From contig NZ_JAVDDV010000003.1 in the NCBI RefSeq assembly GCF_030848565.1, positions 62,001 through 126,000 of the forward strand: a stretch of DNA of 64,000 nt. Reading direction: 5' to 3'. How positions within the stretch are numbered: the first letter of the stretch is position 1; each line of letters begins with the position of its first letter. Source of the DNA: Natronolimnohabitans sp. A-GB9. GTDB taxonomy: Archaea; Halobacteriota; Halobacteria; Halobacteriales; Natrialbaceae. Below are positions 1 through 64,000 of this stretch, piece by piece. The translations under genes were made by a program, and so were the position numbers. Below the pieces are notes generated by a model. That model saw only the letters and a program-made list of their open reading frames with translations, searched no databases and was not told the DNA's origin.

Positions 1-1
1 A

Positions 2-202
2 GTCTCTATAAATGGCCGATACTCTGAAAGTTACTCTCAACTACATATGAGTCTTGTAAACCGGGGGAATGATCAGTGGCTAGTAAGTGCTTATGGCACA
101 TTGCAAGGGTATTTATCCAGAGTTCGAGATGCATCTGTAATCGAAGACGGTTGTGGAATAATATTCGATAGTTCTGAATGGTCTGCTCCTGAACCATCTT
201 GA
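2..202 (+). CDS. C-terminal end of an unknown protein, cut by the window start
   Basis: An open frame enters from the left edge and runs 66 codons to TGA at 200-202. I do not recognise the product; the visible part holds no signal or membrane segment. Codon use is AT-rich and unlike the genes after position 784. The next frame (209-547) continues in the same phase directly after this TGA, with no stop between, so the two may be one gene broken by a nonsense mutation rather than two genes. Confidence 0.4.
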   Translation, partial: VSINGRYSESYSQLHMSLVNRGNDQWLVSAYGTLQGYLSRVRDASVIEDGCGIIFDSSEWSAPEPS

Positions 203-208
203 GAAGGT

Positions 209-547
209 GTGAACCTTAGTGCAACTACAGATGCACCTCAGCCGACATCTATGAACTATGAAGAATATAACCCAAACTATGGTGTTGCTGCAAGTGTTAA
301 TCTCCCATATGGTCTTCGCGCACCGACAGAGATTAGTATGCAAACCGATTTAACTCGTGCTGATACTGGCAATGATGATATTCCGGTACAGTTTATATAT
401 GAACATACGAGAGCATATATTGATACACCAGGCAGCATTAGCGTTGGTGTTACTGCAGGTGCTCTTGATGTCGACCTTAGCCGAGCATCTACCGCTTGGA
501 AAAAAGAGATGACGGTATCACCTACTGACGATAGAGACGAATCATAG
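209..547 (+). CDS. Hypothetical protein, possibly the downstream half of an interrupted gene
   Basis: 112 codons from GTG at 209 to TAG at 545-547. The GTG lies six bases after the TGA that ends the upstream frame and is in the same phase, with a purine-rich stretch before it that could serve as a ribosome site. The sequence is rich in Ser, Thr, Asp and Asn with no membrane segment and no motif I recognise. Base composition is AT-rich like its left neighbour and the small gene to its right, which suggests an accessory segment. It could be an independent gene or the read-through half of a pseudogene. Confidence 0.4.
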   Translation: MNLSATTDAPQPTSMNYEEYNPNYGVAASVNLPYGLRAPTEISMQTDLTRADTGNDDIPVQFIYEHTRAYIDTPGSISVGVTAGALDVDLSRASTAWKKEMTVSPTDDRDES

Positions 548-587
548 TGATGTCCAACTGTACAGCAATATCTACAAATAGTACATC

Positions 588-740
588 ATGAATAAACTTG
601 AAGAGTCTATTGCTGGGATACAGATATCTCTAGTTGGAATAGTACTAACGATCCTATTGATGGATAGCGAACTTTTTTGGATTGGGCTGATACCAGTTAT
701 AATTGGAACCTATATCGTATTTTCACGGCTGATTAGCTAA
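588..740 (+). CDS. Small two-helix membrane protein, 50 residues
   Basis: ATG at 588, TAA at 738-740. After a short charged start (MNKLEES) come two hydrophobic segments, about residues 9-25 and 29-45, separated by a short Met-Asp-Ser-Glu turn, then Ser-Arg. The layout suggests a small double-spanning membrane protein. It follows the 209-547 frame by 40 bases on the same strand and shares its AT-rich codon use, so it probably belongs to the same accessory segment. No function can be assigned. Confidence 0.45.
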   Translation: MNKLEESIAGIQISLVGIVLTILLMDSELFWIGLIPVIIGTYIVFSRLIS

Positions 741-783
741 TCTCCACATATTAATCAGCACCATTAGTATACTTTCCGGCTGT

Positions 784-1641
784 TTATGGGATAGATGCGA
801 GACAAACATGATCACCCGCCTCGAGACCGAACGCTTCGTCGCCACGGCCCTGATTGACGTCGAGTTCGACGTAGCCGTGGCTCCCGACGGTCGCCAGACG
901 GTCGCCGGTCGGGACGGCCGCGAAGGTCTCGCCGACGGGGACGGTCTCCTCGTTTGCGACGATCCGGTCGTGATCCGAGAGAAAGCCACCCGGAACGTTC
1001 GTGATAACGTTGCCAAAGTCGTCGACGACCAGTACCTCGCCCACTGCGCGTGTGCCATCGTCCCCGTCCTCGAGCGTCGCTGCGGGGAGCCGACAGTCGA
1101 CGGGGTCGTCCGCGAGCGGGTCGAGCCACTCGAGGTCGTCGAGGGCCTCGAGTCCTGCTTCGTGAACCGCAGCGGCAGCGGGAGCGAAGACATCCCGGCC
1201 GTGGAACGTGGCGCTTGCAGGTCCACTGCCGGGGGTGGCAGACTGCAACACCGCCGCACTCGAGGCGTCCGTTTCGGCTCCAGCGGGCTCGACCGGCTCG
1301 AGTCGGGTCTCGTCGACGACGTACGTCTCGGGGTCGGCGTCGCCGGCCAGCCGTCGTGCGGTCGGTAGCAGAACGCCGTTGTCGGGGCCGACGAGTGTGT
1401 GCTCGCCGGCACGAACGACCAGTGCGTTACGATCGGTGCCGACGCCGGGGTCGATCACGACGAGGTGAGTCGCCGGGGGAAAATACGGCAGGACTTCACG
1501 CAGCCAGAAGGCGGCCGCGCGAACGTCCTGGCGCGGGAAGTCGTGGGCGACGTCGACCAGTCTGGCATCCGTACGCTGACAGAGGACCCCTTTCATCGCT
1601 GCGGGGTACGGCGTCCCGAAGTCCGACGCGAGCGTGATCAT
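784..1641 (-). CDS. SAM hydrolase (S-adenosyl-L-methionine hydroxide adenosyltransferase, DUF62 family)
   Basis: 285 residues. This family splits S-adenosylmethionine into adenosine and methionine using water. The sequence shows the family hallmarks: an N-terminal SDFGT (residues 6-10), DPGVGT (64-69), GPDNGV (85-90) and, in the C-terminal barrel, a VVDDFGNVITN stretch. The middle carries an acidic Ala/Ser-rich linker typical of halophile versions. It lies 39 bases downstream of nadM on the same strand, so the two are probably co-transcribed. The start ATG gives the conserved MITLASDFG opening. Family assignment is firm; the physiological role of these archaeal hydrolases is not well defined. 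Confidence 0.88.
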   Translation of the reverse strand: MITLASDFGTPYPAAMKGVLCQRTDARLVDVAHDFPRQDVRAAAFWLREVLPYFPPATHLVVIDPGVGTDRNALVVRAGEHTLVGPDNGVLLPTARRLAGDADPETYVVDETRLEPVEPAGAETDASSAAVLQSATPGSGPASATFHGRDVFAPAAAAVHEAGLEALDDLEWLDPLADDPVDCRLPAATLEDGDDGTRAVGEVLVVDDFGNVITNVPGGFLSDHDRIVANEETVPVGETFAAVPTGDRLATVGSHGYVELDVNQGRGDEAFGLEAGDHVCLASIP

Positions 1642-1680
1642 AGCCGTCGATACGTGGGGCGCGGTGAAAATCGGTGCGTA

Positions 1681-2199
1681 TCAGCTCTCGTCCGAGTCCG
1701 TATCGCTGATCATCTGGATGCGCTCGATACCGCCGATCTCGTAGACGACTTCGACGACGGCCTCGGGAACCAACGACTCCCAGTCACCGTCGTTGATCAT
1801 CCGTTCGCGGACCTCGCTGCCCGACAGAACCTCCCGGTTGAACATCGGCGACTGGCGGACCTCGATATTGTCTTCACGAAAGAGCTGGATCACGAGCGGG
1901 TTGTTCGAGTAGGCGACGTCGAAATCGGGGCTCATACTCTGGACGTGGCTGACCCACACCGAGTTTCGCTCTAGGTCCTCGATCGGAACGGCGTAGGTCA
2001 CGAGGTCGTAGTCGACGAGTGACTTCGTGATCATCATGATGCGCTCTCCAGCCGTAAACGGATCCCGGACCGTGTGTGAGTCGTCGGCGCTACCGATCCC
2101 GAGAACGAGTTCGTCGACGTCCTCGGCGATGCGTTCGACCATACTCAGATGGCCGTTGTGAAAGGGCTGAAACCGGCCGATGTAGAACCCACGTGTCAT
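1681..2199 (-). CDS. nadM: Nicotinamide-nucleotide adenylyltransferase
   Basis: 172 residues, the usual archaeal length. It joins NMN and ATP to make NAD+. The nucleotidyltransferase signature is clear: GRFQPFHNGH at residues 8-17 with the HxGH motif at 14-17, and the C-terminal SGSEVRER (126-133) corresponding to the ISSTxxR phosphate-binding loop. A much longer open frame exists upstream, but ATG at 2199 gives the family N-terminus, and a TTAAG TATA-like box sits about 25-30 bases before it, so the transcript is probably leaderless. It is followed by the SAM hydrolase gene. Confidence 0.92.
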   Translation of the reverse strand: MTRGFYIGRFQPFHNGHLSMVERIAEDVDELVLGIGSADDSHTVRDPFTAGERIMMITKSLVDYDLVTYAVPIEDLERNSVWVSHVQSMSPDFDVAYSNNPLVIQLFREDNIEVRQSPMFNREVLSGSEVRERMINDGDWESLVPEAVVEVVYEIGGIERIQMISDTDSDES

Positions 2200-2394
2200 G
2201 CCGGACACTGCTCGGTGGGTACGCTTAAGGGTGGCGTGTTCACGGCCATAGGGATCGCTGTATCGCTGTACCGGCACAACCCCGATCTGGCTGCAATTGC
2301 ACGACACTGATTTCCAGTAGTCCACATCAGGGGAGACATCGTCTCGGGATCGATGTGACGGTCGTTCTCGAGATCGTGGTGATGTGACCATTGA

Positions 2395-2504
2395 TACTGT
2401 CGGACAGCAGTACGGAACCGAACGAGACGGCAATCGGGACAGCCGACGAAACACCGTGTTCGATACTGGCGGGCGAAAATCTGCCAGGATTTCGTCCGAC
2501 AGGA
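2395..2504. mobile_element. Decayed copy of the TACTG-ended short transposable element
   Basis: The left end has a full terminal repeat (TACTGTCGGACAGCAGT from 2395) preceded by TGA, as in the intact copies at 13574 and 38023. The right end near 2494 keeps only GTCCGACAG and its flank does not match. The interior is no longer recognisable. The element lies in the divergent region between nadM and lonB. Fairly sure of the left end, less of the right. Confidence 0.45.
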
Positions 2505-2655
2505 GGAGCACTATACTACTCGGTGAAACCACTGGCAGAACGTGATCGGCCTCCTCGAGTGCTGTGCAAGCCGGTATCAGCCAGTGTCACCATGGTCCGC
2601 ATGGAGAAAGTATATCAGTCCCAATCCCTTCGATTCAGGTACTGAACAGAGTTCT

Positions 2656-4860
2656 ATGAGTAACGATACGAACGTTGACGACCCTCCTAAAGACGCCACC
2701 GAAACCGAGCCTGACGAGGAGCAGGATCGGTCCCGGCCCCAAAACGAGGAGCCGGAGTCGGAGCGTCAGGGAGATCGGTCGCCTCGCGACGGCGACGGTG
2801 ACCGCCACGACGACGTCGACGATGGGGACGAGTTCGACGACCCGATCGACGATTTCGAACCGGACTCGAACGAGGCGGACGACGATATCGAGACCGTCGA
2901 AGACCTCGGGAGTACGGTCGACGTCGATCCGGGCGTCGAAATCGACGAGGAAAACGCCGAAGACGACTTGCTCGGTGGCCTCCAGATCGACTCGACGGAG
3001 GACATAGAAGTTCCCGACCGACTCGTCGACCAGGTCATCGGTCAGGACGAAGCACGAGATATCATCATCAAGGCGGCCAAGCAGCGTCGCCACGTCATGA
3101 TGATCGGTTCCCCGGGGACGGGGAAGTCGATGCTGGCGAAGGCGATGAGCCAGCTGTTGCCCCAGGAGGATCTGCAGGACGTCTTAGTCTACCACAACCC
3201 GGACGACGGCAACGAGCCGAAGGTCCGAACCGTTCCAGCGGGCAAAGGCGAACAGATCGTCGAAGCCCACAAGGAAGAAGCCCGCAAGCGCAACCAGATG
3301 CGCTCGATCCTGATGTGGATCATCATCGCCATCGTGCTCGCGTACGCGATCCTCATTGCAGGTAACATTCTGCTCGGGATCCTCGTTGCGGGTATCATCT
3401 GGTTGATCTTCCGGTACACTTCGCGGGGCACGGACGCGATGGTGCCCAACATGATCGTCAACAACGGCGATCAGCGCCAGGCGCCCTTCGAGGACGCGAC
3501 CGGCGCCCACGCCGGTGCGCTGCTGGGCGACGTCCGCCACGACCCGTTCCAGTCCGGTGGGATGGAGACGCCTTCCCACGACCGCGTCGAACCCGGGGCG
3601 ATTCACAAGTCCAACAAGGGCGTGCTGTTCGTCGACGAGATCAACACGCTCGACGTCCGCACCCAGCAGAAGCTGATGACCGCGATCCAGGAAGGCGAGT
3701 TCGCCATCACGGGCCAGTCCGAGCGCTCCTCGGGTGCGATGGTCCAGACCGAACCCGTCCCCTGTGACTTCATCATGATCGCGGCGGGGAACCTCGATGC
3801 CATGGAGAACATGCACCCCGCGCTCCGCAACCGTGTCAAGGGGTACGGGTACGAAGTCTACATGGACGACACCATCGAGGACACTCCCGAGATGCGCCGG
3901 AAGTACGCCCGCTTCATCGCCCAGGAGGTCGAACGCGACGGCCGCCTGCCCCACTTCACCGACGAGGCCGTCGAGGAGCTGATCCTCGAGGCCAAGCGTC
4001 GTTCGGGTCGGAAGAACCACTTAACGCTGCACTTCCGCAGCCTCGGTGGACTGGTCCGCGTCGCCGGCGACATCGCTCGCGCCGAAGACCGCGAGTACAC
4101 CACCCGCGACGACGTGTTGCAGGCCAAACAGCGCTCCCGGTCGATCGAACAACAGCTTGCCGACGACTACATCGAACGGCGCAAGGACTACGAGCTGCAG
4201 GTCACCGAAGACGGCGTCGAAGGACGGGTCAACGGTCTGGCCGTCATGGGCGAAGACTCGGGGATCATGCTCCCGGTTATGGCCGAGATCGCGCCCGCAC
4301 AGGGCGGCGGCCAGGTGATCGCTACCGGCCAGCTCAAGGAGATGGCCGAGGAGTCGGTCCAGAACGTCTCGGCGATCATCAAGAAGTTCTCCGACGTCGA
4401 CCTCTCGGAGAAGGACATCCACATCCAGTTCGTCCAGGCCGGCCAGCAGGGCGTCGACGGCGATTCGGCCTCCATCACGGTGGCGACGGCCGTCATCTCC
4501 GCACTCGAGGATATCCCGGTCGATCAGTCGGTCGCGATGACCGGCTCACTGTCGGTTCGGGGCGACGTCCTCCCGGTCGGCGGCGTCACCCACAAGATCG
4601 AGGCCGCCGCGAAGGCCGGTTGTGACAAGGTCATCATCCCGAAGGCCAACGAACAGGACGTGATGATCGAAGACGAGTACGAGGAGATGGTCGAGATCAT
4701 CCCCTGCTCGAACATCAGCGAAGTGTTAGACGTCGCTCTGGAAGGCGAACCGAAGAAGGATTCGCTGGTCGACCGCCTCAAGCAGATCACCGGCTCGGCG
4801 TTCGATGGCAGCCAGAGTGCCGTCGGCTCCGCGGGCGGCTCCAGCCCGAGTCCGCAGTAA
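2656..4860 (+). CDS. lonB: Archaeal Lon protease, membrane-anchored LonB type
   Basis: 734 residues. ATP-dependent membrane-bound protease that degrades misfolded and regulatory proteins. Order of parts: acidic extension (about 1-120), AAA+ domain with Walker A GSPGTGK (151-157), two adjacent transmembrane helices inserted in that domain (about 216-255), Walker B LFVDEIN, and a C-terminal protease domain with the Ser604/Lys647 dyad (GDSAS; HKIEAAAKAG). The 43-residue Ser-Lys spacing fits the archaeal family. Translation is taken from ATG 2656 because the upstream extension of the frame is not conserved-looking. The gene for a CPBP protease follows after 6 bases. Confidence 0.96.
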   Translation: MSNDTNVDDPPKDATETEPDEEQDRSRPQNEEPESERQGDRSPRDGDGDRHDDVDDGDEFDDPIDDFEPDSNEADDDIETVEDLGSTVDVDPGVEIDEENAEDDLLGGLQIDSTEDIEVPDRLVDQVIGQDEARDIIIKAAKQRRHVMMIGSPGTGKSMLAKAMSQLLPQEDLQDVLVYHNPDDGNEPKVRTVPAGKGEQIVEAHKEEARKRNQMRSILMWIIIAIVLAYAILIAGNILLGILVAGIIWLIFRYTSRGTDAMVPNMIVNNGDQRQAPFEDATGAHAGALLGDVRHDPFQSGGMETPSHDRVEPGAIHKSNKGVLFVDEINTLDVRTQQKLMTAIQEGEFAITGQSERSSGAMVQTEPVPCDFIMIAAGNLDAMENMHPALRNRVKGYGYEVYMDDTIEDTPEMRRKYARFIAQEVERDGRLPHFTDEAVEELILEAKRRSGRKNHLTLHFRSLGGLVRVAGDIARAEDREYTTRDDVLQAKQRSRSIEQQLADDYIERRKDYELQVTEDGVEGRVNGLAVMGEDSGIMLPVMAEIAPAQGGGQVIATGQLKEMAEESVQNVSAIIKKFSDVDLSEKDIHIQFVQAGQQGVDGDSASITVATAVISALEDIPVDQSVAMTGSLSVRGDVLPVGGVTHKIEAAAKAGCDKVIIPKANEQDVMIEDEYEEMVEIIPCSNISEVLDVALEGEPKKDSLVDRLKQITGSAFDGSQSAVGSAGGSSPSPQ

Positions 4861-4866
4861 CGATCG

Positions 4867-5868
4867 ATGACCCAGTGGGCGACGTTTACCGGTATCACGG
4901 GCGTCGTCCTCGTTTTGCTGTTGGTACTGTCGCATCTCACGCAGACCGCGTTTTCCGAGTCGACCGAGGATCGGAAGTCGAGAGTCGAGTCGACCGACGA
5001 CCGGGGCTCGACAGCCGAGCCGGCGGCTGCCGACACTGACGACGATCGCGGTTCCGACTCTGGATTCGACCTCGAGTCACCACGGGAGTCGGAATCGCGG
5101 GCCGAAACTGTCGACTCGAGTCGTTCGGACGAGCCCGCCGACACAGACCCGAGCGCAGCCATCGACGGCGACGAGTCGATCACAGTCGACCCGGCCTCGA
5201 GTCGGCCGGCCGACCCCAGCCGTAGCGCCCGCTCCAACCGGGAGGGAATCGATCCCGACTCGCTCTCGACGGGCGAACTCCTGGCGAACGTCGCGTTCTC
5301 TCAGGGGCTGTTCGCGCTCGTGTTGATCGGTGCGGTGATCTATACGGGGATTCCGGCCGACGCGCTGGGAATCGAGTACTCGCTTGCCTACCTCGAGTCG
5401 GGACTGCTTTTGGGGACGGTGTTCGGACTCGTCCTCTACGTCGCAAACGAGATCGGTGCGGCCACGGCGACGCATTTCGGCTTCGATCACGACGAGCAGT
5501 TACGGGAGCTGTTAGCCCCCGATTCAGCGCAGGGCTGGCTGGTGTTGTTCGCGGTCGTCCTTCCGATCATCGCCGTCTTCGAGGAACTGCTCTTCCGGGC
5601 CGCGATGATCGGCGTCGTCTCGGCCGGCTTCGGGATCGATCCGTGGCTGCTCGCGGTCGTCTCCTCGGTGGCGTTCGCCCTCGGCCACGGGATGCAGGGA
5701 TCGGTCGGGATCGTCGTCACGGGCGTCCTCGGATTCGTCCTCGCGGCGATCTACATCGTCACGGGGAGTCTCCTCGTCGTCGTCGTCGCCCACTATCTCA
5801 TCAACGCCCTCGAGTTCGCCGTCCACGAAGGGGTCGGCTTCGACTGGGCGAAGACCCTCGAAAGCTAA
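4867..5868 (+). CDS. CPBP family intramembrane metalloprotease
   Basis: 333 residues. The first ~135 residues are one membrane segment plus a long Asp/Glu/Ser-rich linker, then a multi-spanning CPBP (CAAX protease / Abi) domain. The diagnostic EExxxR motif is EELLFR at residues 239-244; a following FALGH and a late HYLINALEF supply the expected metal-binding histidines and Asn. Such proteases process prenylated or membrane proteins, or act in immunity-like functions. It starts 6 bases after lonB, so a joint membrane proteolysis role is a reasonable inference, but its substrate is unknown. Confidence 0.88.
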   Translation: MTQWATFTGITGVVLVLLLVLSHLTQTAFSESTEDRKSRVESTDDRGSTAEPAAADTDDDRGSDSGFDLESPRESESRAETVDSSRSDEPADTDPSAAIDGDESITVDPASSRPADPSRSARSNREGIDPDSLSTGELLANVAFSQGLFALVLIGAVIYTGIPADALGIEYSLAYLESGLLLGTVFGLVLYVANEIGAATATHFGFDHDEQLRELLAPDSAQGWLVLFAVVLPIIAVFEELLFRAAMIGVVSAGFGIDPWLLAVVSSVAFALGHGMQGSVGIVVTGVLGFVLAAIYIVTGSLLVVVVAHYLINALEFAVHEGVGFDWAKTLES

Positions 5869-5893
5869 GGTTGCCGACGCGTTCGAGTAGGGT

Positions 5894-6247
5894 ATGAACG
5901 GACTCGAGGACGCTCCGGAGTCGGTCTATCGGGCGATCTTTCTCGGTATCGTCTTCTACTTCGCGTTGCTCGCGTACGCAAGTATCAGCGGCGATCCGCT
6001 GGCGGCGTTGGCCGCGGAGTTCGTCTTCGGCGTCATCGCGGTCGGCGTCGGGACGGTTCTCTACCTGCAGGTCGAGGACGTGCGACGGCAGTCGATACTC
6101 CTGGCCGCGTCGGCCTGTCTCGTCGTCGGTGGTGCTCTCCAGTTCGCGTACCTGTTTACTCGCGTGCCGACAGTAGACGTCGCGTCATCGTTCGTCGTCT
6201 TCGTCGGGATCGGGTGTTACGTCTACGCGGTCTGGTACGCCGAGTAG
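5894..6247 (+). CDS. Hypothetical four-helix membrane protein
   Basis: 117 residues with four hydrophobic segments (about 14-32, 36-57, 66-84 and 92-112) and few charged residues outside the first 15. No recognised motif. It starts 25 bases after the CPBP protease gene and ends before a convergent HTTM gene, so it is probably the last gene of the lonB operon. Membrane location is inferred from hydropathy only. Confidence 0.75.
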   Translation: MNGLEDAPESVYRAIFLGIVFYFALLAYASISGDPLAALAAEFVFGVIAVGVGTVLYLQVEDVRRQSILLAASACLVVGGALQFAYLFTRVPTVDVASSFVVFVGIGCYVYAVWYAE

Positions 6248-6290
6248 CAACGCGACGGCGATCGGCGGGACGTGACGACAGGGGACCGTA

Positions 6291-7784
6291 TCAACAGGCG
6301 TGCTCGATTCGCTCGTCTGCGATCGGGTCGCCGACCGGGCCATCCGCGTCGACCGGCTGATCGACCCGATAGATCCGCACCGCTTCGAGGTCGCGGTCCG
6401 ATCGCTCACAGACCGTCGTCGCTGCGGCCGCGTAGTGGTGCTCGTCCGCGTACCGGAGCTCGGTTCCGTATCGGTGCCAGAGCGTCGTCGGATACGTCTC
6501 CGCGGCGTCGGGCGGTCGATCGAACGAGATGTCGCCGCCGTCGATCGTGTCGACCGCCTCTCCTGACTCGAGTTCGCCCGCGACGACGTACCAGGAGGAG
6601 GCATCGGGCGGGTTCGGCGCGAAGAAGGCCCAACTCGCCTCCGAGAGCGCCTCGTCGACGTCGGGCTGGGGGGCGTCGACGCCGACGGTCGCCGCGTGCC
6701 AGACTCCGATAAACAGGAGAAATCCTACGAGTATCGCGGCGCTGCTGGCCCGGAGACTGCGACGAATTTTGGGCCGTGATTCGAGAACCGGCTGGATACC
6801 GACTCGAGCGCGATCGCCGACGTTTGGCCAGATCTGTTGCCCCGCCAGCGGCTCGAGCGATCGGACGCGCTCGTCTATGCGGTCCCAGACCGACGGGGGG
6901 AGAAAGAGCAGGAGGCCGGCGATCATGACGAACGGGAAGATCCCCAGCCGCATCGTCGCGGCCAACCCGAGATGGGCGGCGACGAAGGCTGCGACGAGTG
7001 CGATCCGCGGACGCCCGGTGTAGACGACGAGAAACACCGAGACGGTGAGCAAAGCGACCCAGAGCCAGTTGGCTGCGGCGAGCAGCGTCGACTGCTCGGC
7101 CAGGAACGGACCGAGCCCGACGATGTACTCCTCGAGGTAGAATATCCGCGAGACCGCGTCACCGGCCATCCAGGCGTCGCTCTGGTACTTGAGAACGGCG
7201 TTGACCGCGTAGATGGCGGTGAAGTGGGCGAGCAGCGTCGCCGTCGCGAGCGAGCAGACCCGCTGATCGCCGTCCGACCTCTGACTGGCGTCGATCGCCC
7301 ATCTGGCGTCCAGTGGGAGAAACAGCCCGAGGAAGAGAAAGCTGAGCAGGATCGTGTCGCCACCGTTGACCAACAGCGGGTTCCGGGCGTGCAGCGAGGC
7401 CAGGAGGACGAGCGAGACCGCAGTCGCGAGTCGCATTCGGTAGCCGACGAGTAGGCAGACGGCCGCGAAGGCGGCGACGACGAACAGCAGCGCCTGGACC
7501 CACGCCGAGCCGGCTATCGCGTGCAGCGACAGCGAGGCAAACGGCGGGTACGCCGCCGCGAGCGCCTCACGGGGAAGAACGCCGGCGTCGGTGTAGAAGT
7601 CGATCAGCCCCGGCGCTCGATAGCCGAGCAGGTCGGCGAGCAACAGGAATCCAAGCGCGATCCGGAACGCCGCCAGTGCCCGCAGATCGATCCCCAGTCG
7701 TGGCTTGACGATCGCGTGCGCCGACGCGAGCAGCGACTCGACCCGATCGGAACGGCCCGACCGAGAGCGACCGTGGCCTGTCAT
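6291..7784 (-). CDS. HTTM domain membrane protein
   Basis: 497 residues, multi-spanning. The region from about residue 30 to 310 matches the HTTM pattern (membrane domain of vitamin K-dependent gamma-carboxylase relatives): an early Arg-containing helix (LAAFRIALG), DFYTDAGVLP, a strand of LLVGYRMRLAT, and NGGDTILLSFLFLGLFLP. The C-terminal ~120 residues after another helix form a probable extracytoplasmic domain with WYVVAGELESG. Haloarchaeal HTTM proteins have no established reaction. The promoter has a TATA-like box (CTTATACT) about 30 bases upstream and an inverted repeat next to it. Confidence 0.82.
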   Translation of the reverse strand: MTGHGRSRSGRSDRVESLLASAHAIVKPRLGIDLRALAAFRIALGFLLLADLLGYRAPGLIDFYTDAGVLPREALAAAYPPFASLSLHAIAGSAWVQALLFVVAAFAAVCLLVGYRMRLATAVSLVLLASLHARNPLLVNGGDTILLSFLFLGLFLPLDARWAIDASQRSDGDQRVCSLATATLLAHFTAIYAVNAVLKYQSDAWMAGDAVSRIFYLEEYIVGLGPFLAEQSTLLAAANWLWVALLTVSVFLVVYTGRPRIALVAAFVAAHLGLAATMRLGIFPFVMIAGLLLFLPPSVWDRIDERVRSLEPLAGQQIWPNVGDRARVGIQPVLESRPKIRRSLRASSAAILVGFLLFIGVWHAATVGVDAPQPDVDEALSEASWAFFAPNPPDASSWYVVAGELESGEAVDTIDGGDISFDRPPDAAETYPTTLWHRYGTELRYADEHHYAAAATTVCERSDRDLEAVRIYRVDQPVDADGPVGDPIADERIEHAC

Positions 7785-7818
7785 TCGAGGCCGCTGTTGT
7801 TAGCAGGAGTATAAGTGC

Positions 7819-7841
7819 TTTGTCGTCTCAGTGACGACAAA
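7819..7841. promoter_or_regulatory. Inverted repeat upstream of the HTTM gene
   Basis: TTTGTCGT and ACGACAAA are perfect inverted arms around a 7-base spacer. Read toward the HTTM gene, the right arm lies 5-10 bases before the TATA-like CTTATACT, the place where an activator or repressor could contact the initiation complex. Operator function is inference. Confidence 0.4.
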
Positions 7842-7993
7842 AACCGCAGCGGAGCACTCGCGGAGCCAAACCGGCGAGCGATCCCGTCAGATCGACGGTC
7901 CGAGTCGGCCGCTTGGCTCTCGAGTGGCGGTAATCGTCGGCGCCGACGAAACGCGATCGACGTTGGAACCGGTCACAGAGTCCGACGCGGCGG

Positions 7994-8464
7994 TCACAGG
8001 CCCTCGAGCGAGCGCAGCTTCTGTTCGACGGCCGGCGGTGCGGCACTTGGGCCATCGCGTACGCGGTGGTCGGGGATCAACAGCGGCGCCGGGTTCTCGT
8101 CTAAGGCGGTGCGGACGAGGATGACGTCGTCTTCGTCCTCGTGATCGAGGTCGGGCGTCATCCGGGCGAGCGTCTCGACGCCGACCTGATCGCCGTAGGG
8201 GATCTCACGTACCTGTTCGAGGACGGCCCGCTGGTCGGTCGGCACCGTCAGCGCAACCTCGACGTCGTCGAAGTCGATCTCCTCGAGGCCGTCGAGATAC
8301 TCGAAGATCCGGTCGAGCACGGCGTGGTCCTCCTCGGCCCCCTCGTCCGGTGTGTCGGGAAACGAGACGCTCAGGACGCGCCCGCTCGCGATTCCGAGCT
8401 GAACGTATCGGTCGAGGTACGGCGATTCCTTCGCGTAGATTCCGGCGTCCGTGACGTCCTCCAT
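7994..8464 (-). CDS. MGMT-family protein lacking the active-site cysteine
   Basis: 156 residues. The C-terminal half is the DNA-binding domain of O6-alkylguanine alkyltransferases, with IPYGDQVGVETLARMT and ENPAPLLIPDHRV. In true alkyltransferases the last motif reads PCHRV; here Asp replaces the acceptor Cys, so self-methylation is not possible. The protein is therefore closer to alkyltransferase-like proteins that bind alkylated DNA and call other repair systems, though those usually have Trp or Ala at this place. The start ATG at 8464 is chosen because upstream codons do not look coding. It is divergent from trpC. Confidence 0.82.
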   Translation of the reverse strand: MEDVTDAGIYAKESPYLDRYVQLGIASGRVLSVSFPDTPDEGAEEDHAVLDRIFEYLDGLEEIDFDDVEVALTVPTDQRAVLEQVREIPYGDQVGVETLARMTPDLDHEDEDDVILVRTALDENPAPLLIPDHRVRDGPSAAPPAVEQKLRSLEGL

Positions 8465-8609
8465 GTGTGTGGCTTGGGGACAGGGACTTGAATAATCGCC
8501 GGTCGCGTGTTCTCGCATGGGTCGTCTCGACGTGTCTCGAGTGCGGTCACGCCGAGATGTCGATCCCGTCGACGACTCGAGCCCTGTCCGGCTGAATGAC
8601 GCAAGGCTT

Positions 8610-8637
8610 TTGTACACATGAGTACGTTGATGTACAA
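8610..8637. promoter_or_regulatory. Paired TGTACA boxes on the trpC promoter
   Basis: Two TGTACA hexamers (8611-8616 and 8631-8636), 20 bases apart centre to centre and each extended to TTGTACA / TGTACAA, form an inverted repeat just before the trpC ATG at 8640. They overlap the TATA-like GCTTTTGTA and the expected transcription start. TGTACA is the TRP-box consensus bound by TrpY in Methanothermobacter. Repression by tryptophan is inferred from position. Confidence 0.6.
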
Positions 8638-8639
8638 CA

Positions 8640-9467
8640 ATGAACTCCGATACGGACCTCGCGCCCGCGGTGGCGTCGATCCTCGAGGCCGCCCGAGAGC
8701 GGACGGGCGGGGAGGACGTCGTCGACGTGGACGCGCGGTCGCTGCCGGACGCGATCGATCGGGCCGAGTCCGACGGCCGCGTGCCGATAATCGCCGAAGT
8801 AAAACCGACGAGTCCAACCGCCGATGGGACCCGCGACGACGATCCCGTCGAACTGGCCGAAGCGATGGTCGAGGGCGGTGCGACGGCGATCTCGGTGCTT
8901 ACGGAACCGAGCCACTTCGAGGGCTCACCCGAGGCGCTGACCCGCGTTCGGGAGGCCGTCGACGTTCCCGTGCTCCGGAAGGACTTCGTCCTTGACGAGG
9001 CGGGGATGGACGTCGTCGAGGCGGACCTGCTGTTGCTGATCGCTCGCTTCGTCGACGATCTCGAGGGCCTCGTCGCGGCAGCCAGACGGCGGGGCTTCCA
9101 GCCGCTCGTCGAGGTCCACGACCGCGAAGAACTCGAGACGGCCCTCGCAGCCGGCGCCGAACTTATCGGCGTCAACAACAGGGATCTGGCGCGACTCGAG
9201 GTCGACCTCGAAACCTTCGAGTCGGTGGCGCCCCACGCGAGACGTGTGACACGTTCCGATGGAGCAAACGGCGACGCCGTACCCAACGCTCCTGACGACG
9301 TGACGCTGATCGCCGAAAGCGGCGTCTCGTCGCCGGCCGACGTCCGACGGATGCGCGCGGCCGGCGCCGACGCCCTGCTGGTCGGCAGCGCTATTATGGA
9401 CCACGGCGCGGCCGACAGCGACGTGACCGAAAACACGCGGCGATTGGTCCAGGCGGAGGACGACTAA
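8640..9467 (+). CDS. trpC: Indole-3-glycerol phosphate synthase
   Basis: 275 residues, a TIM-barrel enzyme that closes carboxyphenylamino-deoxyribulose phosphate to indole-3-glycerol phosphate. Visible family motifs include [11 protein letters not shown] (catalytic Lys), [36 protein letters not shown] and the phosphate loop [13 protein letters not shown]. An extra insertion rich in Asp and Asn lies near residues 205-215. It is the first gene of trpC-trpB-trpA, 28 bases before trpB, with almost no leader: the TATA-like box is about 30 bases before ATG. Paired TGTACA boxes cover the promoter. Confidence 0.95.
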
Positions 9468-9495
9468 CCATGGACGGGACAGACGGAGACGAGAT

Positions 9496-10767
9496 ATGAG
9501 CACGAGCGACCACGACCACGACAGTATCCGCGAGCGAGACAGCGAAGCCACCTTCGGTGACTACGGCGGCCAGTACGTCCCCGAGGCCCTGATGCCGGCG
9601 CTTCAGGAACTCGAGGACGCCTACGAACGCTACGTTTTGAACAACGAAGACGGCTTCATGGACGAGTTCCGCGAGCGTATGCGCGACTTCGGCGGCCGTC
9701 CGACGCCGCTGCAGCGCGCGGATCGACTGAGCGAGCGCTACGATCGCGAGATCTACCTCAAGCGTGAGGACCTCGTCCACGGCGGCGCACACAAACTAAA
9801 CAACGCCCTCGGGCAGGTGTTGCTCGCGAAGTACATGGGCAAAGAGCGGATCATCGCCGAGACCGGCGCCGGACAACACGGCACGGCGACCGCGATGGCT
9901 GCGGCCCACCTCGACATGCCCTGTGAGATCTACATGGGCCGGACCGACGTCAACCGCCAGCGCCCGAACGTCTACCGGATGCGGATGAACGGCGCCGAGG
10001 TAAACCCCGTCGACGCCGGCAGCGGAACGCTAAAGGAGGCGATCAACGAGACGATGCGCGACTGGGCGACGACCGTCGAACGGACTCATTACGTCATCGG
10101 GTCGGTCGTCGGCCCCCACCCGTTCCCGAAGCTGGTTCGTGACTTCCAGGCCGTCATCGGCCAGGAGGCCCGCCAACAGATCCAACAGCAGGCCGGCCGG
10201 CTCCCCGACAGCGTCGTCGCCTGTGCAGGCGGTGGCTCGAACACGATGGGTACCTTTCACGAGTTCGTCCCGGACGACGACGTTTCCCTCTACGCCGTCG
10301 AGGCCGGCGGCTCGAGCCTCCAGATCGACGAGGACGAAGGCGTCGCTCCCAACTCCGCGACGCTCTCGACGGGTACCGACGGCGTCCTCCACGGTGCGAT
10401 GACGAAACTCCTCCAGAGCGAGGACGGACAGATCGTCGAGTCCCACAGCGTCAGCGCCGGCTTGGACTACGCCGGCGTCGGCCCCGAACTCTCCCATCTC
10501 GTCGAGACCGGCCGCGTCACGCCGGTCAACGTCGGCGACGAGGCCGCGTTGAACGGCTTCCATCGGCTCTCGAACCTCGAGGGGATCATTCCGGCTCTGG
10601 AGTCGAGTCACGCGCTGGGGTATCTAGAGGAACAGCACGAGGAACTCGGCGACCTCGTCGTCGTCAACGTCTCCGGTCGCGGCGACAAGGACCTAGAAAC
10701 CGTTCTCGAGGAGACCGAGACGCGCGATCTCGAGGCCGCCCCGGACGTGGAGGTGTTCGATTCGTGA
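9496..10767 (+). CDS. trpB: Tryptophan synthase beta chain
   Basis: 423 residues, the usual TrpB1 length. It condenses indole with serine using pyridoxal phosphate. The PLP lysine is Lys100 in [13 protein letters not shown], followed by [13 protein letters not shown] and the glycine-rich phosphate loop [11 protein letters not shown]. The opening [14 protein letters not shown] is typical of the alpha-partnered form, which fits the adjacent trpA. It overlaps trpA by 4 bases (GTGA), implying translational coupling and a 1:1 complex in the cytoplasm. Confidence 0.96.
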
Positions 10768-11639
10768 GCGACGACGGACAGCCGACGACCGCCGCCGCCG
10801 GCAGCGACATCGAGGCCGCCATCCGCGAGAACCACCCCGCCTTGATCACCTACATCACCGCGGGCGACCCTTCACTCGAGGAGACGAAAGCGTACGTCGA
10901 GGCCCTCGACCGCGGCGGCGCAGACCTAATCGAACTCGGCCTCCCGTTTTCCGAACCGGTCGCCGAGGGCGCGACGATCCAGGCCGCGATCAACCGCGCG
11001 CTCGAGGCCGGCACGACCCAGGAGGGCTTTTTCGAGCTGGTCGACGAACTCGAGACCGAGGCGCCGCTGCTGGTGATGACCTACTACAACATGATCCTCC
11101 AGTACGGAGAAGCGACCGCGGACGTGGGGCCGTTCGTAGAGCGGGCGGCCGATGCGGGGCTGTCGGGGATCATCGTCCCAGATCTCCCCGCCGAGGAGGC
11201 CGATCCGCTGCGGACGGCCTGTGACGATCACGGGCTCGATCTCGTCTTTATCGTCGCGCCGACGACCGAAGGCGAGCGCCTCGACCGGATCATGTCCCAG
11301 GTGTCGGGCTTTGCCTACGTACAGGCTCGACTCGGGACGACCGGTGCTCGCGGCGACGTCTCGAGTGCGACCCACGAGAGTCTCGCACGACTCGCAGAGT
11401 ACGACGTCCCCAAGGCCGTCGGCTTCGGCGTCAGCGAGGGCGACCACGCCGCCGAAATCGTCGAAGCCGGTGCCGACGGCGTCATCGTCGGCAGCGCGTT
11501 GATCGATATCATCGCCTCAAGTGACGATCCGGTTGCCGACCTCGAGGCGAAGGCGGCGGAGCTCAAACGCGGCGCCGTCCGTGGCGGAGAATCCCTCACG
11601 AACGATGTAGAAGATGCACCGGAACCAGAACAGCCATAA
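10764..11639 (+). CDS. trpA: Tryptophan synthase alpha chain
   Basis: 291 residues starting at GTG 10764 inside the trpB stop. It cleaves indole-3-glycerol phosphate to indole and glyceraldehyde-3-phosphate and passes indole to TrpB. Catalytic Glu and Asp appear in [15 protein letters not shown], and the family loops are [23 protein letters not shown], and [15 protein letters not shown] hydrophilic acidic tail of about 25 residues follows the barrel. Third gene of the trp operon, followed after 24 bases by the ADH synthase gene. Confidence 0.95.
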
Positions 11640-11663
11640 CTGCAAGCTTGCTACACTCCCGCA

Positions 11664-12461
11664 ATGACCACACCAGGCACTGAAGCACGACTCGATCGAA
11701 TCGGTACAGACGGCTCCTACGTGATCGTTCCCATGGATCACGGCATCACCATCGGTGCCGTCCAGGGGCTGAAAGACATCGAATCGACGATCGACGGCGT
11801 CACCAGCGGCGGTGCAGACGCCGTCCTCACCCAGAAAGGGATCGCGTCCCGCGTCCACGAGAACAAAAACGGCAAGGGTTACATCGTCCACCTCAACGGG
11901 TCGACGACGATCGGCCCCGACGAGAACGACAAACGCATGACCGGTACGGTCGAGGAGGCCGTTCGTGCCGGTGCCGACGCTGTCTCCTTCCACATCAATG
12001 TCGGTTCGGACCACGAACCAGACCAGATCTCCCAGCTCGCCGAGGTCACCGAGGCGGCCGACCGGCTCGGGATGCCGGTACTCGCGATGGCCTACGCCCG
12101 CGGCCCGGGCGTCGACCCTGAAGATCCCGAAGCGCTCGGTCACGCAGTTCGCCTCGCCGAGGAACTCGGCGCCGACATCGTCAAGACGGGCTACAGCGGC
12201 GACGCCGAGAGCTTCCAGCACGTCGTCGAATCGACGCGGCTGCCGGTCGTCATCGCCGGCGGTTCGAAAGGGACCGACCGCGAGACGGTCGAGATGGTCC
12301 GTGGCGTCATGGACGCCGGCGGCGCCGGCGTCTCGATGGGCCGGTCGATCTTCCAGCACGAGGACCCCGAAGCAATCGCTCGCGCAGTCGCCGGTGTCGT
12401 CCACGACGACCTCCCGACCGAGGAGGCACTGGCCCGGGCCGGGCTGGCACTCGAGGCCTAA
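11664..12461 (+). CDS. 2-amino-3,7-dideoxy-D-threo-hept-6-ulosonate (ADH) synthase
   Basis: 265 residues, class I aldolase-like barrel. It performs the first step of the archaeal route to dehydroquinate that replaces DAHP synthase, using aspartate semialdehyde and a 6-deoxy sugar phosphate. Expected residues are present: Asp25 in PMDHG, Tyr in MAYARGPG and the Schiff-base Lys174 in DIVKTGYSG, with a phosphate loop IAGGSKGTD. Its partner, DHQ synthase II, is encoded at 17555. Only 24 bases separate it from trpA, so it probably belongs to the trp transcript and shares its control. Confidence 0.92.
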   Translation: MTTPGTEARLDRIGTDGSYVIVPMDHGITIGAVQGLKDIESTIDGVTSGGADAVLTQKGIASRVHENKNGKGYIVHLNGSTTIGPDENDKRMTGTVEEAVRAGADAVSFHINVGSDHEPDQISQLAEVTEAADRLGMPVLAMAYARGPGVDPEDPEALGHAVRLAEELGADIVKTGYSGDAESFQHVVESTRLPVVIAGGSKGTDRETVEMVRGVMDAGGAGVSMGRSIFQHEDPEAIARAVAGVVHDDLPTEEALARAGLALEA

Positions 12462-12482
12462 TACGATCTCCTGTCGTCACTG

Positions 12483-12540
12483 CCCGCCGATCGCCGACCC
12501 CGCCCTGGCGATCGGCGGGAGCTCGGTACAGCAGTCCGTA
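12483..12540 (+). repeat. 58-bp hairpin element, copy 1
   Basis: A perfect 13-bp inverted repeat (CCCGCCGATCGCC / GGCGATCGGCGGG, loop 11) is followed after 3 bases by TCGGTACAGCAGTCCGTA. Three other copies of the same length occur at 13727, 33563 and 35970. It lies between two convergent genes, so the hairpin could also end transcription. Confidence 0.65.
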
Positions 12541-12564
12541 TAAGACCGGTCGTCGATCGTTATA

Positions 12565-13521
12565 TCAGTCGGCACCGCAGAGATCGAGTGGGTCCGTCAC
12601 GACGAGGGCCTCGACGACCGCAGAACCGACGCGAGCGGCGTTGTCGATCGCCAGCGAGAGACTCGAGGGATCGCCGTCGAAACTCTCCGTGACGGACTCG
12701 CCGGGTGCCGGCCGGTCGTAGTTAGAGACGGCACGAACGCTTAGGTATCGCTCGGACAGACCGAAGCGCCCGAGGGCGGTCGCCGTCGCGGCATCTTCCA
12801 TCTGGGTCGTCACGTAGGGAGCGACGCCGTACTGCTCGCAGAGCCACTCGACCTCGCGAGCGTAGCGGGGACCGTGCCAGAATTCGTCACCACAGACGGT
12901 CGCCCCGCGTTCGATCGTCGGTCCTGAATCGGGTGCGTTCGGGTATCGTCGCTGGTACTCACGAGTGTCGTCGTCTTCGCAGAGGTCGACCGTCCGGGCT
13001 GCCTCGAGCGCACAGTCGACGACCGACCCCTCGAGGCGGTGGACGTAGTCCCGCGGGCGGTAGGCGAGGAGATCGATGGGACGGTCCTCGGCGCGCTCGG
13101 CTTCGTCTGCATCCGAGCGGTGGTCCCACCGGTGTTTCCGGTCCCAGTCGACGACCGCGTCGGCGATTGCGACCGAGCCGAGTGCAGTCGTTTCGGGCGA
13201 CGAACCCGCGATCCCACTCGAGACGACGTAGGCCGACTCGAGATCGAGCCCCGGGTTCGCGAGGGTGGCGGTGACGGTCGTCGCCGCGTCGCTTTTGCCG
13301 ATCCCGGTCGTCGTGACGGCGATTCCGGCGTCGGTCACGTAGACCGGCGTCTCGGCTCCCGGGATCGCGAGTGCGTCCGTGATCTCGTAGCGCTCGAGCC
13401 ACGGCCGACGCTCATCGAGCGGATCCTCGAAAGCGGCAGTAAGGACCAGCGCGTCGGGACGGAGCGGATCGTCAGGGTCGGGCGCTCGGGGTGTCGGCAG
13501 TGAACGCGAGTCCGCGGTCAT
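12565..13521 (-). CDS. Purine nucleoside permease / phosphorylase-like protein (NUP family)
   Basis: 318 residues. The sequence follows the NUP family: an N-terminal PDALVLTAAFEDPLDE, a nucleoside phosphorylase-type core with TTTGIGKSDAATTV and YVVSSGIAGSSPE, then TQMEDAATATALGRFG and a Ser-Asn-Tyr-Asp motif. NUP proteins were named as permeases but are built like nucleoside phosphorylases, and no membrane segment is visible here, so a cytoplasmic nucleoside-cleaving or binding role is as likely. ATG 13521 is chosen; the longer frame runs into a repeat element. It converges on the ADH synthase gene. Confidence 0.78.
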   Translation of the reverse strand: MTADSRSLPTPRAPDPDDPLRPDALVLTAAFEDPLDERRPWLERYEITDALAIPGAETPVYVTDAGIAVTTTGIGKSDAATTVTATLANPGLDLESAYVVSSGIAGSSPETTALGSVAIADAVVDWDRKHRWDHRSDADEAERAEDRPIDLLAYRPRDYVHRLEGSVVDCALEAARTVDLCEDDDTREYQRRYPNAPDSGPTIERGATVCGDEFWHGPRYAREVEWLCEQYGVAPYVTTQMEDAATATALGRFGLSERYLSVRAVSNYDRPAPGESVTESFDGDPSSLSLAIDNAARVGSAVVEALVVTDPLDLCGAD

Positions 13522-13573
13522 GCTCGAGCAACGGTTTCGTCCCCTTGTCAGACTGTCGGACAGCAGGCAGTGA

Positions 13574-13651
13574 TACTGTCGGACAGAACTATTGTGAGAA
13601 TTTGCCGCTTCCGTCCGGCGAATTCTCTTCAGTGACTTCTGTCCGGCAGTA
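13574..13651 (+). mobile_element. Short transposable element, 78-bp form, copy 1
   Basis: Terminal inverted repeats TACTGTCGGACAG / CTGTCCGGCAGTA enclose a nearly palindromic interior (GAGAATTTGCCG / CGGCGAATTCTC). Flanks are TGA on both sides (13571-13573 and 13652-13654), a 3-bp target duplication. It is about 96 percent identical to the copy at 38023. A further half-end, CTGTCGGACAGCAG, lies just upstream at 13552. No coding capacity. Confidence 0.85.
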
Positions 13652-13726
13652 TGAGCCGTCGGTCGCGACGTCGCGGCCGCCACTCGCGGGGACGGCCCCA
13701 GTTATACGGTTTACTGTACGTCAGTG

Positions 13727-13784
13727 CCGGCGTAACCGCGACCCGGGCGGCGGTTACGCCGGTACATCGGTACAGGGATCCGTA
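13727..13784 (+). repeat. 58-bp hairpin element, copy 2
   Basis: A perfect 13-bp inverted repeat (CCGGCGTAACCGC / GCGGTTACGCCGG, loop 10) is followed by TACA and TCGGTACAGGGATCCGTA. Length and layout equal the copy at 12483, but the stem sequence is different on both arms. It lies 65 bases before the SprT start, on the coding strand. Confidence 0.65.
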
Positions 13785-13848
13785 TCACGCGACCTGTGAA
13801 TCGTGTTGTATCAACTACCCGATCGTCACGGACGTCCATAGTCGGCGT

Positions 13849-14490
13849 ATGGATCGCCTGATCGGGATTGGGGTGACCGGAACACCTTCGAGAGCCGGGG
13901 ACGTTTCATCGATCGTGACTACTGCGGACGACGAGCTCACGGTCGACGACGAGATCGTCGCTCGAGCCCGAATCCACACTCGCGACGTCCTCGACGGGTG
14001 TGACCTCGAGATCGATCGCGACGCCCTCGAGTGGACGGTCACGACCCGCCCGCGACGACGGGCCGGGGCGTGTCGATGGGACGCTGATCGCGAGGTGGCG
14101 ACGATCGTCCTGACCCGGCAGGCCTACGAGCGCTACGAGTGGGAGGCGTTCGCTGGCGTCGTCCGCCACGAGCTCGTCCACGTCTGGGAGTTCCAGCGCT
14201 TCGGCGAGTCCAGCCACGGTCCTCGCTTTCGCGAGCAGGCAACACGCCTCGAGGCGCCTCGACACTGTGAGACGTTCGCCGAGCCGCGGTACGTCCTGCG
14301 ATGTCTCGCAGCCGACTGCGATTGGGAGGCCCACCGACATCGTGCCTCGAAGCCAGTGAAAGCGCCCGGAACGTATCGCTGTGGGACGTGTGGGAACACA
14401 TACGAGGTCGAGCACGTCGACAGCGGGCGTACCTGGACGACTGCGAGCGGATTCGGCGGGGCGAAAGCGGCACTCGGTGACCGCTGGTGA
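13849..14490 (+). CDS. SprT-family zinc metalloprotease-like protein
   Basis: 213 residues. A metallopeptidase helix HELVH occupies residues 107-111 (HExxH, VRHELVHVWEFQ) and a C-terminal zinc ribbon has Cys pairs (CLAADC and YRCGTCG). This is the SprT / Spartan architecture, whose eukaryotic members cut DNA-protein crosslinks; the archaeal role is inferred only by family. The frame extends further upstream but passes through repeat elements, so ATG at 13849 is used. A start still further inside (after residue 20) is possible. Confidence 0.82.
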   Translation: MDRLIGIGVTGTPSRAGDVSSIVTTADDELTVDDEIVARARIHTRDVLDGCDLEIDRDALEWTVTTRPRRRAGACRWDADREVATIVLTRQAYERYEWEAFAGVVRHELVHVWEFQRFGESSHGPRFREQATRLEAPRHCETFAEPRYVLRCLAADCDWEAHRHRASKPVKAPGTYRCGTCGNTYEVEHVDSGRTWTTASGFGGAKAALGDRW

Positions 14491-14569
14491 GGCCTGTATT
14501 CCCCGGGGACGGACGTTCCCGCGAGCGGGCCACGGAACACTTATTCGACTGCCCCTGTCTGTTTCAGCT

Positions 14570-15103
14570 ATGGGAATACTCGATTTGATGCTGGGTCAAT
14601 CCGAGCCCGGCGAGCAGGGGGTCGAGGGGCGCTCGTACAAACTGCCGAAAGAGACCCACGACTTCGTCTACCCGATCGCCGTGCGACGGCCCGAGATCGA
14701 CGCGTTCACGTCGTTGCTCGAGGCCGAGGCCGATGCACCAGCACTCGAGGGCGACGCCGACGAACTCCAGTCCGTCTTCGACGACGTCCTCGGCGACAGC
14801 GAGATCGACGCCGAGGAGTTGGCCGAGAAACAGCGCAAACCGCGTCGCGAGACCGAACGGATCGTCGACCACTGGGACGAGCAGCTGACCGACGACGTTG
14901 GCGTCGTCTACGCCCGTCCGGGAACGTATCCGACGCTGCTATCCTTCGTCAAACGCTGCAAACAACGCGACGAGGACACTGCCGACGAGTTCGAACTTCC
15001 TGACGAGTTTGCCGCGGGCACCGCCCTACTCAAGCGCCTCGAGGAAGCGACAAGCGATCAGTACCGCGCCGTCGTGCACACGGATCTCCTCCCCGACGAA
15101 TAA
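14570..15103 (+). CDS. Hypothetical acidic haloarchaeal protein
   Basis: 177 residues from ATG 14570, with a TTATTCG TATA-like box about 30 bases upstream. No membrane segment or signal. The sequence opens MGILDLMLGQSEPGEQ and is rich in Asp and Glu, with a central segment of heptad-like acidic and Leu residues (about 58-95). I do not recognise a domain. It stands alone between SprT and a convergent HAD gene. Confidence 0.72.
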   Translation: MGILDLMLGQSEPGEQGVEGRSYKLPKETHDFVYPIAVRRPEIDAFTSLLEAEADAPALEGDADELQSVFDDVLGDSEIDAEELAEKQRKPRRETERIVDHWDEQLTDDVGVVYARPGTYPTLLSFVKRCKQRDEDTADEFELPDEFAAGTALLKRLEEATSDQYRAVVHTDLLPDE

Positions 15104-15165
15104 GATATCACGCTCTGTCGTCTCTCCTCTCTCGAGCGACCCGATCGCTCCGAGTGAACGAGTCG

Positions 15166-15843
15166 CTAGACGATCGTCTCGAGGGCCTCGAGCGACGACA
15201 GCTCGTAGGTCGGCTCGTGGCGCTGTCCGTCGAGTCCGCTGGCTTCGGTGTCGATCCAGGCCGAATCGAGCCCCATCGCGTTCGCGCCGGCGACGTCGGC
15301 GTGCAGCGAGTCGCCGACGTGGATCGCCGCGTTCGGGCTCGCGTCGAGTTCCGAGAGCGCGTACTCGAAGGGGGCTGTGTCGGGTTTCGGGTAGATGCCC
15401 GCACTCGGTTCCGTGAAGACGCGGACGTCGAAGGCGTCGGCGATGTCAAGCGCCTCGAGTTTCTTCGTCTGTGTCCGGCGACCACCGTTGGTGATCAGCC
15501 CGACTGGACCGACCTCGCGGGCGAGCTCGAGGGCGGTCTTCGCGCCCGGGCGAAACTCGACGGCGGTCGGATCCTGGACCGCAAGGTATCGGTCGGCGAG
15601 GATGGGAGCGACGTCGGGATCGGCGTCGGTACGGTCGGCGACCTCGCGAAAGAGGTTCTCGTAGAACTCGCGGTCCGTTTCCGCGGTCGGAAGCGACGGC
15701 ACGGCCGCTTGCAGGTCCGCCGGCGTACAGAACTGATCGACGTCGGCCCGATCGAACGCCGACTCGAGCAGCGTCGCGGGGTCCTGCGTCGACTCACAGA
15801 GGGTGCGATCGAGATCGAAACAGATCGCGTCGTAGGCAGCCAT
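15166..15843 (-). CDS. HAD superfamily hydrolase, subfamily IA
   Basis: 225 residues. All four HAD motifs are visible: I, FDLDRTL with the nucleophilic Asp (residues 9-15); II, LITNGG; III, the Lys in YPKPD; IV, GDSLHADVAGA. The cap lies between motifs I and II, as in phosphoglycolate phosphatase-like enzymes. It probably dephosphorylates a small phosphate ester, but the substrate cannot be read from sequence. Divergent from the HTH gene at 15964, with about 120 bases of shared promoter. Confidence 0.88.
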   Translation of the reverse strand: MAAYDAICFDLDRTLCESTQDPATLLESAFDRADVDQFCTPADLQAAVPSLPTAETDREFYENLFREVADRTDADPDVAPILADRYLAVQDPTAVEFRPGAKTALELAREVGPVGLITNGGRRTQTKKLEALDIADAFDVRVFTEPSAGIYPKPDTAPFEYALSELDASPNAAIHVGDSLHADVAGANAMGLDSAWIDTEASGLDGQRHEPTYELSSLEALETIV

Positions 15844-15963
15844 TCGTCGAATGTTGGGCCGGACGCGTTCTTAACGTTTCGACGGCCGTGACGGCGTGGA
15901 CGTCCTCGAGTTGACGCGTCGTCGATCCATAGACATTATTTTCACGCCCACATCTATCGTTCC

Positions 15964-16785
15964 ATGAACGTCGTCAAACGCGTCCACATCGTCCCGCTTG
16001 GGTACGAGTACGATCGGATCCTCGAGCCGATCAGGGAACAACGGGCCGATATCGTCTACCTGCTCGAGGACGACGGGACGGCCGTGGGAACGCGCACCGG
16101 CGAGGCCGACTACCACGACGAGCTCCGAGCGGAACTCGAGTCGATCGTCCCCGAGGTTCGGACGCGTGAGTGTGATTTGACGGACGTCTACGCCGTCCTC
16201 GGCGAGGTGACGACGATCGCTGCCGACCACGCCGACGACACCGTCTCGGTCAACGTCTCCGGCTCTGGGACGATCCCCGCGATCGGCGCGACGATGGCCT
16301 GTATGGACGTCTCGACGGACGCCCACGCCTACTACGTCGAGCCCGAGGAGTACGCCCACGACGGCGAGCGCGAACCGATCTCGACGGGCGTAACCGCTAC
16401 CGAACAACTCCCGACGTATCCAATCGATTCCCCGACGCCCGACCAGGTCGCGATTATGGCGTTTCTGGCCGACCCTAACGCCTGGGATGGCTACCACGAC
16501 GCCAGAACCACGCCACCGAAGAAGAAAGATCTGATCGAGTACGCCCGCGATCGTGGACTCTCTTTTATGGCTGATCGTCGCCCGCCCACAGAGCGAAGCG
16601 GCGAAGACAAAGGTGCCTTTCGCGTCCTCGATACGCACGTCCTCGAGCCACTCGAGGCGGACGGCTACGTCACGATCGAATCCGTCGGCCGCCGCCGCGT
16701 CGTCGAACTCACGGAACGCGGCGAGAACGCGTATCGAGCGTTCAAACACAAACTCGCCGAGACCGACACTGGAGACGGCTCGTGA
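15964..16785 (+). CDS. HFX_2341-type transcriptional regulator (Rossmann-like sensor plus wHTH)
   Basis: 273 residues. The N-terminal ~135 residues alternate strands and helices, opening VKRVHIVPLGYEYDRI and including SVNVSGSGTIPAIGATMA, a glycine/serine loop after a hydrophobic strand that resembles ligand loops of CARF domains. The C-terminal part (about 150-265) is a winged helix with a wing-like YVTIESVGRRRVVELTERG. I read it as a one-component regulator binding a small ligand; the CARF resemblance is inference. A TATTATTTT box about 28 bases before ATG suggests a leaderless transcript. Confidence 0.78.
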   Translation: MNVVKRVHIVPLGYEYDRILEPIREQRADIVYLLEDDGTAVGTRTGEADYHDELRAELESIVPEVRTRECDLTDVYAVLGEVTTIAADHADDTVSVNVSGSGTIPAIGATMACMDVSTDAHAYYVEPEEYAHDGEREPISTGVTATEQLPTYPIDSPTPDQVAIMAFLADPNAWDGYHDARTTPPKKKDLIEYARDRGLSFMADRRPPTERSGEDKGAFRVLDTHVLEPLEADGYVTIESVGRRRVVELTERGENAYRAFKHKLAETDTGDGS

Positions 16786-16819
16786 TTGCTCGAGGACAGA
16801 ACAGTCGGGAAACCCAATC

Positions 16820-17256
16820 CTAGCCCGTGGAGTGTCGACACGCTGGGGACGAAGAGTTGAGACGACGGTGAGGGAGGGCGTGAAGGGCAGGCGTCAGCAG
16901 GGTGTGGCGGCCGTCGCGGGACGACGACCCGGAATCGCTCATACTGTCGACCAGTAGGCCAATCGCGTCCCCAGCCGTGCGAACTCGAGGTCCCCCGAGG
17001 CGCTCGACGTGTGCTTGGAGGGCCGTCTCGTCGATGGCCTCTCGCGGTCGTCACGGTAGCCGTCCGTCTCGGCCGTCGCCCGCGCGATGAGGAACGGGAC
17101 AGCGGCTGCCAGCCGCGAGTTGGGGAGTTCCGGGCCAGCGACACCCGTCCGGTCGGCGACCGCTTCGACCTCGAGTCGACGACCGGCGTCCTCGATCGAG
17201 GGCTCGCCGTTCGCGGCCGGCGTCAGTTCCGTACTCGGCGGGTGTCGCTGGCCCAT
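16820..17256 (-). pseudogene. Frameshifted conserved-looking gene
   Basis: From ATG at 17256 the frame reads well for about 70 residues, through PNSRLAAAVPFLIARATAE and TDGYRDD, then becomes Ser/Arg-rich and ends at 16939. In a neighbouring frame the sequence immediately continues as EAIDETALQAHVERLGGP and TAGDAIGLLVDSMSD, with normal haloarchaeal composition, to TAG at 16820. A one-base indel near 17055-17065 explains both. Upstream lies an AT-rich promoter-like stretch. The intact product would be a small acidic helical protein of unknown function. Confidence 0.6.
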
Positions 17257-17554
17257 ACGAGATCGATCGTCGTGGCTGATATTATCTACTTCTGAGAAAG
17301 TATCGATACAATTGTTACTATCGTTACCATCATTATTTTTGCACCAACTCGAGTATCGCACCTCGTGGGCCCGTGGGACGGCGAGTTTCGATCCTGGCCC
17401 AGATCACGTCGGATCGAACCGCGGATAAAACCGGGATTCGAACCGACCGGCCGGTCGAACGTCCCATCGGAGTCGGCAAGAGACGACCGAACCGCCCGAC
17501 GGGTCGCCTGCGGGATTCGCCACGTTCAAGCCGGTTCCCTTCGAGGGTCGAGAT

Positions 17555-18751
17555 ATGACGCGATCTGTCTGGGTCAAAGCCGACGACACCGTCGGCGACT
17601 GGGACGACCGTCGAGCGCGGATCACTGCCGCACTCGAGGCTGGCGCTGACTGGGTACTGGTCGATGAAGACGACGTCGAACGCGTACGCGAACTCGGCGA
17701 CATCAACGTCGCTGCCTTCCGAACCGACGGCGACGTGACGCTGGTCGACGACGTCGACGCCGAAGACGAGTCCGAGCCGGACTCGGCGGCGAAACCTGAT
17801 GCCGTCGTCGTCGGCAAGGACGGTGAGGGCGACGCGACGATCGACATCCCCGAGGACTTCTCCGGGTCGGCGGACCTCTCGACGCTTCGCCGCCGCGACG
17901 GCGACCTAGAGCGTGGCGCCTACGTCCGGATCCTCGGCAAGGAGTACGAACACTTCGCCGAGACCGCCGCCGAGGAAGCCGATCACACCATCGTCGTCGG
18001 CGAGGACTGGACGATCATCCCCCTCGAGAACCTGATCGCCCGCATCGGCGAGGAGACGGACCTCGTCGCGGGCGTCACCAGCGCCGAAGAGGCGAAGACA
18101 GCCTTCGAAACCTTAGAGATCGGTGCTGACTCCGTCCTGCTCGACTCGGACGATCCCGACGAGATCCGCCAGACCGTCGAGGTCCGCGACGAGGCCGAAC
18201 GCGAGAGTCTCGACCTCGAGTACGCCGAAGTGCTCGACGTCGAACGCGTCGGCAGCGCCGATCGAGTCTGTGTCGATACGGGCAACTTACTCGACCACGA
18301 CGAGGGAATGCTCGTCGGGTCGATGGCCCGCGGACTCGTGTTCGTCCACGCCGAGACGGCCGAATCCCCCTACGTCGCCTCGCGACCGTTCCGGGTCAAC
18401 GCCGGTGCCGTCCACGCGTACGTTCGCACGCCCGACGGCGGCACGAAGTACCTCTCGGAACTGCAAAGTGGTGACGAGGTCCAGGTCGTCGACACCGATG
18501 GCAACACCCGTGAGGCCATCGTCGGCCGGGTCAAAATCGAGAAACGGCCGATGTTCCGGATCGCCTTAGAGACCGACGAGGGCGACCACGTCGAGACGCT
18601 GCTCCAGAACGCCGAGACGATCAAGGTTCCCACCCGTGAGGGTCGAACGGCCGTGACCGACCTCGAGGCCGGCGACGAACTCCTCCTCTACTACGAGGAC
18701 ACGGCACGCCACTTCGGCGAGGCCGTCGAAGAGAGCATCATCGAAAAGTAA
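17555..18751 (+). CDS. 3-dehydroquinate synthase II
   Basis: 398 residues. It converts the ADH synthase product to 3-dehydroquinate with NAD-dependent oxidative deamination and cyclisation, the second step of the archaeal aromatic pathway. Family landmarks are the opening TRSVWVKADD, GKEYEHFAETAAEEADHTIV, WTIIPLENLIA, GMLVGSMARGLVFVHAE and FRVNAGAVHAYV. An acidic linker near residues 65-85 is a halophile insertion. It is single here, about 5 kb from the ADH synthase gene. A GC palindrome (17444-17457) lies about 100 bases upstream. Confidence 0.93.
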   Translation: MTRSVWVKADDTVGDWDDRRARITAALEAGADWVLVDEDDVERVRELGDINVAAFRTDGDVTLVDDVDAEDESEPDSAAKPDAVVVGKDGEGDATIDIPEDFSGSADLSTLRRRDGDLERGAYVRILGKEYEHFAETAAEEADHTIVVGEDWTIIPLENLIARIGEETDLVAGVTSAEEAKTAFETLEIGADSVLLDSDDPDEIRQTVEVRDEAERESLDLEYAEVLDVERVGSADRVCVDTGNLLDHDEGMLVGSMARGLVFVHAETAESPYVASRPFRVNAGAVHAYVRTPDGGTKYLSELQSGDEVQVVDTDGNTREAIVGRVKIEKRPMFRIALETDEGDHVETLLQNAETIKVPTREGRTAVTDLEAGDELLLYYEDTARHFGEAVEESIIEK

Positions 18752-18812
18752 CGACCGTTCTACCTGTATATTTCCTGTCACCCATACGAATCAATTCGGA
18801 GCGTATCCTGCG

Positions 18813-18832
18813 TCGGATTCGTCCGAATCCGA
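18813..18832. promoter_or_regulatory. 20-base palindrome between DHQ synthase II and the RnfC-like gene
   Basis: TCGGATTCG and CGAATCCGA are perfect arms around two bases. It lies 61 bases after one stop codon and 134 before the next start on the same strand, so it could be an operator or an early terminator. Confidence 0.35.
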
Positions 18833-18966
18833 CCGATCGTATGGCAGATTCGCCGACTATAACCCATATTTTATACTATATTCGGTTTGTCTTTCCACTC
18901 GTCTATTATTTTGGGTTCGTAGCGAACAAGGTCTATGGTTCTTGTTATCGTCCCACTAGCTGTGCT

Positions 18967-20097
18967 ATGAGTGTTACTCGAGAAACCATCCGATCGGTCG
19001 AACTGCCCGAATTTGCAGTGACGCTTCGAAACGCCGGGCTAGCAGGAGCTGGCGGCGCCGGATTCCCGACATACGCCAAGTGGGAACGCCTCGCAGAAGT
19101 CGACTCGCTGCTTGTCAATCACCAGGAGAGTGAGCCGAACTACTATATGGACAAGTGGCTCGGGCGCGAACGCACTGACGAACTCGCCGGCCTCTTCGAC
19201 GGCCTCCTCGACGCCGCGTTCGATCGAATCGTCATCGCCGCCAAACACACCAATCGCGACGAGTGGCTTCGCGAACTCGAGGCCGCAACGGGTGCGACGA
19301 TCTACGAGCCCGACGAGCTCCCGGTCGACGAGGACGAGACGGGCGTTTCGATCGCCTACACCGACGACAGATACGAGTACGGGATGGAATCGGTCCTCAT
19401 GCGACTCGTGACTGACACCGTGCTGGGCGGTGACGAGTTACCGATGGACCACGGCTGGCTCGTCCAGAACACCGAAACGCTCTACAACGTCCGACGGGCG
19501 CTCGTCGAAGACGAACCGATGACGACGAAGTTCGTCCACGTCGACGGACGGGTCCCGACCCATCGCTTTCTGGAAGTGCCGATCGGAACGCCCGCAACCC
19601 GACTACTCGAGGCCGCGGGCCGAACCGATGGGTTAGACGACAACGAGGTCATCCTCGACGGCGGACCGGGCTGGTGTTTCGAGATCGAGGACCCACCCGA
19701 GACGTTCGGTGTCCGCAAGCGGACGAACTGCCTGCTCGTCATGGAGGAGTCGGTCGTCGAAGAGAACCGGATCGGGAGTGGTGGTCGCGTCAACGTCCTC
19801 GCACCCGCGGCGTGGAAACGATCGGTCCACGAAACGGAACCAACCGCAGGCCTTCGTCCTGATCGCGTCGAGGTACCCTTGATCACGAATCCCGATTTCG
19901 AGGGAATCGTGACTCCGAGCAACCCGGTCGTGGGAACGGGTGAGCAGGTCGAGGCCGGCGAGATGATCGCCCGGCCGGCCGACGGGATCAGCATCGCTCA
20001 CCACGCTCCGATCGACGGAACGGTCACCCGCATCGGCAACTGGGCGATTACGATCGAGCAAACGGCCGAAACCGCGACCGAAGCCGGGTCGAGTTGA
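18967..20097 (+). CDS. RnfC/PduS-like SLBB protein without an iron-sulfur cluster domain
   Basis: 376 residues. The N-terminal glycine-rich loop GAGGAGFPT (27-35) and following YAKWERL are typical of the FMN/NADH-binding part of NuoF, RnfC and PduS proteins. The C-terminal ~90 residues resemble a barrel-sandwich/SLBB unit (GTGEQVEAGEMIARPADG and HHAPIDGTVTRIGNW). The 4Fe-4S ferredoxin domain with CxxCxxC motifs seen in RnfC and PduS is absent. It stands alone, with no other Rnf or Nuo genes nearby, so its electron partner is unknown. ATG 18967 opens the conserved part. Confidence 0.8.
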   Translation: MSVTRETIRSVELPEFAVTLRNAGLAGAGGAGFPTYAKWERLAEVDSLLVNHQESEPNYYMDKWLGRERTDELAGLFDGLLDAAFDRIVIAAKHTNRDEWLRELEAATGATIYEPDELPVDEDETGVSIAYTDDRYEYGMESVLMRLVTDTVLGGDELPMDHGWLVQNTETLYNVRRALVEDEPMTTKFVHVDGRVPTHRFLEVPIGTPATRLLEAAGRTDGLDDNEVILDGGPGWCFEIEDPPETFGVRKRTNCLLVMEESVVEENRIGSGGRVNVLAPAAWKRSVHETEPTAGLRPDRVEVPLITNPDFEGIVTPSNPVVGTGEQVEAGEMIARPADGISIAHHAPIDGTVTRIGNWAITIEQTAETATEAGSS

Positions 20098-20130
20098 ACG
20101 TCGCTGGCCGATGCGAGGAAGTGTCGGTCG

Positions 20131-20298
20131 CTATCGGCGACACGGTCGGAGAACCGTCGATCTGATCCACGCCGACGGGTTTCGCCGGTCACAGATGACT
20201 GTCCCCTCGTCGGCCTCGTACCGTACGTACTGGTCGAACTCGTGTTCGGTCGCGACGCTCTGATCGGTTTCGGTCTCGGGGTCGGTATGGCTTCGCAT
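20131..20298 (-). CDS. Small DUF7331-like protein, 55 residues
   Basis: ATG at 20298, TAG at 20131. The core QYVRYEADEGTVICDR followed by RNPSAWIRS looks like a short haloarchaeal family of small acidic proteins; I believe it is the one catalogued as DUF7331, from memory. Composition and codon use are fully haloarchaeal. No function known. It lies between convergent and co-directional neighbours without an obvious operon. Confidence 0.6.
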   Translation of the reverse strand: MRSHTDPETETDQSVATEHEFDQYVRYEADEGTVICDRRNPSAWIRSTVLRPCRR

Positions 20299-20464
20299 TC
20301 GAGATCACGTTCGCCGGCCACGATCGGTGACCGACGTGATAGCCGTCGTATCCGGCGTTCGAAGAAAAGGGCTCCGTAGAATGAACTACAGTGTGATAAT
20401 ATCCCGAATGAGTGATAGTACCGTGGTCGGCGAGGGTAGGTGACCGAGTTCCCGCAAGCGTCAG

Positions 20465-20884
20465 TTACGTTTTCGTCGGTTCCTCCTCGTTGGCTTTCGG
20501 TTCGAGGCGCGTCGTACACCAGTGACAGAACTCGAGGTCCTCGTCGAGCGCCTTCCCACATTCGGGACAGCTCGGGCCATCCCCATCACCGTTGCCGGAT
20601 TCCGGTGGGAACCCGAGTGCGCGAAACGTCGCATCGAGCGCGGCGATCATCGTCACGAACAGGATCGTCAGCTGAGTCATCGTATCGATGTCGGCGGCGA
20701 CGTCCATCATTTCGGACATCGAGCCCGCGGCGGCCAGTTGGTCGGTGGGGAAAAAGAGCCAGACCGTCGTGAAGTACAAACCCGCAAACAGGAGGGCACG
20801 AACCCAATCCCGAAGCACGGCGTGTCCAGCACCGGGGAGGAGCACCGAGAGGCCGGCGGCGGCGATCGCACGAAGCCATGTCAT
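20465..20884 (-). CDS. Membrane protein with C-terminal zinc ribbon
   Basis: 139 residues from ATG 20884. Three hydrophobic segments (about 5-22, 28-46 and 70-88) are followed by an acidic linker and a zinc ribbon, CPECGKAL and FCHWC, near residues 106-124. Such proteins are common and mostly uncharacterised; the ribbon is probably cytoplasmic. The frame could start 22 codons earlier at 20950, but a TTAAGG box about 28 bases before 20884 supports the shorter form. Confidence 0.72.
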   Translation of the reverse strand: MTWLRAIAAAGLSVLLPGAGHAVLRDWVRALLFAGLYFTTVWLFFPTDQLAAAGSMSEMMDVAADIDTMTQLTILFVTMIAALDATFRALGFPPESGNGDGDGPSCPECGKALDEDLEFCHWCTTRLEPKANEEEPTKT

Positions 20885-20984
20885 TGTACGTGGTGCTAGG
20901 GGACCCCGGCCCTTAACATTCCGATTTTTGATTCGTTTACCAGGATTCATACGGTCGACGTATTCATCGACCCAACGAATTGCC

Positions 20985-21045
20985 GGGACTATATACTCAT
21001 AAGGAATTATATAGTATTTTATCTATAGTTATAGAAATTTATAGT
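20985..21045. other. AT-rich tract with repeated TATAGT
   Basis: About 60 bases of almost pure A/T, with TATAGT or TATAGA recurring several times, between the zinc-ribbon gene start and the end of the CAP gene. It stands out sharply from its surroundings. It may be a promoter region or the scar of an insertion; I see no gene in it. Confidence 0.4.
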
Positions 21046-21194
21046 ATTGCAGATACCTCGAGACGACGGGACTGAACCCAAACCGTAGATAATCGAGAAA
21101 ACCGATGTTTTGCGCCGAAGAAAATGGTTCGACGGCCGATCGTGTCCCGACCGAAACCGGGTCACTCCATCGTACCGTCGTCTCGCCGCTACCG

Positions 21195-22211
21195 TTAGCA
21201 GAAGTTCTGAGTGGCGTACACCTCGTCGTCCTCAGTCACGTGGATTCCGATCCCCTCGTTGTTCCAGTGTTCGGCGAGGAGATTCTCGCGGTGGCCGTCG
21301 GAGTTCATCCACTGGTCGACGATCCCGTCGGCCAGTTCGCGTTCGTCGGTGTATTCGACGACCGCACCTGTGTCGGTTTGGACCGGCTGGTTGACGTACG
21401 TCATGGCGAGGTTCTCACCACCGGTGTAGTAGCTGCCGTCACCGGTGTACGCCCGGCACTCGTAGCCGTGTGCCGCGTAGCGATCCTCGAAGGTGTTTCC
21501 GTCAGGATCGACGTGGGCGAAGTACCCGCGCTCGGCCATGTCCTCGCTGTGTGCACGTGCGATCTCCTGGAGATCGTCGTCGAACTCGAGGGCCTCGAGG
21601 CCACGGTCGGTACGTTCCTCGTTGACTGCCTGGTGGACGTACCGTTCGACGAGCACTCGGTCGAGTGTGTCGTCGTCGCTTTCGGCTGCATGGCTGTCGT
21701 CCTCGACGGCATCGTCTTCGCTCGACGCGTCTTCGTCGTCGGCCGGTGCACTCGAGTCGTTGTGTGTGGCGTCGTCTCCGGTTGGCTCGTCGGCCGGTGT
21801 ATCGTCGGCAGAGTCGTCTGCGGTATCGCCGTCGGATCTGTCCGTGTCGCTATCGTCCGCGAACTCGTCACTGTCGTCCTCGTTTGCATCATCGTCGTCC
21901 GATGGCACGTCGGCCCCCGAATCGCGATCGTCGACGCCGGTTGCGTCGTCACTATCGTTCCACCCGCTGAACGGACTCGAGAACACGTCGTCAATCGCAC
22001 TCTGGATGATGGCTGTCGTGTCGACGGTCAACGTGATATCAGCCGTGTCCGAACCGTCCGCCTCCACTGTCAACCAGTTCGAGGTGGCGAACGAATCATC
22101 CTCCGCATCCGGGCCGGCTGTCGCGGTCGCCGTGGCACCGACACCGACGACGCTCACGGCGAGGAGCGCGATCACTGCTACTGTTACCGTTACTCGTGAA
22201 AGTCGTTTCAT
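21195..22211 (-). CDS. Secreted CAP/SCP-domain protein
   Basis: 338 residues. An N-terminal signal peptide (MKRLSRVTVTVAVIALLAV, cleavage near the ATA repeats at 30-35) is followed by a very acidic, Asp/Ser-rich low-complexity region to about residue 180 and a C-terminal CAP domain. CAP landmarks are NEERTDRGLEALEFD, HSEDMAERGYFAHVD, GGENLAM and SDGHRENLL. CAP proteins are exported and widespread; their activity in archaea is unknown. GTG at 22223 is an alternative start; ATG 22211 gives a better signal peptide. Confidence 0.87.
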   Translation of the reverse strand: MKRLSRVTVTVAVIALLAVSVVGVGATATATAGPDAEDDSFATSNWLTVEADGSDTADITLTVDTTAIIQSAIDDVFSSPFSGWNDSDDATGVDDRDSGADVPSDDDDANEDDSDEFADDSDTDRSDGDTADDSADDTPADEPTGDDATHNDSSAPADDEDASSEDDAVEDDSHAAESDDDTLDRVLVERYVHQAVNEERTDRGLEALEFDDDLQEIARAHSEDMAERGYFAHVDPDGNTFEDRYAAHGYECRAYTGDGSYYTGGENLAMTYVNQPVQTDTGAVVEYTDERELADGIVDQWMNSDGHRENLLAEHWNNEGIGIHVTEDDEVYATQNFC

Positions 22212-22385
22212 CGATACAGTCACGACTATATAAACGTCGTAGGAGAACAGCCGTCTTCATATGTACATCAGTTTTAAGCCAGAACTGTATTGTCACCTTG
22301 ATTTAAGGCACGTGTAGGAATATCCGAAAGTGGTTTCGTTCCGAACGGCGTCGGTCGTCGTCGAACTCGATACGTTCCGCTACGA

Positions 22386-23072
22386 TCAGTTAAGCGCCGT
22401 GACCAGCTCAGAGAGCGTCTCGAGATCGTACTGTCCTGGCGCAGTCGCATCCGCAGCATCTACAGGTGCGTAGCCGATTTTCGACCCGTACACCGGTGCC
22501 ACCGCACGCGTGTGACTTCCCGCTTCGCCCATCGCCATCGTCGCGACCGTATCTCCGTGATACGTCAGTTGCTCCGTCGCGGAGAGCAGTGCGATCGTAT
22601 CCGACTTCGACTCCGCCGTAACGGCCAACTTGGCGACGTCACCGTACTTGCCCGCCTCGGTCAGCGTCGAGACCATCTCGCCTCGCGGTGGCGTCCCCTC
22701 GAAGTCGTGAGCCGAGACGATGATCGAGACGTCTCGCTCCCGGGCCGTCTCGAGCACTGCGTCAGTCCCGATCTCGTCGTCTCCAATCGCCTCGAGTTCC
22801 ACGTCGATCGCTCCGACGGCGTCGAACCCGGTCGCCTCGGCTAGCACTTCCAGCCGCTTCTCGTCGTCACCGTCCCACTCGCCGCCTTCCCAGGCGGCAC
22901 GGTTCGTCGCCAGGATCGGCAACTCTCCGTCGTAGTTCTCGAGCGCTTCCAGTGGCTCGTCGGTCAGGTCCATCCGAAACTCGATGGCGTCGGCATGCTC
23001 GCGGGCGGCGGGCTCTTCGCTGAGGTCGGCGGTCGATGCGGCGAGGACGAACTCGTCGAACTCGAGGCTCAT
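22386..23072 (-). CDS. aroD: 3-dehydroquinate dehydratase, type I
   Basis: 228 residues, the expected size for a type I class I aldolase-like dehydratase. It forms 3-dehydroshikimate via a Schiff base. The Schiff-base Lys lies in VAKLAVTAES and the general-base His in VSAHDFEGTPP; the N-terminal AIEFRMDL carries the substrate-binding Glu and Arg. Third aromatic-pathway gene of the window, consistent with the ADH synthase and DHQ synthase II genes. It follows the TFB gene on the same strand, 54 bases away. Confidence 0.93.
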   Translation of the reverse strand: MSLEFDEFVLAASTADLSEEPAAREHADAIEFRMDLTDEPLEALENYDGELPILATNRAAWEGGEWDGDDEKRLEVLAEATGFDAVGAIDVELEAIGDDEIGTDAVLETARERDVSIIVSAHDFEGTPPRGEMVSTLTEAGKYGDVAKLAVTAESKSDTIALLSATEQLTYHGDTVATMAMGEAGSHTRAVAPVYGSKIGYAPVDAADATAPGQYDLETLSELVTALN

Positions 23073-23126
23073 CGCTCCGATGTAGCGCCGAGAGAAAGAA
23101 AAACGGTGTCGGTTCGTCCCGCAGAA

Positions 23127-24119
23127 TCAGGCCATTCCCAGCGTCTCCTCGGCCTCGAGGAGTTCGTGGTAGCGGTTCCGAATGGTCACTTCGGAGATGT
23201 CGGCGACGTCGCTGACGGCGGCCTGGGTGGTCTTCTCGTTGGTCAACAGTGCAGCGGCGTATACGGCGGCCGCAGCGAGGCCGACCGGCGACTTGCCGCT
23301 GTGGACGCCCTTCTCCTTCGCGTTTTGGAGGAGCGCGCGGGCGCGGTGTTCGGCCTCGTCCGAGAGCTCGAGTCCGGAGGCAAAGCGGGGAACGTAGCTC
23401 TCGGGATCTGCGGGCTGGACCTCGAGGCCGAGTTCGCGAACCACATAGCGGTAGGTACGGGCGATCTCGTTTTTCTCGACGCGGGAGACGTCGGCGATCT
23501 CGTCGAGCGAACGGGGGACACCGGCCTGGCGAGCGGCAGCGTAGACACAGGCCGTCGAGACGCCTTCGATCGAACGGCCGGGGAGCAGATCCTCCTCGAG
23601 TGCGCGACGGTAGATGACGGAAGCGGTTTCGCGGACGTTCGTTGGCAGGCCAAGCGCCGAGGCCATCCGGTCGATCTCGCCAAGCGCCTGTTTCAGGTTC
23701 CGCTCTTTGGAGTCCCGCGTCCGGAAGCGCTCGTTCCACTTGCGCAGCCGTTGCATCTTCTCGCGCTGGCGCGACCCCAGGGAGTTGCCGTAGGCGTCTT
23801 TGTTCCGCCAGTCGATGTTCGTCGAGAGGCCCTTGTCGTGCATCGTGTTCGTCGTGGGCGCACCCACGCGGGACTTCTCGTTTTTCTCCGTGGCGTCGAA
23901 CGCTCGCCACTCGGGGCCACGATCGACCGAGTCCTCTTCGACGACCAGGCCACAGTCCTCACAGACGGTCTCGCCGTGTTCGTCGTCGACGACGAGGTTA
24001 CCTGCACACTCCGGACAGGCGAGGTCGTTTTGTTCGGACTCAGTCTCGGTTTCGCTCGTTCGCTCGGTCGTTTCGCGTTCGGTACGTCGTACTCTGGTGT
24101 TCGATGGTGTGTTGCTCAT
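23127..24119 (-). CDS. tfb: Transcription initiation factor TFB
   Basis: 330 residues. Binds TBP-promoter complexes and recruits RNA polymerase. A zinc ribbon occupies residues 35-56 (Cys35, Cys38, Cys53, Cys56), followed by the B-finger/linker (RGPEWRAFDATEKNEKSRVG) and two cyclin folds, about 130-225 and 230-325, with a helix-turn-helix in the second (ISEVTIRNRYHEL). Haloarchaea carry many TFB paralogues; which one this is cannot be read from the window. The acidic Ser/Thr/Glu-rich tail before the ribbon is typical. Confidence 0.95.
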   Translation of the reverse strand: MSNTPSNTRVRRTERETTERTSETETESEQNDLACPECAGNLVVDDEHGETVCEDCGLVVEEDSVDRGPEWRAFDATEKNEKSRVGAPTTNTMHDKGLSTNIDWRNKDAYGNSLGSRQREKMQRLRKWNERFRTRDSKERNLKQALGEIDRMASALGLPTNVRETASVIYRRALEEDLLPGRSIEGVSTACVYAAARQAGVPRSLDEIADVSRVEKNEIARTYRYVVRELGLEVQPADPESYVPRFASGLELSDEAEHRARALLQNAKEKGVHSGKSPVGLAAAAVYAAALLTNEKTTQAAVSDVADISEVTIRNRYHELLEAEETLGMA

Positions 24120-24338
24120 ACGATGGCAAATGCTGACCGGCCGAACTGACTGCAAAAGCCCGGACGGGTTCGTTACCTACCTGGTTCAGACACTCGATGG
24201 TTAAGGGTTTCGAAATCGAAAGCCGACACCTCTCGAGACCGGGTAATTCGCGGGAACTAGTATTATCGATCAAAACATTAAAGCTGGGAAGCGTTCCCAA
24301 ATCGGAGTCCCCAAAACCGTTCCGTTCGAACTGCCGGT

Positions 24339-24872
24339 ATGGAGTTTGCGGTCGCAGTCGGCAGCACGAACCCGGTCAAAGTCGCGGCGGTCGAACGGAC
24401 GCTCGAGCGATTCGAACCGACGGTCACCCCGGTCGGCGTCGACTCCGGCGTTCCCGAACAGCCGTGGTCGATCGAGGAGACCGTCACAGGCGCCGAGAAC
24501 CGCGCCCGACGAGCGCTCGAGGCAACTGACACCGATTACGGCGTCGGTCTCGAGGGCGGCGTCGCCAGGGTCGACGGTGTGCCTGGGTTGGCGCTGATCA
24601 TGTGGGCCGCCGTCACCGACGGTGATCGTATCGAACGCGGCGGCGGACCGACGCTTCGTCTTCCCGACGACGTCGCCGACCGACTCGAGGACGGCGGGGA
24701 ACTGGGGCCGGTGATGGACGAGCGACTCGGCACCGACGGCATCGCCGAGACCGACGGTGCCGCCGGCGTGCTCACGGCCGGGCTCACCGACCGGACGCGA
24801 GCGCTCGGTGAGGCAGTCGCGTGTGCGTTCGGACCGTTCGTTGCCGACGAGTCGCGCGGAGGCGACTCGTGA
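24339..24872 (+). CDS. Inosine/xanthosine triphosphatase (YjjX/DUF84 family)
   Basis: 177 residues. It removes non-canonical ITP and XTP from the nucleotide pool. The sequence begins with the family loop VAVGSTNPVKVAAVERTL, then SGVPEQPWSIEETVTGAENRARRAL, YGVGLEGGV and a late TDGAAGVLTAGLTDR. Divergent from tfb. Good match over the full length. Confidence 0.9.
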   Translation: MEFAVAVGSTNPVKVAAVERTLERFEPTVTPVGVDSGVPEQPWSIEETVTGAENRARRALEATDTDYGVGLEGGVARVDGVPGLALIMWAAVTDGDRIERGGGPTLRLPDDVADRLEDGGELGPVMDERLGTDGIAETDGAAGVLTAGLTDRTRALGEAVACAFGPFVADESRGGDS

Positions 24873-24930
24873 AGACGAGTTCCGTGATACGGAAGTTCTT
24901 CGAACCGAGACGTTCATCGAATCCCATATA

Positions 24931-25027
24931 TTAACCGGCCGTACCAAGGAAATCTTTCTACCCGATTATGCTCCGATTACTCGAGGGTAAAATCGCATGA
25001 CGGCGGCGGGTTAACCGCACGTACCAA
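24931..25027. promoter_or_regulatory. Twin TTAACCG-CGTACCAA boxes upstream of the DUF7123 gene
   Basis: A 17-base motif, TTAACCG followed by two variable bases and CGTACCAA, occurs at 24931-24947 and again at 25011-25027, exactly 80 bases apart, the second 35 bases before the start codon. Matching 15 of 17 bases in a non-coding stretch suggests a regulator site. The first overlaps a TATATT sequence. Confidence 0.4.
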
Positions 25028-25061
25028 ACCCCCTAAGGGCGTTCCACCGTTTCATACGAGT

Positions 25062-25295
25062 ATGAGCACTGCAATGGCCGCCGACCTCACGAGCAAGCAA
25101 CGTCGGATCCTCCAGTACCTTCGGGAAAACGCGGGGACGAAGACGTACTTTAAATCCCGGCTCATCGGTCAGGAACTCGGGATGACCGCGAAAGAGGTCG
25201 GATCGAACATCACGGCACTGCAGGAAGGCGACTTCGACATCGAGATCGAAAAATGGGGTTACTCCTCGAGCACGACCTGGAAGGTCGACGCATAA
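25062..25295 (+). CDS. Small winged-helix DUF7123-like protein
   Basis: 77 residues. SKQRRILQYLRENAGTKTYF and IGQELGMTAKEVGSNITALQ form a helix-turn-helix, and the Trp-containing end WGYSSSTTWKVDA looks like a wing. It is a conserved haloarchaeal small protein (I recall the family as DUF7123) and probably binds DNA. Internal ATG at 25074 is an equally good start. Monocistronic, with twin repeated boxes upstream. Confidence 0.78.
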   Translation: MSTAMAADLTSKQRRILQYLRENAGTKTYFKSRLIGQELGMTAKEVGSNITALQEGDFDIEIEKWGYSSSTTWKVDA

Positions 25296-25465
25296 CGTTC
25301 CCTTACATCCGCTTTCCGGGACTCGCGTAGGGGATCACCAGACCCCGATACGTCGATTTCGGTCGTCATATTTTCTCTTTCGACACTACTCCCCGAGTAG
25401 CGACGCTGGCCTGGAGCGACGCCGTCGGTTCGCCGTTGGGTCGATGAGAAAAATCACCGCTGTCT

Positions 25466-25488
25466 CCGAGTAAGTCCTTGTTACTCGG
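25466..25488. terminator. Inverted repeat after the wHTH gene
   Basis: CCGAGTAA and TTACTCGG are perfect arms around seven bases, 14 bases beyond the stop codon of the minus-strand gene at 25502. No T-run follows, so termination is only suggested. Confidence 0.3.
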
Positions 25489-25501
25489 ATGTATCGAGAT
25501 A

Positions 25502-26119
25502 CTACCCGTGGTACTCGAGTAGTTTATCGGCGTCACGTGCGAGTTGCTGTGCCGACTCGCCGAAGGAGTCGGCGTGACGCACGATCAGCAACAGGACGGT
25601 TTCGGGCCGTTCGACGGCGTAGCCGTCTTCCCGTGAGAGCAGACCGGCAGTCTCGAGTTCGCCAGCGTACTTGCTAACCGTCGGCGGCGAGACGTCGAGT
25701 GCCGTCGCGAGGTCGCCGGCGGTCGCCTCGGGGTTCTCGAGGAGTTGGATCAACATTCCGCGTGGCGTCTCCCGTCGGAGATAGCCAAGCGCTTGCTTTT
25801 CGAACTCGTCGAATCGACCGGCCGGAACGAACCGTTTGTAGTCGCCGTCCGGATAGTGCTCGATGACGCCGTGTTCCTCGAGGTGACGCAGGTGGTGTTG
25901 GGTCTCGCCGGTTCCGAGCTGGAGGTCGTCTCGGACCTTCGAGAAGTGGGCGCCGGGCGTCAGCGAGAGATAGCCGGCGATCGCGTCGCGGGCGTCGCTC
26001 TCTCCGGTTTCGGCCGCTGCCGATTCCGAAAGACCAGCAAGCGGTGTCGCCGCGCCGAGCGCGGCGAAGCGACGCAGGGTCGCTCGTTTCTCGTCGTCGA
26101 CCCGCTCTGATCCTGTCAT
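25502..26119 (-). CDS. Double winged-helix regulator with a Tat-signal-like N-terminus
   Basis: 205 residues. Two winged-helix units are visible: about 45-105 (LSLTPGAHFSKVRDDL, TGETQHHLRHLEEHGVI) and 110-170 (PRGMLIQLLENPEATAGDLA, SPPTVSKYAGELETAGLL). This ArsR/MarR-like pair is typical of haloarchaeal regulators. The first 40 residues contain RRFAALGAATPLAGLS, like a Tat signal or a single membrane segment, which is odd for a DNA-binding protein. It may be a membrane-tethered regulator. Its targets are unknown. Confidence 0.8.
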   Translation of the reverse strand: MTGSERVDDEKRATLRRFAALGAATPLAGLSESAAAETGESDARDAIAGYLSLTPGAHFSKVRDDLQLGTGETQHHLRHLEEHGVIEHYPDGDYKRFVPAGRFDEFEKQALGYLRRETPRGMLIQLLENPEATAGDLATALDVSPPTVSKYAGELETAGLLSREDGYAVERPETVLLLIVRHADSFGESAQQLARDADKLLEYHG

Positions 26120-26243
26120 GCGATGCGTACTACCCGAAACGCGGCGCGCCCTAAAACCGGTTTCGCTCCGCTTTATTCACCGAAAACTGACTATCCTCCT
26201 CCAGAGAGGATTCTCCGTTCACGGCGGGCGTGAATTCAGTGCG

Positions 26244-27386
26244 CTAGTTGTTCGTGCTGGTGTCGGTGTCGCCCGCGAACTCCTGATCCATCTCTTCGAT
26301 GACCTCGTCGGGATCGGTGATCGTACCGGCGTCTTTTCCTTCCTTGATCGCCTGGGCTTCCTGTTCCATCGCTTCGAGGTCCATCTCGGCTTCCTCGTCG
26401 ATCTCGCCGATGATCTCGGCGATGTCGTCGAGGCCGATCAGTTCGCGAGTCTCTTCGTCGAACTCGAGGCTCTCGAGTTGGCCGTCGGTTTCGGCGACGT
26501 CGCTGCCGGTCAGGTGTTTGCCGTAGCGACCGACCATCGAGGACAGTTCCTGTGGCAGGACGAACGTCGTCGACTCGCTTTGGCCGATTTCTTCGAGGGT
26601 CTCCATGCCTTTGTCGATGACCGCGCGTTCGCCCATCGACTCGGCCGAGCGAGCGCGCAACACGGTCGAAATCGCGTCACCCTGGGCCTCGAGGATCTGG
26701 CTCTGTTTCTCACCCTGTGCGCGGATGATCTCACTCTGCTTGTCACCTTCGGCCTTCTCGACGGCGCTGCGGCGTTCACCCTGTGCTTCCAGGATCATGG
26801 CACGACGCTTTCGCTCGGCGGAGGTCTGTTGTTCCATCGCACGCTGGACGTCCTTCGAGGGGTTGACCTCGCGGACTTCGACGCTTTCGACGCGGATCCC
26901 CCACTCGTCGGTGGGTTCGTCGAGTTCCTGGCGGATGCGTGCGTTGATCTCCTGGCGCTTGTTCAGCGTGTCGTCGAGTTCCATGTCACCCAGGACGGCA
27001 CGCAGGGTCGTCTGGGCGAGGTTCGAGACGGCCTTCTTGTAGTCGTCGACCTGCAGGAACGCCTTCTTGGCGTCCATAACCTTGATGTAGACGACGGCGT
27101 CGGCCGTGACGGGCGAGTTGTCACGCGTGATCGCTTCCTGGCGGGGGACGTCCAGGGTCTGTGTTCGCATATCGAATCGGTACGTGTTCGAGACGAACGG
27201 CGGGACGAAGTTGATCCCCGGCTCGAGGAGTTTTCTGTACTCGCCGAAGACAGTCAGTGCACGCTTCTCGTAGGCGTCGACGATCTCGATCGCACTGAGC
27301 AGTGCGGCGACGACGACGAGGAGGACGAGGGCACCTACGAACAGCAGGGCACCACCGGTGGTCTGCATTGGTATTTCTACGACCAT
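26244..27386 (-). CDS. SPFH/stomatin-like membrane protein
   Basis: 380 residues. One membrane helix (about 10-32) is followed by an SPFH/band 7 domain (YEKRALTVFGEYRKLLEPG to VREVNPSKDVQRAM) and a long Ala/Glu/Gln coiled coil (about 190-260) with repeating EAQGE units. An acidic tail ends the protein. Such proteins oligomerise on membranes and act as scaffolds with a NfeD partner, which is encoded immediately upstream. MQTTGG seven codons in is an alternative start. Confidence 0.92.
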   Translation of the reverse strand: MVVEIPMQTTGGALLFVGALVLLVVVAALLSAIEIVDAYEKRALTVFGEYRKLLEPGINFVPPFVSNTYRFDMRTQTLDVPRQEAITRDNSPVTADAVVYIKVMDAKKAFLQVDDYKKAVSNLAQTTLRAVLGDMELDDTLNKRQEINARIRQELDEPTDEWGIRVESVEVREVNPSKDVQRAMEQQTSAERKRRAMILEAQGERRSAVEKAEGDKQSEIIRAQGEKQSQILEAQGDAISTVLRARSAESMGERAVIDKGMETLEEIGQSESTTFVLPQELSSMVGRYGKHLTGSDVAETDGQLESLEFDEETRELIGLDDIAEIIGEIDEEAEMDLEAMEQEAQAIKEGKDAGTITDPDEVIEEMDQEFAGDTDTSTNN

Positions 27387-27458
27387 AGTTCGCTCTTACG
27401 GTGGTGGCGGGAAAAACGTTCTCTTATTTCACCGACATATCGTGCTGATTCGAACTGA

Positions 27459-28040
27459 TTAGCTCGATTTTTCGGTTTCGGTCTCGGTCTCTGGTTCGGA
27501 CTCGGACTCGGACTGTGACTCTTCGTCGTCGGCCTGCCCGCGGGCGAGTGCACGATCGATCTCGTCTTCGCCGATCGCGCCCAGCGATTCGACCGTCAAC
27601 ACGTTCCCGCCGCCGGGATCGAGGACGATGATCTCTTCTCCCTCTTCGATCGTTCCACTCGTCGATCGAGCGCTGTAGTAGGGTGCGAAGCCGCCCTCGT
27701 CGAGTTTGACCTGCCCGTCGCGTGGCGTAACGGTCTCCGTGACGTAGCCCGTCGAGCCGGCCAGCGAACTCGAGTCCGACGTCTGGGCGGTGCCTTTCCC
27801 GCCGTAGAAGTCGAACTCGTTGTAAACGTACGCCGCGGCGAGTCCGATAACCAGCGTCAATCCGGCCAACACGAACGCGTTGGCAACGGGTGGAAAGAGT
27901 ACGCCGATGAGCCCCGCACCGACCAGTGCGACGCCGATGACGATGAGGTGTGCTCCCGGCGAAATGGCCTCGAGACCCATCAGTATGAGCCCGACGACCA
28001 AGAGCACGAGTGGCATGTTCCCGAAGAGGAGTTCGAGCAT
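27459..28040 (-). CDS. NfeD-like membrane protein
   Basis: 193 residues from ATG 28040. Four hydrophobic segments occupy the first ~75 residues (PLVLLVVGLILMGLEAISPG and following), then an OB-fold with GYVTETVTPRDGQV and GEEIIVLDPGGGNVLTVE. An acidic Ser/Glu-rich tail follows. This is the short NfeD type that pairs with SPFH proteins; the SPFH gene lies 72 bases downstream. A CTTTAATCC box about 27 bases before 28040 supports this start rather than 28091. Confidence 0.88.
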   Translation of the reverse strand: MLELLFGNMPLVLLVVGLILMGLEAISPGAHLIVIGVALVGAGLIGVLFPPVANAFVLAGLTLVIGLAAAYVYNEFDFYGGKGTAQTSDSSSLAGSTGYVTETVTPRDGQVKLDEGGFAPYYSARSTSGTIEEGEEIIVLDPGGGNVLTVESLGAIGEDEIDRALARGQADDEESQSESESEPETETETEKSS

Positions 28041-28125
28041 ACCTCGAGCTAAGTTCTCACCCGGATTAAAGGTTGTCGAGCCAGTGGGCACCCGAGCGCC
28101 GACTACCGATCGTCGGTGGCGGCCG

Positions 28126-28536
28126 TTACATCACCAGGCCGAACAGTCGAAAGAACACGAGCAACATCGCGATCGCACCGAGAAAGACGAAAATGGCGCC
28201 CTCGAGGGTCGGATTTCCGGGTTCGACCGGTGCCGAGCTCGGCTCCGGTCCATACTGGTCGTCGTCGGTCTCGGCTGTCTCTGTCGACTCGTCGTCGGTC
28301 TCGTCTGCACTTCCGGAGAGATCTAACGGGATACGGTACTCCGCAGCGTCGTCGTCGGATCGGTCCTCGCGATTCGGGAGGGTCCAGTCGTCTACGGTCG
28401 GCTGCCGATCGTTCGTCGTCGGTTGTCGGTCGTCTACGGTCGGCTGTCGGTCGTCGGTCTCCGACTGGGTGCCGTCCGGCTCGGTCGGCGGCGCTGATCG
28501 ATCGTCGCCGCCGTCTCCGGACGCGTCCTCTGCCAT
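28126..28536 (-). CDS. Tail-anchored acidic hypothetical protein
   Basis: 136 residues: about 105 hydrophilic, Asp/Thr-rich residues, then one C-terminal helix (AIFVFLGAIAMLLVFFRLFG). The unit D(R/W)QPT(V/T)(D/N)D is repeated in tandem near residues 28-50, probably by DNA slippage. A tail-anchored membrane protein with the acidic part in the cytoplasm is likely. No function recognised. It may share the NfeD/SPFH transcript, being 85 bases upstream of NfeD on the same strand. Confidence 0.7.
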   Translation of the reverse strand: MAEDASGDGGDDRSAPPTEPDGTQSETDDRQPTVDDRQPTTNDRQPTVDDWTLPNREDRSDDDAAEYRIPLDLSGSADETDDESTETAETDDDQYGPEPSSAPVEPGNPTLEGAIFVFLGAIAMLLVFFRLFGLVM

Positions 28537-28602
28537 ACCCCACCGTAGCAGCCCCGGCATCAAAAATCCGCGGTCCGTCGACGACGGGCCACTCGAGTCA
28601 CG

Positions 28603-28632
28603 CCGATCGTCGACTCCTGTTGTCCGACAGTA
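28603..28632 (-). mobile_element. Truncated relic of the 107-bp transposable element form, at the pyk stop codon
   Basis: Read from the pyk stop, TACTGTCGGACAACA is followed by GAGTCGACGATCGG, matching the outer ~30 bases of the 107-bp elements at 36052 and 63464. The opposite end is gone. The TGA stop of pyk sits where the target duplication would be. Confidence 0.55.
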
Positions 28633-30390
28633 TCAGGCGCGATCGGATCGCTCGCCGATCGTCCCGCCGTAGACGACGCCGCGTTCGGCGTCGAGGGTCA
28701 CGACGTCGCCGTCGCCGAACTCGTCGCGGTCGGCGCCGCTGATCATCGGGACGTCCATCTCGCGGGCGACCAGCGCCGGATAGCCGGTCAGCCCTCGCTG
28801 GGCGTCGATGATGCCACCGATCTTCGTCAGATCGCCGTCGAACTCCTCGTCGAACTCCGCCGGCAGCGACAGGATCGCACCCTCGGGGACGGCCGAGAGG
28901 TCGCCGTCGGTGAGTTCGACGACGGGGCCGGTCACCCGTCCGTCGACGACGACCCGCCCGGTCGTCAGCGCCTCCGCAGCGACGTGGACTTTCAGCATGT
29001 TCGTCGTGTTCGCCCCCTCGAGTTCGGTCATCATCCCACAGAGGACGACGACGGTATCACCGCTGTCGGCGACGCCGGCATCCAAGGCGGCCTGGACGGC
29101 CTTTTCGACGACGGCGTCGGCACTTTGATCCGAGACACGAGCGTACAGCGGCGTCACGCCCCACGAGAGCGCGAGTTGACGGCGCACTTCGTGGCTCTGG
29201 GTCGAGGCGACGACCGGCATGCCGGGGCGGTACTTCGCCGTCTTCAGTGCCGTGTAGCCGGACTCCGTCGCGGCCACGATGGCGTCCGCACCGATATCCC
29301 GCGCCAGGAACCGGGCCGACCGCGCCAGTGCGTCAGTCCGTGCCTCGCCCGCGGTCGGGACGCGTTGCTCGAGCAGTTCGTCGTACTCCGCGGAGCCTTC
29401 GACCTCGCGGACGATGCTGTCCATTGCATCGACGACCGCGACGGGGTGGTCCCCGATGGCGGTCTCGGCCGACAGCATCACCGCGTCGGTCCCGTCGAGG
29501 ACGGCGTTGGCGACGTCGGAGGCTTCCGCCCGCGTCGGTCGGCGCGCGTGGACCATCGAGTCGAGCATCTCCGTCGCCGTGATCACCGGCGATCCCGTGT
29601 TGCGACACTTCCGGATGATCCGTTTCTGGATCATCGGGACGTCCTCCATCGGACACTCCACGCCCAGGTCTCCCCGGGCGACCATGATCCCGTAGGACGC
29701 TTCGATGATCTCGTCTAAGTTCTCGACTGCGCCCGAACGTTCGATCTTCGAGATGATCGGAATCTCGGCGTCTAGCTCCTCGAGCACCTCGCTGACCTCG
29801 TAGACGTCTTCGGCGTCACGGACGAAACTGGCCGCGACGAAGTCGACCTCCTTCTCGGCGGCCAGCTCGAGATCCTTGCGGTCCGACTCAGTGACGATAT
29901 CGAGATCGAGGTCGACCCCTGGGACGTTGACGCCTTTGCGACCGCCCAGTTCGCCGCCGGTCTCGACGCGCGCTCGGACGGCGTCGTCCTCGCGTTCGAT
30001 GACGGTCGTCTCGATCAGCCCGTCGTCGAGCAGGATGGTGTCGCCCGCTTCGACGGCGTCGATCGACAGTGAGAGCCCGATCGTGTCCGGCGAGACCTCC
30101 TCACCCTCGAGGAACCGGATCTCGGAGCCGGTCTCTACGGTTACCGTCTCGCCGTCCGGCAACGGCGCGGTCCGGATCTCCGGGCCTTGCATGTCTACCA
30201 TTACTGCGACGGGCTCCTCGCGTGCTTCGTCGACAGCTCGCACGCGATCGATCAACTCGGCACGATCCGCTCGGCTCCCGTGGCTCGCGTTCAACCGCGC
30301 GACGGACATTCCCGCATCGGCGAGCTCCCGGATCGTCGTCCGATCGCTCGAGGCCGGCCCCAACGTACAGACGATCTTCGCGTTTCGCAT
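28633..30390 (-). CDS. pyk: Pyruvate kinase
   Basis: 585 residues. Converts PEP and ADP to pyruvate and ATP. The barrel shows KIVCTLGPAS, SVARLNASHG, MVDMQGPEIRT, SKIERSGAVENLDEI, MVARGDLGVECP and TATEMLDSM. After the usual C-domain an extra ~115-residue phosphohistidine-like domain follows, GGIIDAQRGLTGYPALVARE, in which the His of PEP-utilising enzymes is missing. The promoter has a perfect palindrome, TACTCGATATCGAGTA, 42-57 bases upstream. It is divergent from the GYD gene. Confidence 0.96.
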   Translation of the reverse strand: MRNAKIVCTLGPASSDRTTIRELADAGMSVARLNASHGSRADRAELIDRVRAVDEAREEPVAVMVDMQGPEIRTAPLPDGETVTVETGSEIRFLEGEEVSPDTIGLSLSIDAVEAGDTILLDDGLIETTVIEREDDAVRARVETGGELGGRKGVNVPGVDLDLDIVTESDRKDLELAAEKEVDFVAASFVRDAEDVYEVSEVLEELDAEIPIISKIERSGAVENLDEIIEASYGIMVARGDLGVECPMEDVPMIQKRIIRKCRNTGSPVITATEMLDSMVHARRPTRAEASDVANAVLDGTDAVMLSAETAIGDHPVAVVDAMDSIVREVEGSAEYDELLEQRVPTAGEARTDALARSARFLARDIGADAIVAATESGYTALKTAKYRPGMPVVASTQSHEVRRQLALSWGVTPLYARVSDQSADAVVEKAVQAALDAGVADSGDTVVVLCGMMTELEGANTTNMLKVHVAAEALTTGRVVVDGRVTGPVVELTDGDLSAVPEGAILSLPAEFDEEFDGDLTKIGGIIDAQRGLTGYPALVAREMDVPMISGADRDEFGDGDVVTLDAERGVVYGGTIGERSDRA

Positions 30391-30431
30391 AGCTCGAGCT
30401 AGCGCGACTGCGAACAAAAAGATAGCCGGTT

Positions 30432-30447
30432 TACTCGATATCGAGTA
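30432..30447. promoter_or_regulatory. TrmB-type operator upstream of pyruvate kinase
   Basis: A perfect 16-base palindrome, TACTCGATATCGAGTA, fits TACT-N7-GAGTA, the motif reported for the sugar-responsive regulator TrmB in Halobacterium. It lies just upstream of the AT-rich TATA-like stretch of pyk and also within the shared region with the GYD gene. The same ACTCG-N4-CGAGT core stands before ppsA (42134). Confidence 0.65.
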
Positions 30448-30527
30448 TCGTTGTCACCTGATGGGCGTCGTCCGTCCCGTCGATTGCCACGCGAACCGTT
30501 TTCTGCGCCAGTGCCCTCGGCCGAGAC

Positions 30528-30815
30528 ATGGCCACGTACGCCTCGCTCGTGGACGTCGACGATCGTAACGTGCAGAACGCACAGGAGCTCACGTCGATCT
30601 GGGGCGAGATCAGGACCGAGTTCGAAGAACACGAGGCAGACGTGATCGACTCGTACGCGATCCTCGGCAAGCACGACTTCCTCGTCGTCTTCGACGCGGC
30701 CGATCGGGAGTCGGCGTTCAAGTCGGCGCTGACGTTGCGCCGACACGGGCTGTCCGCTCAGACGATGGAGATCGTCGACACCGACGACTTCTCACAGGTA
30801 GTCGACGAGGTCTGA
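30528..30815 (+). CDS. GYD-domain protein
   Basis: 95 residues, a dimeric alpha/beta barrel-like fold. The opening ATYASLVDVDDRNVQNAQELTSIW and the later YAILGKHDFLVVFDAADRESAFKSAL follow the GYD pattern (the name motif is GKHD here). The domain is common in bacteria and archaea without a defined reaction. Divergent from pyk and 81 bases upstream of the formate-THF ligase gene on the same strand. Confidence 0.85.
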   Translation: MATYASLVDVDDRNVQNAQELTSIWGEIRTEFEEHEADVIDSYAILGKHDFLVVFDAADRESAFKSALTLRRHGLSAQTMEIVDTDDFSQVVDEV

Positions 30816-30896
30816 TACCGGAGTACGGCGACGCGTGTTTCCAGCCCGTGGCAATCAGGTGCGGTATTTGACTTGCGGGATGGTGTAGACCGTCAC

Positions 30897-32618
<1,722 letters not shown>

Positions 32619-32623
32619 TGTCA

Positions 32624-33472
32624 TCACGCGTCGTCGGCTCTCATCGTCGAGCCGGCGGACGACCCGTCTCCCTCGAGTGGCTGGCCAACGGAGCCGACGG
32701 ATCCGGAACTGTCGGTCGACCCCTCGAGCAGCTGGGTCACTCGCTGTCCGCTGACGATCTCGGGGATGACGACCTCGTCGGCCCCGGCCTCCCTGGCGAC
32801 CGACTCGTACATCTCGTCGCCGACGCGGACGAGCAGTTCGGGGGCGTTCGTCGCCGTGCCGCCGACGATCGCGATCTGGATGTTTACGTTCGAGTCGTCG
32901 ATGGCGGCGACGACTTTCGACGCGCGGTCGATGCCGGCCTCACGCAGGACGTGTTCCTGTCTGGCGTCGCCCTCGACGAGCAGGTGGCCGTCCTCGCGTA
33001 CCCGCTGTGCGGTTCCGTCCTCGATTTCGATGACGACGACGTCCCGTCCTTGCTCGGTGAGGCGGTTCGCGACCGTCCGTCCGAACATCCCGTAGCCACA
33101 GACGATGACGTGGTCGTCGGTCTCCGAAATTCGTCGTTGCATCGTGATTCGTGTCACCTCCGATCGGATCTGGCCGCCGAACGCCGCTGTGAGCACCGTT
33201 TCGCCGATCCACAGCCCCGAGACGACGAGCCCGGCCGTGACCAGAACCGCGTAGGCCTTGACGGCCCGTTCCGGGCCGTCGTGGTGCTCGAAGTGAAGTT
33301 CGATGCTGGTCAGATCGACAAGCCAGAACGTCGCCTGTACGAGTCCGACGTCCCCGAGGACGGCGAAGCCGACGATACCGGCGACGGCGACCGTGAGGAA
33401 ACTGCCGATCGGCGCCAGTATCCGCCGTCGTATCGGATGGTCCTCGAAGGAAGTCGGGAATCCGGGGCGCAC
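32624..33472 (-). CDS. Potassium channel-like protein with RCK/TrkA-N domain and altered filter
   Basis: 282 residues. Two membrane segments (about 18-38 and 75-95) frame a pore-like loop, followed by a Rossmann NAD-binding RCK domain (VIVCGYGMFGRTVANRL; EIEDGTAQRV; EGDARQEHVLREAGIDRA). The layout is that of a two-helix K+ channel, but the filter TVGYGD is replaced by TSIELHF. Either selectivity differs or it is a membrane sensor. Start is GTG at 33472. It converges on fhs. Confidence 0.78.
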   Translation of the reverse strand: MRPGFPTSFEDHPIRRRILAPIGSFLTVAVAGIVGFAVLGDVGLVQATFWLVDLTSIELHFEHHDGPERAVKAYAVLVTAGLVVSGLWIGETVLTAAFGGQIRSEVTRITMQRRISETDDHVIVCGYGMFGRTVANRLTEQGRDVVVIEIEDGTAQRVREDGHLLVEGDARQEHVLREAGIDRASKVVAAIDDSNVNIQIAIVGGTATNAPELLVRVGDEMYESVAREAGADEVVIPEIVSGQRVTQLLEGSTDSSGSVGSVGQPLEGDGSSAGSTMRADDA

Positions 33473-33780
33473 ACCTGGTGGTTGCTACCATTCAACATAG
33501 AGCTATCCGTTGGTGTAATACTGACGTCCAGCGCTCAGTGATACGGTCGCCTGGCCTCACGTCCCGCCGATGGCCAGATTGGGGTCGGCGATCAGGGATA
33601 AATCGGTACAGCAGTCCGTCTGCGGCATCGATCGCGACGGCGCGGACGGTATCGGGCGGGCAATCACACTCGAGCGACCGTCGGACCGTCCTCTTCGGCA
33701 GTATCGGTACCGATCGAACGCAGACGAGATCAGTACTTACGGATGGGGACGTCGCGATCGAGGTCCCGTAGACGGCGTGA
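33473..33780. other. Intergenic region after metG, no gene seen
   Basis: 308 bases between the RCK gene start and the metG stop. It contains one 58-bp hairpin element (33563-33620) and otherwise frames of poor composition that I take as non-coding. Confidence 0.5.
33563..33620 (+). repeat. 58-bp hairpin element, copy 3
   Basis: CCCGCCGATGGCC, an 11-base loop and GGCGATCAGGG form a hairpin close in sequence to the copy at 12483, followed by ATAAA and TCGGTACAGCAGTCCGTC. The second arm is two bases shorter and the spacer two longer, so total length stays 58. It points toward the metG 3' end. Confidence 0.6.
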
Positions 33781-35883
33781 CTACTGGACTTTCGTTCCGA
33801 CCTCGGCGTCGCCGTGAGTCGTCAGCAGGTCCGCCTCCTCGCCCGCCGCGAGGATCATCCCGTTGGACTCGACGCCGAACAGTTCCGCGGGCTCCATGTT
33901 CGCCAGCAGGATGCACTTCTCTCCCGGTAGCTCCTCGAGGTCGTGTAGTTGCTTGATGCCGGCGACGACCTGGCGGGTCTCGAAGCCGATGTCGACCTCG
34001 AGTCGTGCGAGGTCGTCTGCGTCCTCGATGCCTTCGGCCGATTCGATGCGGCCGACGCGGATGTCTAGCTCCTGGAAGTCTTCGAAGCCGATGCGATCCT
34101 CGGCCAGCGGCTCGAGGTCGTCGATGTCTGCCATATCGCTCGCTTCGCCCGCGGCGGTGTCGTCGCTTTCGGTTTCCGCGTCCGCTCCTTCGTCGTCATC
34201 GTCCGACGCAGCGGCGACGCGTTCCGCGAGTTTCTCGTTCAACTCGGCGACGCGGTCGTCTTCGATCTTTTCGAAGAGTTCGCCGGGTTCCTCGAAGGTT
34301 CGAGGCGGGGCTTCGAGGGCAGCCTCGAGGTGGGCATCGGCGACCGCGCCGTCCTCGCCTAGCTGTTCCCACAGCGCCTGGGCTTTGTCGGGGGTGATCG
34401 GCTCTAAGAGGACGCCGACGGCTTTGGCGATCTGGACGCAGTCGCGGATGACCTGCGCTGCCGTCTCGGGTTCCTCGTCGGTGAGCTTCCAGGGCTCGTT
34501 GCGCTGGATGTACTCGTTGCCGTACTGTGCGAGTTGCGTTGCTGCCTGCCCGATCCCGCGGAGGTCGTACTCGTTGACGCTCTCGCGGACGTCGTCGATG
34601 GCGCCCTCGATACGCGCTAAGACCTCCTCGGAGACGTCCGTCTCTGGTGTCCCCTCGTAGTTGCGGTAGGCAAACAGCAGCGAGCGGTACCAGAAGTTAC
34701 CGACCGTGCCGACGAGTTCGCCGTTGACCTTCTCCTGGAAGGCGTCCCACGAGAAGTCGACGTCCTGCTGGAGGCCGCCGGTGGTCGTCAGATAGTACCG
34801 TAGCAGGTCGGGGTGGAACCCCTCATCGAGATATTCCTTCGCCCAGATCGCACGATTCCGGCTGGTCGAGAGCCCCTTCCCGTTGATCGTGATGAAGCCG
34901 GTCGCGGCGATCCCGCGGGGCTTGTTGTAGCCTGCACCCTCGAGCATCGCGGGCCAGAAGATCGTGTGGTGCTGGATGATGTCCCGGCCGATGACGTGGA
35001 CGATGTCGCCCTCGTCTTTCCAGACCTGTTCCCAGTCGTACTCGTCTTTGCCGACGCGTTCGGAGTGCTGCTTGGTCGAGGCGATGTACTCGATCGGCGC
35101 GTCTACCCAAACGTAGAGGACGATGTCCCGTTCTTCCTCGCCGGGGTAATCGATCCCCCACTCCATGTCACGGGTAAGACACCAGTCCTGCAGGCCGTCC
35201 TCGATCCACTGACGGGGCTGGTTGCGCGCGTTCGAGGTCCCCTCGAGGCCATCCAGAAACTCCGTGAGGAAGTCGGCGAACTCCGAGACCTCGAAGAACT
35301 TGTGGGTACGCTCGCGGTACTCGGCGGGGTTGCCGGTGATCGTACTCGTCGGGTCCTCGACCTCGCCGGGCTCTAAGTGGCGCTGACAGCCCTCGTCACA
35401 CTCGTCGCCGCGGGCTTTCTCGCCGCAGTAGGGACAGGTTCCCTCGACGTAGCGGTCGGGGAGATACTGGTCGGCGTCGGGGTCGTAGGCGACCTGGATC
35501 TCCTTTTCGTAGATGTATCCCTCTTTGTCCAGTTCGCGGACGATCTCCTGGGTGAGTTCGGTGTTGGTCTCGTCGTGCGTGTGGCCGTAGTTGTCGAACT
35601 CGACGTTGAACTGCGGGAACGTCTCCTCGTACTGTTCGTGCCACTCTAAGGCGAACTCCTCCGGTTCGACGCCCTCCTGTTCGGCGTTGACGGCGACGGG
35701 CGTCCCGTGCATGTCCGAGCCACAGACGTAGGCCGACTGCTGGCCAAGCGTCTGGAGCGCGCGGTTGAACGCGTCGGCACCGATATACCCCCGCAGGTGA
35801 CCGATATGGAGGTCCCCGTTGGCGTAGGGCAGCCCACAGGTCACCACGGCGGGACGGTCCGTCGGAAACTCGTCGTTGCTCAT
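33781..35883 (-). CDS. metG: Methionyl-tRNA synthetase
   Basis: 700 residues. Class I synthetase: the HIGH motif is DLHIGHLRGY, the knuckle has zinc cysteines (CPYCGEKARGDECDEGC), and the KMSKS loop is the degenerate GKGLSTSRN. The C-terminal ~115 residues after an acidic linker are a tRNA-binding OB domain (DIRVGRIESAEGIEDADDLA). ATG 35883 is chosen; ATG 35892 three codons earlier is also possible. It is flanked by oppositely oriented 58-bp hairpin elements (33563 and 35970). Confidence 0.96.
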   Translation of the reverse strand: MSNDEFPTDRPAVVTCGLPYANGDLHIGHLRGYIGADAFNRALQTLGQQSAYVCGSDMHGTPVAVNAEQEGVEPEEFALEWHEQYEETFPQFNVEFDNYGHTHDETNTELTQEIVRELDKEGYIYEKEIQVAYDPDADQYLPDRYVEGTCPYCGEKARGDECDEGCQRHLEPGEVEDPTSTITGNPAEYRERTHKFFEVSEFADFLTEFLDGLEGTSNARNQPRQWIEDGLQDWCLTRDMEWGIDYPGEEERDIVLYVWVDAPIEYIASTKQHSERVGKDEYDWEQVWKDEGDIVHVIGRDIIQHHTIFWPAMLEGAGYNKPRGIAATGFITINGKGLSTSRNRAIWAKEYLDEGFHPDLLRYYLTTTGGLQQDVDFSWDAFQEKVNGELVGTVGNFWYRSLLFAYRNYEGTPETDVSEEVLARIEGAIDDVRESVNEYDLRGIGQAATQLAQYGNEYIQRNEPWKLTDEEPETAAQVIRDCVQIAKAVGVLLEPITPDKAQALWEQLGEDGAVADAHLEAALEAPPRTFEEPGELFEKIEDDRVAELNEKLAERVAAASDDDDEGADAETESDDTAAGEASDMADIDDLEPLAEDRIGFEDFQELDIRVGRIESAEGIEDADDLARLEVDIGFETRQVVAGIKQLHDLEELPGEKCILLANMEPAELFGVESNGMILAAGEEADLLTTHGDAEVGTKVQ

Positions 35884-35969
35884 ATACGCCATGAGTCGGT
35901 GGCGGGCGTAAAACCCGCCGGTTTTCGATCGCCGACGGCGGGGTGGGACTCGAGCGGTGCTGTCGTATT

Positions 35970-36027
35970 TACCGATCCCTGTACCGACATGCCGGCGCAA
36001 CCGCGACCCCGCTGTGGATGCGCCGTC
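35970..36027 (-). repeat. 58-bp hairpin element, copy 4
   Basis: On the minus strand, an imperfect stem (10 of 13 pairs) with the arm GCGGTTGCGCCGG is followed by CATG and TCGGTACAGGGATCGGTA. It matches the copy at 13727 at 30 of 35 bases over the arm and box. It lies about 85 bases upstream of metG on the coding strand. Confidence 0.6.
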
Positions 36028-36051
36028 GCTGACGGGCAACAGCCCGTATTA

Positions 36052-36158
36052 TACTGTTGGACAACACGATTCGACGATCGGTCGCGCGACTGCGGCCGTC
36101 CCGAGGGTGACGGCCGCGAGTTCGCAACCGACGGCTCACTGACTGCTGTCCGACAGTA
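36052..36158 (+). mobile_element. Short transposable element, 107-bp form, copy 1
   Basis: Ends are TACTGTTGGACAACA and GACTGCTGTCCGACAGTA. Flanks are TTA on both sides (36049-36051 and 36159-36161). The interior is a long imperfect palindrome with GCGGCCGTC / GACGGCCGC. About 95 percent identical to the copy at 63464. No coding capacity. It lies between metG and the divergent transporter gene. Confidence 0.85.
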
Positions 36159-36245
36159 TTATCGTCGCCATACCGTCTACAAAGCGACTGTTACTGCATT
36201 GGACCATCATGTGTATTTTTGACACGTCATGTGATGGATCCGACC

Positions 36246-37613
36246 ATGAGCTCCGTCGACATCCCACGTGAGCAGTGGGCGACTCGAGTCGGCTTCATCT
36301 TCGCCGCGGTCGGCAGTGCCGTCGGACTCGGGAACATCTGGCGGTTCCCCTTCCAGGTCGGTCAGGAGGGTGGAGCCGCTTTCCTGTTGATCTACCTGCT
36401 GTTTATTCTCCTCATCGGGTTCCCGGCGATGCTCGTCGAGTTCGTCGTCGGCCGTCGTACCGAACGCAACCCCGTCGGCGCGCTCAAACAGATCGGGCCG
36501 GGTGCCTGGCAGTACGTCGGCTGGATCTTCGTGGTGACGGGGTTCGTCATTCTCTCGTACTACAGCGTCGTCGCCGGCTGGACGATCCGCTATACGATCC
36601 TCGGGCTCCAGGACGGCTATCTCGCCGATGCCGGCGAAGCCGAGGCCCAGTTCGTCGAGCTCGCAAGCGGCCTCGACGCGATCTTCCTTCATGCCGTCTT
36701 CATGATCGCCGTCATCGCCATCGTCGCGATCGGAATCCAGCGGGGGATCGAACTCGCAGTGAAGGTGATGGTCCCCGCGATCATCATCATCACCGTTGGC
36801 CTGGCGATCTACGCAGCCACGCTCGAGGGCGCCGGCGACGCCTACGGGTACTATCTCTCGCCGGAGTGGGGAACGATCGCCGCCGAGTGGCAGAGCATCC
36901 TTCCGGCCGCAGCCGGCCAGGCCTTCTTTACCCTCTCGTTGGGGATGGGCGTGATGATCACCTACGCTTCCTATCTCGGTGAAGACCGGAATCTCGCAGA
37001 GGACGGTGCGATCATCATCGGCTTCGACACCGCGATCGCCTTCATCACGGGACTGATCGTGTTCCCGATCCTCTTTACCGCCGGTGTCGATCCGGCCGAC
37101 CCCGGTGCCGGCGCGATCTTCGTCTCGCTGGCCGCCGCCTTCGGCGATCTGACGCTTGGCTGGCTCATCGGTGCCGTCTTCTTCGCGACCGTCGCCATCG
37201 CCGCCCTCTCGAGTGCGATCAGTCTCATGGAAGTCGTCGTCTCCTATGCCATCGACGAACTGGGGATCGATCGCGTGACGGCGACGCTCGGCATCGGCGG
37301 CGCGATCTTCTTGCTCGGGATCCCGTCGGCGTACGATCTCGTCTTGCTCGACCTGTTCGATCTGTTCGCCGACCAGATCCTGCTGGTGCTGGGCGGACTG
37401 CTCCTGGTGATCCTCGTGAGCTGGTCGCTGGCGAATCTCGCGATCGACGAACTCCAACGCGGCATCGGCGATCTCGGCCCGCTCGGCTCGGCCTGGATCT
37501 GGGCCGTTCGCGTTCCGGTCGTCGTCGTTCTGCTCGTCGCACTCGCACTCGGGATCCTCGACTACTACGAGTTCCTCACCGGCCCCTTCGCGGAGTGGCT
37601 CGGCGAGCAGTAA
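36246..37613 (+). CDS. Sodium-dependent transporter, NSS/SNF family
   Basis: 455 residues, 11-12 membrane helices, LeuT-like fold. The family signature is complete near the N-terminus: FIFAAVGSAVGLGNIWRFPF, which lines the sodium and substrate sites, then GGAAFLLIYLLF and GFPAMLVEFVVGR. Likely imports an amino acid or related compound with Na+; substrate unknown. Upstream in-frame starts exist at TTG 36219 and ATG 36234; ATG 36246 is used because a GTATTTTT box lies about 30 bases before it. Confidence 0.92.
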   Translation: MSSVDIPREQWATRVGFIFAAVGSAVGLGNIWRFPFQVGQEGGAAFLLIYLLFILLIGFPAMLVEFVVGRRTERNPVGALKQIGPGAWQYVGWIFVVTGFVILSYYSVVAGWTIRYTILGLQDGYLADAGEAEAQFVELASGLDAIFLHAVFMIAVIAIVAIGIQRGIELAVKVMVPAIIIITVGLAIYAATLEGAGDAYGYYLSPEWGTIAAEWQSILPAAAGQAFFTLSLGMGVMITYASYLGEDRNLAEDGAIIIGFDTAIAFITGLIVFPILFTAGVDPADPGAGAIFVSLAAAFGDLTLGWLIGAVFFATVAIAALSSAISLMEVVVSYAIDELGIDRVTATLGIGGAIFLLGIPSAYDLVLLDLFDLFADQILLVLGGLLLVILVSWSLANLAIDELQRGIGDLGPLGSAWIWAVRVPVVVVLLVALALGILDYYEFLTGPFAEWLGEQ

Positions 37614-37626
37614 CGGTTCTCCCTCG

Positions 37627-37968
37627 CTACTCGAGTTGCTTCTCGTTCCCGTCGACGCTCCAGACGTCGAGTAACACGCCGTATCGGCCACCGAGCAACA
37701 GTATCGCGCCGAGCAGTCCCGAGCCGACGACCGTGACCACGAGCGCCGGGCCACTCGGTGCGACGACGACTCCCACCGCCGCGACGAGCCAGGCGAGCCA
37801 GCCCAGCGCTTCCCAGGGCTGGCCGTCGTACAGTCGCCAGAGCGACAGCGACAGCAGAAAGCCGCCGAAGGCGGCCGCGACGACGACGGTCTCGAGCGCG
37901 AAGGCCACGCTCAGTGCCACGATGCCGAGCGATCCGACGACGGTCACGGCGTCTATCCGGTCCATCAC
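37627..37968 (-). CDS. Hypothetical four-helix membrane protein
   Basis: 113 residues, about four hydrophobic segments separated by short turns (for example WRLYDGQPWEALGWLAWLVA between two of them). The C-terminal tail is short and charged. No family recognised. It converges on the NSS transporter gene, 13 bases apart, and is followed upstream by a transposable element. Confidence 0.7.
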   Translation of the reverse strand: MMDRIDAVTVVGSLGIVALSVAFALETVVVAAAFGGFLLSLSLWRLYDGQPWEALGWLAWLVAAVGVVVAPSGPALVVTVVGSGLLGAILLLGGRYGVLLDVWSVDGNEKQLE

Positions 37969-38022
37969 CGGCTTGCTCTCGTCGCGACGGAAAACGTGTG
38001 TCGGTTCCGTCGCTCGAGGTTA

Positions 38023-38100
38023 TACTGTCGGACAGAACTATTGTGAGAATTTGTCGCTTCCGTCCGGCGAATTCTCTTCAGTGACTGCTGTCCGACAGTA
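38023..38100 (+). mobile_element. Short transposable element, 78-bp form, copy 2
   Basis: TACTGTCGGACAGAACTATT at the left end and GTGACTGCTGTCCGACAGTA at the right; 3 differences from the copy at 13574 over its whole length. Target duplication TTA at 38020-38022 and 38101-38103. The right-hand TTA is, on the minus strand, the TAA stop codon of the next gene, which therefore stays intact. Confidence 0.88.
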
Positions 38101-38319
38101 TTAGTTCCCGCCGCAGGTGTCGATACCGGCGACGTGATACAGCGGACACAACTGGATCGTTCCCGTCCCGAGCAAGACGAGACCGACGAGCAACGCGACG
38201 GCGCCGACGACCGTCCCGAACGCGAGGAACTCGCCGAGGACGGCGACACCAGCGATTGCGAGTACTGCACCGAGTCCGATTCGGACCACCCGATCGATCG
38301 CACAGACGTTCGTCTCCAT
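38101..38319 (-). CDS. YgaP-like small membrane protein (DUF2892)
   Basis: 72 residues. It opens METNVCAIDRVVRIGLGAVL, the usual DUF2892 start, with two membrane helices (about 12-30 and 33-52) and the typical end CPLYHVAGIDTCGGN with two Cys. In other organisms the domain is found alone or fused to rhodanese. Its own role is unknown. Its TAA stop is supplied by the duplicated target of the adjacent element. Confidence 0.86.
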   Translation of the reverse strand: METNVCAIDRVVRIGLGAVLAIAGVAVLGEFLAFGTVVGAVALLVGLVLLGTGTIQLCPLYHVAGIDTCGGN

Positions 38320-38390
38320 ACGTCATCGGTCGGACGAATCGATGATAAATCGGCTGGTACGATCGTCGAAACCAGAATCTGATCGTTTCA

Positions 38391-38467
38391 TACTGCCGAC
38401 CAGCACTCGTGTGCGCAGTCGCCGCTCGTGTCCAGCCAACCCGTTTCGGTGACTGCTGTCCGCAGTA
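38391..38467 (+). mobile_element. Short transposable element, 77-bp divergent form
   Basis: Ends TACTGCCGACCAGCA and TGACTGCTGTCCGCAGTA, with matching TCA flanks at 38388-38390 and 38468-38470. The interior is unrelated to the other two forms. It lies between the DUF2892 gene start and the mfnA stop. Confidence 0.75.
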
Positions 38468-38478
38468 TCAGTTCACCA

Positions 38479-39564
38479 TCAGTCGTCGCTCGCGACCGGC
38501 ACGCTCGCACGCACCTCGAGTCGGTCCAGATCGCCGACGAACGACGCCAACATTTCGCGGGTGACGTGGGGCATACACACGACGCGCAACTCCCCGGTCC
38601 CCGTCCGGGAGATGCGCCAGCCTTTGGCCCGTAACGCGTCGAACGTCGACCGCGGCACGTCGGCTGCGACCAGCGGCAGCGTCGGCTCGACGACATCGTA
38701 GCCCCGTTTTTCTAAGGCGTCGGCGAGCCACTCGGCGTTGTTCTGGGCGCGGACGTACTGGCGTCGGTAGCCGTCGGGCCACAGTTCGTCCATCGCGGCG
38801 ACGGCGCTTGCGACGCCCGCACCCGACCGGGTCCCCGTCAGCGTCGCCTGCGAGGTCGACTCGAGGTAGGGCGTGTCGACGGCGAGTTCGTCGAGCAACG
38901 TCGACGAACGGGCGAGCAAGCCGCCGGCGGGGATGGCGGCCTGGCCCATCTTGTGTGGATCGATCGCCATCGTGTCGACTGGCGCGTGGCCGAAGTGCCA
39001 CTCGTAGTCGGTAAACGGCAGGACGAACCCGCCCCAGGCAGCGTCGACGTGGAGCATGGCGTCGACCGACCGGGCGATCTCGCCCAGTTCCGGAATCGGA
39101 TCGACGCGGCCGTACTCGGTCGTCCCGGCGACGCCGACCACCAGTGCCGTCTCCTCGTCGACGGAACTGCGGACGGCCTCGAGATCGGCTCGGTGTGTCT
39201 CGTCGGTCGGAACGATTCGCAACTCGACGCCGAGGACGTCGGCCGCTTTCTGGAAGCTGAAGTGGGCCGACTCCGGCATGACGACGTTCGGCGTCCGCGT
39301 CGCGACGCGGTTGCGGGCGATCCGCACCGCCTGAATGTTCGCTTCCGTCCCGCCGCTTGCGATGTAGCCGGCAGGCTCCTCGAGGCCGGCGACCTCCCCG
39401 AGCGTCTCGATCGCCTCCTCCTCGAGGGCCGACACCGACGGATACGTTCCCGGATCGCCGGGATTGGTCGCGAGAAACCGCTCGGCCGCCTCGCGCGCTA
39501 CCGGGTGTGGCTCCGTACACATCGACGAAAGCACCCGGTCGAACGCTTGCGGCTCGATTTGCAT
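38479..39564 (-). CDS. mfnA: Tyrosine/aspartate decarboxylase, MfnA type
   Basis: 361 residues, PLP-dependent group II decarboxylase. The PLP lysine is in [17 protein letters not shown]; other family parts are [31 protein letters not shown] and HVDAAWGGF. Haloarchaea lack methanofuran, so the likely reaction here is L-aspartate to beta-alanine for coenzyme A, as proposed for archaeal MfnA homologues; tyrosine decarboxylation is the alternative. ATG 39564 is used; ATG 39585 adds seven residues. Confidence 0.9.
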
Positions 39565-39738
39565 ATCACGCACAAATACGTTCACGGGTTTAGACGTTGC
39601 GTTTGTGGAATCGATCGACGGGACCGATACCGTCGGTACAACGAACGAAAACGTCGATTCTCGAGTCGGCTGAACTCGGCGTCGGACTCGAGCGCAGGCG
39701 TCTCGACGTACTCGAGACGTGAGTGTGGCAGTACTCCG

Positions 39739-42072
39739 TTAGCGGACCGAGTCGAGCAACAGCTTCTGCTCGACGCGTTTGACTTCGTGTTGGACGTCGC
39801 GGACGGCGTCGATGTTCGCCGAGATCGAGCTGATTCCCTCGTTGACGAGGAACTGGACCATCTCGGGCTTGGAGCCGGCCTGGCCACAGATACTCGTGTC
39901 GACGTCGTGTTCGCGACACGTTTCGATGACGTTACCGATCAGACGAAGCACCGACGGGTGGAGTTCGTCGAAGCGGTCGGCGACGTTCTCGTTGTTCCGG
40001 TCGACGGCGAGCGTGTACTGAGTGAGGTCGTTCGTCCCGAAGGAGGCGAAGTCGATGCCGGCTTCGGCCATCTCCTCGACCGCCAGCGCAGAGGCGGGGG
40101 TCTCGACCATCGCTCCCCAGCGGCGCTTTTCGGGGTCGATGCCCGCCTCTTTCATCAGTGCCTTGGCCTGATAGATGTCTTCGGCGTCGTTGACCAGCGG
40201 GAGCATGATCTCGACGTTGTCGTACCCCATCTCGTAGAGCCGGCGGAACGCCTCGAGTTCGTGGGCGAAGACCTCCGGCCGGTCGAGCGAGCGACGGATC
40301 CCACGGTAGCCGAGCATCGGGTTGTGTTCCGTGGGCTCGTCCTCGCCGCCCTCGAGTTGGCGGAACTCGTCGGTGGGCGCATCGAGAGTTCGAACGCGGA
40401 CGGGACGGGGGTAGAACGCGTCGGCGACGCCGCGGATCCCGTCGACGAGTTCGCTGATGTAGGCGTCCTCGCCGTTTTCCGCGATGTATTTCGCCGGCGT
40501 CTGATTCAGCGAGAGGATCATGTGCTCCGTACGGAGGAGACCGACGCCGTCGGCGCCCGTCGCGGCCGCCCGTTCGGCGGCTTCCGGAATGGAGACGTTG
40601 ACCTTCACCTCGGTCGCAGTCATCGGCTTGACCGGCGACTGTGGGCGAACTTCTTCGACGGGTTCGGTCTCCTCGTCGGGTTCGACTTCCTCGCCCTCGA
40701 GGACCTGTCCCTTGTCGCCATCGAGCGTGACGACCTGGCCGTCCTCCAGGACCGTCGTGGCGTTGGTCGTGCCGACGATCGCGGGAACGCCGAGTTCGCG
40801 GGAGACGATCGCGGCGTGGCTGGTCATCCCGCCCTCGTCGGTGATGATCCCCGACGCGCGTTTCATCGCTGGCACCATATCGGGCATCGTCATCTCGGTG
40901 ACGATGATGTCGCCCTCGCCGACCTTCGCAAGGTCGTCTAACTTTTTCACGATCCGTGCGGCACCGCTTACCTGTCCCGGACTCGAGCCCAGTCCGTCGA
41001 CGATAACCTCGCCGGAGGTGTCCGGACTCGCCGACTCGCCGCCGGTCGTCGCCTGGACGCTGCCGCTGCCGTCGGTAAGTCCTGCCGACGCGTCGACGCT
41101 GCCGCCGGCCGGGTCGGCCGTCTCGCCGCTCTCGTCGATGGTCGTGATCGGTCGCGACTGGAGCATGAAGACCTCCCCATCGACGATGGCCCACTCGACG
41201 TCCTGGGGTTCGTCGTAGTGATCCTCGACGCGTTCGCCGAGGTCGAGGAGTTCGTCGAGCTCTTCGTCGGCGAGTACGCGCTCGTCGCGTTTCTCCGCTG
41301 GAACGTCGCGTTCGACTGTTTCACCGGTCTCTTCGTCTTTGACGTGCATCACCTTCTTTTCGGCGACGGTGACGTCGACGTCCCGATCCTCGCGCTCGAC
41401 GACGTAGTTGTCCGGCGAGACGGCACCGGAGACGACCGCTTCACCGAGTCCCCAGGCGGCCTCGATGATCATCGTCGGATCGCCCGTCGAGGGATGGCTC
41501 GTGAACATCACGCCAGACTTCTCGGCGTCGACCATCTGCTGGACGACGACCGCGATGTTGACCGCGGAGTGGTCGAATCCCTGCTCCTGTCGGTAGTAGA
41601 TCGCCCGCTGGGTAAACAGCGACGCCCAACACTCCCGGACCCGATCGAGTAGTGCCTCCTCGGTGACGTTCAGGAACGTCTCCTGCTGGCCCGCGAAGGA
41701 GGCATCCGGCAGGTCTTCGGCCGTCGCCGAAGAGCGGACGGCGACGAACGCCTCGCCGTCACCGACCCCGTGGTAGGACTCGAGGATTTCCTCGCGCAGG
41801 TCGTCGGGGAACGGCGTCTCGAGAATGAGTTCCTGTGCGCGGTCGGCCGCGTCGGCTAGGGCCGCGGAGTCGTCGACGTCGACGTCGACGGCCTCGAACA
41901 GTTCCTCGTCGATTTCGGCTTCTTCGATGAACGATCGATATGTCCCGGCAGTTACGACGAATCCCGGCGGTACGGGCAGCCCAGCACCCGTAAGTTCGCC
42001 CAGGGAGGCGCCTTTACCGCCGACCTTCTCGAGGTCGCCGGCACTGATCTCGTCCAGCCAGAGTACAGCCAT
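39739..42072 (-). CDS. ppsA: Phosphoenolpyruvate synthase
   Basis: 777 residues. Makes PEP from pyruvate and ATP for gluconeogenesis. Order: ATP-grasp domain (KVGGKGASLGELTGAGLPVP, VRSSATAEDLPDASFAGQQ), phosphohistidine domain (GGMTSHAAIVSRELG with the catalytic His), and a C-terminal PEP barrel (GVGLLRTEHMIL; FGTNDLTQYTLAVDRN; SICGQAGSKPEM). It is the opposing enzyme to pyruvate kinase encoded at 28633. Its promoter has a TATA-like CATTATT box and, upstream of it, an ACTCG-N4-CGAGT operator also seen at pyk. Confidence 0.96.
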   Translation of the reverse strand: MAVLWLDEISAGDLEKVGGKGASLGELTGAGLPVPPGFVVTAGTYRSFIEEAEIDEELFEAVDVDVDDSAALADAADRAQELILETPFPDDLREEILESYHGVGDGEAFVAVRSSATAEDLPDASFAGQQETFLNVTEEALLDRVRECWASLFTQRAIYYRQEQGFDHSAVNIAVVVQQMVDAEKSGVMFTSHPSTGDPTMIIEAAWGLGEAVVSGAVSPDNYVVEREDRDVDVTVAEKKVMHVKDEETGETVERDVPAEKRDERVLADEELDELLDLGERVEDHYDEPQDVEWAIVDGEVFMLQSRPITTIDESGETADPAGGSVDASAGLTDGSGSVQATTGGESASPDTSGEVIVDGLGSSPGQVSGAARIVKKLDDLAKVGEGDIIVTEMTMPDMVPAMKRASGIITDEGGMTSHAAIVSRELGVPAIVGTTNATTVLEDGQVVTLDGDKGQVLEGEEVEPDEETEPVEEVRPQSPVKPMTATEVKVNVSIPEAAERAAATGADGVGLLRTEHMILSLNQTPAKYIAENGEDAYISELVDGIRGVADAFYPRPVRVRTLDAPTDEFRQLEGGEDEPTEHNPMLGYRGIRRSLDRPEVFAHELEAFRRLYEMGYDNVEIMLPLVNDAEDIYQAKALMKEAGIDPEKRRWGAMVETPASALAVEEMAEAGIDFASFGTNDLTQYTLAVDRNNENVADRFDELHPSVLRLIGNVIETCREHDVDTSICGQAGSKPEMVQFLVNEGISSISANIDAVRDVQHEVKRVEQKLLLDSVR

Positions 42073-42132
42073 TGCTATCTGATTCGACTGGCGAGCGAAT
42101 AATGAAGGTTGCGAACAGCCGCCACCGTTCGC

Positions 42133-42148
42133 AACTCGTAGCCGAGTT
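42133..42148. promoter_or_regulatory. TrmB-type operator upstream of ppsA
   Basis: AACTCGTAGCCGAGTT keeps the ACTCG-N4-CGAGT core of the pyk operator, with A/T instead of T/A at the ends. It lies 61-76 bases before the start and about 25-30 bases upstream of the TATA-like box, the placement expected for an activator. Confidence 0.55.
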
Positions 42149-42221
42149 AATATCTATGTAGGTGTCGGTTTACAATTCGGGTCGCGAACGAAGCCGTGGC
42201 CGTTTCACACCGTCGAGCCGA

Positions 42222-42995
42222 TCACACGTTTCGAGCGATCGTCAGATAGCCCGTGTGACCGACCGGGGCCGTCGACGGCCGGGAGCCGCGGTCGTCGAAC
42301 TGCATCTCTCGCTGAATCGTCTCGCGAGTCCGGACGTTCGCAAGGTCGACCTCGCGGGCCGTCTCGACGACCTCGCGAGTCGACTCGATGAAGGGACTGT
42401 AGACGGCGACGAAGCCGCCCTCGACCAGCAGCTCCGGGGCGTGTTCGACGATCGACGCAGCATCGCCCGTATCGAGAGTCACCACGTCGAACGACGAGCC
42501 CTCGAGTTCGTCGACGGTTTCGGTCAGATCGCCCGTCCGGACGTCGACGCTGTCCTCGACGCCACCGAGTTCCATGTTCTCGCGTGCGACCTCGGCGAAC
42601 TCCGGATCGCGCTCGTAGGTCACTACGTCGGCGCCCGCACGCGCCATCGAGGCCGCGAGCACGCCGGTTCCGGTGCCGGTGTCGAGCACTCGATCACCTT
42701 GCGAGACTCCCGTCTCGCCGATCACCAGCCCGACGTCGCGGGGGACCATCGGTGCCCCCGTCCGCTCGAACTGATGGAACAGGTCGGGACCGCGCAGTCG
42801 CCGCACCTGAAACGCCTCGCCTAGATGTGTCTCGACGGTATCGCCCGGCTGGACGTCGTCGGGCACCTCGAGGACGCCGAGATCGGTCCCCTGTTCTGCG
42901 CCGGGTTCGATCAGGAACTCCCGATCACCACGGACGAGCAAGACGGGGACGCGGTCCTCGCCGACCGTCTCGTCGGAATCGCTATCGCTGCTCAC
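42222..42995 (-). CDS. trmI: tRNA (adenine-N1)-methyltransferase, TrmI type
   Basis: 257 residues starting at GTG 42995. Methylates adenine 57/58 in the T-loop of tRNAs. The N-terminal small beta domain (VLLVRGDREFLIEPG) precedes a Rossmann methyltransferase with SAM loop VLDTGTGTGVLAASMA, then DVVTLDTGDA and YSPFIESTREVV. Only 3 bases separate it from the NAC gene upstream, so they form an operon linking RNA modification and nascent chain handling. Confidence 0.92.
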   Translation of the reverse strand: MSSDSDSDETVGEDRVPVLLVRGDREFLIEPGAEQGTDLGVLEVPDDVQPGDTVETHLGEAFQVRRLRGPDLFHQFERTGAPMVPRDVGLVIGETGVSQGDRVLDTGTGTGVLAASMARAGADVVTYERDPEFAEVARENMELGGVEDSVDVRTGDLTETVDELEGSSFDVVTLDTGDAASIVEHAPELLVEGGFVAVYSPFIESTREVVETAREVDLANVRTRETIQREMQFDDRGSRPSTAPVGHTGYLTIARNV

Positions 42996-42998
42996 GCG

Positions 42999-43382
42999 TC
43001 ACTCGAGGGCTTCGACCGCCGCGGCGAGGTCGCCGTCGACGTCCTCGAGTGCTGCGCGGGCTTCGTCTTCGCTGACGCCGGCGCGGGTCGCGACGAGTTC
43101 GACGTCCTCGTCGGGGATCGCGCTTCCGGCGTCTTCGTCGGCGCCGCCGGCGTCGCCACCTGCCGTGCCGGCCTCGACCTGTTCTGGCGAGCCGATGACC
43201 TGGTAGGTCTCCTGGCCACGGGCGTCCATCTTCGTGACTTCGGCGTCGTCGAAGACGAGATCGTACTCCTCGGTGCGGATGATAACTTCCTCGGCGTCGA
43301 CGTCCTCGACGTCGATACCCATCTGTTTCATCATCTGTTCCATCTTGCGCGGATCGAGTCCGCCGCCTCCTCCTCCGAACAT
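42999..43382 (-). CDS. nac: Nascent polypeptide-associated complex protein (archaeal NAC)
   Basis: 127 residues, homodimeric ribosome-bound chaperone. It starts [21 protein letters not shown], with the NAC domain at about 20-70 ([31 protein letters not shown]) and a C-terminal UBA domain at about 88-127 ([19 protein letters not shown]). The acidic Gly/Ala linker between is halophile-specific. First gene of the NAC-trmI pair. Confidence 0.93.
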
Positions 43383-43454
43383 ACCCGACACGTCGCCACC
43401 GGCACCCTTTTACTTTGTCGTTCGGCCGGCACTGATACTGATCGCCGTCAGTCA

Positions 43455-43467
43455 TACTGTCGGACAG
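43455..43467 (+). mobile_element. Solo terminal repeat of the TACTG element family
   Basis: TACTGTCGGACAG preceded by TCA, with no partner end visible within 120 bases. It lies between the NAC gene start and the DedA stop. Confidence 0.45.
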
Positions 43468-43489
43468 GTACAGGGCCGTCTAACTTCGC

Positions 43490-44008
43490 CTACGTGAGGA
43501 TCGCCAATCCGACCAGCGGGACGGTGACGTAGACGGCGTGATACAGCAGCGTCGAGCTCCCGACGTGGACGAAGTAGCGACCGGACGGGTAGTCGCTGAC
43601 GCCGGCCGGGACGGCGATCAGGCCGCGGCTCCACGGAATGACGTTCGTCACGAACACCGCGAGCCCGCCGTAGCGGGCGAACCAGTCCTCGATTCGCCGA
43701 AACTGATCGGAGTCCGGATCGATCTCGAGGCACGGCAGTCGAGTGAGCACGTCGGTTCCGTACCGCTTGCTGGCGCCGTAGACGACGAACTGGCCGATCA
43801 CGTGAGCGACCGTCACGAGAACGACGATCACTGCGGCAGTCAGATACGTCGGTCCGATCGCGACGACGTACCCAGAAAGGACGACGCTCGTCGGAAACAC
43901 TTTCCCCACGAGTGCGCCTTTCAGGACGAACACGACGAACAGCGCCGGCAGTCCGACGACGTGGACGACGTCGATTACGATTTCGAGTGTGGTCGAGAGG
44001 GGACTCAT
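43490..44008 (-). CDS. DedA family membrane protein
   Basis: 172 residues with five hydrophobic segments. The DedA/SNARE-associated signature is present: FVLKGALVGKVFPTSVVLSGY near the N-terminus and FVTNVIPWSRGLIAVPAGV, with the conserved Arg, near residue 125. DedA proteins act in membrane lipid flipping and homeostasis in other organisms. Divergent from the PAP2 phosphatase gene, which might work on related lipid intermediates; this link is inference from neighbourhood only. Confidence 0.86.
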   Translation of the reverse strand: MSPLSTTLEIVIDVVHVVGLPALFVVFVLKGALVGKVFPTSVVLSGYVVAIGPTYLTAAVIVVLVTVAHVIGQFVVYGASKRYGTDVLTRLPCLEIDPDSDQFRRIEDWFARYGGLAVFVTNVIPWSRGLIAVPAGVSDYPSGRYFVHVGSSTLLYHAVYVTVPLVGLAILT

Positions 44009-44233
44009 GGTGGGCGTCTCGGACCGTCGGTTCCGTCAGCCACGACCGGGATCGGTCTCGAAGTCGCGACGGGAGGGTAACAGCGGCTGAATCCGGTCGC
44101 AGGGCCCACGTGACGGCCCGAATGCGGAACGTACTCGAAAGTAGTTCGTTTAGTAACATAAATATTCGCTCGAAGTTTCTCAACTAGAAAACACTCGCGC
44201 CCGATTTGACGTGTGCCCACACAGTGTTCGTCG

Positions 44234-44986
44234 ATGTGGTTCGACATCGCGGTCGTCGAAACGATTCGAAACGCCGTTCCGACGCGGTTGGCGGTCGTCC
44301 TTCTGCTGATCTCCTTTCTCGGCAGTGTCTACGTCATCGTGCCGGTCGTCGCTGCTGCCGTCGTTTCGAACGTCCGGTGGCGAACGTCCGAACTCGACAC
44401 GTGGCCGGGGATCGTGATCGGCGGCTACGGCCTGTTCGTTTCACTCAAGCCGCTGTTTTCGGTCCATCGACCACCAGTCGATCCGCCGTTTACGCGGGAG
44501 ACGCTCCCACTCTGGCTCGAGCCGCTGTACGGTCTCGGTGTCGGATTCGGCTCCGCGAGTTTTCCGAGCGGCCACGCTCTCGCAGCGACGGTGTTCTGGG
44601 GACTGGTCGTCCTCGAGTTACCGATCGCGACGCGACGAAAACGGGCTCTCGTCGGCGGCGCCGTCGTCGCGCTCGTCTGTCTCTCTCGGGTCGCACTCGG
44701 CGTCCACTACCCCGGTGACGTCGTCGCCGGCGTCGGACTCGGCTTGCTCTATCTGGGCGTCGTACACCGGCTCAGAGCGCTGGCGGCGGATCCGGTTCGG
44801 CTGACGCTTCTCGTCGGTGGAGCGTTGGCCGCCGGCGGCTTTCTCTCGGGACGATACGTGGACGCGGCGATTCTACTCGCGGCGGCCACGGTCGCTGGCA
44901 CAGGCCATTGGCTGCGCGTCCGTTCCGGCACGTCTCCCCGAGCCAGCCGTTCGGACGGCGGATCGGACTCGAACTCGAGTCTGTGA
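44234..44986 (+). CDS. PAP2-family membrane phosphatase
   Basis: 250 residues with about six membrane helices. The three phosphatase motifs are complete: K-x6-RP in KPLFSVHRPP, PSGH in ASFPSGHALA, and SR-x5-H-x3-D in SRVALGVHYPGDVV. It probably removes phosphate from lipid or polyprenyl phosphates on the outer face. ATG 44234 is preferred to 44213 because the peptide MWFDIAVVETI fits the family start; an AAATATT box lies upstream. Ser/Asp-rich tail at the C-terminus. Confidence 0.9.
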   Translation: MWFDIAVVETIRNAVPTRLAVVLLLISFLGSVYVIVPVVAAAVVSNVRWRTSELDTWPGIVIGGYGLFVSLKPLFSVHRPPVDPPFTRETLPLWLEPLYGLGVGFGSASFPSGHALAATVFWGLVVLELPIATRRKRALVGGAVVALVCLSRVALGVHYPGDVVAGVGLGLLYLGVVHRLRALAADPVRLTLLVGGALAAGGFLSGRYVDAAILLAAATVAGTGHWLRVRSGTSPRASRSDGGSDSNSSL

Positions 44987-45001
44987 TTCGGACCGCTGCC
45001 G

Positions 45002-45496
45002 TTACTCGTCGGCCGGCGCACCTTCACGGACGTTGACCGCCATCCCCGTCTCGAAGTCTTCGATCGCTTCCGCATCGAGTTCCGCCGTTCCGACCGCGAT
45101 TAACTCGCCGCGTTCGTGAACCACGAGCACCTCGTCGCCCGGCCGGATCTCCGGCCCGGCCTCGAGGACGAACTTCGTGAAGACGTTCTTCTCGTCGCGG
45201 ACGAACGGTTCGCTCTCGTCGTCGACGACGACCCTGTAGGCGGGGTGTGCGAGCGTCTCGTGGAGTCGGCGCCCGCCCTCGAGGCCGAGCGTGAACCGGC
45301 CGTCGGTACCGAACGAGACGACGCGACCGGCGTCGGCGTGGATCTGCTGGGGTCGGCCCGAGGAGGTGCGTTTGACCGTCAACGATTCCGCGGGCGGAAA
45401 CAGCGCCGTCCCCGCACCCGCACCGAACTGGTAGTCCGCGATCGTCCGTAACTCGGGCAGTCCCGCCTGTCCGTTGCCGTCGGCTGGATCGCTCAT
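45002..45496 (-). CDS. PUA-domain RNA-binding protein
   Basis: 164 residues from ATG 45496. The C-terminal ~80 residues form a PUA domain (KFVLEAGPEIRPGDEVLVVHERGELIAVGTAEL), as at the ends of archaeosine tRNA-guanine transglycosylases and pseudouridine synthases. The preceding ~80 residues (TIADYQFGAGAGTALFP) resemble the middle part of transglycosylase C-terminal regions. It stands alone, converging on the PAP2 gene. Likely a tRNA or rRNA binding or modification helper. Confidence 0.85.
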   Translation of the reverse strand: MSDPADGNGQAGLPELRTIADYQFGAGAGTALFPPAESLTVKRTSSGRPQQIHADAGRVVSFGTDGRFTLGLEGGRRLHETLAHPAYRVVVDDESEPFVRDEKNVFTKFVLEAGPEIRPGDEVLVVHERGELIAVGTAELDAEAIEDFETGMAVNVREGAPADE

Positions 45497-45618
45497 CGGG
45501 CGTCCTTTCGCGCCAGCGGTCGAAAGGCCTTCGACCTCGAGGCGAAGACGATGTGTCGTTCCCAACCGAACTGGATAGCGAAGGTTATAGTCCTCGATTC
45601 AGTAGTAGCCGATATCGC

Positions 45619-45801
45619 ATGGACGTGACGCAAGTCGGCCTCGGGATCGCGCTGCTCGTTCTGGGGTCGCTAACGCTTGCTGGACCGGCGCCGCTCGCTT
45701 CGGGACCGGTCGTATACCTTCTGACGGCGTCGACGCTGCTCGTCACCGGCTACGCGCTGCTGATCGGCCTCTGGCAGGGCCGTCATCCACGCCGGACCTA
45801 A
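45619..45801 (+). CDS. Small two-helix membrane protein, 60 residues
   Basis: From ATG 45619. Two hydrophobic stretches (about 4-22 and 30-51) with a Gly-Pro turn, ending RHPRRT, so the C-terminus is probably cytoplasmic. Composition is haloarchaeal. Divergent from the PUA gene, which supports a real start. No function recognised. Confidence 0.6.
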   Translation: MDVTQVGLGIALLVLGSLTLAGPAPLASGPVVYLLTASTLLVTGYALLIGLWQGRHPRRT

Positions 45802-45834
45802 ACGACCAACTCCGTCGACTCGAGGGGTGTGGTC

Positions 45835-45883
45835 GACGGTCGCAGTCCTGTGGCCGATCGGTGACTCGTGCTGTCCGACAGTA
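45835..45883 (-). mobile_element. Half copy of the 107-bp transposable element form
   Basis: Reading from the NYN gene end, TACTGTCGGACAGCACGA is followed by bases aligning to the left half of the 107-bp elements up to CTGCGACCGTC, about 50 bases, then similarity stops. It lies two bases beyond the NYN stop codon. Confidence 0.6.
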
Positions 45884-45885
45884 TA

Positions 45886-46383
45886 CTACAACAGGAACGT
45901 CTCGTGGCGCTCGCCGAGATCGAGAAACGAGTCGGCGGCCTCGATCAGTTCCTCGGCGGTCGAGGACTCGAAGGCCATCACTTCGACGCGAACACCCTCG
46001 TGGCGCAGGTGCGAACAGAGCCGCGAGAAGTCCCCATCGCCGGTACAAAGGACGATCGTGTCGACGTGGTTCGCAAGCGTCACCGCGTCGAGACTCATCC
46101 CGACGTCCCAGTCGGCCTTTTTCGTCCCGTCGGCGAAGGTCTTGATATCCTTGATCTTCGGCTCGAACCCGATGTCGACCAGTGCCTCGAAGAAACTCTC
46201 CTCCTCGGGGGCCTCCGCGCGGATCACGTACGCGATTGCACGGGTGAGCTGGCGGTCCTGGACGGCCTTCTCCAGCAGCGCGGAGTAGTCGATGTTTCGG
46301 CTATGCAGGCTCTGGGCGGTGTGATAGAGGTTCTGGGCGTCGACGAGGACGGCGACGCGCTGTCCTGGATGTATCTCGGTCAT
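45886..46383 (-). CDS. NYN-domain protein (LabA/PIN-like)
   Basis: 165 residues. PIN-like nuclease fold: VAVLVDAQNLYHTAQSL at residues 10-26 carries the first acidic residue, KADWDVGMSLDAV the second, and LCTGDGDFSRL the last pair; all are retained, so RNase activity is plausible. The C-terminus ends soon after the last strand. A TTTTTAAC box about 30 bases before the ATG suggests a leaderless message. Confidence 0.9.
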   Translation of the reverse strand: MTEIHPGQRVAVLVDAQNLYHTAQSLHSRNIDYSALLEKAVQDRQLTRAIAYVIRAEAPEEESFFEALVDIGFEPKIKDIKTFADGTKKADWDVGMSLDAVTLANHVDTIVLCTGDGDFSRLCSHLRHEGVRVEVMAFESSTAEELIEAADSFLDLGERHETFLL

Positions 46384-46559
46384 AGGCTACGTTCGATGGG
46401 CTACCGTTAAAAAGTCGCGTCGTTCCGACCAGTACCACCGGGACTCGAGTGCGATACAGGAGCGCAAACGAGCGTATCGACTCGTCGGTTCACTAGCGGG
46501 CAGGAGTCCGTACGAACGGACCGGCGGAAAATCGTGCCGTCGGGTCCGATCTGCGTGAA

Positions 46560-47384
46560 TTAGCTACGCAGCTTCTCGATTCGCTTCTCCGTCGGCGGGT
46601 GGGTCGAGAACAGCTGCTGGAGGGTGCTGCGGTCGGTGTTCAGGATACAGAGCGCGCTGACACTGTCGTCGACGTTGGATTCGCGGCCTTCGGAACCCTT
46701 GGAGATCTTCTCGAGTGCGCGAGCGAGCGGGTCGCCGCTGCCGATGTACTGACGAGCGTCGTCGTCGGCGACGTACTCGCGGTAGCGCGAGATAGCCATC
46801 ACGAAGATCATCGTCAGCATCTGGGCGACGATCGAGGCGGCGTAAGCGACGATGAAGTTGCCAGCGCCCTCGCCCGACTCGCGGACGAGGAAGAACGTCG
46901 CGTAGCTGACGACCATCCCAACGGACTGACCGAGGATCATCGTGATCGTGTCGCGGTTGTTCAGGTGAGCGAGCTCGTGGGCGATGACGCCCTCGAGTTC
47001 GTCGCGCTCGAGCAGCTGGATGAGCTCGTTGGAGACACAGACGACGCCGGCGCCCTTGCGGCCGGTCGCGAACGCGTTGGGGACGCCCATGTCCTGGACG
47101 ACGAGTTTGGGCTTGTCGAGTCCCATGTCACGCGAGAGGGACTCGGTCATCTCGTGGACCTGGCGGTACTGGCCCTCGTTGGGCATCTCTTCGGTACCAC
47201 GAAGCGCCATCCACTTACCGAGTTTGTACTGCGCCGCGGGCAGGACGATGATACTGAGTGCCAGTATCGGGAGGAGACCAATACCCGGGAACATCGCGTC
47301 GAAGACGAGCGCGGCCCCGAAGTAGAGGGCAAACAGGATGACTCCGACGATCGCCATCCGAAGTTTCAGCTGTGTATTTCGCAT
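46560..47384 (-). CDS. htpX: Zinc metalloprotease HtpX
   Basis: 274 residues from ATG 47384. Membrane-bound M48 protease with two N-terminal helices (about 10-30 and 33-50) and two more in the middle. The zinc site is HELAH in GVIAHELAHLNNRD, with the third ligand Glu in SRYREYVADDDA. It degrades damaged membrane proteins. TATA box (GTATAAAA, 47407-47414 plus strand) lies about 25-30 bases upstream. It is divergent from the dap operon. Confidence 0.94.
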   Translation of the reverse strand: MRNTQLKLRMAIVGVILFALYFGAALVFDAMFPGIGLLPILALSIIVLPAAQYKLGKWMALRGTEEMPNEGQYRQVHEMTESLSRDMGLDKPKLVVQDMGVPNAFATGRKGAGVVCVSNELIQLLERDELEGVIAHELAHLNNRDTITMILGQSVGMVVSYATFFLVRESGEGAGNFIVAYAASIVAQMLTMIFVMAISRYREYVADDDARQYIGSGDPLARALEKISKGSEGRESNVDDSVSALCILNTDRSTLQQLFSTHPPTEKRIEKLRS

Positions 47385-47753
47385 ACGTAGCAGTAACCAA
47401 TCGGGAAGTATAAAACAAGCGGGAACCGACGACAAAAGTGAGAATACGTAACACGATCGTCGATGTCACGTAGATGGTGTGTTCTCGACGGAAGCCACAA
47501 CCACTAAGTTCTCGTAGATCACTGGTTCGCGTATGAATCGTATCGCTCGCCCCGTCGCTCGTGGGTCGCCGAGCGGTGCGATCTCCGGTTCTCCTGTTAT
47601 CAAAAAACGCCCGTGAGAGTGCTCGAGGCGGGCGTAGCGCCCCCGTCTCGGGTGCGATCCGGGCCGCGAACGGATTCGATCTTCGACTGTCGATCCGACG
47701 CGACACGTACATCACATAGAACGTAGTCACTACAAGCAGAACCCAACACAACA
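47385..47753. other. 369-base divergent region between htpX and dapA
   Basis: It contains the htpX promoter at its left side, a hairpin followed by six T on the minus strand (47601-47635), and a small GTAGTCACTAC palindrome at 47727-47737 near the dapA start. Short frames in it do not look coding. Confidence 0.45.
47601..47635 (-). terminator. Hairpin plus T-run, minus strand
   Basis: On the minus strand ACGCCCG, 15 bases, CGGGCGT, then TTTTT. This is the classic shape of an intrinsic terminator but no annotated minus-strand gene ends here; the nearest start of such a transcript would be inside the dapA leader. Confidence 0.4.
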
Positions 47754-48701
47754 ATGACAGCCACTATCGACTTCAGCGGCGTCTTCCCGGCGATGTGTAC
47801 GCCGTTCGACGAGGACGAACGTATCGACTTCGAAACCCTGCAGGCCGACGCACAGCGACTCGAGGCAGCCGGCGTCGACGGGCTCGTTCCCGTCGGCTCG
47901 ACCGGCGAATCGGCCACGCTGACCCACGACGAACACGTCCGCGTCGTCGAGGCGGTCATCGAGGCCGTCGACGACGTGCCAGTCATCGCGGGCACCGGAT
48001 CGAACAACACCCGCGAGGCGCTTGAACTCTCCGAACGCGCCGCCGAAGCCGGCGCCGACGCGCTCCTGTTGATCTCGCCGTACTACAACAAGCCCGAACA
48101 GCGCGGACTGGTCGACCACTATCAGACGATCGCGGACGCCGTCGACCTCCCACAGATCGTCTACAACGTCCCCTCGCGGACGGGCCGGAATATCGAACCC
48201 GACACGGCCGTCGAACTCGCCTCTCACGAGAACATCGCGGGATTCAAGGCTGCAAGCGGCGATCTGGGCCAGATCGGCGAGATCGCAGAACGGACGACCG
48301 ACGAGGAGTTTGCCGTCCTCTCGGGTGACGACGCGCTTACGCTGCCGACCATCTCGGTCGGTGGGACGGGGACGATCAGCGTCGCAGCGAACATCGAACC
48401 CGAGCGAACGTGTGCGATGGTCGGCGCCGCACTCGACGGCGACTACGAACGTGCCCAACAGCTCCACCACGAACTCGGACCGCTGTTTCGCCACCTGTTC
48501 GTCGAGACCAATCCGATCCCGGTCAAGGAAGCGATGGAGATCCGCGGCTACGGGCCGGCCCGTATGCGCTCGCCGCTGACCCGGCTCTCCGAGGAGTACC
48601 GCGACGACCTCGAGGCCGTCCTCGCCGCCCTCGAAAACGAGTCCTGGACCGCCGGCAGCACCGACACGAGCGACGAGGCTGCAGTGGAGGGTGATCGATG
48701 A
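47754..48701 (+). CDS. dapA: 4-hydroxy-tetrahydrodipicolinate synthase
   Basis: 315 residues. Condenses pyruvate with aspartate semialdehyde, first committed step to diaminopimelate and lysine. The aldolase barrel shows VGSTGESATLTHDEH, the catalytic Tyr in IVYNVPSRTGRN and the Schiff-base Lys in IAGFKAASGD. It begins the operon; dapB overlaps it by 4 bases (ATGA). In halophilic archaea with no murein the product serves lysine. Confidence 0.95.
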   Translation: MTATIDFSGVFPAMCTPFDEDERIDFETLQADAQRLEAAGVDGLVPVGSTGESATLTHDEHVRVVEAVIEAVDDVPVIAGTGSNNTREALELSERAAEAGADALLLISPYYNKPEQRGLVDHYQTIADAVDLPQIVYNVPSRTGRNIEPDTAVELASHENIAGFKAASGDLGQIGEIAERTTDEEFAVLSGDDALTLPTISVGGTGTISVAANIEPERTCAMVGAALDGDYERAQQLHHELGPLFRHLFVETNPIPVKEAMEIRGYGPARMRSPLTRLSEEYRDDLEAVLAALENESWTAGSTDTSDEAAVEGDR

Positions 48702-49465
48702 CGGTACGGATCGGCGTCACCGGCGCGACCGGCCGGATGGGACGGGAAGTGATCGCCGCCGTCGACGACCACGCCGACTGTGAGGTCGCATTCGCGGTCA
48801 ACCGCAGCCCCGACGGCGAGACGGTCGACGGCGTCGAAGTCGAACCCGCAGCCGAGTTCGACTCGCTGGTAGCCGACCGCGAACCCACTGCCGTAATCGA
48901 CTTCACCGGCCCCGAGTCGGCCGTCGACTACGTCGAGGCCTGTACCGACGCCGGCGTCGCCTTCGTCACCGGGACGACGGGCTTTAGCGACGAGGAACGC
49001 GCGACCCTCGAGGACGCAAGCGAGGAGATCGCCGTCCTCCACGCACCGAACTTCGCCCGCGGGGTACAGGCGCTGGTAAACGTCGTCGGCGAGGCCGTCC
49101 GGAACCTGCCGGGGTACGACGTCGAACTCGTCGAAACCCACCACAACAACAAACGCGACGCCCCAAGCGGTACCGCGAATCGGCTCCTCGAGGAAATCGA
49201 GGCCAACGGCGATTTCGCCGGCCGTACGCACGGCCGCGAGGGCGAGGCCCCCCGCGAAGAGGCCGAGATCGGCGTTCACGCGCTCCGTGCCGGGAACGTT
49301 ACGGGTGAACACGAAGTCGTCCTCGCCGGCAACCACGAGGAACTTCGTCTCACCCACCGCGCCGAGGACCGGGGTGTCTTCGCCGCCGGCGCCGTCGACG
49401 CGGCGGTCTGGATCGCTGGACAGAAGGCAGGCCACTACGACTTTGCGGACGTGATCAGCGAATGA
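48698..49465 (+). CDS. dapB: 4-hydroxy-tetrahydrodipicolinate reductase
   Basis: 255 residues. NAD(P)H-dependent second enzyme of the DAP branch. N-terminal nucleotide loop VTGATGRMGREV (residues 7-18), then FVTGTTGFSDEE, and the substrate motif VETHHNNKRDAPSGTA with catalytic His and Lys. Overlaps both neighbours by 4 bases (ATGA), indicating coupled translation. Confidence 0.95.
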   Translation: MTVRIGVTGATGRMGREVIAAVDDHADCEVAFAVNRSPDGETVDGVEVEPAAEFDSLVADREPTAVIDFTGPESAVDYVEACTDAGVAFVTGTTGFSDEERATLEDASEEIAVLHAPNFARGVQALVNVVGEAVRNLPGYDVELVETHHNNKRDAPSGTANRLLEEIEANGDFAGRTHGREGEAPREEAEIGVHALRAGNVTGEHEVVLAGNHEELRLTHRAEDRGVFAAGAVDAAVWIAGQKAGHYDFADVISE

Positions 49466-50298
49466 GCGCACTCGAGAGCGAAATTTCGGAGCTGTGGACG
49501 CAGTATCAGGACGGCGCGGTCGACGCCGACACCGCCGGCGAAGACGAGTACGCCACCCTCGAGGCCTTCCTCGAGGCCCTGGAGGACGGCGACGTCCGCG
49601 CCGCCGAGAAACACGGCGACACCTGGGAGGCAAACGAGTGGGTCAAACAGGGGATCCTGCTCAACTTCGGTCTCCGCTCGATCCAGCAGTACGAACACGG
49701 CGGGACCACGTACAACGACGTCCTGCCGCTTGCGGACTCGAGCGACTACGGCGATCGCGGCAGCCGTAACACGCCCGATGGAACCGTCGTCCGCAAAGGC
49801 GCACACATCGGCTCGGACTGTATCCTGATGAGTCCGGCGTTTGTCAACATCGGCGCCCACGTCGGCGACGGGACCCTCGTCGACTCCTGTGATACGGTCG
49901 GCTCCTGTGCCCAGATCGGTGAGAACGTCAAACTCGGTGCCAACACGCTGATCGGCGGCGTCCTAGAGCCCGTCGAGAACGCGCCGGTCATCATCGAGGA
50001 CAACGTCTCGCTGGGCGCTGGCTGTCGTGTCACCAGCGGCTTCGTCGTCGGCGAGAATAGCGTCGTCGGCGAGAACACCTTGCTGACGCCCCGAATTCCG
50101 GTCTACGACCTCGTCGAGGAAGAAGTCGTCTACGGCGAACTGCCCGCCAACCGGCGTGCGTTCACCCGATTCGTCGAATCCTCGATCAGCGACCACGACC
50201 TCTTCGAGGGCGGTGCCTACAAGCCCGCTGTCGTCGCGACCGACCTCGAGACGGAGACGCTCGAGGCCACCGAGCGCGAGGACGCGCTCCGGGAGTAA
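49462..50298 (+). CDS. dapD: Tetrahydrodipicolinate N-succinyltransferase
   Basis: 278 residues. Transfers succinyl from succinyl-CoA to tetrahydrodipicolinate, so this organism uses the succinylase branch. The middle is a left-handed beta helix of hexapeptide repeats (GAHIGSDCILMSPAFVNIGA, DGTLVDSCDTVGSCAQIG). Follows dapB with a 4-base overlap. A 127-base gap separates it from the next gene of the cluster. Confidence 0.94.
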   Translation: MSALESEISELWTQYQDGAVDADTAGEDEYATLEAFLEALEDGDVRAAEKHGDTWEANEWVKQGILLNFGLRSIQQYEHGGTTYNDVLPLADSSDYGDRGSRNTPDGTVVRKGAHIGSDCILMSPAFVNIGAHVGDGTLVDSCDTVGSCAQIGENVKLGANTLIGGVLEPVENAPVIIEDNVSLGAGCRVTSGFVVGENSVVGENTLLTPRIPVYDLVEEEVVYGELPANRRAFTRFVESSISDHDLFEGGAYKPAVVATDLETETLEATEREDALRE

Positions 50299-50425
50299 CG
50301 GGTCCGAATCCGACACCGCTGATTTTCGCCGTTTGGGCGCTCGAGCCGCTGTTTGATCAGCAGTGAGCGCAGTGACCAGACCGTCGAAGCACATAGTGTG
50401 GTGGGCCACGTAGTCGTCTCTCACG

Positions 50426-50743
50426 ATGGTCACAGCCGCGACTCTCGAGGAAGCGATCACGGCGTACAACGAGTACAGGAGTCCGATGGCCACTGCTTCC
50501 CTCGCCGACGCTGTGAAACACTCGTTTGCGGTCCGGTTCGAGGGACCGTTCTGTCGGATGTGCTGTGACTACGACTACTTTGAAGATCTGATATACGAAC
50601 TGTCAGAGGTCGGCGTCGACATCACACCGATCGAAGTCACAGAGATCACGTACGAAGGCGACGAAACGTATCTCGTCGAATTTTCGACCCGTCGCTCCGG
50701 TCGGGAATCCAAACGCTTGAATTCTCACGCTCACTACGAGTGA
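50426..50743 (+). CDS. Unknown Cys-containing protein inside the lysine operon
   Basis: 105 residues between dapD and lysA, only 3 bases before lysA. It reads AATLEEAITAYNEYRSPMAT, then FEGPFCRMCCDYDYFEDLIY with a C-x2-CC cluster, and an acidic C-terminal half (VDITPIEVTEITYEGDETYL). I do not recognise a family. Cysteines are scarce in haloarchaeal proteins, so the cluster may bind metal. The position argues for a role linked to lysine synthesis or its control. It is not an aminotransferase and cannot fill the missing DapC step. Confidence 0.72.
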   Translation: MVTAATLEEAITAYNEYRSPMATASLADAVKHSFAVRFEGPFCRMCCDYDYFEDLIYELSEVGVDITPIEVTEITYEGDETYLVEFSTRRSGRESKRLNSHAHYE

Positions 50744-50746
50744 CCA

Positions 50747-52081
50747 ATGACTGACCTCGCGGAGTCGCCGGCGGTCCGCCGGCTCGACGACTGGGACGCG
50801 GCCGCCCTGACGGAGCTCGTCGACGAGTACGGCTCGCCGCTGTACGCGCTCGATCTCGAGCGCGTACGCGAGAACTATCGTCGCCTCGAGTCGGCGTTTC
50901 CCGACGCCGAAATCTTCTATGCGGTGAAGGCGAACGCACTGGGGGACGTCCTCGAAGCGCTTCACGGGGCAGGTGCCGGACTGGAGTGTGCGTCCGCAGG
51001 GGAGGTCAAACGCGCACTCGCAGCTAGTGGGTCGGGCGCAGACGTCCACTACACGGCCGTCAACCCGCCAGCGCGGGATCTGGACTGGGTCGTCGACGCC
51101 TGGGAGGACGACCCTGAACTGACGATCACCGTCGGTGCCGAGGAGACGATCGACCGCCTCGAAGAACGCGGCTACGACGGACGGCTCTGTCTTCGCGTCA
51201 ACCCCGGTATCGGTGCCGGCCACCACGAGAAGGTCCAGACCGGCGCTGCCGCGAAGTTCGGCGTCCCGGCCGAGCGAGCCGTCGAGGTCCTGGCCGATGC
51301 CGACGAACGCGGCTTCGACGTCGTCGGCGTCCACGCCCACGTCGGCTCGGGCGTCTCGAGCGACCAGCTCGACGACCATCGGGAGTTCGTCTCCCGGATG
51401 GGCGACCTCGCACGGGCGGTCGACGACGCGCTCGAAGGAGACGGCCTCGAGTTCGTCGACGTCGGCGGCGGCTTCGGCGTCCCTTATCGCGAGGACGAAC
51501 AGCCACTGGACCTCGAGGCGGTCGCCGAGGCGACCCGCGACGCACTGGGCGACGTCGACGCGCGCCTGGCGATCGAGCCCGGCCGATACTTCGTCGCCGA
51601 CGCGGGCGTCCTCCTGACGGAAGTCAATACGGTCAAGGAGGCCCGCGATACCCTCGCGGTCGGCGTCGACGCCGGGATGACGACGCTGTTGCGGCCCGCG
51701 ATGTACGACGCCTACCATCCGATCCGGAACCTGACGGCCGCTCTCGAGGCCGACTCGGCCGATGACGCCGGTCGCGAGACGGTCGCTCAGACGATCGCCG
51801 GCCCGATCTGTGAGAGCGGGGACGTTTTCTGTACCGACCGTCAACTACCCGCAAGCGAACGCAAGGACGTGATCGCGATCGGCAATGCCGGGGCCTACGG
51901 CTACGAGATGGCCAACCAGTACAACTCCCGGCCCCGTCCCGCGTCGGTCGTCATCGACGGCGAGACGAGACGGCTCGCCCGCCGACGGGAGACGTTCGAC
52001 GACGTGACCCGGGTCGAGACCGATCGCTCCCGTCCGGCGGACGCGGACCGAGAAGCACATAACGAGGACGAAACACGATAG
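50747..52081 (+). CDS. lysA: Diaminopimelate decarboxylase
   Basis: 444 residues. Final step to lysine. PLP-dependent fold III decarboxylase: the PLP lysine is in FYAVKANALGDVL, other sites are VHAHVGSGV, FVDVGGGFGVPY and GPICESGDVF with the catalytic Cys, and GAYGYEMANQYNSRPRP. Lies 3 bases after the unknown gene and 4 bases before dapF. C-terminal acidic tail. Confidence 0.96.
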   Translation: MTDLAESPAVRRLDDWDAAALTELVDEYGSPLYALDLERVRENYRRLESAFPDAEIFYAVKANALGDVLEALHGAGAGLECASAGEVKRALAASGSGADVHYTAVNPPARDLDWVVDAWEDDPELTITVGAEETIDRLEERGYDGRLCLRVNPGIGAGHHEKVQTGAAAKFGVPAERAVEVLADADERGFDVVGVHAHVGSGVSSDQLDDHREFVSRMGDLARAVDDALEGDGLEFVDVGGGFGVPYREDEQPLDLEAVAEATRDALGDVDARLAIEPGRYFVADAGVLLTEVNTVKEARDTLAVGVDAGMTTLLRPAMYDAYHPIRNLTAALEADSADDAGRETVAQTIAGPICESGDVFCTDRQLPASERKDVIAIGNAGAYGYEMANQYNSRPRPASVVIDGETRRLARRRETFDDVTRVETDRSRPADADREAHNEDETR

Positions 52082-52085
52082 CACA

Positions 52086-52916
52086 ATGACTGTCCCATTC
52101 CAGAAGTACCACGGCACCGGCAACGACTTTCTGATCATTCATGCAAACGAGTACGTCCCCGATCGGGGCGCCCTCGCCGAACGCGAGTGTGACCGCGAGG
52201 ACGGCGTCGGTGCCGACGGAATTCTCTATCTCGCCTTAGAAGAGCGATTCGAACCGCCACGGGTCATCATGACGCTGGTCCAGCCCGACGGCGCGACGGC
52301 GCCGATGTGTGGCAACGGCGCACGCTGTGCCGCCGAGTGGGCCATGCGACGGACGGACACCGACAGCGTCATGATCGACACGCAGGCAGGCACCCTCCGT
52401 GCGGACCGCACCGACGACGGCATCACCATCGAGATGGGCACGCCAACCTTCGATCCCGAAGAAGTCCCCGTCCGGGCCGACGAACCAGTCTTCGAGGAGG
52501 AGATGGAGGGCCTGGAGGTAACGATGGTCAACACCGGCGTTCCCCACGCCGTCGCGTTCGTCGACGACGTCGACGACGTCGACCTCGAGACCGTCGCCCC
52601 GCCGATCCGCTACGGCGACAGGTTCCCCGCGGGAACGAACGTCACGATCGCCAGTCCCGACGGCGACGGCGGCTTCGATCAGCGAAGCTACGAGCGCGGG
52701 GTCGAGGCCGAGACCGACTCCTGTGGGACCGGTGCGGTCGCCATCGCCGTCGTCGCGCGACGACTCGGACTCACCGATGCCGACCCGGTCGACGTCCATC
52801 CGCCGGGCGGTGACTTGCGTGTGAGCTTCAACGACCGCGGGAACGCGACGCTTATCGGTCCCGTCGAACACGAGTTCGACGGCGAAGTGACCGTCGAGTC
52901 GCCGGCGGAACTGTGA
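52086..52916 (+). CDS. dapF: Diaminopimelate epimerase
   Basis: 276 residues. Interconverts LL- and meso-diaminopimelate with two cysteines acting as acid and base; both are present, in PMCGNGARC and TDSCGTGAVA. The opening FQKYHGTGNDFLII is the family start. Overlaps the next gene by 4 bases (GTGA). Confidence 0.96.
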   Translation: MTVPFQKYHGTGNDFLIIHANEYVPDRGALAERECDREDGVGADGILYLALEERFEPPRVIMTLVQPDGATAPMCGNGARCAAEWAMRRTDTDSVMIDTQAGTLRADRTDDGITIEMGTPTFDPEEVPVRADEPVFEEEMEGLEVTMVNTGVPHAVAFVDDVDDVDLETVAPPIRYGDRFPAGTNVTIASPDGDGGFDQRSYERGVEAETDSCGTGAVAIAVVARRLGLTDADPVDVHPPGGDLRVSFNDRGNATLIGPVEHEFDGEVTVESPAEL

Positions 52917-54094
52917 GCGGGGACGACGCCACGACGGGAGCCGGCGACGCCGGAATCAAGCGAAGCGGCGATACCGCGTTCGATCCCATCGATTTCCTCG
53001 AGACCGCCGTTCAGTATCCCTCTCACGAGGACGTCGCCTCGATGCGGACGTTCCTCTGTGAGACGCTCGAGGCAAACGGCGTCGAGCCCCGTGTCGACGA
53101 CGGCGGCAACGTCGTCGCGACGCGTGGGCCGAGCGACGCCGAGACGCACGTCCTCCTGAACACCCACATCGACACCGTCTCGCCACACGTTCCGTTCGAA
53201 CGCGACGCGGACGCACCCGAGGCAAACGGCGACGAGGTGATCCGTGGTCGCGGGTCCTGCGACGCGAAGGGGCCACTCGCCGCGTTGTTGGCCGCCTTCT
53301 TTGCGGTCGAGCCGACCGATGGCCGTGTCACGCTCGCGATCACGCCCGACGAGGAAGTACTCTCGACGGGTGCGTACGAACTCGTGACCGGCGACGACGC
53401 GCCGACGCGCGACGCCGACGCCGTGATCGTCGGCGAACCGACCGATCTCGACGTCTGTACGGCCGCGAAGGGACGGTTCCAGGGAACGATTCACCTGACC
53501 GGTGCCAACGCCCACGCCGCCGAACCCCACACGGGCGTCAACGCCGTGGCCGCACTCGAGTCCGTCCTTTCCGCGATCCGAACGTTCGACGAGCGGGCAG
53601 ACGCACCGCCGGCCCATCCGCAACTCGGCGCGGCGACGCTGACGCCGACGGTCGTCGAGGGGGGTGAGGCGACCAATCAGGTGCCGGCCGACTGCGCATT
53701 GACGGTCGACCGCCGGAGCGTCCCGCCCGAGACGGCCGAGGCGTTCCACGCGGCGCTGACCGATCAGCTAGAAGCCGCGGTTTCCGCGGACGTCGGTGTC
53801 GAGTTTCGCTTTACGGATCGCCCGACGCCGTTCCTCGAGGCCTGGGACACTGATCCCGACGCAGAGATCGTCGAGACCCTCGCGAGCGCGTCTGGAGGCG
53901 ACGTCCGGCCGTTTACCGCCGCTACGGAAGCCTCTTATTTCGCTGCCGACGCGCCGACGGTCGTCTTCGGCCCCGGGGTTCTCGCCGACGACGACGGCGC
54001 CGTCGCCCACGCACCCCGGGAGTACGTCCGGGTCGAGGCGGTGTGGCAGGCTGCCACCGCGCTCGAGGAGACCGTTCGATCGTTCGTCGAATAG
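52913..54094 (+). CDS. dapE: M20 peptidase, probable succinyl-diaminopimelate desuccinylase
   Basis: 393 residues, GTG start inside the dapF stop. M20 metallopeptidase: the metal-binding His and Asp are in LNTHIDTVSPHVPF and GRGSCDAKGPLAALLAA, the catalytic Glu in ITPDEEV, with further ligands in VGEPTDLDV and near the end. Position in the dap operon argues for removing succinate from N-succinyl-LL-DAP. Members of the same family also act in the LysW pathway, but no lysW gene is seen here. Confidence 0.9.
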   Translation: MSGDDATTGAGDAGIKRSGDTAFDPIDFLETAVQYPSHEDVASMRTFLCETLEANGVEPRVDDGGNVVATRGPSDAETHVLLNTHIDTVSPHVPFERDADAPEANGDEVIRGRGSCDAKGPLAALLAAFFAVEPTDGRVTLAITPDEEVLSTGAYELVTGDDAPTRDADAVIVGEPTDLDVCTAAKGRFQGTIHLTGANAHAAEPHTGVNAVAALESVLSAIRTFDERADAPPAHPQLGAATLTPTVVEGGEATNQVPADCALTVDRRSVPPETAEAFHAALTDQLEAAVSADVGVEFRFTDRPTPFLEAWDTDPDAEIVETLASASGGDVRPFTAATEASYFAADAPTVVFGPGVLADDDGAVAHAPREYVRVEAVWQAATALEETVRSFVE

Positions 54095-54112
54095 CCGTGG
54101 CTCCCCGTTTCG

Positions 54113-54223
54113 CTACCATCGAGTGGAGATATAGAGGAGCGCAATCATCCCGAGGATCGCCACGACGAACAGGACGGCAGTGGCGATCTCCGGAAAGAGG
54201 TAGTCGATCATCGCATCGCTCAT
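54113..54223 (-). CDS. Single-span membrane protein, 36 residues
   Basis: ATG 54223 to TAG 54113. A short start (MSDAMIDYLFPEI) precedes one hydrophobic helix (ATAVLFVVAILGMIALLYIS) and the end TRW. It converges on dapE, 18 bases away. The clean layout suggests a real small protein, though size leaves doubt. Confidence 0.5.
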   Translation of the reverse strand: MSDAMIDYLFPEIATAVLFVVAILGMIALLYISTRW

Positions 54224-54380
54224 AGGTATCGTTGGAAGCACCGTCCCAAAGCGGTGTTGGTCTCGGCGACGGGAGCGGTCGTCAGCGCGATCTCGTCTCG
54301 AGGGCGCCCGTCACACCGATGGTCTCGATCAACCCGATCGCACGTTTTTTGTCGCTACTGGCTAACGTAACGATACGCAC

Positions 54381-55181
54381 GTGTCCCCGCCTCCCGTTTC
54401 CGTCGCCGGTGCGGTGCTTGCGGCGTTGGCGTCTCCTCCAGCCAAGACGAGCCCCGCCGCACTCTCAGGCGTCGGTCCGATCCCCTCGCAGGCACTCGAT
54501 ATCGCGGTCGGCGTGACGGTCCTCGCCGTCGTTGTCGGTACCGTCGCCGTCGCGGGTGCCCCGAACGCGGTACGGTCGATCAGCGACGAGATAGCCGGAC
54601 GACCGGGTCGCTCGTTTGCGGCCGGCTTTCTCGGCTTCTTCGGCCTGCTCGTCGTCGTGGCGTCGCCACTGACCGCCGCGTCGCTACTCGAGTGGCCGGC
54701 GCTCACTTCGATTGCGGGCCCAGTCTCGATTCCGGGACTGCTCCTCTGGGCGGGACTGTTGCTCGTCGGGAGTTGTCTCGGTGCCGTCGCCGTCGGTGAT
54801 CGGCTCGCCCGTCGGATCGGCGGTGACTCGACACCGCTCGTTGCCGGCGTCGCGGTCGGTGCGATCGTTCTCGGCGGCAGCCAGCTCGTCCCAGTGCTTG
54901 GCGCGCTGGTTCCGATGGGACTTGCGACCGTCGCGATCGGTGCGATACTACGACGGCGCGTCGGCGTCGACGAGTGGCTCTTCGACGTCGACTCGAGTCA
55001 GCCGCCCGAACGCGAGCACTCGAGCGACGACGAATCACACCCCTCGGAACCGAACACCCCGACAGCGGACGAGCGACGAGACGCCACGGTCGGTCCCGCC
55101 GAGAGCGACTGGGAGTGGGGCCTCGACGAGACGACGTCTCGAGACGATGACGACGAGCGCGAGGCGGATCGACGACGGTGA
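54381..55181 (+). CDS. Hypothetical multi-span membrane protein with acidic tail
   Basis: 266 residues from GTG 54381. About five hydrophobic segments up to residue 195, rich in Gly, Ala and Val, then a ~70-residue acidic tail ending ADRRR with the Trp-rich motif SDWEWGLDE. Tail and helix arrangement resemble haloarchaeal membrane proteins associated with bactofilin-like scaffolds, but I cannot name the family. Start is not certain; there is no ATG nearby. Confidence 0.7.
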   Translation: MSPPPVSVAGAVLAALASPPAKTSPAALSGVGPIPSQALDIAVGVTVLAVVVGTVAVAGAPNAVRSISDEIAGRPGRSFAAGFLGFFGLLVVVASPLTAASLLEWPALTSIAGPVSIPGLLLWAGLLLVGSCLGAVAVGDRLARRIGGDSTPLVAGVAVGAIVLGGSQLVPVLGALVPMGLATVAIGAILRRRVGVDEWLFDVDSSQPPEREHSSDDESHPSEPNTPTADERRDATVGPAESDWEWGLDETTSRDDDDEREADRRR

Positions 55182-55218
55182 CGCAGTTTCGAAACCGGAC
55201 GATGCCGAGTCGTTCGCC

Positions 55219-55992
55219 TCAGGCGTACGTCAGGAAGTTCGTGAGGTAGACGGTCGCGTTGAACAGCCCGTGGATCACTGCGGGGACGACGAGGGTGTCG
55301 GAGAGTTCATACAGGACACCCAGGTACAGCCCCAGCGAGCCGACCGTCCCGAGGCTGACGAGCACGGCGCCGAACTCGTCGCCCATGTAGACGGGAAGGT
55401 GAACGACGGTAAAGACGACTGCCGCGAGGAGGATCGCCACGGTCGTCGGGAACGATTCGTCCAGACGCGACTGAATGACGCCCCGATAGAGCAGTTCTTC
55501 GCCGGGTCCGGTGAGAAAGATCGCGATCGGGATCCCGACCAAAAACAGCGCCGGATACTGGCGCCCCTCCTCGATGCTCGAGTGGGTTTCACCCTCGCCA
55601 CCTGTCCCGAACGGGTCGACGAGTTCGACGAGCGTCTGGTAGCCGGCGAGGACGACGAACGCACCGACCAGGCCGACGACGACCCACGCGAGGTCTCGGA
55701 TCGTCGGCCGTCGAACGCGGAGGAACTCGCAGACGAACGCCCGATCGAAGCCGTTCCGGCGGACGATCAGGTACGTCAGGGCGAGGCCACCGGCGCCGAC
55801 GACGTTGAACGCGACGGACGCACCGATCTGGGTGATCGACGCGGCGTCGTATCCCTGTGCGAGGAGGTGTATCTCGACCCCGAGCGTTGCGGCGAACCCG
55901 GTCAGCCAGCCGCCGACGGCGAGGACCAGACAGAGTCCGAGGGCACGAACGCGCGGGGGGATCGACGTCGCGACCGATCGTCTCGTGGACAC
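55219..55992 (-). CDS. CPBP family intramembrane metalloprotease
   Basis: 257 residues, about seven helices. The catalytic motif is GPGEELLYRGVIQSRL (EExxxR near residue 165), followed by VFTVVHLPVY with His and by VIHGLFNATVYL with His and Asn. Second CPBP protease in the window, unrelated in context to the one next to lonB. Substrate unknown. Co-directional with the EamA gene, 76 bases downstream. Confidence 0.88.
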   Translation of the reverse strand: MSTRRSVATSIPPRVRALGLCLVLAVGGWLTGFAATLGVEIHLLAQGYDAASITQIGASVAFNVVGAGGLALTYLIVRRNGFDRAFVCEFLRVRRPTIRDLAWVVVGLVGAFVVLAGYQTLVELVDPFGTGGEGETHSSIEEGRQYPALFLVGIPIAIFLTGPGEELLYRGVIQSRLDESFPTTVAILLAAVVFTVVHLPVYMGDEFGAVLVSLGTVGSLGLYLGVLYELSDTLVVPAVIHGLFNATVYLTNFLTYA

Positions 55993-56068
55993 ACGCGCTC
56001 GTAGTCGCCTGTGATAGAAATAGCTACTGACACGTCACGTCGGGTCGACTCGTGACGGCGAGGCCGAC

Positions 56069-56956
56069 TCACTCCCGCTCGAGAATGATAACGCCGGCCA
56101 GAATCGACACGCCCCCGACGACGGTCGCGGCGGTGACCGGCTCGGCAAACAGCGCGGCACCGAGGGCGACCGTGACCGGCGGCTCGGCGGTGCTGATGAT
56201 ACTCGCGCGGCTGGCACCGATGTACTGCAGTCCAGCGAAGAACGTCACGACCGGGACGGCGGTCGCGAAGACGGCGATACAGAGCAGGATCGTCCACGCC
56301 GACGGCGTCGTCGGCACCTCGAGCTGGCCGGTGGCGGTGCCGATGAGGACGTAGGAGACGCCAGCGGCGGGCAACACGTAGGCGGTCAGTACCATCGGGT
56401 CGACCGTCTCGAGCACCGCTCTCGAGCCGGTGATGTAGAAGGCGTACGCGAGTGCGGCGCCGAGAACGATGAGTACGCCGACGACCGATGCACCCGCCGG
56501 GTTCGCGCCGGTGACGAGGACGATCCCGCCGAAGGCAAGGAAGAGCGCGAGGAGCATGGTCCGGGTCACACGCTCGCCGATCGTGGCGACTGCGAGCACG
56601 ACGACGAAGGCCGGGTACGTATAGAGGACGATCGCGACCAGTCCAGCGGTCATGAACTCCAGTCCGAGGAAGTAGAGGCCGCTCTGGGCCGTGTAGCCGA
56701 ACGCGCCGAGCGCGATCGCCCCAGCCAGGGGCCGCCCCCGAAGGATCGTCGCCTGGCCCCGGTACGCGAGAAAGCCCCAGATGAGGACCGCGGCGAGCAG
56801 AAAACGAAAGACGAGCACCGTCGGAATCGAGAGGTCGGCCCGCTGAGCGTAGACCCCGAAGATACCGAGCGTTCCGAACCCCACCGCGGAGGCGAGCACG
56901 AGCGCGATACCGACGTGGTCGTCAGTCAGCGACGGACGAGTGAGAGAACCACTCAT
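56069..56956 (-). CDS. EamA/DMT-family transporter
   Basis: 295 residues with ten helices in two five-helix repeats: the first starts about residue 14 (GIALVLASAVGFGTLGIFGVY), the second about 155 (VGVLIVLGAALAYAFYITG). Likely exports or imports a small metabolite; DMT members vary widely. A 17-base palindrome (56975-56991) overlaps the expected transcription start, so the gene is probably under a local repressor. Confidence 0.9.
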   Translation of the reverse strand: MSGSLTRPSLTDDHVGIALVLASAVGFGTLGIFGVYAQRADLSIPTVLVFRFLLAAVLIWGFLAYRGQATILRGRPLAGAIALGAFGYTAQSGLYFLGLEFMTAGLVAIVLYTYPAFVVVLAVATIGERVTRTMLLALFLAFGGIVLVTGANPAGASVVGVLIVLGAALAYAFYITGSRAVLETVDPMVLTAYVLPAAGVSYVLIGTATGQLEVPTTPSAWTILLCIAVFATAVPVVTFFAGLQYIGASRASIISTAEPPVTVALGAALFAEPVTAATVVGGVSILAGVIILERE

Positions 56957-56974
56957 AGCGCAGGTAGTATGTCT

Positions 56975-56991
56975 GCAGTACCGGGTACTGC
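56975..56991. promoter_or_regulatory. Palindrome on the EamA transporter promoter
   Basis: GCAGTACC, one base, GGTACTGC: perfect arms lying 19-35 bases before the EamA start codon, where a bound repressor would cover the transcription start. Confidence 0.45.
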
Positions 56992-57064
56992 GTTACAAAC
57001 ACTCCGAAACAGGCCCGTCTCGTTGGCTGAGGTGACTCGAGGACAGGTGCCCGCTCGAGGTCAC

Positions 57065-57104
57065 CGAACATCTCGCGGAAGTCCTGAAGCGTGACATCTT
57101 TTCT
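57065..57104 (-). pseudogene. Fragment of the 3' part of purB
   Basis: Translates on the minus strand as KDVTLQDFREMFGDL, matching KDVTLEDFREMFDEL of the intact PurB near its C-terminus; 34 of 40 bases agree with 58924-58963. Similarity stops on both sides. It marks the far edge of an AT-rich insert next to purB. Confidence 0.65.
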
Positions 57105-57267
57105 ACAACGGACTGCCTGACGAGTTGCGGCCGTTCGCTCGAGACGTATACAGCGTGATTAGGCAGCGGAGTCCCGGTAGAAACAGTATGCAGTAACAGT
57201 TGCCGAGAAGAGGGATGCTGCGTTCGCAACCGAGCAGAAGATTGACACCGGTCGTCCGTAGACGGCC

Positions 57268-57648
57268 TCAATCTTCCCGTTCGAGGAATAGTGCGACCGC
57301 TTCCGAATCGCGGGTCACGTACGTGCCACGCACATACTCATCATCACCCTCGTACACCGGGAGCGATTCTAACCGGTCTTCTACGAGGTCGCGTTCGTCG
57401 CTGGCGATTCGCCGATTGCTCCGTTGACTCGAGTCAAGGGCGTCGTCAACGAGCATCTGTACCGCGTCGATGTCGTCCAGTTTTGGATCGTCTGCACTCG
57501 TCGTTTCGGCGCCGTTCGGCGAGGAGTCGTACGGTATTCCCACGAGGTACCAATCTTCATCATCGTCATTGCCCGAACTTAGACTCGTACATCCTGCTGC
57601 CAGTACCAGACCGAGGCCGACGATTGTAGTCCTTCGATGGTGGCTCAT
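57268..57648 (-). CDS. Small lipoprotein of unknown function
   Basis: 126 residues. The signal sequence ends in a lipobox, LVLAAGC with Cys20, so it is probably lipid-anchored outside the membrane. The mature part is acidic (WYLVGIPYDSSPNGAET, DDIDAVQMLVDDAL, GDDEYVRGTYVTRDSEAVA) and has no recognised domain. Its ATG overlaps the stop of the upstream Tat-type gene by 4 bases, so the two are coupled. It lies inside the AT-richer insert between the purB fragment and purB. Confidence 0.7.
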   Translation of the reverse strand: MSHHRRTTIVGLGLVLAAGCTSLSSGNDDDEDWYLVGIPYDSSPNGAETTSADDPKLDDIDAVQMLVDDALDSSQRSNRRIASDERDLVEDRLESLPVYEGDDEYVRGTYVTRDSEAVALFLERED

Positions 57649-58154
57649 GAAAGAACGTTCTTTACTGATCTAGCGTTTGCCGGAACGTCACCAGTAATTT
57701 CGGTTGGGAGTCGACCTTCAACTTCAGTGAGACTCAGATCCGCTCCATTATCTTCCTGCTCACTTTGTATTTGAGTTACTTTAATTACCTTCTCCGAATG
57801 GTGACCGTTCGTTCGGCTTGTAACACCGACGCTGTATGAGTCAGAATCATCGAATTCGCCTACACGGTTCGAAATTTTACCAGCCGCACTATACGATGAT
57901 TCAACTCGGACATACTTGTCACGAGGGATAGTATAGTATTCTGGTTCATAAGAGGGTTCGTTACCATTTTTGCCTTCGATTCGCTTGTATCCGGACAAAC
58001 GTGGTACTTCGTTTTCGGGATCGTCTGTTAAGGCTTCCAATCTTTCCGAAGTTAACCCAGCAGCGGCAGTCGTCGAAACTCCAAGTCCGACTAGAGCCTC
58101 AATAAACCGTCGACGTCCCATTCGCGCTAGATCAGAAGTTGATTTGCGCACCAT
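57645..58154 (-). CDS. Exported protein with Tat-like signal, unknown
   Basis: 169 residues. The N-terminus has RRRFIEALVGLGVSTTAAAG, a twin-arginine signal with residues 14-16 as Arg. The rest is hydrophilic with many Ser, Glu and Asn (YYTIPRDKYVRVESSYSAAG, SVGVTSRTNGHHSEKVIKV). Codon use is clearly AT-richer than the flanking core genes, which points to recent acquisition. Starts at 58181 or at the Met just before RRR are alternatives. Operon with the lipoprotein gene downstream. Confidence 0.65.
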   Translation of the reverse strand: MVRKSTSDLARMGRRRFIEALVGLGVSTTAAAGLTSERLEALTDDPENEVPRLSGYKRIEGKNGNEPSYEPEYYTIPRDKYVRVESSYSAAGKISNRVGEFDDSDSYSVGVTSRTNGHHSEKVIKVTQIQSEQEDNGADLSLTEVEGRLPTEITGDVPANARSVKNVLS

Positions 58155-58825
58155 TAGCTCTCCCTCTGTATAACCGGCCAATCGGTTGCTACAAGGGAAA
58201 TTCTATCTATCTTTTCATTTGAAGATTCAAATACCGTCTTGTATATTGCATTTAATAATTAAGTGCTTAGATAATAAGTGTTTCCATCAATAGTTCATAT
58301 CAGTTGGCAAGCGAGTGGCGTTTCCAGTGTATCTCCAGAAAAGGCGCGATTCCGACCCGAACGGGCCGAATCTTTCGGCCAATTTCTTATCAGAAGATTA
58401 AAAAGATACTCAAAGACTAGTTTTCCCAGACCCATGAAGACGGAAGGGTCGAGGTTCATTCGATGGTTTGGGAGGGTTAGAGCGACGGCCGTCTCATACG
58501 AATCGTTGTAACGTTTTACCGGTGATCGCTGCTCCGTCCGAGCGATCACCGGTAAAGAATATAACGGACCGTATCAATACTCCTAAAATATGCTTCGGAA
58601 ACTGGCCGGTTTAGACACGTGGAACCTGATGCAGTCGTTTACGGGAGCAGTCTCCGGTATTGAAAGTTGAACGACGGTAGTACAAGATAAGAAATAAAAA
58701 TATCATCCCCTACAAGGAAGGACAGGATTGTGCGATTTCCTGAAAAAGATACTCGATCATAGCTGTCGATTGACGACCTGAATCAAACCATACTGATTAG
58801 ATGAGGTCACTCCAAGGCCGGACTA
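58155..58825. other. AT-rich non-coding stretch between the Tat-type gene and purB
   Basis: 671 bases with low G+C. It holds a perfect 16-bp stem hairpin (58515-58556) and two short overlapping frames (58278-58511 and 58295-58549) that lack starts, composition or motifs I would trust. No gene called. Confidence 0.5.
58515..58556. repeat. Perfect 16-bp stem hairpin
   Basis: TTTACCGGTGATCGCT and AGCGATCACCGGTAAA flank a 10-base loop. Such a long perfect stem in an AT-rich insert may be a terminator, an element end or a regulatory structure. Confidence 0.6.
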
Positions 58826-60208
58826 TTATTGATTATCAACCAGTTCGCTCGCGACGCCGGTGTAACCCGTCGGCGTCAGCGCGTGGAGTTCTTCGCGGAC
58901 GTCCTCGTCGACATCCAGTTCGTCGAACATCTCCCGGAAGTCCTCGAGCGTGACGTCTTTCCCACGGGTGACGGCCTTGACCCGCTCGTAGGCGTCTGCC
59001 TGGCCTTCGCGACGGAGGATCGTCTGGACGGCTTCGCCGATGATCTCGGGCGTCGACTCGAGGTCCTCGCGCATCACTTGCTCGGTAGGGACGACCTTCT
59101 CGAGGCCCGCCTGCGTCTTGCCGTAGCCGATCAGACAGTGAGCGAACGCAGCGCCGATATTGCGCTTGACGGTCGAATCCGAGAGGTCCCGCTGGAGCCG
59201 CGAGGTGGTGACGTAGTCGGCGAGGAAGGTCAGATCGGAGTTGGCCTTCGAGAGGTTCCCCTCGCTGTTCTCGAAGTCGATCGGGTTGACCTTGTGGGGC
59301 ATCGTCGACGACCCCGTCTCGCCCTCGACGGCCTCCTGGCCGAGGTAGCGGTCGGAGACGTAGAGCCACATATCGAGATCCAGATCGAGGAGCACGTCGT
59401 TCGCGCCGCGGAACGCGTCGAAGACGGCCGCAAGATCGTCACACGGGTTTACCTGTGTCGTCAGCGACTCGAACTCGAGTCCCAGTTCCGTTACGAACGC
59501 TTCGGCGACGGCCGACCAGTCGACCTCGGGATACGCCGCGTCGTGGGCGGCGTAGGTGCCGGAGGCGCCACCGAGCTTGCCGCTGAGTTCGTCGGTCGCC
59601 TGGCGGATCCGGCCCGTCGCGCGGCCGAGCCGGGAGGCGTAAACGGCCATCTCCTTGCCGAAGGTAGTCGGCGTCGCGGGCTGACCGTGGGTGCGAGCGA
59701 GCATCGGCAGGTCGCGGTACTCGCGGGCCATCTCGGCGAGTGCATCTCGGACGTCGTACAGCTTCGGCAAGAGTACCTCGTCGACGGCGTCCCGGACGAG
59801 CAGCCGGTGGGCGAGGTTGTTCACGTCCTCGCTGGTCAGCCCAAAGTGAATCCACGGCGAGGCGTCGCTGTCCTCGGGGAGGTTGTACCGGATGAAGTAC
59901 TCGACGGCCTTGACGTCGTGGTTCGTCGCCTCGAAGCCGGCATGACCTTCGGTCTCGAGTTTCTTGATCAGGCGGGCGTCTTCCTCGGCGAAGTGCTGGT
60001 AGAGTCCCCGGAGCCGGTCGCGCTCGTCGGCGTCGATCTCGAGTGGCGTCGCTTCTAGCTCCGCGAGTGCGAGTAAGTACTCGACCTCGACGCGGATCCG
60101 GGCTCGCATGAGCGCGGCCTCGCTCGCGTAGGGTGACAGCGGTGCGGTCCGGCTACTGTACCGACCGTCAAGGGGCGAGACGGCGTACAGGGCGTCGGTA
60201 TCGGTCAT
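58826..60208 (-). CDS. purB: Adenylosuccinate lyase
   Basis: 460 residues. Acts twice in purine synthesis, releasing fumarate from SAICAR and from adenylosuccinate. The fumarase-superfamily signature GSSTMPHKVNP is present, with the catalytic His in ARTHGQPATPTTFG and LTSEDVNN. Opening MTDTDALYAVSPLDGRYSSR is typical. It is divergent from the formyltransferase fusion gene. Its 3' end was the source of the fragment at 57065. Confidence 0.96.
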   Translation of the reverse strand: MTDTDALYAVSPLDGRYSSRTAPLSPYASEAALMRARIRVEVEYLLALAELEATPLEIDADERDRLRGLYQHFAEEDARLIKKLETEGHAGFEATNHDVKAVEYFIRYNLPEDSDASPWIHFGLTSEDVNNLAHRLLVRDAVDEVLLPKLYDVRDALAEMAREYRDLPMLARTHGQPATPTTFGKEMAVYASRLGRATGRIRQATDELSGKLGGASGTYAAHDAAYPEVDWSAVAEAFVTELGLEFESLTTQVNPCDDLAAVFDAFRGANDVLLDLDLDMWLYVSDRYLGQEAVEGETGSSTMPHKVNPIDFENSEGNLSKANSDLTFLADYVTTSRLQRDLSDSTVKRNIGAAFAHCLIGYGKTQAGLEKVVPTEQVMREDLESTPEIIGEAVQTILRREGQADAYERVKAVTRGKDVTLEDFREMFDELDVDEDVREELHALTPTGYTGVASELVDNQ

Positions 60209-60302
60209 CGTGCGACAGTTCCTCGCCCGGTGCAAAAGCGTATCGAAGTCGGCGCCGCTCGAGGCCACGAGTATGCATATCTCGAGATTGGCGGACGGAA
60301 AT

Positions 60303-60341
60303 ACTGCCGTTGTAATGCATGGTCGTGTATATAACGGCAGT
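60303..60341. promoter_or_regulatory. Inverted repeat between purB and the purN-purH fusion
   Basis: ACTGCCGTT (60303-60311) and AACGGCAGT (60333-60341) are perfect 9-base arms around a 21-base centre holding ATGCAT and TATAT. It lies in the shared promoter of two purine genes, close to the TATA-like sequence of the rightward one. Purine-responsive control is inferred. Confidence 0.5.
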
Positions 60342-60384
60342 CGAGACCGCAACGGCTTTGCCCCTCGCGAGCGGGAGTCCGACC

Positions 60385-62022
60385 ATGACGCGAATCGCCG
60401 GGATGGCCGGCAACCGAGGGCGCAACCTGTTGAACATCGCCGATCGACGGCCGGGCGGAGCGGAACTCGCCGTCGTGCTCACGAACGACGAGGACGCGCC
60501 GGTCCTCGAAGCTGCGACGGAGCGAGGGATCCCGACCGAAGTCGTCCCGATCGAGGACGACATGGATCGCCAGTCCCACGAGGAAGCCGTCCTCGAGGCG
60601 CTTGCCGACTACGAGTTCGATCTGGTCTGTCTGGACGGCTACATGCGTATCCTCTCGGATACGTTCCTGGACGAGGCGCCGACGACCCTGAACGTCCACC
60701 CCGCGCTCTTGCCCGCGTTCCCCGGGATGGACGCCTGGGGCGACGCGCTCGAGGCCGACGTCTCGGTCACTGGCTGTACAGTCCACGTCGTCACCGACGC
60801 GACCGACGAGGACGGCGACGTGATCGAAGCGGAGATCGACGCCGGCCCGATCGTCACCCAGGAGCCGATTCCGGTCTACGAGGGCGACGACGAGGACAGT
60901 CTCAAGGAACGGGTCCTCTACGAGGGCGAGTTCCGTGCGTACCCGCGTGCCGTGAAGTGGTTCGCCGAGGGTGCCGTCGACGTGGATACGGAAGCGGGCG
61001 AGGTAACCGTCGATGCAGACGTCGCAACGACCGAGGAGGGCGATCACGACGGGCTTTCGAACCGCCGACTCGTCTCGAGCGACCGCGTCGACACCCTCCG
61101 GTACGGCGAGAACCCCCACCAGGACGCCGCGGTGTACGCAGACTACACTGCAGACGAAGCGAGCGTCGTCCACGCCGAGCAGTTGAACGAAGGTGCGAAA
61201 GGGCTCAGCTACAACAACTACAACGACGCCGACGGCGCCCTGAACCTGATCAAGGAGTTCGACGAGCCCGCCGCCGCGGTGATCAAACACACCAATCCCG
61301 CAGGCTGTGCGACGGCCGATTCCCTCGCCGACGCCTACGAGAAGGCCCTCTCGACGGACCCGATGAGTGCCTTCGGCGGCATCGTCGCGCTGAACCGCGA
61401 GTGCGACGCCGAAACGGCCGAGGAAATCATCGACTCCTTCAAGGAAGTCGTCGTCGCACCCGGCTACACCGACGACGCCCTCGAGGTGCTCTTCGAGAAG
61501 GAGAACCTGCGCGTGCTCGACGTCGGGGAGTTAGGCGAGCGCACCGAGCGCTTCACCGAGAAACCGCTCGTCGGCGGCCGACTCGTCCAGGAACGCGACT
61601 TACAGTCGATCACCGTCGACGACCTCGAGGTCGTCACCGAACGCGAACCGACCGACGAGGAACTCGAGTCGATGGTCTTCGCCTGGCAGACGCTCAAGCA
61701 CGTGAAATCCAACGGCATTCTCTTTGCCGACGGCACCGAGACGGTCGGCATCGGGATGGGACAGGTCTCCCGCGTCGACGCAGTCCGACTGGCGGCGATG
61801 AAAGCCGACGAACACGCGGAAGGCAAAGACGCCGAGGGCGCGGTGATGGCCTCGGACGCCTTCTTCCCGTTCCCGGACGGCATCGAGGAGGCCGCCGACG
61901 CGGGCATCGAGGCGGTCGTCCAGCCCGGTGGCTCGGTCAACGACGACGACGTTATCGAGGCCGCAGACGAACACGGCATGGCGATGGCGTTTACGGGCCA
62001 GCGTAGTTTTAGACACGACTGA
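60385..62022 (+). CDS. PurN-PurH fusion: GAR formyltransferase plus AICAR formyltransferase
   Basis: 545 residues in two parts. Residues 1-~195 are a PurN-type glycinamide ribonucleotide formyltransferase (LNVHPALLPAFPGMDAW; DEDGDVIEAEIDAGPIV). Residues ~230-545 are the AICAR formyltransferase half of PurH (RYGENPHQDAAVYADY; KGLSYNNYNDADGA; IKHTNPAGCA; SAFGGIVALNRE; DAFFPFPDGIEEA; QPGGSVNDDDVI). The IMP cyclohydrolase domain of PurH is absent, so that step must be done elsewhere, as by archaeal PurO. Both reactions use 10-formyl-THF, which the fhs product supplies. ATG 60385 gives MTRIAGMAGNRGRNLL. Confidence 0.93.
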   Translation: MTRIAGMAGNRGRNLLNIADRRPGGAELAVVLTNDEDAPVLEAATERGIPTEVVPIEDDMDRQSHEEAVLEALADYEFDLVCLDGYMRILSDTFLDEAPTTLNVHPALLPAFPGMDAWGDALEADVSVTGCTVHVVTDATDEDGDVIEAEIDAGPIVTQEPIPVYEGDDEDSLKERVLYEGEFRAYPRAVKWFAEGAVDVDTEAGEVTVDADVATTEEGDHDGLSNRRLVSSDRVDTLRYGENPHQDAAVYADYTADEASVVHAEQLNEGAKGLSYNNYNDADGALNLIKEFDEPAAAVIKHTNPAGCATADSLADAYEKALSTDPMSAFGGIVALNRECDAETAEEIIDSFKEVVVAPGYTDDALEVLFEKENLRVLDVGELGERTERFTEKPLVGGRLVQERDLQSITVDDLEVVTEREPTDEELESMVFAWQTLKHVKSNGILFADGTETVGIGMGQVSRVDAVRLAAMKADEHAEGKDAEGAVMASDAFFPFPDGIEEAADAGIEAVVQPGGSVNDDDVIEAADEHGMAMAFTGQRSFRHD

Positions 62023-62040
62023 GCAGCGCGAAGAGTGTCT

Positions 62041-62070
62041 AAAGCTCGAAAGACGAGCGGAGCGAGCTTT
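62041..62070. terminator. Bidirectional hairpin between convergent genes
   Basis: AAAGCTCG and CGAGCTTT, perfect 8-base arms around 14 bases, lie 18 bases after the purN-purH stop and before the convergent cysK stop. The T-rich arm end fits a terminator. Confidence 0.5.
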
Positions 62071-62111
62071 CGTTGCTTCCGGCACGAGTAGGGCCAAACG
62101 GCTCTCGCGCC

Positions 62112-63053
62112 TTACTCGAGGTCGAACAGATCCGTCGAGAGGTATCGCTCACCGGTGTCAGGGAGGACGACGACGGTCGTCTCCTCGGGGTGTTCGCTCG
62201 CGTAGTCGGCGGCGGCCGCGAGCGCGGCCCCGGAGGAGATCCCGACGAGCAGCCCTTCGGTCCGCCCCAGTTTCCGGCTCGCTTCCTTGGCACTCGAGGC
62301 GTCGACGCCACGAACCTCGTCGATCAGGTCGGTCCGGAGCACGTCGGGGACGAACCCGGGACCGATCCCCTGGATGTCGTGGCCGTCGGAACACTGCTCG
62401 GAGAGCGTCGGAGAGTCGGCGGGTTCGACGGCGATCGCGGTAAACGACTCCTTGCCCTGCCGTTCTTTCACGTACTCGCTGATGCCGGTGATCGTCCCGC
62501 CGGTACCGACGCCCGCAACGAGCGCGTCGACGGCCCCTTCGGTCGCACGCCAGATCTCCGGCCCAGTAGTCTTGCGGTGGGCGGCGGGGTTTGCCTCGTT
62601 CTCGAACTGTCTCGCAAGCACTGCGTTCTCGCGTTCGGCCGCGATCGCCGCTGCACGCTGGTTTGCACCCGTCATCCCGTCTTCGGCCGGCGTGAGCTCG
62701 AGTTCCGCACCGAGTGCCCGCAACAGGCTTCGACGCTCCTCGGACATCGACTCGGGCATCGTCAGGACGCAGTCGTACCCGCGGGATGCGCTGACTGACG
62801 CCAGGCCGATTCCCGTGTTACCGCTGGTCGCCTCGACGACGGTCCCACCCGGCTCGAGCGAACCCGCCCGCTCGGCGGCGTCGATCATCTCGCGAGCGAT
62901 GCGATCTTTGACGGAGTAGGGATTCCCCGCTTCGACCTTGCCGTATAGGTTGTCGGCGAACGCGTCCAGTCGCAACAACGGCGTCTCGCCGATCAGTTCG
63001 TCGACAGTTTCTACGACGGTCACCGCCGGCTTGCTCTCGTCGGTGTTCGTCAT
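62112..63053 (-). CDS. cysK: Cysteine synthase
   Basis: 313 residues. PLP fold II enzyme making cysteine from O-acetylserine (or a related ester) and sulfide. The PLP lysine is in NPYSVKDRIA, followed by EATSGNTGIGLA, GVGTGGTITG and GLLVGISSGAALAAA. Standard length. A TTTACTG box about 30 bases upstream supports ATG 63053. CysM-type substrate preference cannot be excluded. Confidence 0.92.
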   Translation of the reverse strand: MTNTDESKPAVTVVETVDELIGETPLLRLDAFADNLYGKVEAGNPYSVKDRIAREMIDAAERAGSLEPGGTVVEATSGNTGIGLASVSASRGYDCVLTMPESMSEERRSLLRALGAELELTPAEDGMTGANQRAAAIAAERENAVLARQFENEANPAAHRKTTGPEIWRATEGAVDALVAGVGTGGTITGISEYVKERQGKESFTAIAVEPADSPTLSEQCSDGHDIQGIGPGFVPDVLRTDLIDEVRGVDASSAKEASRKLGRTEGLLVGISSGAALAAAADYASEHPEETTVVVLPDTGERYLSTDLFDLE

Positions 63054-63463
63054 CGGCGGTCGGTTCGTCCGGTGGCAGTAAATCTTCTTCTTTTGTGGCG
63101 CATCATCTGTCGTAACGAAGAGGACGATTCACACATCGTTCGCAGGGTTCACGGGTCACGTCGGTCCCCGCCCGCCAGTTCGGGGGACTCGCTCCGGTGG
63201 TCGCCTCGACCCGCGCTCCCCTCGGATGGTCGGGTGTGCAGTGACGTTCGGTGGCGACGAAAGTGGCGGACGTTTCGCTACGGCGGTCTCCGGGAGACCG
63301 ATCGTCGTCCGTCGTTCGTCCAACCCCGACAGACGCGTTTACAGACGACGCCAGGGATGAACAGTCCTAACACGAGAGTCACGACCGCTGGCGACGCCGA
63401 CGAGGACGAGCGTGACGAGGGCGCTACTGGCGACGACGTGAGACGACTCGAGGGGGTTCGTGA
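63054..63463. other. Intergenic region upstream of cysK, no clear gene
   Basis: About 410 bases with GC-rich but poorly organised frames. Two minus-strand frames near 63300-63450 each show short hydrophobic runs (VVASSALVTLVLVG and VTLVLGLFIPGVV) that could be remnants of one small membrane protein broken by a frameshift. I do not call it. Confidence 0.35.
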
Positions 63464-63570
63464 TACTGTTGGACAGCACGATTCGACGATCGGTCGCGCG
63501 ACTGCGGCCGTCCCGAGGGTGACGGCCGCGATTTCGCGACCGACGTCTCACTGACTGCTGTCCAACAGTA
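63464..63570 (+). mobile_element. Short transposable element, 107-bp form, copy 2
   Basis: Ends TACTGTTGGACAGCA and TGACTGCTGTCCAACAGTA; 5 differences from the copy at 36052. Left flank TGA (63461-63463), right flank TTA (63571-63573), probably one target-site duplication with a point change. The right TTA is the TAA stop of the UspA-domain gene on the minus strand. Confidence 0.85.
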
Positions 63571-64000
63571 TTACTCGAGTGCCTGTCGCCGTCGTCGACT
63601 GAATCTCCGGATTCGATCGCGTAGCTGTCGCCACAGCGCCTCGGAGACGTTCTGGTGGCGTTTCACCATTACCACCGTACTGTCGGCCTCGCGACCGATC
63701 GTCTCGGGGATCTCACCGACGAGCACTCGCCGCAGCAGTCCGCTCTCGGCCGCACCGACGATCGTCACGTCGTGGTCGCCGGTTCGCTCGAGAATCGTCT
63801 CTTGTGCCTCGCCTTCGAGAACTGTTTGCTCGACCGACGTGACGACACCCAGTTCCGTCGAGGTCTGGGTAAGCAACTCGCGGGCGTCGGCGACGCTTTT
63901 CTCGTCGTGATTGGAAACGACAGTAAGCAGTTCGACGCGAGCGTGTGGATGCGGGCGATCGAGCCGGCGACTCGAGCAGCAAGGTCGGTGTTCGGACCGC
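63571..64000 (-). CDS. UspA-domain protein, C-terminal part; start outside the window
   Basis: The frame is open to the right edge; 142 codons are visible with TAA at 63571-63573. A universal stress protein domain end is clear: TVVSNHDEKSVADARELL, ERTGDHDVTIVGAAESGLL, and GEIPETIGREADSTVVMVKRH, in place of the usual GS loop. A basic tail (RQLRDRIRRFSRRRRQALE) ends it. In haloarchaea this ending is common in fusions of an APC-type permease with UspA domains, so the missing N-terminal part may be a transporter; that is inference. The stop codon overlaps a transposable element flank. Confidence 0.75.
   Translation of the reverse strand, partial: RSEHRPCCSSRRLDRPHPHARVELLTVVSNHDEKSVADARELLTQTSTELGVVTSVEQTVLEGEAQETILERTGDHDVTIVGAAESGLLRRVLVGEIPETIGREADSTVVMVKRHQNVSEALWRQLRDRIRRFSRRRRQALE

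Follow-up and report, generated by a model that had tools for sequence, protein, structure and literature searches.

Prokaryotic MITEs such as RUP, Correia/NEMIS, and the MITEs of archaea are short and non-coding, carry inverted ends, duplicate their target upon insertion, and occur in many and mostly intergenic copies. The palindromic haloarchaeal elements described here are alike in all these respects but show a trait that the review of prokaryotic MITEs examined here does not describe (PMC10969869), in that stop codons are their commonest landing site and that the duplicate is itself the stop, which is re-used as a target. Several other systems are similar in part. REP/BIME sequences, which are mobilised by RAYT, are likewise short hairpins found near gene 3' ends at high copy number; REPs are smaller and do not duplicate their target, and identity with this group is ruled out by the exact 3-bp TNA duplication of our elements. 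A 3-bp TNA/TWA duplication is typical of IS5-family (IS1031/IS427-type) or PIF/Harbinger-like transposons, whose terminal bases differ from the TACTG and TACGG seen here, and no matching transposase was found among the 12 DDE_Tnp_1 loci of the genome, none of which has TACTG/TACGG ends or matching inverted ends. The ERIC/IRU elements of enterobacteria are about 127 bp long and duplicate TA, and De Gregorio is said to have described in 2005 that some ERICs of Yersinia overlap a stop codon or lie next to one.

ERIC/IRU are palindromic, MITE-like repeats that are co-transcribed with their neighbours and can affect upstream mRNA, and the review that describes them treats stop codons only inside elements (PMC2229807). 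These bacterial elements have other ends and no in-frame TNA duplication that makes a stop, whereas those reported here are mainly 78–80 or 106–108 bp long and duplicate TNA, which rules out that they are ERIC/IRU. The SMR-A element of Haloquadratum walsbyi shares with them the haloarchaeal host, inverted ends (at a length of about 110 bp), tens of copies, and a strong target preference, but it inserts without target duplication into palindromes of IS605-type elements/PATE (PMC3119063); TNA duplication and the location at stop codons or in intergenic DNA thus rule out this identity as well. Stop codons as targets are absent from a review of prokaryotic MITEs (PMC10969869), in a literature search that covered mainly papers available without subscription, and the TIR sequence found no match in the text of papers.

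Elements and gene ends in the window

The window, i.e., the whole 64-kb stretch of DNA that was analysed, contains a 78-bp palindromic element with perfect inverted ends of 13 bp that folds into a hairpin of -30.1 kcal/mol (z -5.05). It is flanked by TTA at 38020 and 38101, and a preliminary description had proposed that the right copy forms the TAA stop of a DUF2892 gene on the minus strand; both coordinates and reading are correct (Table 1). A protein scan of the genome contigs with the DUF2892 protein and an Rfam search of the window each returned no match. On the other side of this gene, a diverged family-A relic at 38391–38467 sits a few bases away from the stop codon (TGA) of a pyridoxal-dependent decarboxylase gene at 38479 and may be an old, shifted insertion.

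Altogether, an element flank is the gene end in 5 of the 63 genes called in the window. The earlier reading that a UspA-domain gene ends in the right TTA of the element at 63464 holds, though the duplication is imperfect there, with TGA on the left versus TTA on the right. Similarly, the TGA of the pyruvate kinase gene (pyk) adjoins the relic at 28603 as proposed, with one mismatch in the relic's end. A third case fared less well, because the stop of the NYN gene does lie two bases from a relic, but it is a TAG and hence no possible TNA target, and the relic is near rather than at the stop, so that this gene is no example of stop-codon insertion. Two further examples that had gone unmentioned involve a second family, one at the end of an aldolase gene (12461) and one at the end of an HTTM-domain gene (6291). 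The element beside the aldolase gene was read directly; its ends are too diverged for the strict scan.

One relative (G015, L201–L203) contains three near-identical copies of a related third MITE, which measures 167 bp, has TACTGTCGGACAG ends, and is flanked by a TGA duplication; a repeat there that resembled an IS end turned out to be this element. One of the three copies sits at a stop codon, and positions 2395–2560 of the window hold a decayed member.

Table 1. Elements, target duplications, and adjoining genes in the 64-kb window.
Feature	Positions	Strand	Details
Palindromic MITE, family A, 78 bp	38023..38100		ends TACTGTCGGACAG / CTGTCCGACAGTA
Target duplication, left TTA	38020..38022		flank of 38023–38100 element
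Target duplication, right TTA = TAA stop of minus-strand gene	38101..38103	-	
Host gene, YgaP-like transmembrane (DUF2892), 72 aa	38101..38319	-	Pfam PF11127, E 8.6e-16
Family-A element, 107 bp	63464..63570		flanks TGA left / TTA right; z -10.3
Usp-like gene, TAA stop = right TTA flank	63571..63876	-	Usp 22.9 bits, cut-off 24
Family-A relic, right end directly adjoins pyk stop	28603..28632		near-perfect end, 1 mismatch
Pyruvate kinase gene, TGA stop = relic's TCA flank	28633..30390	-	
Relic end, two bases from NYN-gene TAG stop	45869..45883		no stop-codon insertion
NYN gene, TAG stop	45886..46383	-	
Second-family (TACGG) element, 79 bp	12462..12540		TAA duplicated at 12459–12461 and 12541–12543
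DeoC/LacD-type aldolase gene, TAA stop = left TAA flank	11664..12461	+	
TACGG-family relic, right half, CCGTA end then TCA	6257..6290		
HTTM-domain gene, TGA stop = relic's TCA flank	6291..7784	-	
Intact family-A copy, intergenic, away from stops	13574..13651		TGA duplication
Intact family-A copy, 107 bp, intergenic, away from stops	36052..36158		TTA duplication

Insertion at stop codons across the genome

Counts for the genome cover 2.38 Mb (55% of it, from 9 contigs in stretches), in which a home-made codon-usage method called 2281 genes. This DNA contains 140 intact copies that fall into family A (TACTG type; 87 copies with TACTGTYGGACAG-like ends, mostly 78 and 106–108 bp long) and family C (TACGG type; 53 copies with TACGGAYTGCTGT-like ends, mostly 78–80 bp long). 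Both families have inverted ends of 13–16 bp and lengths of mostly 53–108 bp, and their copies are non-coding, dispersed, and accompanied by many relics; the three copies that were folded form strong hairpins with z from -5 to -10. Of the intact copies, 123 have duplicated TGA/TCA and the other 17 TAA/TTA, and when ends were paired without any condition on the flanks, the majority of pairs still shared an identical flanking TNA. Conversely, TNA-flanked repeats with inverted ends take the form TAC...GTA in 77 cases versus 0–2 for any other end triplet, and the family-A end TACTGTYGGACA occurs 242 times in the whole genome compared to 0 times for a reversed-pattern control. By their terminal inverted repeats, the fixed 3-bp duplication, and their short, non-coding, dispersed copies, these elements are MITEs.

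Two variants of the ends deserve a brief description. Of the 153 family-C ends at stops, 46 begin with GACGG instead of TACGG (e.g., C34:90759 or C23:215986), compared to 14% elsewhere, which places a G rather than a T directly behind the stop; these ends may form an older subfamily, or the base behind the stop may be under selection. In addition, minimal repeats of 22 bp with the sequence TACTGTCGGACAGCAGTCCGTA (C1:272399, C12:211030, and C34:147376), one of which differs by a single base, consist of a family-A start fused to a family-C end and then TCA.

The duplicated TNA is the exact in-frame stop codon of a gene in 65 of the 140 intact copies (46%; 38/87 in family A and 27/53 in family C), and not one of the 140 lies inside a gene. 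Only 10.8% would be expected at stops from the non-coding and stop TNA sites with triplet type matched, and the excess has a p of ~2e-26 under this raw null and of ~1e-10 once target-motif preference is allowed for. Insertion sites favour C at -1 and A at -2, and a motif matrix trained on non-stop insertions only predicts 20–22% of copies at stops (13–14% for family A and 30–41% for family C) versus the 46% observed overall. For the TACGG family, a wide matrix (-6 to +6) raises the expectation to 41% versus 51% observed (p 0.09) and thereby nearly accounts for its excess. When the two bases before the triplet were matched exactly and the comparison set was limited to intergenic sites on the 3' side that lie 100 bp or more from any start, the odds ratio at stops was 3.85 for family A and 3.96 for family C. 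Similarly, a logistic model with flanking bases, the GC content of the 30 bp to either side, and the distance to starts as covariates lowered the stop odds from 7.2 to 3.1 (95% 2.0–4.75). On a log scale, the C-TGA motif and GC-rich composition thus account for about half of the raw excess, and the remainder goes with the site being a stop codon. The proposal that these elements insert into stop codons more often than into random TNA sites, with the duplication keeping the stop, is therefore supported by the intact-copy counts, the matched odds, and the logistic model alike, and a 3- to 4-fold excess is left after matching. Near starts, by comparison, copies are scarce, with 3 seen within 50 bp where 13 were expected. 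This shortage and the absence from genes are explained by purifying selection, which offers no explanation for why stops are occupied more often than an identical pentamer located slightly further downstream. An apparent depletion 3–25 bp after stops in a first count vanished with motif weighting and more data.

Relics were counted where an element end begins directly after the stop with at most one mismatch in 13. Such ends follow 172 of 1242 TGA stops (13.8%, or about one in seven), 24 of 507 TAA stops (4.7%), and 3 of 531 TAG stops (0.6%), the latter being a built-in negative control because TAG cannot be a TNA target. Placement is precise to the single base, given that offsets of 4–15 after the stop show only 0.1–0.7% occupancy (about 0.3%) and that, with up to three mismatches allowed, 286 of 1749 TGA/TAA genes are occupied directly compared to 2–12 genes for shifts of 1–12 bases. 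The occupied share of TGA/TAA genes is about 11% by the strict count and 14–16% by laxer ones, and it depends strongly on the last codon, with 52/195 for NAC-TGA (27%), 20/65 for NCC-TGA, and 1/111 (about 1%) for codons ending in A. The pentamer ACTGA is joined to an element end in 28% of cases at stops, 6.4% at 3'-side intergenic sites, 3.5% at other intergenic sites, and 0.1% in genes. Relic counts make the stop ratio look somewhat too high, since stop codons, unlike neutral flanks, are conserved and old flanks on the stop side survive better; this bias is small for the intact copies, whose figures are safer. Elements 1–30 bp downstream of the stop are found at 10 of 531 TAG genes versus 10 of 1750 TGA/TAA genes (about threefold, p 0.013), the one sign that hints at gene ends as such being favoured. 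The elements downstream of TAG genes (e.g., C45:210667 or C72:12196) look as if insertion had shifted to the next usable triplet.

Protein ends, repeated entry, and other haloarchaea

Orthologs without an element have the same stop position, and their protein ends align to the last residue. For example, GCC GAG TGA is found both in the relative's locus L239 and in its counterpart C12:272529 of this genome, with the element absent from one of the two orthologs. The pairs L396 versus C45:202258 and L284 versus C23:153897 are further empty sites, and the reverse case is seen at L267, where the relative has an element that is absent from C1:111248. Three bases are copied per insertion so that the stop codon survives, and these empty orthologous sites with identical protein ends corroborate the earlier suggestion that insertion leaves the proteins unchanged.

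A stop that is kept in this way is still a target and is consequently entered again. The distal triplet copy is followed at once by a second element in 14 of the 65 copies at stops, while a second element appears at other offsets in 0–1 of the 65 and beside intergenic copies on 3 of 150 sides. This stacking rate of 22% is close to the general occupancy of stops, so that no extra attraction to occupied stops is needed. Moreover, orthologs from different genera can share an occupied stop at which their elements belong to different families (L323 and C12:366416, L243 and C56:113517, L393 and C12:323242), which are independent insertions. The idea that such shared stops are hot spots was not upheld because the association is not significant when both stops are TGA (odds 2.6, p 0.12–0.17).

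The preference for stops extends beyond this genome. Among relatives within the Natrialbaceae (e.g., Natronorubrum halalkaliphilum), 28 of 51 copies are at stops with a background of 8.9%, and more distant haloarchaea (Halobellus inordinatus, H. clavatus, Halobacteriales YIM A00010, and others) have 28 of 98 copies at stops with a background of 8.7% (p 1e-8). Outside the copies that had been used to fetch these loci, relics follow 11/92 and 11/366 TGA stops compared to 1/35 and 0/145 TAG stops.

Origin and meaning of the excess at stop codons

The excess could in principle come from the target motif together with purifying selection, i.e., from a mover that reads C-TGA in GC-rich DNA and for which stops are merely the commonest harmless sites while the gene end as such is irrelevant. 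We regard this as quite possible though somewhat short of probable, given the strong preference for C/G at -1 with only ~1% of NNA-TGA stops occupied, the GC-richer flanks of intergenic insertions as well (0.60 vs. 0.535), the lack of copies in genes, and the wide matrix that absorbs most of the TACGG-family excess. However, exact five-base matching in 3'-side DNA still leaves intact copies 3.9-fold enriched at stops, seven-base matching with relics included leaves a 5.5-fold enrichment, and ACTGA is occupied at stops far more often than at 3'-side intergenic sites (28% vs. 6%). An artefact of gene calling, in which open reading frames would be called to a TNA because an element starts there, is very improbable. 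The gene calls do come from a home-made codon-usage method, but an in-frame TGA or TAA ends the frame with or without an element behind it, restriction to high-scoring genes of 600 bp or more leaves the picture unchanged (TGA 12.7%, TAG 0.3%), and element-free orthologs end at the same residue.

Alternatively, the hairpin behind the stop might be a putative transcription terminator, a role that the preliminary description had also raised, or a putative 3' mRNA stabiliser, and be retained by selection for this host function. The hairpins are indeed very stable, a tested hairpin stopped 59% of transcripts in Haloferax volcanii (a T stretch stopped 95%; PMC7237163), TGA stops are occupied somewhat more often at convergent than at tandem gene pairs (17.7% vs. 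11.7%), and elements are more frequent just downstream of TAG genes. Yet we consider such retention unlikely as the source of the excess, since copies at stops are no older than others, with no significant difference in nearest-neighbour divergence in any of three length groups. Furthermore, the T run in or after the hairpin that characterizes intrinsic T-tract terminators is missing, with T5, the efficient haloarchaeal terminator, in only 1 of 140 elements; tandem and convergent stops are hit alike apart from gaps below 20 bp; and element occupancy varies freely between orthologs. A comparison of T-tract loss next to elements revealed no difference. Retention predicts older copies at stops, but the stop fraction does not rise with element age, and about half of the raw excess is a preference for C-TGA in GC-rich DNA; insertion bias should thus contribute at least as much as selective retention. 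The preliminary description had suggested that insertion at stops may be a selected way to persist, which is plausible and in part borne out.

Taken as a whole, we find it probable that TNA-duplicating MITEs settle at stops and re-enter them, with the excess arising from insertion preference over selection. The 3- to 4-fold excess that is left would, in our judgement, most likely stem from a preference of insertion for gene ends more than from selection for hairpin function. Under this explanation, two related non-autonomous palindromic MITE families of haloarchaea insert by duplicating a TNA triplet, guided by a predicted mover that would prefer (A)C-TGA-G/C in GC-rich DNA. Copies landing inside genes would be lost, and it is at the stop codon that a C-TGA target in GC-rich, coding-like sequence could be hit harmlessly. 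The gene-side copy of TGA or TAA stays in frame as a stop with the protein unchanged, and the same triplet stays a target, with later elements entering between the gene and the older element. Judging from the 3-bp duplication, the predicted mover is most likely a DDE transposase. The targeting step is an inference, since no autonomous partner turned up in the 2.38 Mb read: a search of this DNA and the fetched loci for the same ends 500–4000 bp apart returned nothing but neighbouring MITEs paired by chance, with ordinary genes between them. More tentatively, and with somewhat less than even confidence, target choice could be built around the stop itself, with a transposase that would recognise the C-TGA gene-end boundary and duplicate exactly the three bases of the stop so that the same end can be reloaded and proteins remain untouched. 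In its logic, such a safe-harbour strategy would resemble integration in tRNA genes.

Mobile elements that live in a dense genome need places where they do no harm, and here the length of the duplication and the target make the stop codon the safe one, with single-base precision, on a large scale, and in several haloarchaeal lineages. If the excess reflects true targeting, the elements would be among the rare transposons that read a gene boundary, and with target choice built around the stop, a seventh of the TGA-ending genes would have an identical hairpin 3' end for this reason. If selection is responsible, a ready-made 3' hairpin would be common to hundreds of unrelated genes, with consequences for the way in which transcripts end in haloarchaea. 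In both cases, the element ends can be used by annotators to fix gene ends in haloarchaeal genomes.
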